NCBI GenBank assembly: GCA_008921705.1
Contig: VFFE01009203.1
Coordinates: 183,273 to 247,272 of the forward strand
Source: Burhinus oedicnemus
Taxonomy: Eukaryota; Chordata; Aves; Charadriiformes; Burhinidae
Reading direction: 5' to 3'
Length of the DNA: 64,000 bases
Made by a program: the position numbers and the translations under genes. Shown here in pieces: positions 1 to 64,000 of this stretch. The notes below the pieces were generated by a model, which was given only the letters and a program-made list of their open reading frames with translations, did no database searches and was not told where the DNA came from. Within the stretch, counting starts at the first letter, position 1. Each line of letters opens with the position of its first letter.

Positions 1-3000
1 TCCACTGGATCTGCGTGTAGGCAGCCCCTCTCTAATGATCCTGGAGGCTGCTGAATGGACTCACTGGAAATACCCATGAAACACAGGAACCACATCAACC
101 ATCAAATATTCAGGGCTTTAGTTGCCCCATATCCACTAAGCTACAGTAGCCCCACGGCGAGCACTTTACCTGCCACAAATGCAAAACAGCTTGACTTACC
201 TTGACCTTCTCTCATCGTCTCTCCCATTGGTACGAGGCTGATTGTTCCTGCAGGCAGCTCACTCCTACCTTCTGATTCAAACTGGTATTTTAGTAAAATA
301 TCATGCCACCTTTCTGTCTTTCCACTCACATCAGAAAGCGTCACTATTATGGCTCTGTCTGTAAAAGCATCATCTGTCTGAGGAAAGAGGTCTGGCTGGG
401 GGATAACAGACCAAGAGTGTCCCTGATTTCAAATGCTGGAGGAAAAAAAATCATTGCATAGCATTCACCAAAGCAAAAGGGCTTCTTAAAAAGGGCAAGC
501 TGCAAACCGAGGCAATTCCAGCCCGGAGAACACTTCAGAAGAGAATATGAATCCCAGTTTCTCTGTCCTCGCTTTTCGTGGCCCCTGCTGACAGGAGAAT
601 TTTACTGACATTCATCTTCATCATTCATTTGCAGCATTCACCTTCTGCATTCAATACGCATTTTGACTGACAGAGAAAAGCAAAACGAGACAGATGTACT
701 CGTTGGAGAAGGCTTATGTATAATTGAACATGTAAACATTTGCAAGCCACTGTTATTTTTATGATTATATGAATAACATTGTCTTGACTTGTGCTCATAG
801 GCCTGTCAGGAGCTATGTAAATCTGGGCACAAAGCAGCTCGCTCCTAATTCACCGCACCACAGCCTCTGGGCATGCAGCGAGGGCTGGCGTGTGGTGCTT
901 CGGGCACCCCTGCTTCGAGGCATCACATCACGGTGAGCACCAGAAGGTGGGTGTCAAAGACACCTTTTAGCACAGCTGGGCAGAGGAAAGACAAGCTGTA
1001 CCTACTGCAGGGGCTTTACGTTGCAAACTGTCCGCCCAACTCCTTTTTATGGTGTGAAGAGTCAATAAAGTAAGTTGTTTATGTTCTGACGCCACTCTGC
1101 CTTTGGGAACTATCCAAAATCAGCTGAATTAGTGTCAGCTGAGTGGCAGGGTAATGACAGGAGACTCCTCAGAAGGCCGGTCTTGTGACAGTTCATAAGG
1201 AATTAGAAAACATTGCCTTTGCACAGCTTTGCAAAGGACTTTTTTAATGTGTGATACAGTAAATCTATTTGATGATTGTCAGCAGCATATTTTCAGTGCT
1301 GCCGCTCGCCAGGAGGAGCTTCCACCCAAATGAGATTTGGAGGGATCTTCACCCCCAGTCAGAGTAATGCTCTTTGTGAGTACAGTGCCTGTGCTCAAAA
1401 GGAATATTGCAGGGAGACCACCCTTCTTGCCCTGGGAGTTAAGCTCTCTTTGGTGGTATACATCGCTCACCATGGCAATGGGAATTGAATTTTCCGCTCC
1501 CTGAGCTCTCCTGGATACTTAAACCAGCCTCATGTAATACTATTGTGGCCAGTGTCATTGTACCACTGAAAACTAAACGAATGAATAAATTAGAGCCGTG
1601 GCGTTTTGGATTGCTGAATTGCATCCAAGCTTTTTATTGCAGTCATGAACTCCTTTTCCAATGACAGACAAAATGATGCTTATTAGGCAGTTAGGCAGAT
1701 CATTGTAATGAACGAACGTGAGAAGTACAGTAGCAAGGCTGTATATCAGAGAACTGAGAGGGGATTATCTCTTAAGAAACCTCTTTCCAACACCAATTGC
1801 CTTTTGACTGCAGGGCCCCTTCGTATTACACAACAGTTTATTCTCTCTTATTGATGCAAGTAATCCAAGTTTATGGCTCCTATCACAATCTTTTCCTCCT
1901 TGGCCTTTTAACTGCCTTTAATATAGAAGCTATTCCCATCTTCTTGAAAGTTTGTGCTCCTTCAGCTTTCAGCTTTCATCCTGCTCCTATTTCCTATGTC
2001 TCTGAATATCCCTCAATGTCAACATTTGCAGTGCTCGGTTCCCTCTTGGTCTCATTTCTGTGCAGTTGTCTCCAAGGCTTTTTTCCTCAGCCCCACTTAC
2101 TGTGCTGCTCCACAGCCAATCTTTGCCATGGGCAGCACTGCAGGTCCCCTTGGCTCTGCCCACGTCTCCAGGACTCGGTCAGGTGCCAGACCACTGCTTG
2201 GATGGCCCTTGTTCCCCTGATGTATCTAGACTGGACTCCTGACCTCTTTGGGTTGTTTTGCACCAAGGGCTTAAAACAAGCTGAACTGGGCTAGGGTTTG
2301 CCCAGGCTGATTTACTGGCTACCTGGGAGGAGATGGCCCTCTGCCCTTGGCACAGCACTTATGTTACCCATCGGTACACCAGCTTGGAGAGTTAATGCCA
2401 GCAGAATAATAACCCTGTAAAAAGCAGTGGGGTTTTTTTGCCAGTGTAGCTCCCTGAACTGGTTCATGTTAGTCTGAAATTGCATGAGGGGGCAAGAAGA
2501 CGTAGCTGGGAATGTACAGAGTGTCTGACTATCCCTTTAAGTGATGGCACAACATTAGGTCTGCTCAGCTGTGACATGAAACGCACCCTGAAGTCATATT
2601 TTGTTGCCCATTAACCATCATAAGAGCAGGCTGCTTTGGGGAGCAGAGGTCCCATTGGATGCCCCTCATATTGCCACCTCTGCCTGTGGTGAGCTGCAGC
2701 ACCTGGAAATCAACCCAAAGGAAAAAGAAGCCCCATTGCTCAGCTCTCCACACGGCCATGGCAAGTGGCAGTGAACATTTTCTGAAGGCAGTGGCAAGCT
2801 GTTGTGCTCCAGAGGAGGCAGGTGATGCTGTCAGTGTTGTTTTGTGCTGCAAGTCCTCATAGCGTGGTCTTTGGTGAACGTGAGGATGAGGGCAAGCTGA
2901 GTCTTTGTCGCCTCAATGGGAATGAAAGGTTAATGTGATGGGATAGAAGATTGTCACGTAGCGTTCGGAAGCGATGTTGTCTTCGTGTATATATATATAT

Positions 3001-3756
3001 CTATATAAAATTGTTCTAGGAGAGCTCTTAAGTGCAGATGTGTTTTCCCGGTGAGACAAAGATAGAAACCTCCATTTAACTGCTCCCCTGAAGTCAGACC
3101 AGAGTGATCCATTTGGCTGTGGAACAGTTGCCCCAGGAGAGCCATAAACGTTTATTGCTTGGAGACCTTTGAAATTGGACTGGACACACCATGGTGTTCA
3201 GCGCAGATGAAAGCAATGTGCTTCAGGGAGCAAAGCACAACAGACTACCTCAGGGAATGAACCACCCCCTGTGAGGGGGGGACTGGATGCAAATTGTCCT
3301 TTTCTATCTCCACTTTGTGCAGGTCTGCTGGATCTATTAGATTCAGAGACCTGGAACACAGTGATCTGCTGCAGGGTACAGTGGCACAATTTTTTTTATT
3401 TTTATTTTTTGATAGATTAAGCTGGTTTAAGTATTTATCACTTGCCAGCCTCTCATTCCTGACTCTATGTTGCATCTTGTCCTCAGGAAGAAAAAAATGC
3501 TCATTTTCTACTATATCAGTTCCCAAGCAGCCACGTAAATGCTTGTGGCAATATAGTGCTGGGGCATTTGAGGAAGAAGTGATGATGGCAGAGTTGTGAG
3601 CAGAAGAGTGCAGACAGGGAGAAGGAAGCCTTTCAAACCATCCCTCAGTCACAGCCAGGTGGGAAGATGGACTAATTCTGGTTCCTGTTGCTGACTTTGT
3701 TGAAGTTACCCTGACACTGCTAACACGTTTTTCAGGGGACAAATTCAGACCCAGAC
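1..3756. other. Non-coding, presumed LHFPL intron (5' part)
   Basis: No recognisable exon or RNA gene. The reading frames present, including a 165-codon frame at 1797-2294 on the + strand, look like chance: low-complexity composition, no family resemblance and no splice context. Because the only gene here continues upstream of its exon at 22968, this block is inferred to be intron. It contains a short TA microsatellite near 2986. Confidence 0.6.
2986..3008. repeat. (TA)n microsatellite
   Basis: An uninterrupted run of TA dinucleotides followed by CTATATA. It is short and probably polymorphic; no function is implied. Confidence 0.85.
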
Positions 3757-3890
3757 TCATAGAGTGGTTTAGGTTGGAAGGGACCTTAAAGATCATCTAG
3801 TTCCAAGCCCCCTGCCATGGGCAGGGACACCTCCCACTAGACCTGGCTGCTCAAAGCCCCATTCAACCTGGCCTTGAACACTTCCAGGGA
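3757..3890 (-). mobile_element. CR1 LINE 3' fragment, antisense
   Basis: The + strand reads as the reverse complement of the avian CR1 3' end: the phrases 'ggttggaagggaccttaaag', 'ccccctgccatgggcaggga' and 'ccttgaacacttccaggga' occur in the expected order. It is about 134 bp, 5'-truncated as most CR1 copies are, and closely similar to the sense copy at 38188-38593. The CR1 open reading frame is not preserved as a functional unit. Confidence 0.92.
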
Positions 3891-6800
3891 TATAGACACC
3901 AAAACCTTGTCTTGATTATTTTTTATGTAAAAGCTGATTTCCAGGGACATTTTAACTAAAAATAGCAGATGTTTCCACTATCAAGTTTTGTTGTTGTTGT
4001 TGCTGCATGCAAATTGCAAAAAGTATCTCATATTTAATTTATGCTTATTTCGCTTATTTAAAAGCAAACAAAAGATGCATTCATAAACTCTGAGGTAGAG
4101 TATCGTATCTTTAACTGACACTTTTGCATTGTTTCCAGGGACCTGTTGTTCCCAACTGAGGTAGGTAGCTGCTGAGATTATCATAAGTGGAGGAGTGTAC
4201 AAAATAGAAAAGGTACTGTGGGTTTTGTTCATTCCTGGAAATGCAGGATTTGTCACCCTGTTGGATTATACCTGCTTACCACATGCTCTGGCCAGTCCCC
4301 ATGGCTTCTGCAAGAGGAACACTTACCGATATCTCAGCCTCTTCAGATCACAGCTTGATCTGCTAAGTTAAATGGCTAATTGAAGGTGAGTGCTTCAGTG
4401 TACATTAGTCAAACCCCGTAGTTAAAATGGCAGGTAATTTCTTTGTAGCTGCACACAAAGGCAAATGTCTCTGTTTCTTTTGTTCGTTGCCATCCCTACA
4501 GCCAGCTATGAAGGGCTGCTGATTTAATTGCATAATCTAGCAGAACTCAGTGGCAGGGCTTTAACTTAACCGTATCTAAGGTATTTGTGTTATACAGCCA
4601 CTCTTCCTTCCACCTTCTTTCTATGCACTCGTTCCACATCTGCGTTAAGCTGCATGGGGGTGTTGGAAGATGCTGTAGACCCAGATGTCTGCTGGAATCT
4701 CAGACTGTGTAATTAGCTGTGGCCATCTAGACACTAGCTGGAGAGATGGGTCGTTTAGTGAATAATGCTTAGTTTTGCTGCCAAGAGTTGTATGTTCAGG
4801 TTCCTGCAGCCCATATCACAGGCTGTGAAAGTAGCTGTGCCCACTCGTTCTGGAGCAAGGGCTGTGGTGGGCTCTGCCCTTGGAAAAGTTTGGCTTGTTT
4901 ATTTGCTTGTTGGTTTCGTTTTTTTTTTCAAGTGTTCCCATTCATGTTAAATAGAAGGATAGAAGGAAAGAAAGTTGAAGGGGTTTGAGTCCAGCCTAAG
5001 TCTGCTAATAAAATTACATGATTCACCCAATTGTTTGTTTTACTTTTGTTCTGGACTGCAATTGTTCAAACCTTGGGTGAACACCTTCCTTTCTCCTACC
5101 CCCTGTCCCTCAAGGTCTCCAAGCACCACACAGAGGCAAGAAATCCCTGAACCTTTTGTAACTATTATCCCCTCTTCTTCATATAGGGAAAAGAAGGCTT
5201 CAGGGGACAATATGAGTAACATAATGGTTGCACAGAATTCCTTGATGGGGACAGAACTTGGCTGTAGCCTTTGTGACTCCCAGATCTCTGTAGTGATCTT
5301 GGTAACATTTCTCAGTCATTATAGTTGCAGCTTTTTGCTTCGAAAAGCAGCATCATGTCAACTAAAGACAAAAATAAAGCAGTCCACCAGGACTTTATAT
5401 GTGTATAATCAACCCCATGTATTTCCTGAGTTGCTCACTCTGCTCTTTGAATCCTACCAGCTAAAGAGCAGTCGGAGCTGCTTTGCTTTCCTCCAGAGCC
5501 CTGACCTGAGCACTAGCGGTGTCTGGAAGTTGCACCAGAAAGGCAGGGTGAAATGTGCTCTGTGGACCTTGGCCCTTTCTGCTTCATTACCGTGAAAAGC
5601 CTACAATTGAATATCAATTCATTTGTATTCAACCTGGCTGTTCTGCTTCCAGACCTCCTTTCTTGTCTGCAGCTGACAGGATGTCATGAGGAAGTGACAG
5701 GGCAGTGACGGTTTGTGTGTCATGGTCCACTTCTATTTGAACTTGATTTTTATCTAGTAATGAATCAAGCCACGGGAGTCCAGTCTGGGAAAAAAAGGAA
5801 GTGTCCCAAGGAAGCAAGCTGAAGCTAGGAAGTTTTTCAGTCCATTTGGAAGTAAGAATGCATTACAATGTGTTTTCTCCCTCCATACCAGACCCTGTAT
5901 TCTCACAAGGTAGACTGGGTATAAAAGGGGTTTTGCATTATTTATTAGTGTGCCTCTGTCACACATAATGAGGGCTATAAAGTATGTAAGAGTTTATAAT
6001 TGGCTATCTGCAAGAAGTAATCCTAAGGGGGCTGTGTAAGGATCAAATAAATTATGCTTCATTATAGTAGTTATGGCAAGGATATTAGAAAATTGTTTTT
6101 AGTTGGAGGAAGAAAAAGAAGCAGCAGAAAAAGAAAAAACCCTCATTACTTCCCAGACCCACTTCTGTCAAAGCCTTTACAGATTGAGGCAAGATTTCAG
6201 TCCTCCTCTTTAAAATTCCTGATGTGTTCAAGATGCTAAATAAGCAGTTGCCAAGATACTTGTACAAATAATGCATAAATGGAGTTTATCTAAATTGTTT
6301 TATTAATAAACTTTACTGAACTCTCCCATGCAGTTAAGAAGGAATCCCAATTCCCTACTATTCACCGTTGGCACATCAGCTTTCAGAAATGAAACTTTTA
6401 TCTCTTCTTCTCAGGGGGATATGAATGCCTGTCCCCCCCTTCCCAAATCTAATTATTGCTCTGATAATTCAGAACAAGGATTCAGTGGCAGTAAAATACA
6501 AAGAAAAGAAGGATGAACAGCTGGTCCTGGAAGCTGTGATGGTATCATTTTTAAATGAACATTTACATTTCACAAAAGCCAGGACGAAAGGGATCTCCAT
6601 GTTTCTGACTTTGTTATAGGGCTTTTCTGATGCTTCTGGATATATTTTGTGCTACAGTGGAGGTGGCCCTGGAGTATATAAGTTAGACAAGGAAAAGCCT
6701 TGTCAGATCCAGGAAGGAGGGAATATCCCTTCCCTTAAAGCAGTTACTGGGTATTATTCTAGTTTTAAATAGAAAGCTAAGGAAGGACAGAGTTTCTCTC

Positions 6801-8232
6801 GTGGTACAGTATACTTGGTTTTGAACAATTTCCAGCAGTGGATATTACCTGGAGAAATAGCGAGCTAAAGACTGTGGCTAAAGCTCTGGCTTCACTGAAA
6901 TCAGTGGCAAAACCGACTGATTTCACAGGGGCCAGTTGTCCCCCGTTAGGTCTACTTGAATGGGTAAGGTTACAAGACTGCGCCTGCAAGGTCACATGTG
7001 CTTTTGTATGTTAAATGTAATACTTTCACAAGTCTAAAAGTATATCCCATACCCCTTATGGTGCCATGGTTGCACCGGCCCCTGTCCAAGCCATAAAGTG
7101 AACTCATGTTTTGGAATACATTAGTAAAACAGCATTTTGTATGGACAGAGTTTTGTGGAAACTATAGAAAGCAGGAGCCAACGGCAGGGACCAAGAGCGG
7201 CGGAGGGACTGCAGCCTCTGTAAGTAGCTCGGGTCAGCCTGCACACCAGAAACCTCACCTCGGCTCCAGCCTTGGGCTATCTGCTGAAGGCATTACTCTG
7301 TCAAACAACTTTGGCTTGGCAACACTTGCGGGTGGTTTTATTTGCATCACAGCAAACACAGGTCACTCATTTCATATCTGAAGTATAAGTTGAGGGGATT
7401 CAAGCAAGGATCAGCAGCACAAGTGGCCAGTGAGGAGCGGGATGTGTCACAGGAGTCAGCTGGTTCTGAAAGAAGAATGCAAATAATGGTTAGTATATGA
7501 GGAGAGTTGAAAATAAGGGACTTTTCCCCTTCCTCCTTGAGGACTTTATAAATAGTCGAAGTGCCATCATTAGTTGCTTCTGCAGCCATCTAATGTTCAT
7601 CTCATAGCTTGTTCATTCTCTGTTTGTTCCCTATTTTTTCTTACATTCTCTCTCAGTCCTTGTAGGAGGTCCAGCCAATGCTACTATTGCTCCTTAGCAC
7701 TCACTACTCTTAGGTCCATATAAGAATGCAGTCTTGTATCTAGCAATTGCATGCTCCAGTCACCAAGTATTAATCCATTAAGGCAATGATCTTGTAAATT
7801 GGAGCAGAAATATTAAGTGCTGGGGATGGCATCAAGGCGCTGATAGGCTTTCATCAAGGGCAGCCTTTATAGCAAAGATGTACTTGAAGAGTCTTCTGCT
7901 GCTCATAAAGCATCATTTATGAAAAGTTTTTAGGAAGAGAGAACAGTAATGAGCTCCAAGAGCCACACAGTTCATTTTAGGGTTTTGCTAGTTAGTGTTG
8001 CCATCACCTTCAAGGTCTTCATGTAACCTAATTTAACTCTCCTTTTGGTTTCTCTCAGTTGAAAGCAACGAGTTTGATTCATTATTCGGCTGCTCTGATA
8101 GTATTCTGGCATTGCTTTTTGTTTTTTGAAGGAAAAATTCCAACAGATTGTTGAAGCCAGCAGCTGCAGAAAACCTCCGGATAGAGAAGGCTGTATGGAA
8201 TGGCCAATTCTAGCAGGAAAAACTGAATAAAT
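3891..8232. other. Non-coding intronic DNA
   Basis: No exon recognised. A (TTG)n run lies at about 3985-4003. A 206-codon + strand frame at 4975-5595 is the longest in the window, but it has no recognisable domain or flanking splice pattern. The phrase around 6890-6950, about 'cttcactgaaatcagtggc', resembles old dispersed amniote repeats, but I cannot assign a family. Confidence 0.55.
3985..4003. repeat. (TTG)n microsatellite
   Basis: About six TTG units, ending in TGCTGC. Confidence 0.8.
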
Positions 8233-8580
8233 TGAGACTGCTTAATCCATTGGAGAGAAAGATGCTGCAAAGGGGGAAGAAAATAAACTGCTCTCTCAGA
8301 GCCCCAGGAGGGGTTTCTCAAAGTCCACGGTTTAAGGAGTGAACTTAAATTAACACAAGGAAGATACAGGTTAGACAACATGAAAAGCTTCTGTTGCAGA
8401 CACAGAGCCACAAGAACAGATTGTCTTAGAAGGTGGTGGGATCTCCATTGTGAGAGGCTTTTTAATAACAGATTAAAGAAATATTTCTCTTGGAAGGTGC
8501 AAGTAGAGCTTATCCTGGCTTTGAGGCTGAAGGATGGATTGGATGACTTCTTGATGTCCCTTCCAACCCAAGTTTCCAAG
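8233..8580 (+). mobile_element. Old CR1-type LINE 3' fragment, sense
   Basis: Degraded CR1 3' region in sense orientation. Recognisable pieces are 'gagactgcttaatccattgg' (the usual 'gaactgcttagcctggagaa'), 'ggtggtgggatctccatt' and, at the 3' end, 'ggatgacttcttgatgtccc' with 'ttccaaccca'. The many mismatches place it in an older CR1 subfamily than the copy at 12805-13492. It is too broken to encode reverse transcriptase. A minus-strand frame overlapping it is a shadow. Confidence 0.72.
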
Positions 8581-11500
8581 GCTTTTTTTGTGTTTTAAGT
8601 ATGCTCTCTGCATAAAAGAATTTCTGAATGATACAGGAGGAAGATGGGAAGCAAAAGACTCTCAACATAAAGAGCTGGACAGTGCTGAGGCATTACTTCA
8701 TTGTCTTGGGATAACTCACAGGTGGGTGGGGAGAAGAGGATTTCAAAATGAGTCAAAGGTGGGCTCATGAGCTCATCATGGGAGAAGCATACCCTTCTAC
8801 CCAGTTCTTTCCTCTCACGCACTGGTCTTCATTACCAGAAAGAGTTAAGTATGTTTGAGATGTTGGTAAGGTTGTCCATATGGATTCTCTCTGGAGAGGA
8901 TAAGCAGCAGCGCCAATTTTTTCTGAGCTGCAGATGTGCAATATATTTGTAACAAACTGCAGCTCCTATCCAAAATTATGATTTATCACATTTTGTGGCA
9001 AACTGAAAAATGGGACATATTTGAGGGAAATTGACTTGATAGAGTATTTTTTCCTCTGCAAATTGGGTCAGTTATTGAGTTGCCTTTGGATGGAAAGCAC
9101 AGAAAATTCCATATTTTTCATTTGTTTTTAAAAATAAAAAATATCCTTTTCTTGGGTATGTCACATGAAGCAAACTTTAGAGCATATAAAAATAATGCAA
9201 AACAAAACACAGACAATCTGCAAGTATGGAAACAGTATTTTGAGTGTCACATAGTTCTCGTTGGAGCTGTGCTGAACCTTATCATCTCTTGTATTGAGAA
9301 CAAAGCAGCTGAGAATGGAGTAATAGATGGTTTTAGTTTAATTGAGGAAGCCATATGAATGATCAGTTTCACATGGAGTCTATTATTGCTTAGATTTGAC
9401 TACATTTCTTTGGATTTTACACTGTAATTCAGCACAAACTGCACGGAGTATACCTTTGTTCATGCATGGATTAATTCCTGTGCTTAGCTGCATGCTCTGC
9501 AAGTAGCCTTGTGGATGCAGAGGGTATTTAAAAAGCTGCTAAAAAGTGCTGCAGATACAGCAGCAAACAATACATTAAATTGACCTCTCCTTCACCAGTT
9601 CCCATGTATTTCACAACGCTTAGCTGTCTATGACTTATCCATCAGAGAGCTCTACACTGTAAGGACAGAGATGCATTTGATGGCTGCAGGCCTGTGCATC
9701 AACTAAGTTAGTGTGTACATTCTTGCAGAGTAGAGGGAGACTTAAACCTGTGAAGCACCAATAAGAATAGTATAATGGTAAAAGTGATTCTCAGCTGTGT
9801 TTGGGGACTGCCACTGACTTTTACAGCAGTTTATCTTACTGTATTTCCTAACTAGAGAAGTGGTTTCCAAACTCATTTGATTTGAGGGGTCTTACAGACT
9901 CTCCAGTAGAAATGCGGATCCATTCAATCTTTTTTCCAGGTATAGATTGCCTAATAGTGTGTATGAACTTGCTTGGAAGAACTCCTCGGTTTGCCAGAGG
10001 GTTTGCGGACCATTTACTGAAAATGGTACTTTGAGGTCTTGAGTATGGCTGAAGTTTTACTAAGATGTGTAGTGGTTGATCTTTCAGTGATCCTTGGACA
10101 GATAACTGAAATAAAACAAACTAAAAAAACTAGGCAAAAGCCTGGTATGTAGTGTTCTCCCACTGGATGTATGCTTCGCATCATTTCCAGTTCCCCTGTC
10201 ACTTTGGGGATATGCCACCAAAAGTGACGGAATTGGATGAATATCTTTGTTGCTTTATCCAGCATCTACAAACTATTGTTTTTCACAGATCAGTGAACTA
10301 ATAGACATGGAAAAGCAATTCTTTGGTATTTAACTGGTGTCTGAATATTTCCAAACGCTGGGACAATCTAGAGGAAAAATCACTGGAGTGGTGCTCAGGA
10401 GTCGGGCTGCTGCAGACTTTTCCTTAATGCTTATAGCAACCTTAGTCTGCCCAGTTTGTATTGAAAAGATATTACAATGCCTGTCCATTTATCCATTTGT
10501 CTGCTTAGGCATCTTCACGGACAAAGGATATATTTCCTCCATTCCCATTCCCTCTTCATGATCCTTCAGGAGATCAGTTCACGTGGTAGGAAATCCTTCT
10601 GCAAAAGCTCTGGCCAGTTTTGTCTGTTCTTCAGTTGCTATTGAAATGCGTATTAATGAAAAGATATGCCTTATCTGCTATGACTACATGGAGAACGATA
10701 TATTTTGGGAAGTTAGTTATTAAACTACCTTTTATTAATTAGAGTAGGCACCCTTGTGTTTCTAATGGAGTGATTTCTATTTAAATACACTATGTCATAT
10801 GCCATATGCTGCTCTAGACTCTTTGAACTGTCAAACATTTGATTTTGAGCCACAAAACGATGGGGTGAGCACACAGATGGGTTGTCACATAAAGAAGTCT
10901 GATGGCATGTGATAATGCTCAGGCTTTTTTTTTTTTTTTTCCCCCATAAAGCTTATAATGTACAAGCAGTGATCATGGCTTGCCAAACAAAAATGAGCTG
11001 ACAGTCAAACTCCAGAGTGCTTTCTGGAGTTCTTCAAGCATTTCAGTTCCACTCTGCAGATTCACTCTGTCTTTAACTGAACCATGTCACATCTTTTTCA
11101 GAACAAGAGGTGTCAATCATTTTGTTGTGTGACAAACCCTAGGACGAATGATGCAGACACTCGCCAAAGCTAGTCCTGAGTGGTCTAGCTCTGTGGTAGC
11201 AATTGAGGCAGATCAAGGCCATTTTGAAGCAGCAACTTGCTTCCATAGAAATAACTTCCTTTTAAGGTAGACCATACAGGTTTACACTCAGGAGCAAGAC
11301 AATTTTTCCTTTAATCTTCTCTTCTTCCCTAACATTCAGGTCATTTCCCATAAAGAAAGTCAGAATTAATGACAGGAATTGAGATATTTGCATCTTAAGG
11401 GCAGAAGAAGGTCAGAAGGATAGAAGATAAGGGATAAAATAAAGTGTAGGTAACTTTGGGCTGGATTCAGTTATGGATTCATACAGTTTTTAAAGGTGTT

Positions 11501-12264
11501 TACAATACAGATATCTTCCCTTGAGGTAGGTTTCCAAGCTCGCATTAAGATCAATAGATATCTAGGGTGAAATTCGTTAGCCTAAATCTAGATGCTTTGC
11601 ACTGTTAGAGATACCCTAGGGTCTGCAGGACCTCTGCGTGGGCTGGCAGGTATGACAGGACTTAGGGGAAACTTGCACTGCTCTGCAGAGGCAGCTGGAG
11701 GCCAAGCAAGAAACTGAACAGCACTTAAACTGACAGAAGGTGACGTATTTGGGTGGCTAAATCCCACTCTGAATCTGTACTGCCAGTGAAGTACAATTCA
11801 GTCATTGACCCACAAGTGTCTAGTGCCATTCAAGATGCTCTTGTCTATCCCCCCTCCAGCTGCTAGTCCAGGAGCATCTGGCTTTCCCTATTGGCTCTGT
11901 GTCAAGTCTGCCAGTCCCATGTGAATGTGTTTGCTGTCTTAGAATTAGGTGAACTTAGATGTGTCCTAGTCATAGAGATATGTTTATGTATTCTTTAGGA
12001 TGAGGAAAATATCTTCTGGACTCCACTGACTGTACTGACAAGGGTCTCAATTCAATTGCTGCTTCAGAGGCATCTCCATAGTTTTGGTATGCCCTGTGCC
12101 ATCTGAGGCACCTAGAAAGGAAGACCCATGCTATTCTGGAACAGGAGCTGGTCTCCAGGTGGGCTACCCAGCTGAAATGCAAGTAGTCCTATGTGCATGC
12201 ACGTGACTAGAGCCCCACCTGCCTTAAGCTGACGTGCCTGAATGATGGAAAACCAGATTCCTAG
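8581..12264. other. Non-coding intronic DNA
   Basis: No exon or RNA gene recognised. It contains a T16-C5 homopolymer tract at 10925-10945 and several short frames under 100 codons that look like chance. Around 9862-10020 there is weak resemblance to the termini of old hAT-type elements, which I did not consider strong enough to call. Confidence 0.55.
10925..10945. repeat. Homopolymer T16/C5 tract
   Basis: An uninterrupted T run followed directly by five C. It could be the A tail of an old antisense retroposon, but no body is recognisable beside it. Confidence 0.8.
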
Positions 12265-12340
12265 TCTTTCATGTTGGAAGGGATGTCGAGAGGTCATATA
12301 GTCCAACCTTCTGCTTAAAGCAGGACCAACCCTGAATCAT
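12265..12340 (-). mobile_element. CR1 LINE 3' end fragment, antisense
   Basis: Short antisense CR1 terminus: 'tcatgttggaagggatgtcg', then 'aggtcatatagtccaacctt' and 'ctgcttaaagcaggaccaac' match the reverse complement of the CR1 3' end in order. The 5' boundary is uncertain; weak similarity may continue to about 12440. Confidence 0.75.
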
Positions 12341-12602
12341 GACTACAATAATCACTTTCATGTCTCCAAGTATCCCCTTAGACAAACAAAAGCAGCCAAG
12401 TCTGGGCTTATCCAGACTGCGTAGTACTGTGCCTTGTGTCTAGACACTGGAGGATTCACGATCTCAGTACTCCCCCGCTTACCTTATAACCAGTACATAT
12501 TGCAGGAAGCCCAAAGGAGAAAACCTGGTCATGCTCAATCTCTCATATGCAATTGTCCACACCCAACACTCATGGTTGGGAGAAATAGGCATCATGAAAG
12601 CC

Positions 12603-12639
12603 TTCCTTTTTTTTTTCTTCCTTTTTTTTTCCCCCCCTG
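12603..12639. repeat. Polypyrimidine tract (T/C)
   Basis: Mixed T-rich and C-rich run (T10, CTTCC, T10, C8). Low-complexity DNA with no gene context. Confidence 0.8.
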
Positions 12640-12804
12640 ATTTGAACCTTGGTCTCTCTTTCCCTGGGATCTGCGGAGCCTCTATCTGAAGGATGTTCTA
12701 CTTGGTACCAAATACTTGTATCATCATTGGCTGAGAGAATGAAAATGTAAGAGGGCCTGTGTCATCTAGTAGTAAGGGAATCAGCCTGGAGTCTCTGCTT
12801 GCAG

Positions 12805-13492
12805 TTCTGAGGAGAAGGATCTGGGGGTCCTGGTAGACAGTAAATTATCCATGAGCCAGCAATGTGCCCTTGTTGCCAGGAAAGCCAATGGAATCCTGGG
12901 CTGCATAGGGACGATTGTGGCCAGTAGGTCAATGGAGGTCATTCTCCCCCTCTACTTGGCACTGGTGAGGCCACAACTGGAATACTGTGTCCAGTTCTGG
13001 GATCCCCAGCTCAAGCGGGACAGGGAACTACTGGAGAGAGTCCAGCATAGGGCAACAAAGATGACTGGGGGATTGGAGCAGCTCCCTTATGAGGAAAGGC
13101 TGAGAGAGCTGGGACTCTTTAGCCTGGAGAAGAGAAGGCTGAGGGGAGACCTTATTCTTGCTTAGAAGTATCTAAAGGGTGGGTTGAAGGAGGATGGAGC
13201 CAGACTCTTTTCAGTGGTTCTCAGTGACAGGACGAGGGGCAGCGGGCACAAGTTGGAACACAGGAAGTTCCATTCAAACCTAAGAAAAAACTTCTTTACG
13301 GTGAGGGTGACGGAGCACTGGAACAGGCTGCCCAGGGAGGTTGTGGAGTCCCCTTCTCTGGAGATGTTCAAGACCCACCTGGATGCAGTCCTGAGTAATG
13401 TGGTCTAGGTATTCCTGCATCAGCAGGGGAGTTGGACTAGATGATCTCTAGAGGTCCCTTCCAACTCTGTAAATTCCGTGATTCCATGATTC
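12805..13492 (+). mobile_element. CR1 LINE, 3' 690 bp with ORF2 C-terminus
   Basis: This is the best-preserved CR1 copy here, in sense orientation. Starting near 'gaggagaaggatctgggggt', it encodes the C-terminal end of the CR1 ORF2 reverse transcriptase polyprotein. Landmarks in one frame are a '[18 protein letters not shown]' segment, '[15 protein letters not shown]', '[12 protein letters not shown]' and, further on, '[17 protein letters not shown]'. The frame is continuous from about 12809 to 13408 except for one TAG at 13163-13165. The 3' end has 'ggtcccttccaactctgtaa' and degenerate ATTCYATG units. Its 5' truncation at 690 bp of a roughly 4.5 kb element is typical of CR1. It is an immobile fossil, but comparatively young. 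Confidence 0.95.
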
Positions 13493-16400
13493 AGTGAATA
13501 TTCATTCTTTAATCAATTGGTATGTCCTCCAGATATTCTCCACCTTGACTCTGTGGCCAGCCTTAGCTCCACTTAACCATAACCAATAAGATATAAATTG
13601 CATGGGCAGGTACCTGTTTCCTTGGACTTCTCTAAATCCCCTTGCATGTGAGTGTTGCTGTATAATAAATCGTAATAAAGGAATTTTCAGTGAAATATCC
13701 AGCTACACACTGTAATTCAACTAGTTCTCAAAGATCATATTACTCCTCCTACTGCATACATAAAATAGGATTAAACTCTTAGATTTCTTAATATCTAGTG
13801 CCAACCTGCGCAGACTGTGGAGCCTGTTTACTGCTGCTTTATAAAATCTAGTTACAAGAAGTACTTTCAAGGGTGATTTTTGGTGGTTGGAACTGGTGGG
13901 AGCTGCAGCCTCCTGGAACCCCCTGCATCAGCACCTCTTTTTGCAGGACTTTGAAGTTGGTGCTGAATCTTTCCTTTCCACAGCAGCAGCTGCCATGGCC
14001 CTGTCACTTGTCCTTTTACCAAATGGCTTTTACTAATTTACTTCCATTTAGAGGCAGCTCTGTGTTTGATTTCTCCATTCTTCCTACTTCATTGTTTCTT
14101 TTGGGTTTCTCCCAGCCCCCATTCCCATTTACTGAAACCTTCAGTATCGCTTCAGAAACACCCAGGGCCAAACAGAGAGAGACAAAGCCATTAGCTTTTG
14201 GGTAGCAACACAGCATCTCTGGGTGGGGAGATTTCCCCCTGTGAGCCTGAAGTGTCTCTGTAGTAATGAGCGCACTGCCTTTGATCAAATGAAAATCAAA
14301 GTGAAGTGATGCTTCATCTGCTGGAAGACTTCCATCTGCACCCTCCACTGCCCTGTGCCCGAAGTGAGGGAGAAAGCAAGGGCTAGCAACTCTTCCATGA
14401 CACAGCACTTTGCCATGCTGGATGCTGGCAGGCATTTGTAGTGCCTTTTTTAGGCTTCCTCTGCCACCGGCCCTGCTTTCTGAGAGCTCTGGGAAGCGGC
14501 AGCAGGCACGTGGCAGCTCTTCGCTGTGTCTGTTCACTGAGGTTCAGAGCTGAGCAGCTGCCAGGCAGCGAGTGCTCACGGTGCGGAGTAAACCAAAATA
14601 ACAGAGCAAGTCTCATTTGAGGGATGGAGCTTGACAGGCAGAAGGAGGGGAGCTAAGCAAAGCCAAATGTGTTGAATTAGAACCTGGCGATCAGAACCAG
14701 AAGGGAAAGGGTGGTGGGGTTTTGCTCTTGCCTGAAAACCCATGAGTACTATTTCCATCACACTCAAGATAAAGCAGTGGTACTGGAGGCAGGGTGTACA
14801 AAGCTGAAGGTTGTAGCATTTTATTCTTTCTGTTTTTTGTTGTTCTTGTGTTTCATTTTGTTCACGTCTAGAGTCCCTCTAACGTCCTGATATAGCAAAG
14901 TCTGTAGCAGAAACACCTTGACCTTGAGTGAAGCTCTGAAATGACTTGCTGTCTCCTATGCCGTGACCCTTATGAGGAGGAGTGGGAGGAAATTTGGCAT
15001 GGCATAAATGTAACTTCTATCTGTGTGCCCCTGGGGACCCCTGCCTGGACACTGGGACAAGGGAGTCCCTTATGTGTTCATTCACATTGTCAGCAATTGT
15101 ACCCTCTCTCAAACGATGCACTTCCAGTTCAGACTCAATAAGAAAGCCATCAAATGCCTCATGTTCAGTGACTACTAACTCAACAGACAACTGTTGCCCG
15201 CAGTGTTGATCTTATGTTTAAGGCTAATAGAAGCCCAGGACAGGTGCATGCCTGGGTTTCCTTGTGGACAGGTACTGCCAGGAATGGAAGGGACTGATGT
15301 GATAACATTTCTCTAATGGCAGAACAGCAGAGAAACCAAAGGACAGAGCAATGATATCAAGAGAAGCAGTAGGAGCTGACCTTAAAGAGAGGAAGCTTCT
15401 GGGTGAAGAGCTGGGAGCTGCCAGCATAAAGACTTTATCCCTCACTAACTGAATTGAGGCTGGGCTCCTGGGGGGACGGGAGCCAGGCTGCCTACAGCCG
15501 GCACAGCCCTGCTCCCCCCACTCCCCTCTTTGCTCCGGCAGTCCTGCTGCTTGTCACCAGCTCTGGAGTTTGTCTGAACCTGCTCTGACCCACTTCCATC
15601 ACTCTGCAGTTGCTGCTTGGTTGCAGCTCCTGGAAAGCTTCTTGAACAGGGACTTCAGAAGCTGTGTCTGCTGAAGTATTTCAAATGACAGTTTTTAACC
15701 AATTCTTCTTTAGCCCCACTGTTTGTTGGCTAAGGTACATCTCAAAGCAGCAGATAATCTTCATGTGCCAGCTCAATTTTACTTTCGTGCTGCAGGCTCA
15801 CTTTTATAGCAGGTAAATGCTTTAAAACCATTACAGCAAGGAGAGTTTTTAAATCACAAGGATTGGCAAGTCAAAGTCCGTGCTGCATCTAAAAATTGGT
15901 TTTGTTTTGCTTGTAGAGATTACTGTACCTTCAAGTGACAGATGGGAATGTGAAAACTTTCTATCATCCTTGAAGATTCAGACGGGCTAATAGAGAAAAA
16001 TCGTGAAAGGAAAAATCATCATTAAAATGGTCTTGAAAGGGATGACTTCCAAATTATTGTCTGTCAGCTTCTCCAGATGGCCTGAATATCTGTCAGATGA
16101 GCAGTATTCATTAGAAATGCCTAGCAAAAAAAAAATAAAAAAAAAAAAGGCAAGGTTTCTTTTTGGTCAGGTCTGAAAATGAAAGGGGAAAAAGTAGAAG
16201 ATGGAGGGAAAGAAATGAGGAAGGTATTTTGAAGAAGATTTTTCTCACTAAAAAGTGACTGTACAAAAGGCAGCATTTGATTCTGGTTTTATTTTCTCTC
16301 TGCAGTACATATATCAAGCCTGACACATTCCTTTTATTTTTCTTGGTGGAAATACAGATTGGATTTTCACAATGACACTGGGGTCCTTCCTGCTTGAGAG

Positions 16401-19400
16401 GCTTCCCAGGCACCCCCTCCGCTACAGCGGTGCAGACCCTCTCTAACTGCTGGCCAAGGGGGCCCTTTATGGTGCCCGGGCAGTCTCTTTCACTGCATTC
16501 ATAGGGTATAACTGTGACTGGAGCTGAAGATGTACAAAAAAGGAATATAATTTCCAGTGCCTATGTAGAAGGCTCTTAAAAAGCCCATAATCAAGGAAAG
16601 CCACCATTGGTTTAGTTCCCATTTGAAAATGCATTTTATAGCAGCAAGCCTCTGAGGCTGAATCCAAAGCCAAGTGCCTCATTGTCGTGGTTTAGGCCAG
16701 GACGCTCATTTACTGCCATCACTACCTCTCTTTATTGATCAAACTGATGGCTTTCTCCATCAGATGTATCTGAATTGTGTGCTTAGGTTTACCCTATGCA
16801 AGGGAGAAGGAAGGACACTGGGGATGGTTTGGCTCTATTGAACAGGGTTTTGAGGATGCAGTGATCAAACGGGCTGACAACAAAACAAGGGTGAGCCATA
16901 TAGCAATCAGGGGCACACTGTGACCTCAACAAATGAAAGGAAGAGCTGAGTCTGTAAAACAGGACTTGCTAGCTATAAACTGTCAGGACAGTTACAGACA
17001 ATTAATTTATGGTGTGATGTCTACATGGGTTACTTAAAGCACCTCAGATATTTGGGTGGAGGCTCCCATTAAAGCCACAGCAGCAGTCTGAGGACCACCC
17101 ACCACAGGGATTTGCAAGCTTCTGGTTTTATGCATTGACTTTTGCCAATTGATCTTGGTCTTCCTGAATGCAGTCATTTTGCCCACGGCAAAATCTGGTT
17201 AATGTCTCTTGGTTTATTAATCCTTCTGTATTTATTGTTTGAGACTTGCCTATATCCAAGCTATTCTTGGAGATATTAATAGCGGTTAATATTTTACCTC
17301 TTGGAGTAAGCTGATTGCTTCATGCCACAAATCATATCTTTATCACTTCAAAGATGAAACCTAGATCTGTGCCAAGCCACTAATGTAATTACTGCCCCTT
17401 CCCTGCCACCCTCCTGCTCAGCAGCATCCACCATATGCAGAACCTGCTATATGCAATTATTTTCAATCACAAGCTTCACTCCAGACAGACAAGATCATCT
17501 TTCAAGTGCTAAGTGTTATTAAAATATGATCACGCATTATACCCGCAGCAAGAGTGACAGGGAAGGCAGTCTGGGATGCACAAGGATTACTCTGGGTAGT
17601 TTACTATTGGGGCGTCCACCCTCTGACCCCCTGGTTTTCAGTTTTGCAACTTGCAGGTCTGGGTAGCTCCTCACTTAGCACATAGGCTGGGTTTACCTCA
17701 CTTTTTTAAGGTATCCAGCTCTCTGCATGTACTACACAAAGAGCCTAGTGGCTTAATGGGACCCTGTTAAATATTGAAGCCAAGCACTTAATTCCAGCTT
17801 TGCGATGCCGAAACTGGCTGGAGTTGTCAGCCCCGTGGCTCTCTCCCACGTGCCTCACTAGCGCATTGAGCCAGCCGCAGCACTTGCAACAGCAGTCTTT
17901 CGTGGATCAGGGCAAGGAGCCCATTTCATTCCCGAATGCAAAACTGCTCCAGAAGAGCTGGTCTCTGACAGTGCCAACACCTCTGCTGGTGCACGGCACA
18001 TCATCCAAAACAGCAGCCAAGTGCCACCAGCGCCTCTGCTGCCAGCTGGCCTCGTCCCACTGACCAGCTCCCTCGCACCTCAGTGCTGCAGCCCCTTTTG
18101 TGAAGCTGCCGCTTACGGACCTGCATGCTTCCTTCCCCTTCCTATTTCTTTTAATGACTGTACTGCATAATGCAAGATGACAGATGAAGGTAATTACAGC
18201 ATGGTGGTTGGGGTTTTTTTTGTTACTTTCTTGAGAAATGTTATAGGCATCCTAAGCATTTTAAGCAGCTGTAAAGATGGGTGTGGTGTCTGGGTAGCAT
18301 AGCTGGCTAAATACAGTAGCTATAGGGCAGGCCAGGATGTGACTTTTGAGCTAAACCAGTAACTGCTCTCTACCGAAGCTGCAAAATTAGCTTAAGGATT
18401 TCCGTTGGGGTTGCAGCCCTTGGATTTAACTTAGATCTTTAAATGGAGGTTGCAGCTGTTCAGCAGGATCTGTATTTCTCTGTGATTAAACAAATCGGCT
18501 ATGAGCATGTACAAATTATTAGCAGCAATAGTGTGCTTTTGCAGGGTCTGATCCACGCTGTTACTTCCTTATAAAGAGGGATGGATTGACTTGAAGGGAA
18601 GGAGGGGCTGAGGGGCTTTTTTCCAAGTCCAATTAACACCATGGGCTTTGAGGCACACACCCCACTTTTAATGCATAAAATAAGGGAGCTGAAATGCCAG
18701 TCCACACCTTCACTGTCCACGCAGACCGTGGTGGTACCAGCCCTGTGGCAGTCATGCAAAATCCTGCTGAAAGCAATGGGACAGATCCAGCAGCGTTACA
18801 TGTACATGTATACATACTTCAGGGCATAAAGTAAAACTTGTGAAATGTTTTCGTACTGACTAGCGGGCTCTAAGTCTTTGAGGAAATCTTACACTGAAGG
18901 TAGGTCCCTGAGTTTGGCTCCCACCTTGCCTGCAAGAAGTACCAGGGAACACAACTGCTTTGTCAATAGACCTAAATCCACAACAGGCACGTACACACCA
19001 CTACAAGGGAAACATCTGAAGGTGAATCAAAACCAGCTGAAAACCAGGGATATCAAAGGAGATGTCAAAACAACAGCTTGAAGACTTGTGGCCAGTTGGT
19101 ACCTGTGACAAAATTGGTATTTATAGGCATAAGCCTTTTTGCCATGTGGGAAAACAGCCTCGTGCTCCTGGCAGCCCCCTTGGTCTCTGGCAGGTTTTGT
19201 GTTCACCAAACAGAGCGTGTGAGCTTGCCCGTGGCTTTATGCCCTGTCCTTCACATGTAAACATGCTGCCACTCGTGCTTCGGGGCCATGTGGCTGCACT
19301 GGAGTTAGGTGGCAGTTTCACCTCATCATCACAGTCAACACAGGCTGTGAGCAGAAAAGAAGTTGCAGTGCTCGATGGCTGGTACTCCACAAACCAAACC

Positions 19401-21821
19401 CAGCAGGGATAAAGCCCATCCCCGGCTGGAGAGCCAGCTGTCGCTGGGGTAGGGAGGTTTTCCAACATAGCACACTAGTTTGCCCTTACTGGGTTTATTC
19501 GTTTCTGGGAGGCACAGCGAATGGTGAGGCTCAGCGGTGGCTGCTGTGAGCTGGTTATTAGACAGTGTGGACTGGCTTTAATGGCAAATATCCTTCTTTG
19601 GAGCAATTTAACGGTATATTGGGTTGCTAAGGAATTTTTGACTGTATCACCAGGATTTTTGTTTAAGGAAGGTCCTGATTCTACTCTCCCAGGATGTTCT
19701 CACCTGTTCCCCAATTAAATTTCTCTAGATTTATGTGAGCCGATCAGAGAGCAGGACTAGACATTATGTCTCTGCCTAAGCAAGCCTTATGTTTGAAGGT
19801 ATTTACCCTGTGAAACATATATCAGAATTTTGTGGTTTTGTGATAGAAACAAGGAAATCTATGATTATTTTTAATAGTAATTATTCTTATTCATACATAA
19901 TAATTTCAATTTAACCCAAAGTTAGAGGTTGAGGCTTAATCCAGGTCAAGGCACATTTGTGTGAGGTATTTTAAAAACCCAGAGTAAATGACACAGCCTG
20001 ACCCCCAGAATTTATTTTGACTGAAACTGGGCTTTGGAGTTACAGAGATGGATGTACATAAATGGGAAAAAGGGTGTGATAGGGGGGTGAAGAGGTCTTG
20101 CTAAGGAAGGAAGTAAGTCGCCAAGGCTTGTGGCCACTGTATCCAGCACAGCATCGGAGGCAGAAAGAGTGAACAGGTACACAGTGTTTGGAAGAGGATG
20201 AGCTGTGTTTGGAGGGTGGCGGTGAAAAGTGCTGCGAGCGATATTCGTGGGAAAAAACCCAAACAACAACCTGTTACTGCAACAAAACCTAAAGGGAGCT
20301 GAAAACAAACAGCCCTCTGTGAATGCGATGGGCGCTAGGCACTTGCCACCTGAGGAGAGTAATTGGCAAGTGCTGAGTAAGAGCTTGTTCTGGGTTTGGA
20401 GGGGCAGCATTGTTATGCTAATAGTCCTTTCACTTGCCTGCAGTGCTGCTGTTGTGTTCTCCTGGAAGAACTGGGTAGGAGGCTTTCCCAGGACCTATTT
20501 GTGAGGAAGGGCTGGCTGCTGTTTCAGCTGGTCCAACGCAGGCGGCTGCAAGCCTGCCTTCCCTCCTGCCCCCTGCAGGTATCTCCCTGCCCCAGGCAGT
20601 GGAGCCCTTTGAGCATTTGCGAGGTCTCCCAGAGAGTCTGTTCAAGGACGCGAGTTGATTGAAACCAGCCCAGCCGGGGTGGTTCATTTTTGGCCAGAGC
20701 AGCTTCTGGGCTGTGGTCCGCCTGGGCTGGCACCAGGTGGGTCACGGGCATCACGGCCTGTGTGGGAAGGGGTCAGGACCACAGCAGCACTGCCCTAGGC
20801 TGCCGTGGTGCACTGGTCTGTGAGGCTCTGCCTGGCATCTGGGTGCTCTTCTGCCCTTCCCTAGCGACTCTCATCATCAGTGGTGATGTTTCTCCTTGTC
20901 CCATTGGGTCCTGCCCGTTCCTAGCACATCAGCCATGCTGTCAGCGCTTCACAGTGCCCTTCTTGGTTTAACAATTCAAGAGAGAATCAGCCTTTTTTTC
21001 TGAGAGTCTTAAGCTGTCTTTAACAAATGTAGACCCAGTTTTGGCCTAAGTTCTCTTGTCTGAGAAACATGCTTTCTGAGAATTTAATTAGAAGCGACTC
21101 TCATTTACATGGATTCTACCAGCTGCTGTTGGCTCTGCGGCCCTGGGGAAAAAAATCAGATGATACTGTGAAAGCCATTAGCGAGGACATTAGAAGCAAC
21201 CATATCCAGGTCAGGCAAAGTTCTGAAAATACCTAGCATTCATGTGTCCTTAATTGCTTTTCTCCCTTAACAGCTGTTGGGTGAACGTACCATCTGAGAG
21301 GGGGCTGCCTCAGGGATTTCTTTTCTATTATGTGATGTAGATATGGAGAGAGGAGCAGGCAGTGACTGTTCGACAAGGAAAGGAAGAAGTAAGCTTGAGT
21401 AGCAAGAAGAAATTTGAATTTAGTGGAGGAAGATCTAAGGAGCTAATATTGGGCCCTAAACAGGGGCAGATGTGCTTGGAGGAGCAGCAAAGGAGTTTCT
21501 GACCTACTTTGCTACCCGCTAAGGTGCTAAGAGAAAGGTGGGATACCACTTCTGGACTTTAGTGCCTTGTTCAGGTGTGTCTGAGCAAGTCAAGAACATA
21601 ATAAGGTGATTTCTGTGTACTACGGGAGTGTCAGAAATATGAGAAGCTTAGGCATCTTGAGGATGGAGACAGCATAAATGCACAGCAAGCTGCAGGCCCT
21701 GGGTCAGAATCACTCTTAGGACTCCTGTTAGTCTGCTGTGACCTCCACAGTGCCTCTCTCACCACACCCAGGGCTTGCTGCACTAGGAGTGTGACAGCAG
21801 AAGTGCTTTGCCAGGGAGCAC
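13493..21821. other. Non-coding intronic DNA
   Basis: No exon recognised. The GC-richer islands around 14.3-14.6, 15.4-15.6, 17.8-18.1 and 20.5-20.9 kb produce long chance frames on both strands (for example 173 codons at 14016-14537, minus) with no domain or codon-use support. An A-rich tract lies at 16125-16148. A short match to the terminus of the local LTR family lies at 16683 and is reported under findings. Confidence 0.55.
16125..16148. repeat. A-rich homopolymer tract
   Basis: Run of A interrupted by a single T. No adjacent retroposon body was recognised. Confidence 0.8.
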
Positions 21822-21955
21822 CTTGTCCTTATTGTCGAGAGAGGAAAAGCGAGGTGGTATGAGGTCAAGGGACTTGCCCAAAGTCAGCCAGTGGCAGCTG
21901 TAGAGCTTGAAACCTTGTCCCAGTCCTGTGCTCTGCCTAACAGCTAAAAGGCACC
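21822..21955 (+). mobile_element. MIR-type SINE fragment
   Basis: The conserved MIR core and 3' half are recognisable: 'gaggtcaagggacttgccca', then 'aagtcagcc', 'agtggcag' and 'cccagtcctgtgctctgcct', in the order of the MIR consensus (dual 'acttgcccaaggtcaca' and 'gctctaaccac' blocks). The copy is diverged, as expected for an element older than the bird-mammal split. MIR cores are sometimes co-opted as regulatory DNA; nothing here shows that directly. Confidence 0.75.
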
Positions 21956-22885
21956 ACTGCAAACCCACACTGCAGACTTTTTGAGGACTAGCTTTCCTTT
22001 ACAGCCTATGAACTATCAGGCGTGCCCAGCCTGCTCTCTACATAGTGAGTCGTTTCCAGTCTTGCAAATAAGATCTGACACAAAGGAGGAAACATTTAAA
22101 TGCTGTAGCATACATTGAAATGTTCTCTCTAGGCTGTCCGTGTAAGAAGCTTTGCCAGATACACCCGCTTTTTGGCAGCTGCTGCAGTGACAGCTGAGAA
22201 TGCAATATGACAAAAATGCCACTTCTGCAAAATAATCATGGCCCATTGGGTGATTCCCAGCAAGATCTTGTGAAGGGAAAGACTTAGCCAAAACACATCT
22301 GTTTGGGGCAGCATGAGGGCTGGAGAAAGCAAAGCACGTTGTGAATGTTAAGCCAAGTGTGATAATAAGTAAATGGCTCAAGAGCTCAGTTGTTTTAGCT
22401 GAAACTATTTGAGAAACCTTTGTGGAGTGTGTACCTGTGGTTTGAATTGATCAGGTGACATGAAACCATTCGTTCCTGGCTTTTGAAAGGGTGAAAAACA
22501 AAGGAAAATGACAACAGATTAGCACAACTGTCAGTTTGCTTTTCCTGCTAGAACTTTGATAGACCGTGGTTGATTGTTTTAATTAATCAGAAGCAATCAG
22601 CTTGTAAATGCTGTGATTAACACAGCTTCTGTTTAAGCCCATGTTGAGTTTTCTAAACAGTATATGTAGCAGTTCTGCAGAGTAGAAGGATAGTCTAAAA
22701 GCTCTCAGGTAGAAGCTCCAGAAGCTGGGAATGACTTCTGGTAATGAACTGCGAAAGCTGCCTCCAACTGTAAAACAGCATAGCAGAATGCAGCAGTAGA
22801 AGTCCAAATGAATTTCTACTGTTTTTAGAAAAAGAAGAGATTTATTTTATTTTTTTTTGTCTGAGATTCCCAAATGGCAATTTGA

Positions 22886-23314
<429 letters not shown>

Positions 23315-23839
23315 TAAAACATCAGATTTAACAGTCTCGCAATATGGTAGCTAACACTCCTGGAGATCTTGACAGGGTAGGCAGAGGCATCACAGCACAG
23401 GTGAGAGTAATTCACAATGAGTGCAATTAGCTGTCTTTGAAGTCTGGCATGTTTATGGCCTTCTAACCCAAGCCTCAAGAGTATGGTTTTGGTTACTGTC
23501 CTGGTTTGAGGTAAAACAGGACCAATTTTGTTCAGTAACTTTACTTTTTAGCTAGGCCTCTTCTAACTGCTGAAATTAACAGCATGTTGTGCAGAAAACT
23601 GTTTGCTCTCAGAGTGATAAGACCCATGTTTATAGCTGATGCCAAGGAATGGGATGCAGAGAGGCTCTTGCTTATCCTTATTGCTATAACAACCAAGGCC
23701 AGCCAACTTTGTTACTTGCCCCGTTGGAGGGTCGGAAGCGGAAAAGTGTAGAGGGGTCACACCTGCAGGGAGGAGCGGACAGGACAGGTGACCCAAAACT
23801 GACCAACAGGGTATTCCATCCCATCTGCCTCATGCTCAG

Positions 23840-23846
23840 TATAAAA
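23840..23846 (+). promoter_or_regulatory. LTR TATA box
   Basis: TATAAAA about 344 bp into the LTR and 251 bp before its polyadenylation signal, a normal U3/R arrangement. If active it would drive transcription in the same direction as the host gene. Confidence 0.65.
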
Positions 23847-24090
23847 GCTGAGGGATCAAAGAGTCAGCTCTCTTTCTTCAATGGCCGGCGTCCTGGGAGG
23901 ACTCTGTCTCTGCGTCTGCCTTTGATCCCGATCCTGAATCCAGATCCGGAATCCAGTTCCCGTCCATCACTGAGTCCACACTGGGACTTTCCCAGTGCTT
24001 CCTGGTGACGTGATTGTCATCCTGGGAGCTTGATACGGTTTTGTATATATTTCATTGTTTTTCTTTTTATTATTTTATTATCAATATTTC

Positions 24091-24096
24091 ATTAAA
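24091..24096 (+). terminator. LTR polyadenylation signal
   Basis: ATTAAA followed 30 bp later by the GT- and T-rich 'gtctgtctttttcttgcc'. It could cause premature polyadenylation of the host pre-mRNA because the LTR is in the sense direction inside the intron. Function is inferred from position only. Confidence 0.55.
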
Positions 24097-24219
24097 GTAG
24101 TTTAGTTCCTTCTAAACTCTTAAGTCTGTCTTTTTCTTGCCTCTCAAGTGGAGCAAGAGAGAGAGAGCATCTGTCATTCCACCGGATTGGGCCAATGTGG
24201 CCTAAACCACGACAGTTAC

Positions 24220-27200
24220 TCACATCCTTGGGAAGCTGGTAAATAACACTTGCTCCCGATGTCAGCCTTTTCCCCAACAAGCTGCTGGTCATAATGGTGA
24301 TGTCTGCACTGAGTGCTGAACGAGAGCCAGGGATGCGGCCAAGCCAGGCTCACACCCATGCAGCACAGGGTGAGCCAGCTCTAGAGAGCTCATCAAGCTG
24401 ATAGAAAACAAGGGCCCAGCAGGGAGCTAAGGATTAAGCAATGTGGATAATCAGGATCTGATGGTTACGTGCATATCCAGGTCCTTGCTTAGCTAGAAGG
24501 ATTGATGCAGCTGCCGATACCGTACTCTATAATTCTCTTTGTTCCTGTGTCACTTGAGGAAGAGAGGGGTCTGCAGTCTTCCTGAAGGAGCAGGAGAGAC
24601 TGAGCACCCCGACTGTCCCTAGGCTTGGCAGCTCCCACTCCCAAGCACAGGCACACAGTTCCCCGTTTCCAGCCCCTGCAAGCTAAACCTTACCGTTCGT
24701 GTTAAACTCTTTCCATAGCTGCATGTGCAGGGCTTGTGGTAGCCTGGCAGTAATCCCAGTGCAAAGAACAGTGGACAAAAATGGTCTCCAGGTTAAACAC
24801 AAACCTGCTGCATTATCTTTTAATTTTACACTGATATTTCTGTCGGGCTTCAGGAGTGAGGAGTTTTGTTTCCATCTCAGAGATGTTTCTTCTGAAGTTA
24901 TGCAAATGAATTGAGGTTGAAAGGTAAAAAAATACTGCTTAGAGAGAGATGTTCCAGGTCACACTCCCTTACGCTTGTGGTGTTTTGGAGTGCATTTGAT
25001 CTGGCATGGGACCAGAAATCCATATTACCAGTATCAGCACCCATCTCTACCGCTGCCACTGATGTTGTTAGCAGCAGCCACTAATGGTGTTGCCCAGGGG
25101 ACATATAGCATGCTCTAGAAGCTTTACCTTGTTATTCTGAACACTAATATCCTTCTGCGCTATCGGTACCCTCACTGGTGCGTGCCGGTGCCTGCTCTTT
25201 CACACCAAGCATGTGAGTAGCTCTGCTCTGCGATTCCTGATGTGTCTCTTGACAGCGTGCTGGTTCCCAGGCTTCAGTCGCTGCTCTCCCCAGAGTGCAG
25301 AAAAGTGTTACCTTTCCAGGTTATTTCTCTGCAAACCCACAAGGTGGGTTTTGTGCCCGTCTGAGCTCCTTGAAGACAGCACTTAAGCAGTTACAAACTG
25401 TGACCTTAAACACAGTCGTGCCCACAATCAGAGCAGAGTCTCTGTGACCACCTTTGCCGTCTCAGTCTTGACTCATGAGTCAGATATTTGCATAAATTGA
25501 ATCACTCTGCCATTAAAGTCAGTGAAGAAACCCATGTGAAAGATTTCAGCTGACAGCTTTCCTTCCAGGTGCGCATAAGGACCATGAGATATATTACATT
25601 AACTGTGAAGGCATGTACTCTTACTGTATTTTCTGCACGTGGAGCATGCAGGGCATGTGTTACGCATTCCTAGACTTGACGGGAACGCTGGTCTCACCGA
25701 TCGGCTGCAATCGTATGTTAACACATTCATTAACAGATTATAATGACAGCTGAAATTTGCTGTAGTGATTTCCACCAGGCAGCTCTGCCATTAAACATCT
25801 CTTTTCCACATACATTGGCAGTGAATTTAAACGCTTGGCTAAGATTTTTTTTTACTTAATGTCAGTGCCTGGTTGATGCCATGTTAGCAAAGTCATCTGT
25901 AAAGAAAAGGTACTGTCCCAGGGCCGTTTAATAACCACACTGCTCGTCATCTTTCATAAATACCTCTTGGTTGGTGATAACCCAGACCCGTTAGTCTTTT
26001 CTGAATCATTAGAGACTGGCTTACTCATTATAGCCTACAGGCCAAAAATGATGTTTCAAAGACTTAATCTCACTAAGTCTCAAGACAAATTTAAGTAATT
26101 ATTGCTTTCATTTGAATATTTAATTTGATTAAGCCGCAATGATATGCTTTCTCTTCCTGAGTCTGTGAAATGAGTTATCTCAAGAACCACATATATACAC
26201 ACTGCATTCAAAATCTGCCCTTAGAAAAGCTGAGCTGCCACGAGTCCTGCACTGGTTTGCTGATGGGAGAAATGGTGGTGGTGGTGGGAGTGCTGGTCCT
26301 GCACCTCCTGCTGCTGTGGGTGCTAGGGGGGATGGTGCTGAGAGTCTAATTCAGCACATGTGGTTGCTCTCAAAGAAGGTGTTCAAAGGGATGCTGATGA
26401 GCAGACAGCATTCAGCCTCCCCCTCGAGCACGGCAGAGCAAGTGTTGCAGCTTGGCCCACAGGGAACGTGTCTGAGTGGCTAGGAAAGGAGGGTCAAAGC
26501 ACACCAGGTTTGAGCACAGAGCCAGCAAAGGTGGAGGTTCAGTGGTGAGTGCGATTCACTCTGGACTTGCAAAAAGTGAGGCGAAAAAATGGTTGAGATT
26601 GGAGGTAGAAAAAATAATCCAGGAGCTGCAATCTACATTATAGGAAGATGAGAAAGACAAGAGGCAGGTGCAGAGGAGGGACTGCAAGAACTCACTTGAG
26701 AAGCAGCTGAATTGTGCACTGTGTAATGTGATGTTAACCAGAAATATTCCAGAATTAGCAATTAAATGAAAATTTTTGCTTTACCAAAACAAGACAAACC
26801 CGCAACCCCCGTAACATGCTTGTAACTAGATAGAATAAATAAATAGCAATGCTAAGAGCCCATAAAAAAGCCTAATCCTTAGTGGGTGTGCTAGATAAGA
26901 AGTGCTTCTTCACGTCTTCAGGCACTCTGAAAAAGCATTAGACTAATAGGCACTCCAAATAGTGCTGAGATAGCCCATATTGTGATGAGGGGACCCCCTC
27001 CCTCCACCCCCGCCAAACATGAACATTTCTGTGTATGTTCCAAAACGATATTTAAAAAAGCTGCAGGAAAAATAACCATGCCTATAATTTACGTATAAGT
27101 GGATTTAGGTATTCTTTTCTAGAAAACATGAGCTGACATTGTGAAATGACCAGCAGTTTGCTGCTCTCTTTAAAATTGGATATTTATTTGGTTTTTATTA

Positions 27201-28300
27201 AGTGAACTATGTCCAAAGGGTTTACTTAAACATTTATGTATTTAATTGGGCTAATTTTCTTCAATCAAATGAAAGTGTTTGTACAACTTGATCTCTACAA
27301 AGAGGAGTCATTCTTCAACTGAAGATACCCTGCCAAGGACAACCCCATTTGTTGATTAAATTGCATTCAATAGATGAGCTGTTTTGCTAATGAGGATGGG
27401 GAGTAACCTCCCTAAATAGACAGACAGAGAGACTGGTGTCCTGTAGAGGGGCCTGCTGTCTGCTCTTCTCTAGCAATCTGGTTTTGCCATCATGAAAAAA
27501 AAGCACAGCGATAGATTAGGGCTTTGACAAATGACCTCTGGCAAATCTTGTTGGGGGTTAAGGCCATGACAAGTCTCTACTGTGTTCCTCTGCTTGCGGT
27601 TCCCAGCTCCCTGGCAGTCAGCAGGATCCGTATGGAGGTCTTGGGGCCCCGCTCTGTATTGCAGCATCCCATCTCAGATCACGGATGGAGCAGAGTTCCT
27701 ACCAGAACACCAGACTATGAACCGGAACAGTCTTCTGCCACTGTTTTTAGTGTGGTAACTCCTAGAAGTAGGGCCATATAAATAAATGGGGGCAAGAGAA
27801 AAGAGATGCTTATGTTTTAAACTAGCGCAGTTATTTGCCCAATGACCAAGTCAAAGTCCTTAGTCTAATGAGCATTTGGCCCAGCCTAATGCCTGAGATG
27901 CAGACTGGAGTTATAAACTAGGAGTACTCGAAAGGACTGCCTTTCATTTTTACCAAATGTCTGAGGATGGATCATAATAATCTTAATCTCTTGTCACCAT
28001 GCAAGCTGTCATTGTTATGCTGCATTGTTTACACCCTGGAGTTGCCTGTGGGCTCATTTGGGACAGCACTGACAGGGCACAGCAGTACAGAGCTGCTGAC
28101 TGAAGAGTGTGACAGTGAGTCAGATCCACACAATCCCATGGTCTGCAAAAGGAATTAGCAGGCAATTTCCCCAAAGCAAGCATCTTTACATCATAACATT
28201 CAGTTTTGCTGAGCTAGAGGCACTAATACCGTTTTGTTTTCATTTCTAAATGTGCCATACAATAATAACAGCTGAAAAATGAGGGTTTTAGCAGGAAATT
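24220..28300. other. Non-coding part of the LHFPL last intron
   Basis: No exon recognised. The 25566-25754 region can be read open for about 60 codons, but it lacks family resemblance and a clear donor. The stretch 25640-26160 is rich in TAAT and ATTA cores and free of recognisable repeats. A GGT/GCT-rich patch lies at 26272-26345. Confidence 0.6.
26272..26345. repeat. GGT/GCT-rich imperfect trinucleotide patch
   Basis: Begins with pure GGTGGTGGTGGT and continues as imperfect GTGCTGG / CTGCTG units. Low-complexity DNA. Confidence 0.6.
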
Positions 28301-28352
28301 CATTAAAGTGAGGGACCCTGCATTAAGGTGAGAGTATGCATTAAAGTGAAGA
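28301..28352. repeat. Short tandem array, 19-20 bp unit x3
   Basis: The unit 'cattaaagtgag' recurs at 28301, 28321 (as 'cattaaggtgag') and 28339 (as 'cattaaagtgaa'), with 7-8 bp of variable sequence between. It is a small minisatellite-like array inside the intron with no known family. Confidence 0.75.
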
Positions 28353-36711
<8,359 letters not shown>

Positions 36712-37227
36712 GCCGGCCCCGGGGCACGGGCGCTGCCAGACGCCCGAGGGGCTTGTCGACATCTTCTGGATAATGACGATGAACAAGAAATTTTTAAGTG
36801 CTTTCTCTCAGGAGCGGGCGTGGGGTGGGACAGTGGGTGGCCCCAGAGGGGGCAGGGAGGTGAAAAGCCACCCGGCTGGGCTCTACTGGGATGGGCTTTC
36901 TCACCGAAGCCCACCTGTGGTCTGCTCCACAAAAATATAAGCAAGGAAAATTCCACTTTGGCAAATGGTGAAATTCTGTGTGCAGCAATGAATTGAGAGG
37001 TTGGGGAGGGGCCGGCGGTGCCAGGGGGCCGGGGTAGTGCCCGGCAGCCCCTTGGCACAGTGCTCCCAAAAGCACACATGCACGCACAGATGTTGACCAC
37101 GGCACAAAATGAGTAGAGAGGAAACCTTTTTTGGTGCGATTCTTCTTTCTTTTCCTTTTTTTTTTTTTACTTCTCTGGTGGTTTAAAATTCAGTGTTGCA
37201 ACACTTTTTAATCTATACATTAAACTT

Positions 37228-37233
37228 AATAAA
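37228..37233 (+). terminator. Proximal polyadenylation signal
   Basis: AATAAA within 'taaacttaataaaaggacc', about 520 bp after the stop codon, with an ATTAAA a few bases upstream. A short-3'UTR isoform is possible; the downstream GU-rich element is weak. Confidence 0.5.
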
Positions 37234-37657
37234 AGGACCAATAAGCCACTTTATCAGTATTTTGTATATTCTCTACACATTTTTCTTCCCCAAACATTTA
37301 GCCACTGCTTATTCAGCCCTATATAACTTTTATTAAGCCTCTGTGTTTTCAGCATTATTACAAAAATGCAACATAATTACTTGGCATATGTAGCCTTTCC
37401 CTATAGTACTTTTATGAAGTGCAGTAAATGGACGTTTTTCTGTCCATTGGAAATTCCACTCACAGTACTGTAGAGCTCTGTTGGTTACATACAACTAACA
37501 GGAAACTTCTTCCAGACATAGATTTCTGTTGCTGTTATGTTTAGCTCATTGATGTTGTATTGTGCTGTACCATGTTTATTATTTCAATATTCATTTTTGT
37601 AAAAAAAAATATATATAATATGTGCTATTTTATGTTTGTATTTGAAAAATCTCTGTA

Positions 37658-37663
37658 AATAAA
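37658..37663 (+). terminator. Distal polyadenylation signal
   Basis: AATAAA in 'ctgtaaataaatttttcc', followed by 'tgcctggtcgtgtcac', a GU-type downstream element at a suitable distance. It is probably the main end of the LHFPL transcript. Confidence 0.65.
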
Positions 37664-38187
37664 TTTTTCCTTGATCAATATTTGCAATGCCTGGTCGTGT
37701 CACTAGATTAAAAAAGTTCCTTTCCCGGATCCCCATTGGAAAAATCCTCAGAAATAATCATGATGTTTATAACCATACTGTATCCTTTCTCCCTGTAAAA
37801 CACATACATTCAGGGTTCAGTTACATTTATGTGAGGATAGACATCTATTACCACTGGAGGCATTTTAAGCATATCCCACATTTTTGCCTGATGTTGTCGG
37901 GTGTTCTGCAGGACCTCAGGGAGACCTTCCCCATTCCGGCCTGGCTGCTGCATCTCACGCAGTGCTGCGTATCCCTGATTAGACGACTGAAGCAAGCCCT
38001 TACTTTCTTAATAGCGTTGACACTGATCAAATGCCTACCAGGCCGTATACCCTGCACAAGGCACTGGCACTGTACACACAAAACTCAAAAACAATCTTTC
38101 ATTTTCTTTAAGAAAAAACAATGCGAACTTAGGGCACAGGAATTTGTAAGGGGTTTTCAGTCATGACAGTAACTGATGTTATTTGAC

Positions 38188-38593
38188 AGGCTGAGAGTTG
38201 GGGTTGTTCAACCTGCAGAAGAGAAGGCTCCAGGGAGACCTTGTAGCAGCCTTCCAGCATCTGAAAGGGGCCTACAAGAAAGCTGGAGAAGGACTTTTTA
38301 CAAGGGCATGTAGTGATAGGACGAGGGGTAATGGCTTCAAATGGGAAGAGGGTAGATTTCAATTAGATATTAGGAAGAAATTTTTCACTCTGAGGGTAGT
38401 GAGGCACTGAAACAGGTTGCCCAGGGAAGTTGTGGAGGCCCCATCCCTGGAAGTGTTCAAGGCCAGGTTGGATGAGGCTTTGAGCAACCTGGTCTAGTGG
38501 GAGGTGTCCTTGCCCATGGCAGGGGGGGTGGAACTAGCTGATCTTTAAGGTCCCTTCCAACCTAAACCATTCTATGATGATGATTCTATGATT
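38188..38593 (+). mobile_element. CR1 LINE 3' fragment, sense
   Basis: A 406 bp sense CR1 3' end: 'ggctgagagttggggttgtt', 'agaagagaaggctccaggga', 'gacgaggggtaatggcttca', 'cccagggaagttgtggaggc' and the terminus 'ggtcccttccaacctaaacc' with ATTCTATGAT units. The ORF2 C-terminal frame is readable from 38198 ([20 protein letters not shown]) to a TGA at 38408-38410, where the family normally has a tryptophan codon. It belongs to the same subfamily as the antisense piece at 3757-3890 and lies about 500 bp beyond the LHFPL transcript end. Confidence 0.95.
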
Positions 38594-39984
38594 TCCTTTC
38601 AAATTTGTTTTTCTGCTCTTGTTTTCCCAGTACATTTCTGTAAGGTATTTCTAAGTTACCATCTATGTTCTAGTTGCGGTTCTGCTGGTTAATAAGACTT
38701 GTAGCTGTTGCAACTCTGAAATCGTGCAGTTGCTTCATACATTACGCTGGGCAGCTTTTTGGAGGAACGTGGAAATAGCAATGTCAGTTTACAGTGATCA
38801 ATCCTGATATCACTGAACTGAATTTTAGCGAGCTTCATTATAGACTAAGCATTGTTTATTCAGTCTATGGTGCTGTGCAGTGAAAGCAAAACTGTACCTT
38901 ACCCCTCCCAGATTAGGCCATAATAGCCCTATCACATCCGACTGCACTTTTGCTGAGAAGCAAACCAATCATACCATGGGGGCTTGCCTCCCTGCACGCT
39001 CTTCCAGTGTCACCAGCAGCAGCAGGACATAGAGCTCTTCCCTCCTGCTTCTATGTTTCAGGGCTCGTCCCTTCTCATGAGCGCTCAGGACCATGCCCAA
39101 ACCTGCTGCACGACATGAGTGGCATTCCATATACCCTCACGGTAAGGATGAATATGCCTGTCAGGGTTGTGGGCTGCTGCTTTATTAAAACTAAAGGAGA
39201 TATAAACACAACTTTGGCTGTGGTTCTCCTGGCTCCAGGAAGATCTTCAGTAGGTATCTCAATAGAAAAATGCTGCCTTTGTACAGTATGCTACTGCGGA
39301 AACATGCCTTTCCTTCCCCTGAAACTGCAGTTTGCTATACAAAGTTTCAATGACTTTGTTATAAAAATATAAGTGTTATTATTCTAAATTTGACCCTCTC
39401 TAGATTATATCCTGGCCCATGCATCATGGAGAACATTTTGACTTTTTTTAGATCTTCCTATGCTCAGATTCGAGCTTGATTTATCATGACAAACTGTAAC
39501 TATACAATTGCTTCATGAAGAAAATTAGGTTTTTGTTACAATGCCATACAATTATAGCATGACTGAATTTCTCTGGATTTGTATACAATCTCCTTTTTTT
39601 AATTTAGAATTGAATAAAATGCCAATTTTTAATGATCAAGCCAATGATATATGCTGCACCTGCTTTGTAGCTGTTTATCATATAGCCTTCAGCTGCTGTG
39701 ATATGAATAAACCAATCACAGCTTAATTAGGTTTGTCCATATTTGTGCATTTTGGTTCTGATATCCATTTTGCACTAGAATATAAATAACATTTATTATC
39801 ATGGTTACCAAGCCTCACAGCTACAAACTCTAATAACTTTGAACTGGGCAAAAGATTGCTTTCAATTTCACAGTATGAATTGTCAATGAAATATTTACCA
39901 TATTTACTATGTTTAATTTTCCATGTATTTATTCTTGAAGATGAGGAGATTGGCTTTGTATTTGTCAAAACAAAAGACGTAAGC
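38594..39984. other. Intergenic, nothing recognised
   Basis: AT-rich non-coding DNA. A 140-codon + strand frame at 38950-39372 has no recognisable family. From 39370 to 39960 it is strongly AT-rich without an obvious repeat. Confidence 0.6.
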
Positions 39985-40330
39985 TTGCACAAGTTCCTAG
40001 GTCACTGAATCCCGTCCCTGCCATTGCTGGCAATCGTATCACATAATCCTGTTCATAAATTTATCAACCTCTATTTTAGAACTATTGAAGCAGTTTTCCC
40101 CCTACAACTACATCGGGAAAATTATTCCAAAATCCCACTCTTTGGGTGATTAGACACTTCCTAAGTCCAGATGACCCTGTATTCTGGAGTCCTCTGGCAG
40201 CACAGATGTCAGAAGTCTCAGTCTGCTTCCAACAAATACTTTGTGAGCAGCAAGTTTCATCTGTCACTCCTAATACAGGAGCTATACAGAAACAAATTGT
40301 ATGGTCACAGACTACTGTTCATTACCAGAA
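39985..40330 (-). mobile_element. Old CR1-type LINE fragment, antisense
   Basis: Antisense phrases typical of older amniote CR1 copies occur in order: 'tcactgaatcccgtccctgc', 'acataatcctgttcataaat', 'ttatcaacctctattttaga', 'ttattccaaaatcccactct' and 'ttgggtgattagacacttcc'. It is clearly more diverged than the block that begins directly after it at 40338. Confidence 0.7.
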
Positions 40331-40337
40331 GCTATCT

Positions 40338-41640
40338 TAGGACCACAGGATAATTCAGGTGGGCAGCGACCTCGGGAGGTCTGTAGTCCAGCCTCCTGCC
40401 GAAGGCAGGGTCAGTCATGAGGCCACAACAGGTTGCTCAGGTTTTTCTCTCATCTGGCCTTGAAAACCTTCAAAGATGGAGATGTACAACATGCCTCTGC
40501 CACTGCCTGACTGTCCTCATGGGGAAACAGCCTTCCTTATAACTGACCTCTTGTTTCAACTAATGACCACTGTCTCTCATCCTCCCATGAAGAATCACTG
40601 GGAAGAGCTCTTCTCCATCTTCTGTCACCTCCCCATAGGTACTGGGTGGCTGCTATTGGGTTATCATTCCCCCCCTACAAGCCACCTTTTCACCAGGCTG
40701 AATAAGGCCCAATACTTGGCCTCCCTGCACAGGACAAGTGCTTCAGCCCTGACCAACTTTGTGACTTTTGCTAGACCAGCTGCCATTTATTGATGTGTTT
40801 CTTAGACCAGGGGGCCCAAAACTGGATGTGGGATCCACATGTGGTCTAACAAGTGCTGATTAGAGGAGAACAATTACTTGCTTCCATATACCGGCTGTGC
40901 TGCTGTCAATGCAGCCCAGGAGGCTATTGCCCATCATTGCTTCGAGGTGATGCTGCTAGCTGCTGTGCAGCTCACTGTTGCCAGGCCCCCAGGTCCTTTC
41001 AGCAGAGCTACTCCTCAGCCAGGCAGCCCCCAGCCTATGTCACTGCAGAGGCTTCTTCCTTCGCAGGCGCAGAACTTGGCATTTGTCCTTTTGAATTTCA
41101 AAAGGTTCCTGACAGCCTGTTCCTCCAGTCTGTCTCAGTACCCCTGAATGGCAGCCCTACCCCTCTGTATATTGACTCAGCCCCCAAACTTGGTGTCATC
41201 TGCAGACTTGATGAGAGCACACTCCTCCACCTCTTCCAGATCACTGATAAAGCCATTAAACAGCAAAGGTCCCAGGACAGACCTGTGCTACCCCACTTAC
41301 CACAAGCATCCAGGTAGTGTCCAACCAGGAACCATGACCCTCTGAGCTCCATCATCCAACCAGGCTTTTACCAGTCTGGTTGCCTACCCATCCAGACTAT
41401 AACATCCCAATCTGCGTACAAAAAAACTGTGGGAGCCTATGCCAAAAGCCTTGCTAAAATCCATGCAAACAACAACCACTGCTCCTCCCTCAATCACAAA
41501 TCACTCAGTTTACCATGGAAGGCCACCAGGTGGGTCAAGCACAGTTTGTTCTTGATAAATGCATGCTAACTGCTGCCAGTCACTGCAATGAGGTCATATG
41601 GGGCTACCATTGGAAATAAGGTGTTGGGATCCTGTTGCCT
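40338..41640 (-). mobile_element. CR1 LINE, 1.3 kb antisense fragment
   Basis: The longest CR1 remnant here. Antisense to the + strand, it starts at its 3' end ('accacaggataattcaggtg', 'gacctcgggaggtctgtagt') and passes through 'gtactgggtggctgctattg', 'caccaggctgaataaggccc', 'ggggcccaaaactggatgtg' and 'tggtgtcatctgcagacttg'. It then enters ORF2 reverse-transcriptase coding DNA near 'gataaagccattaaacagca', 'atccatgcaaacaacaacca' and 'tggaaggccaccaggtgggt'. Many indels break the frame. The 5' limit is approximate; similarity fades after 'tgcatgctaactgctgccag' (about 41580). Confidence 0.85.
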
Positions 41641-43961
41641 TTGTGTGCTTAGCTTTTGTGTTGCACGGCTAAATAACAGAAAAAATGGTTATCGACAAAC
41701 CTAGAAATGTGAAGGGTAGGAAAAAAAATTGAGCTCTGGAAGTTGGGAATTTACTTCATATATAAGTTTGAGTGAGGCAAGTGGAGGTGGAAGAACTCGA
41801 TGCAATACTTTATTTACATAAGTTTGGTCTTTGGGAATGACTTCAGAAGAACACATTTTGAGTAGGAAATTCTCCCACTCAAAACCCCACAGAGCTGAGG
41901 ACTTTCTTCATCCATGCAGCATGGAGTGCAGTGCCAAGACTCTTGTCCTGAGCACTAACGCAGTATTTCCTGAGACGGAAAATATAAATTCTGTCATTCA
42001 AGCATTAAGTCAGGGAAAAGCTTTTCTGCATAAATATGAGGCATGTGAAGGCCCCGTCTGGAGTTTGAGAGGGCACTATGCTCTTTCTGTTAAAAAAAAA
42101 AAGCCATTACTTTTCAGGAATTACATGTTAACGGATGACTCAAATTTTCACTACATGCTATAGAGTTTGCTCCCTCCCCAAAATACAAATATTTGTCTGT
42201 GAAAAAAACCAAACCTTTAAACATGTTATGAAATGAGGGTTAGATAACTTCTGAGGTGGTTTAACCCCTCTATTTCCTTTTTCTTGATAGAAAATCCATA
42301 AATCAGTTACAACTGCAATTTATCTGTCATTCTAGAGTTTGAAATAGTCTATGAAAAATATCAAACTGAATGACAAGACAGTAATCTGTACATCAACATA
42401 AGCATTAATTCTACTCTACATACTTAACCTTTCAGAAAGACAATGGTGAAATTAGATACGTCTTTTTTTAGAAGTGACATTTTAGTGTAATCCCTTAAGC
42501 AGACAGGATTTTAAATATATGCTTTCGAGTAAGTATTAAGTGTTTTTATTATTATTATTTAAATAATGATGGATCAGAGAAAATGAGGAAAAATTGGAAA
42601 CAGTTTCAAGTTCAGTTCTCTTAGTGGCTTGAAGGATGGTTATTAGGCAAAACATAAATAAGTGGCCTTTTTTCATGTTCCTCACCAAGAAACAGAATGT
42701 TCATTGAAATTTACATGGATATTTTAGCTGAATAAAGACAGACTCTGACTCCTTTCATGGACAATTTTATGACCTTTTAGTCTGCTAGAAGGATCTGCTA
42801 AGAATATCAGTGTGTTAGGGATATTCTGTGTTATGCCAAGCATATTAAATTAAGCCATCATAAGGAAAATTATAATCTGAAAGGAACATGTGGCACAACT
42901 TCATTATACATATCTACATCATCAGGGCCCAGTCCTTTCCTGGCTGCCTAAGAGCAAATGAACTATACGTTGCTCTGCTTTAAACTTCACCACACAGGGA
43001 TATCTTGTGGCCCTCAAATACCTTATCAGCCAGCACTGTGGGCCATACTGAGCATCACCGAAAGTAGCAGCGCAAGGAGTGAGTCTGTGAGTCTGTAACC
43101 ACTCAGGTAATTTTCCAGACATTTTTCTTATAGGGCACATATGGAAGCCACTGCCTAAGTTCCCAAGAGAACACATTAAAGACAGAGAGTGCTCCCATCT
43201 TGCTTGTCCCCCTCAGAGGCAGCCCCACCTGGGGCAGTGGGAAATGTTCACGTACAGCTCCTGCATCCCTGGTGAGTGAGACCCCTGCACGAAGCCTCAG
43301 CTCCAGGAGCAGAGGGTAAAGAGAACAGCAGCGGCCAAGGTGCTCCACGTGCTCCATGTGCTTTTGAAAACTGCATGCAGCCCTGCTCTGCATACATGAA
43401 TGTCTTCATCCTGACACAGGAGCCTCAGGTAACTTTGACTCTCTTTACACCAGCTAGCAATATCAATATTTTAATACACTTAATAAATAAAGGTTGTTGG
43501 GCTGTGTAGACAATCATGCTGCAAAGCACTTTTGCTCCAGCTCGTCACCAAAGAACTGAGTGTTTCATCAAGCAATGAATGGCAGCTTCCTACACAGGAC
43601 TCCTGAGTGGGTGGTTTTCTACAAATTCCTCTGCCCCTCAGTCCAATAATTTTATCCTGTTCCCTAAACCTCTGCCAGATGTGACCGCTTTTCAAAACCT
43701 TGGCTGTTTGAAAGCGTGGTAGCTGCTAAAGGGAAAGGAAGAAGTTCATGTGAATACTTTGTTTTCTGTTAAGGATTCCAGTCACTTCAGTAGGCTGGGA
43801 CCAAACTCCATGACCCTGATCCAAAAACTATAGGAGCCAATGGCAAAAAGTCCACTAGCTTAACTCAGGCACAGATTCAATGGGCAAAATGCCATAACTA
43901 TTCTATATCTGGCTTTGTATTATGTTCTGGTAAACTGTCCATCTTTTTTTCCTGTGGAAAA

Positions 43962-43997
43962 AATACACACACACACTCATATACACACACACACATA
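43962..43997. repeat. (CA)n microsatellite, interrupted
   Basis: Two CA runs separated by 'ctcatata', then 'catatgtac'. A typical vertebrate dinucleotide repeat. Confidence 0.88.
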
Positions 43998-45374
43998 TGT
44001 ACATTTTATCCCTGTATCTTTCTTGCTTTTGTATTTAGCTAAATGTTCCTTGTCATCTGAGAATTAACTAAAACAAGATCCTACAAACGCAAAATCTATG
44101 TGACACATAATATTGGCAAATAGTGTTTATTTAGGTGCTATGTCTTCAAAGATCAGAAACTTTTTTAAAAAATAAGGTTTTGTATTGATTTTGCAGACAA
44201 ACAAGCAGCCGGATTTGGATAATAGAGCACCTTTTTTGCAAAGCAGGCCAGCTGTGCGTCCTTATCTTGCCTGTTCCAGAGGAAGAAAATGAAAAGTGGA
44301 TTAACTAACATAATGAATGTTTCAAAGGATATAAAGTAAAATTTGTTATATGATGTAAGGCCGCGGTTCTTAGCTGATATTACCAGGCTGGGTGGGTCCA
44401 AAGGGACCCTTTCTACTGCCAAATGGAAAGGACAAAGAACAGAAAGTAGAAATGTGGGCATATGCTGGAGGGTTTACTGAAGACCCCACTACAGGGTGGT
44501 AGTAGATGCTCCACACCTATCATTATATGAAGCATTTGGGTTATTCTCCTCCATATTATACCTCTGAAAGTATCAGTAAGCTTTCTGTTTGTACAGCACA
44601 TAGGACAAATATTTCCCAATCTATCAGTAGGGCTCCTGGGTCCTATCCTAAAGTAAAATAATTCCACTCCACAGCAAGAGTAAGGGTTAGTAAAGGACTT
44701 TCTTTTACTGAATGGCAGTATCTTTTGGTAGGGAAATAGCGAAAGGAAATCTCAGTTAAAATGAAAGCTATAATTAGGACAATACATTTGAAAAGATAAA
44801 ACACTTCTTGCCTGAAGCTCAGTGGCCATATTAAGAATTACAGTGTGAGATATTTGTTTTCAAGTAGCTGTCAACATACCATTTGTTTCCTACACTTCTG
44901 GGATTAATACCTAATTATGGTGCACACGGGAATTAAAAAGACTGAGTACTTTACTACACCTTCCTCTCTCTCTGGCTAAAATCAGAACTCTACTTGCACA
45001 GCAACTGTTTCACCCTGCTCCTGTATGTTGACTTCAGCAAGTCTGTGCACCTTACAGCCACCCCAGCAAGTGCCTGGCCCTGCCTCTTCTCAGAAGCTTG
45101 CTGTGAGCGGGATATCTGCTGCCATTCTCCACAGCACAGTTTCCAGTCTTTTGCTACAACTTGCTGCTGCAGAGCATGGCTGTCGCTTCTGGAAAGTTTC
45201 AAGCTGTTTCTCACTAACAGATCAGAGTACCTTGTTTCAGGATAACCCATTAGCAAAAGAAGCCACAGTACACCGCAGTAAATTAAGTGTTTCATTTCCA
45301 AAGTTGTTGTTACATCTCACTCTCCTGCAGACCATTCAACAACATCAGGGTAGCAGTAGACATCACTAATACCC

Positions 45375-45389
45375 TTTTTTTTTTTTTTT
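45375..45389. repeat. T15 homopolymer
   Basis: Uninterrupted T run followed by CCAGGTCC. No retroposon body was recognised. Confidence 0.8.
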
Positions 45390-48300
45390 CCAGGTCCTCG
45401 GGGCAACAATACCAGGATAAGTCAGACCACAGGTGACAGACCTGTCTGTGGTGAGGGGGAAGAAGTTACCTTTTTACAAGGCAGCAGCACGTAGAAAATA
45501 AAGCCAGCCATGCCCAGGTGTGTAGTGACATTTCAAAGAGAAATCACATTAAATGTTTAGATCTGTAATGAAATATTAAGCAATCTGCATTTGTTGTCAG
45601 CGTGTGGAAGTGGTGTTCCCTTCTCTCAGAAGAGTGACTCTGGTATTGTCACGTACTGGTGAGCAGTTTCGTGGCTCCTCGATCTGTAGGTTGTTATGCC
45701 TGCGCATACTGTCAACATCAAGTAATGTGAATTATAGGGCACATTTCTGGGCCAGTCTCAAGGGATATCTGAAAGAGATTTTAGCTAATGGTGTCAGATC
45801 ACTGAAGCGTACCTTTTCAGGAGCTGATTTTGTGTGACCTGCGGCCTGCAGTCTCGCTATGCTTAACTTGCAGCTATTAAACAAAAAATCGAAGAGACCT
45901 GACAAGTGACTAGACAGAAACTGCTGAAAAAATGATAGGGGTATGCAAACAAGATAAGGTGAAAACTTTTTTTTAAGCATTATTGGTAACACCTGAATGA
46001 AAATAATTGATATTGAAATTCCCAACACTTCATCAGAAGACTCATGTACTTAAGCATAAAATGGCTGCTGCTTGGTTTTTCAATAACTTCTGTTCCAGGC
46101 AATGGAGCTGATTTTGCCTCCAGCTTATCCAATATTAGCAATATTAAGGTCTAATTAAATGTTTATTAAGCCTCACACTTCTCCCTTCTTCTCTCCTCCT
46201 CTAATTCTACTCCTGCAAGACGCTGGTCTTCCTGGTGGAAGCCACTGTATTCACTGGTGCAAATATTCTCACTCCATACGTGGATATTTCAGGGCTGTGT
46301 TTTTGAAATACACAAATGTTTTTCACAAAAGACTCAGCCATCTAGTTCATATGCAGTTTCCTTTGGGAGCCACAGTAAAACTCCCATGAATGCAGCACTC
46401 AGTGCAGGGTACTTCACTGGCCTTCATAATTAGGAAACATTGCTGCCTGAGCTTCGTTCAGACAGATTATTTCAACAGTCAAGAAGTAAATGTACTTAGC
46501 AGCAAAGCACGCTCTTCCTTTTTCATTGCCACTAAGACAGCAGGACCATTCAGAGCTGCCTTCAGCACAATTATAAAATGTTCTTAGCTGCTTGGAGCCA
46601 TTTCAGTCAATCTGAACATTTATTTCCTTTCATAGCAATGCAGAGTGAAGGCGCTGACAGTCCTTGAATGCATTGCGGAAGATATACAGCAATTCACAAG
46701 CCAGCTTCTAGGGCAGGTGGTTTTAAGCTGCCCAGTGTTTTAGGTAGCACAGGTATTGCTCCCAGTACACCTTGTGATGAAGCTTTAAGCAGCTGCAACA
46801 CTGTGGATGGGGAAAGATCTCAGGACCAGTGGTAAATTAGAAATCTTTTTCTCCTTTACATCATGGGCTTGAAGAGAGGCCAAGTCCCTGGTACCTGGTG
46901 ACCATAGACCATTGAACCATGGCACGTATGAGATGAGCAAATAAAAAGAGGTGATTGAGAACCTTTCTGCACACCTTGGACAGCATTTCTGACAGAGCCA
47001 GCAGCTAAGCTGCTAAGCCAATAGACTTGGACCCTGATTGCCACCCTAACTGCCCTGAGTACCAGCTGATCCCCAGGACACAGCAAAAAGAGGTCATCCT
47101 CCAGATAAGGAGGTAAGGTTTTCCATATTAGCACTATTTTTTTCCAGTCTGCTTACCTCGAGCTTTGTACCTGTTTACGCCTCACCAATCTTTTTATTAA
47201 TTCAATTGTCTGAAGCCACACCAGTATCTATAGCCACCTATGTTTTCTTAACGGGTTAAAAAAGGAACAAGAAACACATCTATGTTCCTCAGTATATTCC
47301 GTGAAGTTAGATTTATTTGCATAAAAATGGTTCCCGCCAAAGTGAGGCTGACAAATGTCCCGAAGATCCTTTTAGCACCTAAGAGGAAACTGTTTACTAT
47401 CTCCTGAGTAATGGGGTCTGTGATAAGCAATTTGTTTTGTAGGAAAACAATGTCACCTCAAGTAGCTGAAGGATACCGTAATGACTTTCCCACATTGTCA
47501 GAGTTCCGTTGTTTTTCTGGGCTTCTTATTAGTGCACTGCTGTATCAAAAATTAATACAAGGGAAACAGAAAATTGCCACAAACCTGTTAAACATGCTGC
47601 TGCATTTCAAGGATGTAGCTGTTGACTGTACCAATATTAAAACCAGAATCCGGTAGAAACCTATGTTTTTTGCACAGAATATGAGAACTGGCTTTAGGAT
47701 GATGGGCCCCATTGCATTATTATTCCTTAGTTCTGAGGATGTTTCTTTTCTGGGACCTGACAGAACTTGAGGTTTCTTAAGGAGGCTTTGGATTATGGGC
47801 ACAGCATGGGCTCCCTCTTGTGAGCCCTGCCTAATGAAAAAAGTCAAGGAATTCTCAACTGCCGTCTGATCTCAGTTCACGACTATACCTCTGAAAATCT
47901 CCATAACACTGGGAGACTCCATAGCTTTGTTTGATTTGTGGATCAACTGCCTGTGGAGAAGTGGCATCTAAGAATAGCAGAATATGATGAAGGGACACAC
48001 TGGGGAGCTTTAGCAATGGACGAGCAACCTGAGGGAGGCAAGAAGAAAATTGGACTGCCTTCCACAGTGTTACTGCTGGTGACAAAGTACCCACTTATTC
48101 TTAGCATCCTACAGTTCAGCACAATGGCAACATTTTTGTTCTCAATGTGAAAGGGCTGAACTTAAAAGGAAGCAACCAGATTTCTCATAATAATATATCT
48201 TATGCACTCAGCTATGCTAAATTAAAGGCACTAAAAGAACAATACCGAGACATCTCTGAGCAGTGACTCATGGCCTTGGGCATGTACACTCTGAGAAGTG

Positions 48301-49061
48301 AGATAAAGTAGCCTGGACAAAGCACCGTTCAGATATGTATTTCTTGTTTGGCATTGCAAGAGGATCAGAGCATGCGAATTGAACGTGAATCTGTGAGCAC
48401 GGGCTGATACAACCCACAGCAATGTCAGGATCTACACACCACGACAAGCACAGCCAAGGCAGTGTGCACAAACATGAGATCTTGCATGGCTGGAGCTAGA
48501 GAGGCAGGCTGATTTGGGGCTGGTTTGTTCCCAGCGTAGCCGGGCGTGCCCAGCGGGTGCTGTTTTCCACTTGGTGAGCACGACGCCAGCCTCTCATGCC
48601 ATGAAGAAAGTTTCATTACAGCGGGTGTCATCAGAGCTACCCAGCCTCTGCCCTGCTCTCTTCCAGAGTTTGGGACTCTGGTGGGTTTGGTGCAGATGAG
48701 TGCTGGGGAGTGGTGTCCAGCTCATGGCTTTCCTTCTGCCTCACTTAGCCCAGGCAATCCATGCTGAAAGCAGCTCTGCTGAGGCTCTAGAAATGCCTAC
48801 ACCATTAAACAGAGAACAGAGGATCTTCAGCAAGGCAACCTACTTTGCAGTCACTGCTGAGCAGCTCTTAGCATCGCTGCACAGTGGGACTCTGCAAAAG
48901 CCACCCTACAAGGAAGGCAAAGGAGTCTGCTGAGTACGTCTGTGTATACACCTTCTAGAAAACCAGAAGTCATTAATGAAGCTTGAGCATCTTTTCTGGT
49001 GCTCATGTCAACATGTACAGCATTTTTCCATTGGCTGGTCTCAATGGACTTTGCAAAGAAA

Positions 49062-49175
49062 GTAAATGATTCTCCCCATTTGAGAAATAGGGAAAATGAG
49101 GTGGACATTCATGTAGTCTTGCCAAGAGCTGCCTGTGCAAGCCAAAGGCAGAATCAGGTCTATGAGCCAGATTTC
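49062..49175 (+). mobile_element. MIR-like SINE remnant
   Basis: 'ctccccatttgagaaatagg', 'gaaaatgaggtggacattca' and 'tagtcttgccaagagctgcc' follow the order of the MIR core (cccattttacagatgaggaaactgag ... acttgcccaaggtcac), with heavy divergence. A weaker match than the copy at 21822. Confidence 0.5.
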
Positions 49176-52100
49176 GTTCTCAAATCATTGCCCTTCTCAT
49201 GAAGCTTCACTGCCTTCTGGCAGGGACTCCTTCACCTGCATCTTCAAGGTTTTATGAAGGTGTCTTAGCCAACAGCTTCTGAAGTTTTCCTTCTAGAACA
49301 GTGTTCTCTGAGCAGGGAAATCTCCTTCCAGGTGATGTCTGACTTGACACCAGTTCTCTGCCTGGGTGTGGTTGCTATGACAGCTGCTCCCAGTTTGGCG
49401 AATCCTCATCCTGCCAATCCTCTGCAAACACAACTTTTGCATATCTTGTATTTTCTAGGAAATAAAAATACTCTTCTGTTTTAGTCTTTTAATCTTCTCA
49501 TGTCTGTGTCTCCTTTTGTTTGGAATCAGTGATGTTAAAACAGCCTTGTGCTGCCAATATTTGAACAACAGACTTTCAGAAAAAATATCCCCACCTCAGT
49601 CTATGACAGATTTGGAGTGCTGTATTGCTTGGGCTGCTGAGAAGAGAGGCTGGGGAATCTACTTTTATGGATTGACTTTGAAATAAAAACTTTTTCACAT
49701 AAAAATCAGGAAGTCAACACTACTTGGCAAATAAATGCAGCTTAAGTGCTCTTAACTGGAAATTGTTATAGTAAACCTTCCTTCTAAAAAATCTGCTGGG
49801 TAATTTTCCAGTGATGTGAACTGCAGTGCTGGATGGGCTGGCAGAGTGCACACGTGTGCAGGAGTGGTCACTCAGAGGTGTTGAGAAAAGTCATTTTAGC
49901 AAATGTTATAGCCTACAAGGATATATATTCTTTCACTGTCCCCTGTTGCCATGTTGAAGCACACAAACACACATAGCACTCACATAGGCATTATGCCTCT
50001 GTTAAAATTCTTCTCAGATCTGGTCCTCACATCTCCATTCTGTTAAATGAATTAAACTCAGATTCCCCTTGCCCCCTGACTTATCTACATTGATTTGCAT
50101 GTTAATAACTTTCCTTCCCTCAGTCAGTTTGTCCTACCCTCTTCTCAATTTCCTTTCCACGGTAATTTTGACTGAGTGCCTTGCCCTCAACTCACAGCAA
50201 GGGGAGGAAACTGATGCAAGGTGGATGGAGGAGAGCAGGGCGTCCATCCTGGTGACTCTGACAACTGTTTCCTTTCATTACCATTACCATTGCCATTTCT
50301 CTGGGTAGAGCCACGCTGGGCAAGGCTGACTCTTTCCTTGGATGCTTTGGATGCCCACCAGGGTGCAATGGACACTGCTCTGCTCATCTTCCCTTCCCAG
50401 ATCCTTGGGTTTGGATATCTGACTCAGGTACCTTCCCTGCTTACCTATGTTTTGCTCATCCCTGAACTCTCATGGCTCCCCAATTCTGTACGTCTCACCT
50501 CCCCATTCTCAACAGAGGTTATCTTTCAGGGTAGATCTCAGCCTGTCTTTACTGAGGAAGGAAACTGAAACAATGTCCAACAGCAGAAATAGCCATTCAC
50601 CCATTTCTATCCTTTCCAGAAGCCGTAAAACAAAACTGGCCCCTCAAAACCAACAGCTTTGCCCTGCAAGCAACTAGTCAGCTGTGCAAGGATCATTCTG
50701 CCTAACTGCTGACAAGTTGGGTGGATGGTTTAAGTCTTGGAAAAAACAAGTCTCTCCCACGACTCTGTCATTTTTGGACTCTGACTTCCTCATTGTATCA
50801 CAGTGAGCAGAGCTCCTCATAGGAAGAAGCATTCCACTGCCAAGGAGCAGAGGGAGATGGCTGCCCGCCATGGCTGCCAGCAAGTTCTGTGAGCAACACA
50901 CAGTTACTGGTCCACTGAGTCTGGTCCCTTGCATCTCTGCACACTGCTGCATCGACTTAGGGCATGACTTCAGAGTGTGCATGTGTGGGGGGAAGCTGCT
51001 GCTGTTGTTCGTACAGTTTCAATTGAGTTTTCTCAACTTCCTGGTTGACTGCCAAAGACCATGAGGCTTAATTTCCCACCTTTGAGTTTCTCTCCCCCTC
51101 AGGATCTTCCCATCTGCTGCATTTTATCTTGCCCAGGTAAAGCTATGCTTGCCAGCCTTCCCTTTCCAAAAATACTGCAGTGTTTGTTTTGGTTCCTCCA
51201 GATTGTGCTGGCTCTGCCTCCGTGTACTGTGACTACTGACTCATGGTCCCGCTGGTCACCTCTATCTGATTCCAAGGTTTTCATTATCTTCTGCTCTTTG
51301 CAGCTCTGCACAGACACTTTTGCCTCATAATACTTAGCAATCTGTTAATGTGGCCACTGTAGAGATCCGCTTTTATATTTAGTAACATCACTCATCAGTG
51401 CAGGATTTTTTCAGTAAAGGAAGTCTAAAAAAAAGATTGTCAGCTGTTCCTATGTTTTTTCTATGCATAGACCACAGAGAAAAATATTCTACTGAGGTTT
51501 CATAAGCAAGCGAACTGAGCTACATGATTTTTTTCATTTTGATTTTGCATACATTTTCCAGACCCTCAGATTAAAAAATATCTGACACATATTCTGATAT
51601 GTTATTTGCTGAGTGCTTTTAAATGAGCCTAGGATTGTGCACAGTGGAACTGAGAACTTGAACACAGGACAGAGTGGAATTAGCTTTAACCTGCGGCTCT
51701 ATTGCAGGGTGTAAAAGAAAGCCATGTCTCATTGCAACTTTACAGCAAAGTAAATTGCATTGTCTTCATGTCTTCCTGGGACTTCTTACACCTGTAAAAA
51801 GCCAAGGTCCTTAGTGGATCAGCTGTATCTGACCAATTTAAAATAGAGACACTTTGACAAGCCTCATGTTGTGATTACAAGCCAGTGATATCCCAGTTTA
51901 GGGCAAGCATGGCTCCAGCCTCTTCATTCTGTTGGTGGGCAGCAGGGACTGAGCCTGCTGAGCTTAGCAGCTGGGGTAGATGGGCTGAAAACTCGCTCTG
52001 TGTGCATAGCACCCATGGGAAACCTTGCAGTCCCCTTATCTGTTTCCCACCAGATGGTCAAAGCCCTTCGAAAAAAACCAGAAGCCCCAGATTAAACCTC

Positions 52101-52877
52101 TTTACCCTGGAAGGTTGCCAGCCCCCATTCTGCTCCCCAGTCCTCTTCTACCTTCAGGCTGGCCTTTTTGCATTTGTTCATTGTTGAGCCCCTCTCTCTC
52201 AGCCCCGCATGCAGCTGGTGAGGCTTAGCAGCCACCTGGGCCAAACCTCACCCACCGCTTCCCTTGCCTGCTCCATGGCCCCTGCACCATGTCCACATCC
52301 CGGTGCTGACTTTGCTCGCCCTGCGTGAGGCAGGATGCTCACCACATGCTCTCACCATCCTGCCCTCCTGCCTCTCGCTGGGTACCCCTCGGGTACCTGC
52401 CTATCGACTGTACCTAAACACAGATTGAACACGGCAGGCGCCAGAGCTTTTGGTAATTGCACCCCAAGGCTATGAAATTCTCTGACAGCAAATCACCCTG
52501 CCCAATGCAGGCTGCAACATTTCTCCCTGCTGAAGCATGTCAGGCAGCGCAGTCGGCATTTGTGCCCTTTGGATCCGACAGCATTGTGTCAGCCCAGGAG
52601 GGGGAAAGCTGTTTTATGAAGACGTCTGCTTCCTTTACAGCTGCCAGAAAATACAAGGATTGGGATTCTTTGCCCTTCCCTCCATCCACTGTCAGCTCTT
52701 TCTCAGATCATGTTTTTGCTCAGAATTCACTGCAATTCAGGTGTCACTGGGAACTATTTCCCATGTCTGGTCTAGCCAGGTTTCAAACAGAGGAAAACTT
52801 TATTGCTGAATGTTATAGACTTGTTTATATTCACATCAGAGAAAAAAGGTGAGTAAGAGACAGGTCCATGGAGTTCT

Positions 52878-52919
52878 GGCTCCTGGTGACAGGCTCCCGG
52901 TGACTGGCTCCCAGGTGAA
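52878..52919. repeat. Tandem array, 14-bp unit x3
   Basis: Units starting at 52878, 52892 and 52906: GGCTCCTGGTGACA, GGCTCCCGGTGACT and GGCTCCCAGGTGAA. The order of conservation suggests local duplication of a single unit. Confidence 0.85.
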
Positions 52920-53401
52920 GACAAGTATTTCTGATCAACCCTCAACTGATATATTTAATTAACTCTGTTTTATCATTGTTGATCATGTTTCTTTGCCTTT
53001 GGGTCTGGTAAGGATCAGAGTCAACATACCATCTTTGTGAAGAGTGAATGTTACGCCTGTAGTGTGACCCAGAGTGCCTGCAATGGATTCATGGATATTT
53101 TCCTGAACATCTTCTGTGCTGCTGATTGAGGTGAGCGCTCCCAGGTCAGTGGAGTTTCATAATCAGACTGGATCTCCCAGTATTTCTTCCCTGTCAGAAA
53201 CTCTCTGGACATCCAAGAGGGAAAGATACTGGACCGGTGAGGAGAGGGGAACAGAGAGGTGAGCTGAGGACCTGGAAAGAACGTGGGGATGTAGCTGTGA
53301 ACAGAGAGCTTTTGGTGTCTGCTCTGGGGATAGTGTCCAAGGGACTGAAAAATTGAATGCCTTTAACAGTGGCTGGAGTAGGGACTCTCATTCTTCAAGG
53401 C

Positions 53402-53419
53402 TTTTTTTTTTTTTTTTTG
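53402..53419. repeat. T18 homopolymer
   Basis: Uninterrupted T run after 'caaggc'. It may mark the tail of an old antisense retroposon, but no body is recognisable. Confidence 0.85.
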
Positions 53420-55334
53420 GAAGACACAGGCAGTATTTCAGACAATGACAGCATTGCCAAGGCCTCACAATGAAACCAGAAGGATGTGACAGTGACGTCT
53501 GTCAAACATTTCCAATATACCAGCTGGACACTGGGCTGTGCTCTAAATATTTTCTCTGCATTTGTCGGGAAACACGTCTGTGTCCTCAGCTTCAACATGA
53601 ATTTGCTGAAATTGTGTGAGAAGCATGTTGTTAAAATACTCTTATGGACAATTCCTGTAGTTCCTCCATTGTTTGGTTCCTTTCTGTTCCTGGTCACCTA
53701 AGAAAGCAGTGACAGCTCCTTTTGTGATCACACGTGCGTTTGTGCTCAGAGAGGACCATGTACTCTCCACTGTGCTTTGGAGTCAGGTGAGCCCAGGTTT
53801 GCGTGGCCATGGCAGGGCACATACTGCCTCTGAGCGCAGCTCTGCAGCCCCAGGTGGGATTCACCTCCAGGATGGGCTGATCTCCAGTCTTGGCAAGTCA
53901 GCGAGGGTACTTCACTTTGACTTGGGGTTTTCTGCCAGCCTTTTGATGCACACAGAGGGGAAGGAAATCTTGGTGAAGCAGGTAACTGTAGAAAGTGCCA
54001 TGGAGGCCTCTCTATCAGCTTGGAGATAAAACAGACACAGATTCTTATTCAGAAGCATCATACAGGGAGTGGAGATTCATTTGCCAACCTTAAGAGGTTA
54101 AAGAGAGCTAAACCAACACCACAGATATTTGGATTTGTGGCAATAGGTAGCCCAGGGATTCTGGACTTCAAAGAGATGGCTGGGCTGGCAAAGTCTCTGC
54201 AGTTTTAATTTTTCCTCACTCTGCGTGGTTAGGAATTAATCTCCATACTATAGCTTTTCCATCTAGGTACCAGAAATACTATTCGCCTGTCTCAGAAATG
54301 CGTTTATGAGGATTAAGAGGGATTTGGGGCTCATATATGACCTAGGTGTAAGAGGTTTTATATGACCTAAGGCTGAGCGATACACAAAACTGGCCTTACT
54401 ATATGCCTGCATTTGAAATATTGGTGTCAGAGACATGATGTTTTGGAACCAAGTTGTTTTTTTCCCTCCTGGCCTACCCCTCAGTGAAAAGAGTTTGGTT
54501 GTTCTGTAGCCTCCCACCAGAGAATGCAACGCGCCCAGTGCACGGGCGTCAAAGGTTTGGCAGCGAGGTAAGAGCCAAGTGGTTTGCTTTGGTTTGTTTT
54601 ACTTTGCTTTGGTATGGTCTGACTTTCATAGAGAGAAATGGATTTGTGCAAGAAGTTCTTTGTCTTAATGGTTTTGGTGAATAACTAGCACTGAAGTGGC
54701 TGCCTACACTGCAGTATCTGGAAGCACCTTCCCTTCCACATAGCTGTCCAAGCTGTGTCTTGGCCCCATATTGGGGCAAGAACAGGCACATACTTCCCTT
54801 TGTCCTGCTCCAATGCATTTTAACTATGACACCAAATGAACTCGCACACCCCTTTCAAACAGGAGCCACAGTCCACGCTGACCGGGTGCCAGCCTAGACT
54901 GAGAGAGCAGGACTCAGGTGCATGTGGCAGCAGCCCATGTTGAAAGACATGTCTTGATGAAAGGGGATTTCACAGCCAGTTAAGCCCTTGAGGAGACCTT
55001 GCTCTCACTGAAATCCCAGGCACTAATATCTTGGTATGCGTTCAGGCAGACAGAGAAGATTTCTGGTTTTCCACCTTAGTACAAGTGTACACTAAACACA
55101 GCCTTTTTAATGACTGGAGCTGTGCAGTGGGAGCAGGAGACTTGCTCACACTTTATTCCTGGGACCTCTTCCATAATCCTTTGAGAAAACATTCACTGCG
55201 AAAAGGTCCCTCCCTCATGCAAACTCTAATGTATTGCAGTAACAGTAATCTATTATGTAGATTTTATGGATCACTTATACAAATCACAGTGAAACCTCCA
55301 TCCTGACTGTGGTTTAAAATAGACACAGGAATAA

Positions 55335-55385
55335 CAATACAGCAGTAACAGCAATAAAAACAACAGCAGCAATAATAATAATGAA
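55335..55385. repeat. Imperfect CAG/CAA/AAT trinucleotide tract
   Basis: 'acagcagtaacagcaataaa' followed by 'acaacagcagcaataataat'. Low-complexity, with no coding context. Confidence 0.7.
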
Positions 55386-58300
55386 TTAATAAAAGAATAT
55401 ATCCATTAAGGTTCCTCCTCTCTGCAAGTACTTGATAACAAAAAGGTATTTTTAGCTTGCAAATTATTTAATATAATATTGTCTTTATTCTTTATGGCTT
55501 CAGAAATATCAGTAATGTTTAAAGAGTCTTACAGTATTTTAAGACACGGAAAAATCACATTTTCTTCTGAGCCATCAGGTTGCTTTTATATGAAAAAAGG
55601 TAGTTAGATTTGTGTTTTTCATTTTGTTGAAGATTCTGTATATTAACACATCCTCTTGCAGAGGAAAATATCTCTTTTTAATAACATAGTATATTAGATG
55701 TCTCTTAGGAGGACATTATTGGCATGGACGTTTCACTGGCAATGTAAGCAACCCATGGAAGTACATATCCATATTGTGGTGACTATAGTTAGGACTTTCC
55801 TTTTTCTGGACAAGCTGAATCTCCTGGAGTTGTACCTAACTGACCCATGCTCAAAATAAAACACTGAATCTTGTTTATTCAACTTCTTTAGCCAGTGCTG
55901 CTAAAAAACTTTTACAAATGATTTCATGTGCGAAATGTTCTTCCTGTACCATCTCTAAAACAGCAGCTATGTGTCTTTCTTCTGCCTTTCCCCAGTGAAG
56001 CCTTTCTAAAGAATTTGTTCAGTTTACACCAGGCCCATTTCTTCTCTGCTTTCTGACTGAGGCTCTTTTCTGAAAAGGCAGGCAAATCCTCACGGGACAA
56101 ACGGCAGCATTCTCCGAATAGTTGCAAGTGAATGCCCTCCAAATCTGAGCAACTGGACCTTTCAGAGGACTTGAAAAATGTAATGCTTCTGCCATTCCCA
56201 AATGTTGTCCTCTTTTTCATGTTCACAGGCCATGTGTGGCAAGAAGCACACAAGGACAGTTTCCTGCCTCCCTCCAAACATAAATATTCCATAAATTTCT
56301 CTCAAGGATTACTCGCTTTTTCCAGTTACCAGAAATGTTTTAGAATAATTTTTAATTGGAACTAAAATAAGAATTAAAAAATACCATTTCTACCCAAAGA
56401 TGTAAAAAAATGGAGACATCACTGACTGCATATATACATTTCCTTTTCCTCTAGTTCTTTTGTAAAATTAGCTGGGTATTTATTAGCTCAGCAAAGATAT
56501 CCTAGTGCTTTGAAATCACTCCTAAATGTTTTAAAGATCTTTCTTCCCATTCAAAGAACTGACATGGTTGAATTGTCACCAAGCAAAGATGGATGGGTTC
56601 ATTAGGAAGAGCCAACAAGTACGTGGATGGGGGAGGTCAAGTTAAAAAGAGTGGATGCCCTCACTTAGAGGCAGAAGCCTGAAGCTTGGCAATCCAATAC
56701 TGGTGACAATGTAAATCTCTAAAACAAGAGCACATATTAGTGGTAGAGACAGCCACAATAACATGGTTGCCATGGCATGTAGAGCAAATGTGTACTGGTA
56801 GCTGTGGTTGGCATGTCTGCAGCTCCCCTACCTTTTGTTGCTTGATGTGTGCTTTCCTATAGTTAAAGCACAATAGAGAGACTTGGTTTAAGTATCAGAC
56901 TTGATTAATAACCCCTTTGCTCTGCAAAACTATTGTTAGCCACATGCACTAACTAATCTTTATTATGGTTCAGTGCTGCAGAAGGATGTAATCCTTCCTA
57001 ACTACAGCTGCAGGTAGGTAAGCTGAGGAAGCAATGCATAGTGAGAGGCAATATCAGCACTGGAGCCAATTCTGGGAATCACAAGCTTTTGATTCATACG
57101 GTCAGATTCAGGTCCCTCATGGTAAGATTCATGTTAACTGTAAGTGTCTGAGTTATAGATGTTTACTCCTGAGCTAATGTTCTTTTATGTGAGTGAAGAG
57201 AAACAGGCTTTTCAAGGGCTTGATCCTAATTTAGGTCCTTACCTTAGGCTGAGATGAAATGAACCCTGATCTATGCTCCTTGGGAGCGCATGTTTCTAAA
57301 AAAGATTGACTGTGTTTATCAGATTAACTCTGTACCTGGTCACAGCCCCTCCATGGGGCCCCACATGGAAAACCCTAGGCCAGGCCATGTCCCCAGGTGC
57401 CGATACGTGATTACCTGTATCCTTTGTCAGCAGGCTCCTCAGCATGGTTTTGGTTTGTCTCAGCCTGCAATTTCCTGGGCTTTATACAGTCATGGTTAGG
57501 GGACTGACATGGACAAGGGAATGTGGTCACTGGAAGGACTGAAATGGTGATAAGAGAGGCTTAGTGAAGCAAAGAGAGTGTACCTGCATAGACATGGCCA
57601 TGCGAGGTCACTTGGACTCAGGCCTCATGTATACTTCTGGCCAGTTTCACTTATGGGCCTAGAACTGGCTTTTTATGTACTTAGATTTCTGGAGAAGAGA
57701 TAGAATTGTAGCAGCCCTCAATCTGGTTGGTTTGATATGGTGAACTCTACTTCCCTGTGTGTGGGTCTTTCAGCCCATGCCATATGCTTGTCCAAGAAAA
57801 ATGGTGACCCATCATCCTTTCCTTAACTCCCCATCACCTGAGTGATGTGGAGTGCAGATGCTGCCAGGTGGCATCCCATGGCTCTGCACACAGAGTGTTT
57901 GTGGCACACAGATGCAGCATCGCAATGGATCTGACCATTGCCCTCCCTCAGTCAGTCTGTAGCCCTGGTTTTGACATGGCAAAAATTTGGTGTCTTCAGC
58001 AGATGGCATTAAATCCTTGAAAGAGGCAAATGGGCACTGTCTGCCTCCATAAGTCTCATTTGTACTTTTCTCTCAAGATCAGACATCAGCTTCAGTTCTG
58101 AAGGACAACACTCAATAGATCTTACAAACGCTGCAGTGCTGTTAATTTGGACTGCTCTGGCTGTTGCTGCTCTTTGAGTACGCTGGATCCTCTCTGGAGT
58201 CCTGGCCTCAGCAAATTCCCAGGGCAATCTTTTCAAAGATGTGCAAAGAAGCACATTTGAATTTCTCACCTGTTATTTTCCTTGACCTCTCATCCTTGCA

Positions 58301-58504
58301 TCATGAAGCAGTAGGAATAGAAGCTCTGGCACTGTGTAATTCATTATATTTTACCTCTTTTATCCAGTGCTGGGACACCACTTTGGGGTCAACAAGAGCT
58401 GCAAACCATGATCTGCTGCTGCTTTTTGTGTTGCCAGTGAGGGGTTGTAGGCCAAATCATAAGCTTATGGCCTTCTGTGCTTCATGATCTGCTTGACTAA
58501 ATTC

Positions 58505-58905
58505 CCACATCTAAATCATTAACTGGGTTTCTTGGATCACTTCTAGAATCAGTTTTAAAATATATGCAAAGCCTACTACTTTCCAGTCCTCTGGAAAATT
58601 GGCTGCTGTTTGTGACAAATGCAGACAACAGCTCAGCTATTTCATGCGTGAACATCTGTAGAAGGGGCCTAAAGTGTAAATCACCTGGACCTGGTGGTGT
58701 AGGGCATGTAAGTATTGAGTTTATTCCAGCACCTATTCTTCTGTCTTCTCTTTCTTCAGGAGTACCTCATTGTGGCCATCAAGGAGGAGAGACAGGGAAC
58801 AGATCACTGTTCTGGTGGTTAAAATTGAGGCAGCCAGCCATCCTGATTCTCATCAACCTCCTCCTTTTAATTAGTTGCTGCTTTCTAGCCACTAGACTCA
58901 CAGAT
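58505..58905 (-). mobile_element. Decayed CR1-type LINE fragment (ORF2 region), antisense
   Basis: The + strand follows the antisense of the CR1 reverse-transcriptase region: 'actttccagtcctctggaaa', 'cagctcagctatttcatgcg' and 'atcacctggacctggtggtg' line up in order with the CR1 antisense phrases 'ccagtc..gggaac', 'ggctcagcaacttcat' and 'ctcatcaggtcccatgg'. Divergence is high. The + strand reading KSPGPGGV looks like a reverse-transcriptase motif but is explained by the antisense alignment. The boundaries are approximate. Confidence 0.5.
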
Positions 58906-60595
58906 TCTACATGAGCTTCTTGCTTCACTTATACTTAATTCATCTCCTATTGACGTTGCTCTCTGGTCTTACAAGGTGTTTGTTCTTTGAACACCACCTT
59001 GGTTCTCACACTCTAATTTATGCTTCTGTTTGCTGGCTTCATTGGGATTAGATTTGCACATTTTCAAGGATTTTTGTTAGGCTTGCGTTGCAGCTACAAC
59101 CCTCATGTGGAAAGCACTTTGTGTCCTCCAGGATGAAAAGTGCTGTGTAAATTGAAGTGTGGTATGTAAAGATTTCAATTAAATAATCTGCCTAATGTTT
59201 GGTGTTACAAGAATATGCTCTTCTAAACATTTTAAAGTCTTTTTCTTACCTTGCTTTTGTGCCTGCATTAATGGTGCATTCTTAATGACAATAGGAGTCA
59301 CTAAGGAACACAAATCTGGTATTCCCTTCTCAAGCTATATTTACTTTGAACAACCCCCATGATACAGCAAGAGATTTCTCACTCATTACTTTGCAGCACA
59401 TGATTTGCACTGCCACGATGTAGCTAATTAGCTGTTGACGTATTCAGAGTTCACATCTGCAGCTTTATTACCAGAATGAACGCCACATGAATCTTCATTT
59501 TTTGGTGTTTTTTGTTGTTTTTCTTCTCATATAAGACCTTTGAACCTTCTAGATTTTATTTTTTATCATATTTTCCACAGCTTCATGTAAGCAATTATTG
59601 CCTGATGCCTTGAAAGTTCAAATGTATACCACATGCCATAGCACCCATTAGTCATCGCTGTTTCTCTGTCACAAGTTCGTTGGTGCTAAGTAACTATAGC
59701 CAAAATAAATAGAAAAAGTAACTGAAGAATTAGACAACACTGTAGTATTTGTTGGGTGCATCTTTTTTGGAGATTACTCTGTCAGTAGTCATGCCAAGTA
59801 AGGGCATTTTGTTCTTTTCTTTTTTTGTTTTGTTGGCTTACCAGTCCCAATGTTATGAAGGATTTTAACCCAGACATTTACATTTCAGCTAGTTATGGTT
59901 CTTTTCAATTTTTTTCAAGCTAGTGCACACAATTAACTGCTTGGCAGAAAGACTATACAATAAGTTTATTTCAAATAAGTGTTTTACCCTTGTATGTTTT
60001 TAGAGAATAGTGCTCCTTGCTGTCTTACTTGTGTCAGAAGACCACGTAAAAAGCTATACCATGATCCATTCCTTGTAGGTTCTATCCTGTGAGATTATTC
60101 CAGATATGAGGCTTGAGCTTATGCTAACTCAAGATAGAAGGAAAATGTGTGTCATCCTGAAGTTGATGGCAAAGTTCCTGTTGATGTCAAGAAGGCCAGG
60201 ATTTCACCCACAGAGATTTGGCATCGGCTTCACTGGGGAAGCGTCAACATGGTCTGCTCCGATAACATTCTTATTTTGTCAATGCCAAAGCATCCACCCA
60301 CTCTATGTCCAAACAGGAGAAAAACCCAGATGGTGTCACATCACATTGCCATCCAGATCCATTTCAAAAAAGTTTTAGAGCCAAATCTGATCAATATATT
60401 TAAAATGTTTGACTGAATTTTCTGTAACGCTCCAGCAGGCAGTTCCTAGGATAGATGCCACAGTTAACAGGATATACATAACAATTAGCTTCAGCTGAAG
60501 CAACCAAGGGCTCAGCAGCATCCCTCCCTCCAGGTTTGGGTGGCAGACATCACAAATAAGCAGAATAGGAGACACTAGTGTCTGAATCTGAGAAG
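58906..60595. other. Intergenic, with one old retroposon-tail-like segment
   Basis: No gene recognised. At 59100-59165 the sequence 'tggaaagcactttgtgtcct' with 'ggatgaaaagtgctgtgtaa' resembles a 3' tail consensus shared by old amniote retroposons (gcgctttg...gatgaaaggcgctatataaa). The rest is AT-rich, including TTTTTG-rich runs near 59500 and 59815. Confidence 0.5.
59100..59165 (+). repeat. Old retroposon 3'-tail-like hairpin
   Basis: 'aaagcacttt' and 'aaaagtgctg' are near-complementary arms around 'gtgtcctccaggatg'. The motif order matches a tail seen in several old amniote repeats; the family is not assigned. Confidence 0.4.
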
Positions 60596-60797
60596 AAAAG
60601 TGTCCTGGTTTGAGGTAAAACAGGACCAATTTTGCTCAGTAACTTTGCTTTTTAGCTAGGCCTCTTCTAACTCCTGAAATTGGCAGCATATTTTGCAGAA
60701 ACTGTTCACTCTCAGAGTGATAAGACCTATGTGTATAGTTGATGCCAAGTAATGGTATGCAGAGAAGCTCTTGCTTATATTTATTTCTATAACAACT

Positions 60798-60957
60798 GTG
60801 GCTCTTAAAAGAGCCATTGGGTTTAAGTGCGGAGCAAGAGTTTTCTTCCACGGGGGTTTACTTCTTCTTGGGTGCCACCTTCTTCACCTTGGCTGCTTTG
60901 GGCTTGGCCACCTTGGGCTTGGCTGCTTTGGGCTTCACCTCCTTCACCTTGGCTGGG
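60798..60957 (-). pseudogene. Histone H1 3' fragment (C-terminal tail, stop, 3'UTR, stem-loop)
   Basis: Read on the minus strand, the frame from about 60957 to a TAA at 60858-60860 encodes about 32 residues of lysine/alanine/proline repeats: PAKVKEVKPKAAK, then PKVAKPKAAK, ending VKKVAPKKK. This is the C-terminal tail of a linker histone H1, which binds linker DNA between nucleosomes. It lacks the globular winged-helix domain and the start, so it cannot make H1. After the stop come 42 nt and then the histone stem-loop. The frame is intact over this length, with valine replacing alanine at several tail positions. The missing 5' part and the mRNA-like 3' end indicate a truncated RNA-derived copy rather than a genomic H1 gene. 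Confidence 0.9.
60800..60815 (-). promoter_or_regulatory. Histone mRNA 3' stem-loop
   Basis: On the minus strand it reads GGCTCTTTTAAGAGCC, a perfect 6-bp stem with a TTTT/TTTA-type four-base loop. It is the canonical 3' processing signal of replication-dependent histone mRNAs, bound by SLBP. It is preceded by CAAT and followed by ACA, after which LTR sequence begins. The purine-rich histone downstream element of a genomic histone gene is absent. Confidence 0.95.
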
Positions 60958-60976
60958 CCCAAACCCCAACAAAAAG

Positions 60977-63900
60977 TCTCCCCGTGTTCCCTCCATCACC
61001 CCACATGATTCAAGAGTGTATCCTATCAGTGTCCGGTTTTCCAGACAGGAGAAAGTCTGCTCCTAAGGAAGCCAGGGCCTGCCCAAGCCTCTCCCTGGGC
61101 AGAAACAGAAAGAAGAGCTTAGGGAAATCACTGGCTGGCAATAAGCAGCTTTGCATCCTTCAGCTCCTTCAAACAAGGCCTAAAAGTGGACCAGGGGATT
61201 TTAATCAGAACCTAAAGCTGAGAAATTCTGGGGCTGCAGAGACACAGGTTTGGCTTTCTCCCACTGTCCTTGTTGTCTCTGGAGGAAAATTGATATTGAC
61301 CTGAGTAGAAAGATAAGTCTGGAGAGCTTTTAGACCAGTGTTGGGTTTGCTTTGTTGCTTAATGAAACCTAAACAGCAATTACAATTAAATTAAAATTGA
61401 TTGGAATTCAACATGGGATCCTAAAACATACAAAAGAACAGCTTTTCTCTTAAAATCTGTAGTCCCTAATGAAAATCTAGCTGTATCTTTTTTCAATCTC
61501 ATATAATTTTATAATAAAATAGAAGAAAATGCAGAGATCTTCCTGGAATCTCATTTTAAGTGTGTATAAATGACCATATTGAATTTCATGGACCAGATCC
61601 TGCTTTAACTGAATCTGGGGCAAATCCAAAGCAATTCCATTTATTCTGATAGATTTCTTCAAACAAGGAGCAGAGCCTGGCTTTCCAGCACCAGTGTTTA
61701 AACTGTTTGCAGTCAAAGCAAATTCAAACTCCACTGAAAGCTATAGTGTTATTGGAAATTTTCCATATCTTTTATTGTCTGTGTGCAAAATAGATCACTA
61801 TGTTCCCAACAGTTAATAATTTTTGTTTTGTAAGAATGCTCTGCACATAATTAAATTCTTTAATCACTTTTTGAAAGTAAACCATAATATTTACTGTTAA
61901 GACTTGGTGTGCGCTACGGATGTTCATGTTTATATGTTAAATCTATTATAACCATGTTGCTTTTGATAGTCTTAGAACCATCCTCACCATCTTTTTGTAG
62001 CATTCGTGGCCAGGGGAGGTGGAGAGTCCCCTGTTGGCTAAAGTAATGCATCTTCCATTCTTGGATCCTGGCCAAAGGCCACGTAGCCTTGTGATTAATA
62101 TGTTAGCTGCACATTTAAAAGGTAGAAAATTCCCCTTCTGCTGAGCTTGTACGCTTGCTGACATTAATATTTTCCATCTCTTGCTGTTGATTATGATTTT
62201 CCATTTTTCTGTAACAAAAATGAGACAAAAAAACACTCAGACATATCACCACATATTTAATACAGCCAAATTATTGTAAATAGAAAGATAGGTCTGACAC
62301 TTTATCACATTATGGAAACACAGGAGCCCTGTTATACACAAGAGAGGCTTTTTACTTACAGCTTTGAAGTAAGATTTTCAGAAACAAGCAACAATTTTTC
62401 CATGTTTCATCTCTCAGGTTTTTGCTAATGAGCAAAATCTCTTTAAAATTCCCACTCCTGTAAAATCAAACACTGAACACTAAAGAAGTGAGGGAACCAA
62501 AATCATTATTGCAGATATGTGGCCTGACTTCTTGTAGGCCTGCTTTTACCCTTTTTTATTAGCAACATACACTCATATCCACAGCTGAGCATGTAGTACC
62601 ATGTAATTTTTACCAGTATCCCCAGTTACCACCAGACCCTAACCTGACCTTGCTTTACAGCTCCCTGCAGATGCTCCATAGACAGAAGTGCGACCCACAT
62701 AAACTTGTGCTCCATATCGATCACGCAGATACTCTTTTTTGTTTACGCTGAGGACTTAGGAAATTGCTATTACCTTGGGAAAAATTTACTCTCAAACTGC
62801 TCATGGCCTGCCAGGGTTCTCTTTTTGGCAGGGAAGAGGCTCAATATCTTTGGGACACTAGGTTATTTTAGAATAAACTTGCTTAACATTGTATGTGGTC
62901 TCTTGCTTTGGTGAAATATAGAATAACACGTACTATGGGTTAAAGCTCTGAAGAGATATTTTTCCATAATTGTGATATTTCCATATTTTGGAAACAAGCT
63001 ATCAGAAATATCCCATTCTCTTTTTTTAATTTTTGACCTCTTGGGGTTGGAGTCATACCACCTACCTTCAGTTGCACACATGCACATCTGAACTAGTTGT
63101 CTAGAGTCCCTGTTTAATGTGTGAAGAGAAATGGCTACCTCAAGACCATTGTTCATCTGACTACCTGGCCTCAGCATGTCTGTTCCTCTTTGACTATAAA
63201 GGGAACCTTGAAGGATCAGCACAGAGGTGGACATCTGCATTATACCTTTGAAGTCTGGTAAGAAACCTCTCACATGTGACCTTCTGTTCACTTTTACCCT
63301 TGTAGGTCTTCTGCACCCACAGTTTTTACTGGATAGCAATGCAGACATTGGTGGCCAGCTCTGGCCTTGATTATGGCTTCAATATTAAGTTTAACAGGTC
63401 AGGAATATCTGCATATGGACATCTGTGCTGTTAATGAGTATCACACTCCCTGGCCCATCTTTGGCCCCCTACCAACTCACACTGTCCCAGGCAGTGTTGA
63501 GACACATCTCAGGAAACAGCACAGACCAAGGATTCTTGCCAACAAGTGGAGTGAATGAATGGTTTAGGAGAGGAAGAGATTGTAGTCATATGAATACTAA
63601 GGTGGTCATCCCCTTTGTCCCCGTGACCACATCTTCCTGCCCTGTTTTATTTGCCCATGCATTTCATGCTGTAAGTATAAATATAGTTGTTTGGTTCAAC
63701 AGCAGCTCTTTTCTAATGCAGTTTTATCCATTACATTGCATCTGGCTAAATACTTCTTTTCCTAACTTGGCTTTTTGTTTTCATATGTAAAATGTTTTGG
63801 ATTAGGTATATATTTGCTGACATTTCTGTAGGAGGTGGTAAATTGTTGACATTAAATATCAAGACAATTATTTTTGCTTATGGAACACTGTCTAATGTCT

Positions 63901-64000
63901 GTTGCAGCAGAGCAGCAATATTTTTCCGTAGGAGTATTGTCACTTTTGATAAGCACCCTAGTGGTTTATTTTTCAGTATGACATCTGTCTCTTTTCTTTC
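60977..64000. other. Intergenic, nothing gene-like recognised
   Basis: No continuation of either the LTR or the H1 sequence past the AAAAG duplication. Frames of up to 161 codons (62863-63348, minus) show no family resemblance. The segment at about 61580-61640 ('ggaccagatcctgctttaac') resembles phrases common in old amniote dispersed repeats; it is not assigned. Confidence 0.55.

What the first reader, a model, noticed from the sequence alone, without database searches (positions are those of the whole stretch)
60601..60971. An LTR whose body is replaced by antisense histone H1 mRNA sequence
Both LTR termini and a 5-bp target-site duplication are present, but the interior is an antisense linker-histone H1 3' end. 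Replication-dependent histone mRNAs lack poly(A) and are poor LINE templates, so capture by a retroviral particle through template switching is an attractive origin. If many copies share the same junctions, this would be a new non-autonomous LTR family carrying a host histone processing signal.
Basis: partly seen in the sequence, partly recalled or inferred. Interest (0 to 1): 0.85.

Follow-up and report, generated by a model that had tools for sequence, protein, structure and literature searches.

The report
Bird LTR with captured histone H1
In what is probably a songbird genome, a solitary retrovirus-type LTR keeps both its ends and its integration footprint, but its middle has been swapped for a backwards copy of the tail of a histone H1 messenger RNA, beginning where the finished messenger would end.

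Summary
60601-60971 (371 bp) has a 5-bp direct repeat AAAAG on both sides, the first 196 bp of an LTR whose 718-bp full copy lies in the same window (23497-24214), and that LTR's last 16 bp. Between them lie 32 antisense codons of linker histone H1, the stop, a 42-nt 3'UTR and the histone stem-loop (Rfam RF00032). About 505 bp of LTR, with its presumed TATA box and poly(A) signal, are missing.

The H1 piece stops 3 nt past the stem, the length expected for cytoplasmic, exonuclease-trimmed histone mRNA, and LTR sequence follows at once. The far junction can be read as 3-nt microhomology. With the antisense orientation this suggests that reverse transcriptase, extending the LTR plus strand, went onto the 3' end of a mature H1 mRNA and returned to the LTR terminus. 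The source may be a divergent passerine H1 paralogue.

Whether this happened in a virus-like particle or in repair of an existing solo LTR is open. The 'new mobile family' idea is unsupported: promoter and poly(A) signal are gone, the window has no second copy, and no bird genome could be searched.

The parts
60596..60600 (.). left target-site duplication AAAAG
60601..60796 (+). 5' part of the LTR (U3), LTR positions 1-197
   Evidence: 90.4% identity to 23497-23693; 18 substitutions and 1 gap, K2P 0.099
60797..60799 (-). 3-nt tail (ACA in the mRNA sense) after the histone stem, not matched by the full LTR copy; junction 1 is 60796/60797
60800..60815 (-). histone mRNA 3' stem-loop GGCUCUUUUAAGAGCC
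   Evidence: RF00032 hit at 60774-60820; fold
60816..60857 (-). H1 3' UTR between stop codon and stem-loop (42 nt)
   Evidence: read from the sequence
60858..60860 (-). H1 stop codon TAA
60861..60956 (-). last 32 H1 codons, PAKVKEVKPKAAKPKVAKPKAAKVKKVAPKKK
60956..60958 (.). junction 2, possible 3-nt microhomology GGC shared by the LTR end and an expected H1 Ser codon (AGC)
   Evidence: the Ser codon of the source gene is inferred, not seen
60956..60971 (+). 3' terminus of the LTR (end of U5), ...CA
   Evidence: 13 of 16 to 24199-24214
60972..60976 (.). right target-site duplication AAAAG
23497..24214 (+). full 718-bp solo LTR of the same family (TSD GTTAC on both sides; TATAAA at 23840, ATTAAA at 24091), used as comparator
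16683..16704 (-). 22-bp remnant of the same family: LTR first 8 bp (one change) joined to its last 14-17 bp at TGG, TSD ATGAG on both sides

Best explanation
This is a solitary LTR, ERV3/ERVL by its 5-bp TSD, whose interior was replaced by cDNA of a mature replication-dependent histone H1 mRNA. Mechanism: during plus-strand DNA synthesis in a virus-like particle, reverse transcriptase copied the first ~197 nt of U3, switched onto the 3' terminus of a co-packaged, trimmed H1 mRNA, copied about 160 nt (giving the antisense orientation), then switched back by a 3-nt match to the last ~16 nt of U5, next to the tRNA primer. The product has the polypurine-tract-defined left end and the tRNA-defined right end that integrase needs, so it could integrate as a single composite LTR and leave a 5-bp duplication. 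Shown: anatomy, orientation, junction 1, TSD. Strongly inferred: mature mRNA as template (my probability about 0.9). Less certain: that it happened in the particle before integration, and that the element was born solo.
For: Antisense H1 with intact mRNA 3' end and truncated mRNA 5' end. H1 sequence stops 3 nt beyond the stem and LTR sequence starts at once, so no downstream histone DNA is present. PMC7026596 (passages): mouse U7 snRNP cleaves 5 nt after the stem; PMC10388802 (passages): 3'hExo then removes two nucleotides after export, and over-trimmed ends are refilled to three beyond the stem. Possible 3-nt microhomology at the return junction. Both LTR termini and the TSD are kept, as integrase would require. 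LTR-mediated mRNA capture by microsimilarity and chance packaging is described in PMC5408686 (section 6). Strand logic of reverse transcription is recalled.
Against: The usual capture model predicts sense orientation (my inference), because mRNA enters during minus-strand synthesis. In an ordinary provirus this switch would make only the 5' LTR chimeric, and collapse to a chimeric solo LTR would need a crossover inside 16 bp, hence the extra 'born solo' assumption. Solo LTRs by recombination are common in birds (PMC11009239, passages), which favours starting from an ordinary solo LTR. The 22-bp remnant of the same family has nearly the same right breakpoint (LTR ~702 against ~703) and seems too short to have been integrated as such, which favours deletion in host DNA. 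The canonical trimmed tail would be ACC; ACA is seen and the source gene's tail is unknown. No microhomology is apparent at junction 1. One copy only; no orthologous site examined.
Confidence: 0.45

Rival explanations
1. Post-integration patch. An ordinary solo LTR was broken in the germ line; about 505 bp were lost, and a reverse transcriptase (ERV or CR1) extended the broken plus strand from the 3' end of an H1 mRNA, or an H1 cDNA was captured as filler, with microhomology joining at the other side (like endonuclease-independent LINE retrotransposition, recalled).
For: Explains the orientation, the intact mRNA 3' end, the 5' truncation, the target deletion and the GGC match without a special solo-birth step. 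A second copy of the family has an internal deletion with TGG microhomology and a similar right breakpoint. Solo LTRs are common in birds.
Against: The 3-nt tail points to the cytoplasmic form of the mRNA. Retention of both LTR ends, one by only 16 bp, is a coincidence here. Not tested at an orthologous site.
Confidence: 0.38
2. A mobilised non-autonomous LTR family that carries H1 sequence.
For: Intact termini and TSD; 10% distance from the other copy leaves room for an old lineage.
Against: No second copy in the window. TATAAA and ATTAAA motifs lost, so the element would hardly drive its own transcript. No hits in viral contigs or genome contigs, though these are not bird collections and say little.
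Confidence: 0.06
3. Nested LINE-type (CR1) retroposition of H1 into the LTR, with a separate deletion.
For: 5'-truncated, 3'-complete insert. A 5-mer AACAA lies at junction 1 and recurs to the right.
Against: The right AACAA is 10 nt beyond junction 2, inside the LTR end, so it is not a target duplication of the H1 piece; no CR1 motif ATTCTRTG and no A run of 8 or more within 200 bp on either strand; it needs a separate 505-bp deletion ending at the same place.
Confidence: 0.04
4. Capture of histone gene DNA (not RNA) as filler, or an assembly artefact.
For: Histone genes are multi-copy and intronless (recalled), so no intron loss can be shown.
Against: The break 3 nt past the stem would be a coincidence: about 1 in 700, or 4 in 700 for 2-5 nt, for a random break over an assumed ~700-nt transcript. 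Matching TSDs argue against misassembly.
Confidence: 0.07

Closest known systems
LTR-mediated retrocopies (Tan et al. 2016, not held; known here only through the review PMC5408686)
   Same: host mRNA piece joined to LTR sequence by template switching at short matches, partial mRNA
   Different: here the mRNA is antisense to the LTR, lies inside a single LTR, ends at a histone stem-loop instead of poly(A), and the LTR has lost its presumed promoter and poly(A) signal
Endonuclease-independent LINE retrotransposition / cDNA patching of breaks (PMC2912911 seen in listing only; details recalled)
   Same: cDNA primed at a DNA 3' end, 5' truncation, target deletion, microhomology
   Different: template without poly(A); both LTR ends and TSD kept; no LINE signature found
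Avian ERV3/ERVL solo LTRs (PMC6523648, passages)
   Same: TG...CA ends, 5-bp TSD, solo state
   Different: interior replaced by host mRNA sequence

Membership tests
ERV3/ERVL solo LTR | 5'-TG...CA-3' ends | tested here: met
   TGTCCT...CAACA
ERV3/ERVL solo LTR | 5-bp target-site duplication | tested here: met
   AAAAG twice, GTTAC twice at the full copy; class rule from PMC6523648
ERV3/ERVL solo LTR | internal ERVL gag/pol in sibling copies | not tested
Replication-dependent histone mRNA | 3' stem-loop of the histone family | tested here: met
   RF00032 35.4 bits, gathering 34
Replication-dependent histone mRNA | H1 coding end upstream of the stem-loop | tested here: met
   27 of 32 residues to P0106, P0084 and P0002, the best of 132
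Replication-dependent histone mRNA | processed 3' end rather than genomic flank | tested here: met
   LTR sequence begins 3 nt past the stem; the source gene's flank was not seen
LTR-mediated retrocopy | mRNA piece between LTR sequences with microsimilarity at junctions | tested here: inconclusive
   possible GGC at junction 2; none apparent at junction 1
LTR-mediated retrocopy | mRNA enters in minus-strand synthesis, so sense to the LTR (my inference from PMC5408686 section 6) | tested here: not met
   antisense
Mobile LTR family with H1 cargo | several copies with identical junctions and different TSDs | not testable with these tools
   1 copy in window; the genome search gave no answer in 15 tries
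CR1 retroposition | CR1 3' motif and nested target duplication | tested here: not met

The most novel reading that the evidence does not exclude
The chimera was born solo: a reverse transcriptase in an avian ERVL particle moved during plus-strand synthesis onto the free 3' end of a non-polyadenylated, trimmed histone mRNA, returned to the tRNA-proximal end of the U5 copy, and the resulting 371-bp single-LTR DNA was integrated. This would be an LTR-based route by which poly(A)-less mRNAs enter bird genomes, and a source of solo LTRs that needs no LTR-LTR recombination.
Probability: 0.3. Interest if true: 0.7.

Novelty: new variant of a known kind. Interest (0 to 1): 0.48.

Why it matters
Bird CR1 LINEs have special template needs, held to explain the scarcity of bird retrogenes (Suh 2015, seen only as a title in a reference list), and histone mRNAs lack poly(A), so a histone retrocopy in a bird suggests another route. 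This locus records one with base-level detail: the junction matches the trimmed mRNA end. Standard retrocopy pipelines could miss such cases; the VGP pipeline requires exon-exon junctions, drops families with more than five paralogues and filters repeat overlap of 40% or more (PMC13320880, passages).

Tried and rejected
Genome-wide copy number: the genome search on the own genome gave a busy error 15 times. Viral and prokaryote collections searched for stray bird DNA: no match. Pfam scan of the H1 tail: no family, expected since the Pfam linker-histone model covers the globular domain (recalled). No tRNA gene in the window. Promoter/terminator scan: only the histone stem-loop, no more than in shuffles. 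CR1/TPRT nested insertion rejected. The ORF at 60771-61304 runs antisense through H1 and out into flank; taken as spurious. Further copies of the LTR: the 5'-terminus pattern gave 4 matches against 2.5 by chance, only the two known ones exact; a TSD-plus-termini scan gave one weak extra candidate, 25352-26506 (8 of 12 at each end), not followed. Papers: Tan et al. 2016 not held; two histone mRNA papers not held. Searches came nearest to asking for such a chimera; by title and abstract start no listed paper reports one, but 11 and 29 listed only 20 of 26 and 20 of 52 papers, and the library is partial.

Full report
What is there. The stretch 60601-60971 is flanked by AAAAG on both sides. Its first 196 bases match 23497-23693 of the same window at 90.4% over 197 columns (18 substitutions and one gap, K2P 0.099). 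That second place is a full 718-bp solo LTR, 23497-24214, with GTTAC on both sides, TATAAA at 23840 and ATTAAA at 24091; reading these as promoter and poly(A) signal is inference. The last 16 bases of the finding match the last 16 of this LTR at 13 of 16; 12 of 127,966 window 17-mers align to that end as well or better, true copies included. About 505 bp of the LTR are absent, with both motifs. By the TSD rule used for songbird LTRs (PMC6523648, passages) a 5-bp duplication indicates ERV3/ERVL. No call named the LTR family or the host; 'bird, probably passerine' is my inference from the LTR type (recalled) and the H1 tail.

The insert. Read on the minus strand, 60956-60797 gives 32 H1 codons, TAA, 42 nt of 3'UTR, the histone stem-loop and three more bases, ACA. 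Rfam finds RF00032 at 60774-60820 with 35.4 bits, just above its gathering score of 34; the model's downstream part aligns to LTR bases. That 47-nt stretch folds better than 200 of 200 shuffles. PDB H1.4, H1.1 and H1.3 tails match weakly (7 sequences, best E 0.027).

The source gene. Among 132 H1-like proteins from the listed best of two searches, the best ungapped matches to the tail are 27 of 32 residues: P0106 (Setophaga), P0084 (Cardinalis) and P0002, a gull. Overall identity therefore does not single out a paralogue. The motif KEVKP occurs in 4 of 132, from Vidua, Geothlypis, Setophaga and Taeniopygia, all passerines. Two of these start with MLD, one has MLD near its start and one is a partial record resembling them. 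By globular domain, 6 of 132 are closer to the Vidua type than to the chicken-like core; 3 of those 6 and 1 of the other 126 carry KEVKP. A divergent passerine H1 paralogue is thus a likely source, but this rests on two residues. I had only proteins, no bird H1 DNA.

The junctions. At junction 1 the LTR reads AACAAC and then departs from the full copy. The H1 side ends three bases past the stem. PMC7026596 (passages) gives cleavage 5 nt after the stem for mouse U7 snRNP; PMC10388802 (passages) says that 3'hExo removes two nucleotides after export and that ends trimmed further are refilled with uridines to three. The insert thus ends where a cytoplasmic histone mRNA ends, without the downstream element that genomic DNA would carry. 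A break at exactly that place is about 1 in 700 for a random break over an assumed 700-nt transcript, or 4 in 700 for 2-5 nt. The observed tail is ACA, not ACC; either the source gene reads ACA or a change occurred. At junction 2, of the 44 of 132 proteins whose tail match is at least 22 of 32 and reaches the C-terminus, 41 have Ser before PAK. An AGC codon would share GGC with the LTR end: 3-nt microhomology, inferred without the source DNA.

Mechanism. The H1 piece is antisense to the LTR with its mRNA 3' end at the U3 side. A DNA 3' end on the LTR plus strand must therefore have been extended on H1 mRNA from its terminus. In minus-strand capture, the route that I read from PMC5408686 (section 6), the mRNA would be sense. 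Two settings fit. (A) Plus-strand synthesis in a particle, returning to the U5 end beside the tRNA primer; both integrase ends are then correct. Textbook reverse transcription (recalled) would place such a change in the 5' LTR only, and recombination to a chimeric solo LTR would need a crossover in 16 bp, so A needs direct integration of a single-LTR molecule. (B) A break in an existing solo LTR, patched by reverse transcription of H1 mRNA; solo LTRs are common in birds (PMC11009239 and PMC6523648, passages). The cytoplasmic tail length and the kept termini favour A; the 22-bp remnant below and the ease of starting from a solo LTR favour B. I put A at 0.45 and B at 0.38. Both share the core claim, RNA-templated capture from mature histone mRNA, at about 0.9.

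A related find. On the minus strand, 16683-16704 is a 22-bp remnant: the first 8 bases of the LTR (one change) joined at TGG to its last 14-17 bases, with ATGAG on both sides. Identical 5-mers at that spacing occur at 130 of 63,595 positions. Its right breakpoint lies within a base or so of junction 2. Three copies of this family were recognised in the window, and two of them are internally gutted with ends and TSD kept. The remnant was found by its 3' end, so this is not an unbiased sample.

Against. Every statement on copy number and origin time lacks a bird genome: the genome search did not answer in 15 tries, and the viral and prokaryote scans were empty, as expected for bird DNA. The comparison for the LTR 3' end is one full copy plus the 22-bp remnant. 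Loss of the presumed promoter and poly(A) signal makes self-mobilisation unlikely but does not exclude spread driven from outside.

Novelty. Host mRNA capture by LTR elements is known; this is a variant with a poly(A)-less mRNA, antisense, inside one LTR, with the mature end preserved. The searches nearest the point listed no such case by title and abstract start; two of them listed only part of their hits, and most subscription papers are not in that library.

Noticed in passing
window 16683-16704 (minus), TSD 16678-16682 and 16705-16709: 22-bp remnant of the same LTR family: 8 bp of the 5' end joined at TGG microhomology to 14-17 bp of the 3' end, with ATGAG duplicated. Its right breakpoint nearly coincides with that of the H1 chimera.
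   Followed up: partly
window 23497-24214: Complete 718-bp solo LTR of the same family with TSD GTTAC; its termini form an imperfect inverted repeat of about 11 bp.
   Followed up: yes
proteins P0026, P0096, P0106, P0124: A divergent passerine H1 type (MLD near the start, SNGTL in the globular domain, KEVKP tail). It may be the source of the insert; its expression and genomic place are unknown here.
   Followed up: partly
window 60861-60956 (minus): Most residue differences from the common bird H1 tail are Ala to Val as GTG codons (GCG to GTG would be CpG decay); V4 and E6 are shared with some passerine H1s, the others may be decay.
   Followed up: no
window 60780-60785 (minus): AATAAA on the H1-sense strand just downstream of the stem-loop, where the full LTR copy differs; probably chance.
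   Followed up: no
window 25352-26506: Weak candidate element from the TSD-plus-termini scan (TSD GGTTT, 8 of 12 at each end); may be chance.
   Followed up: no
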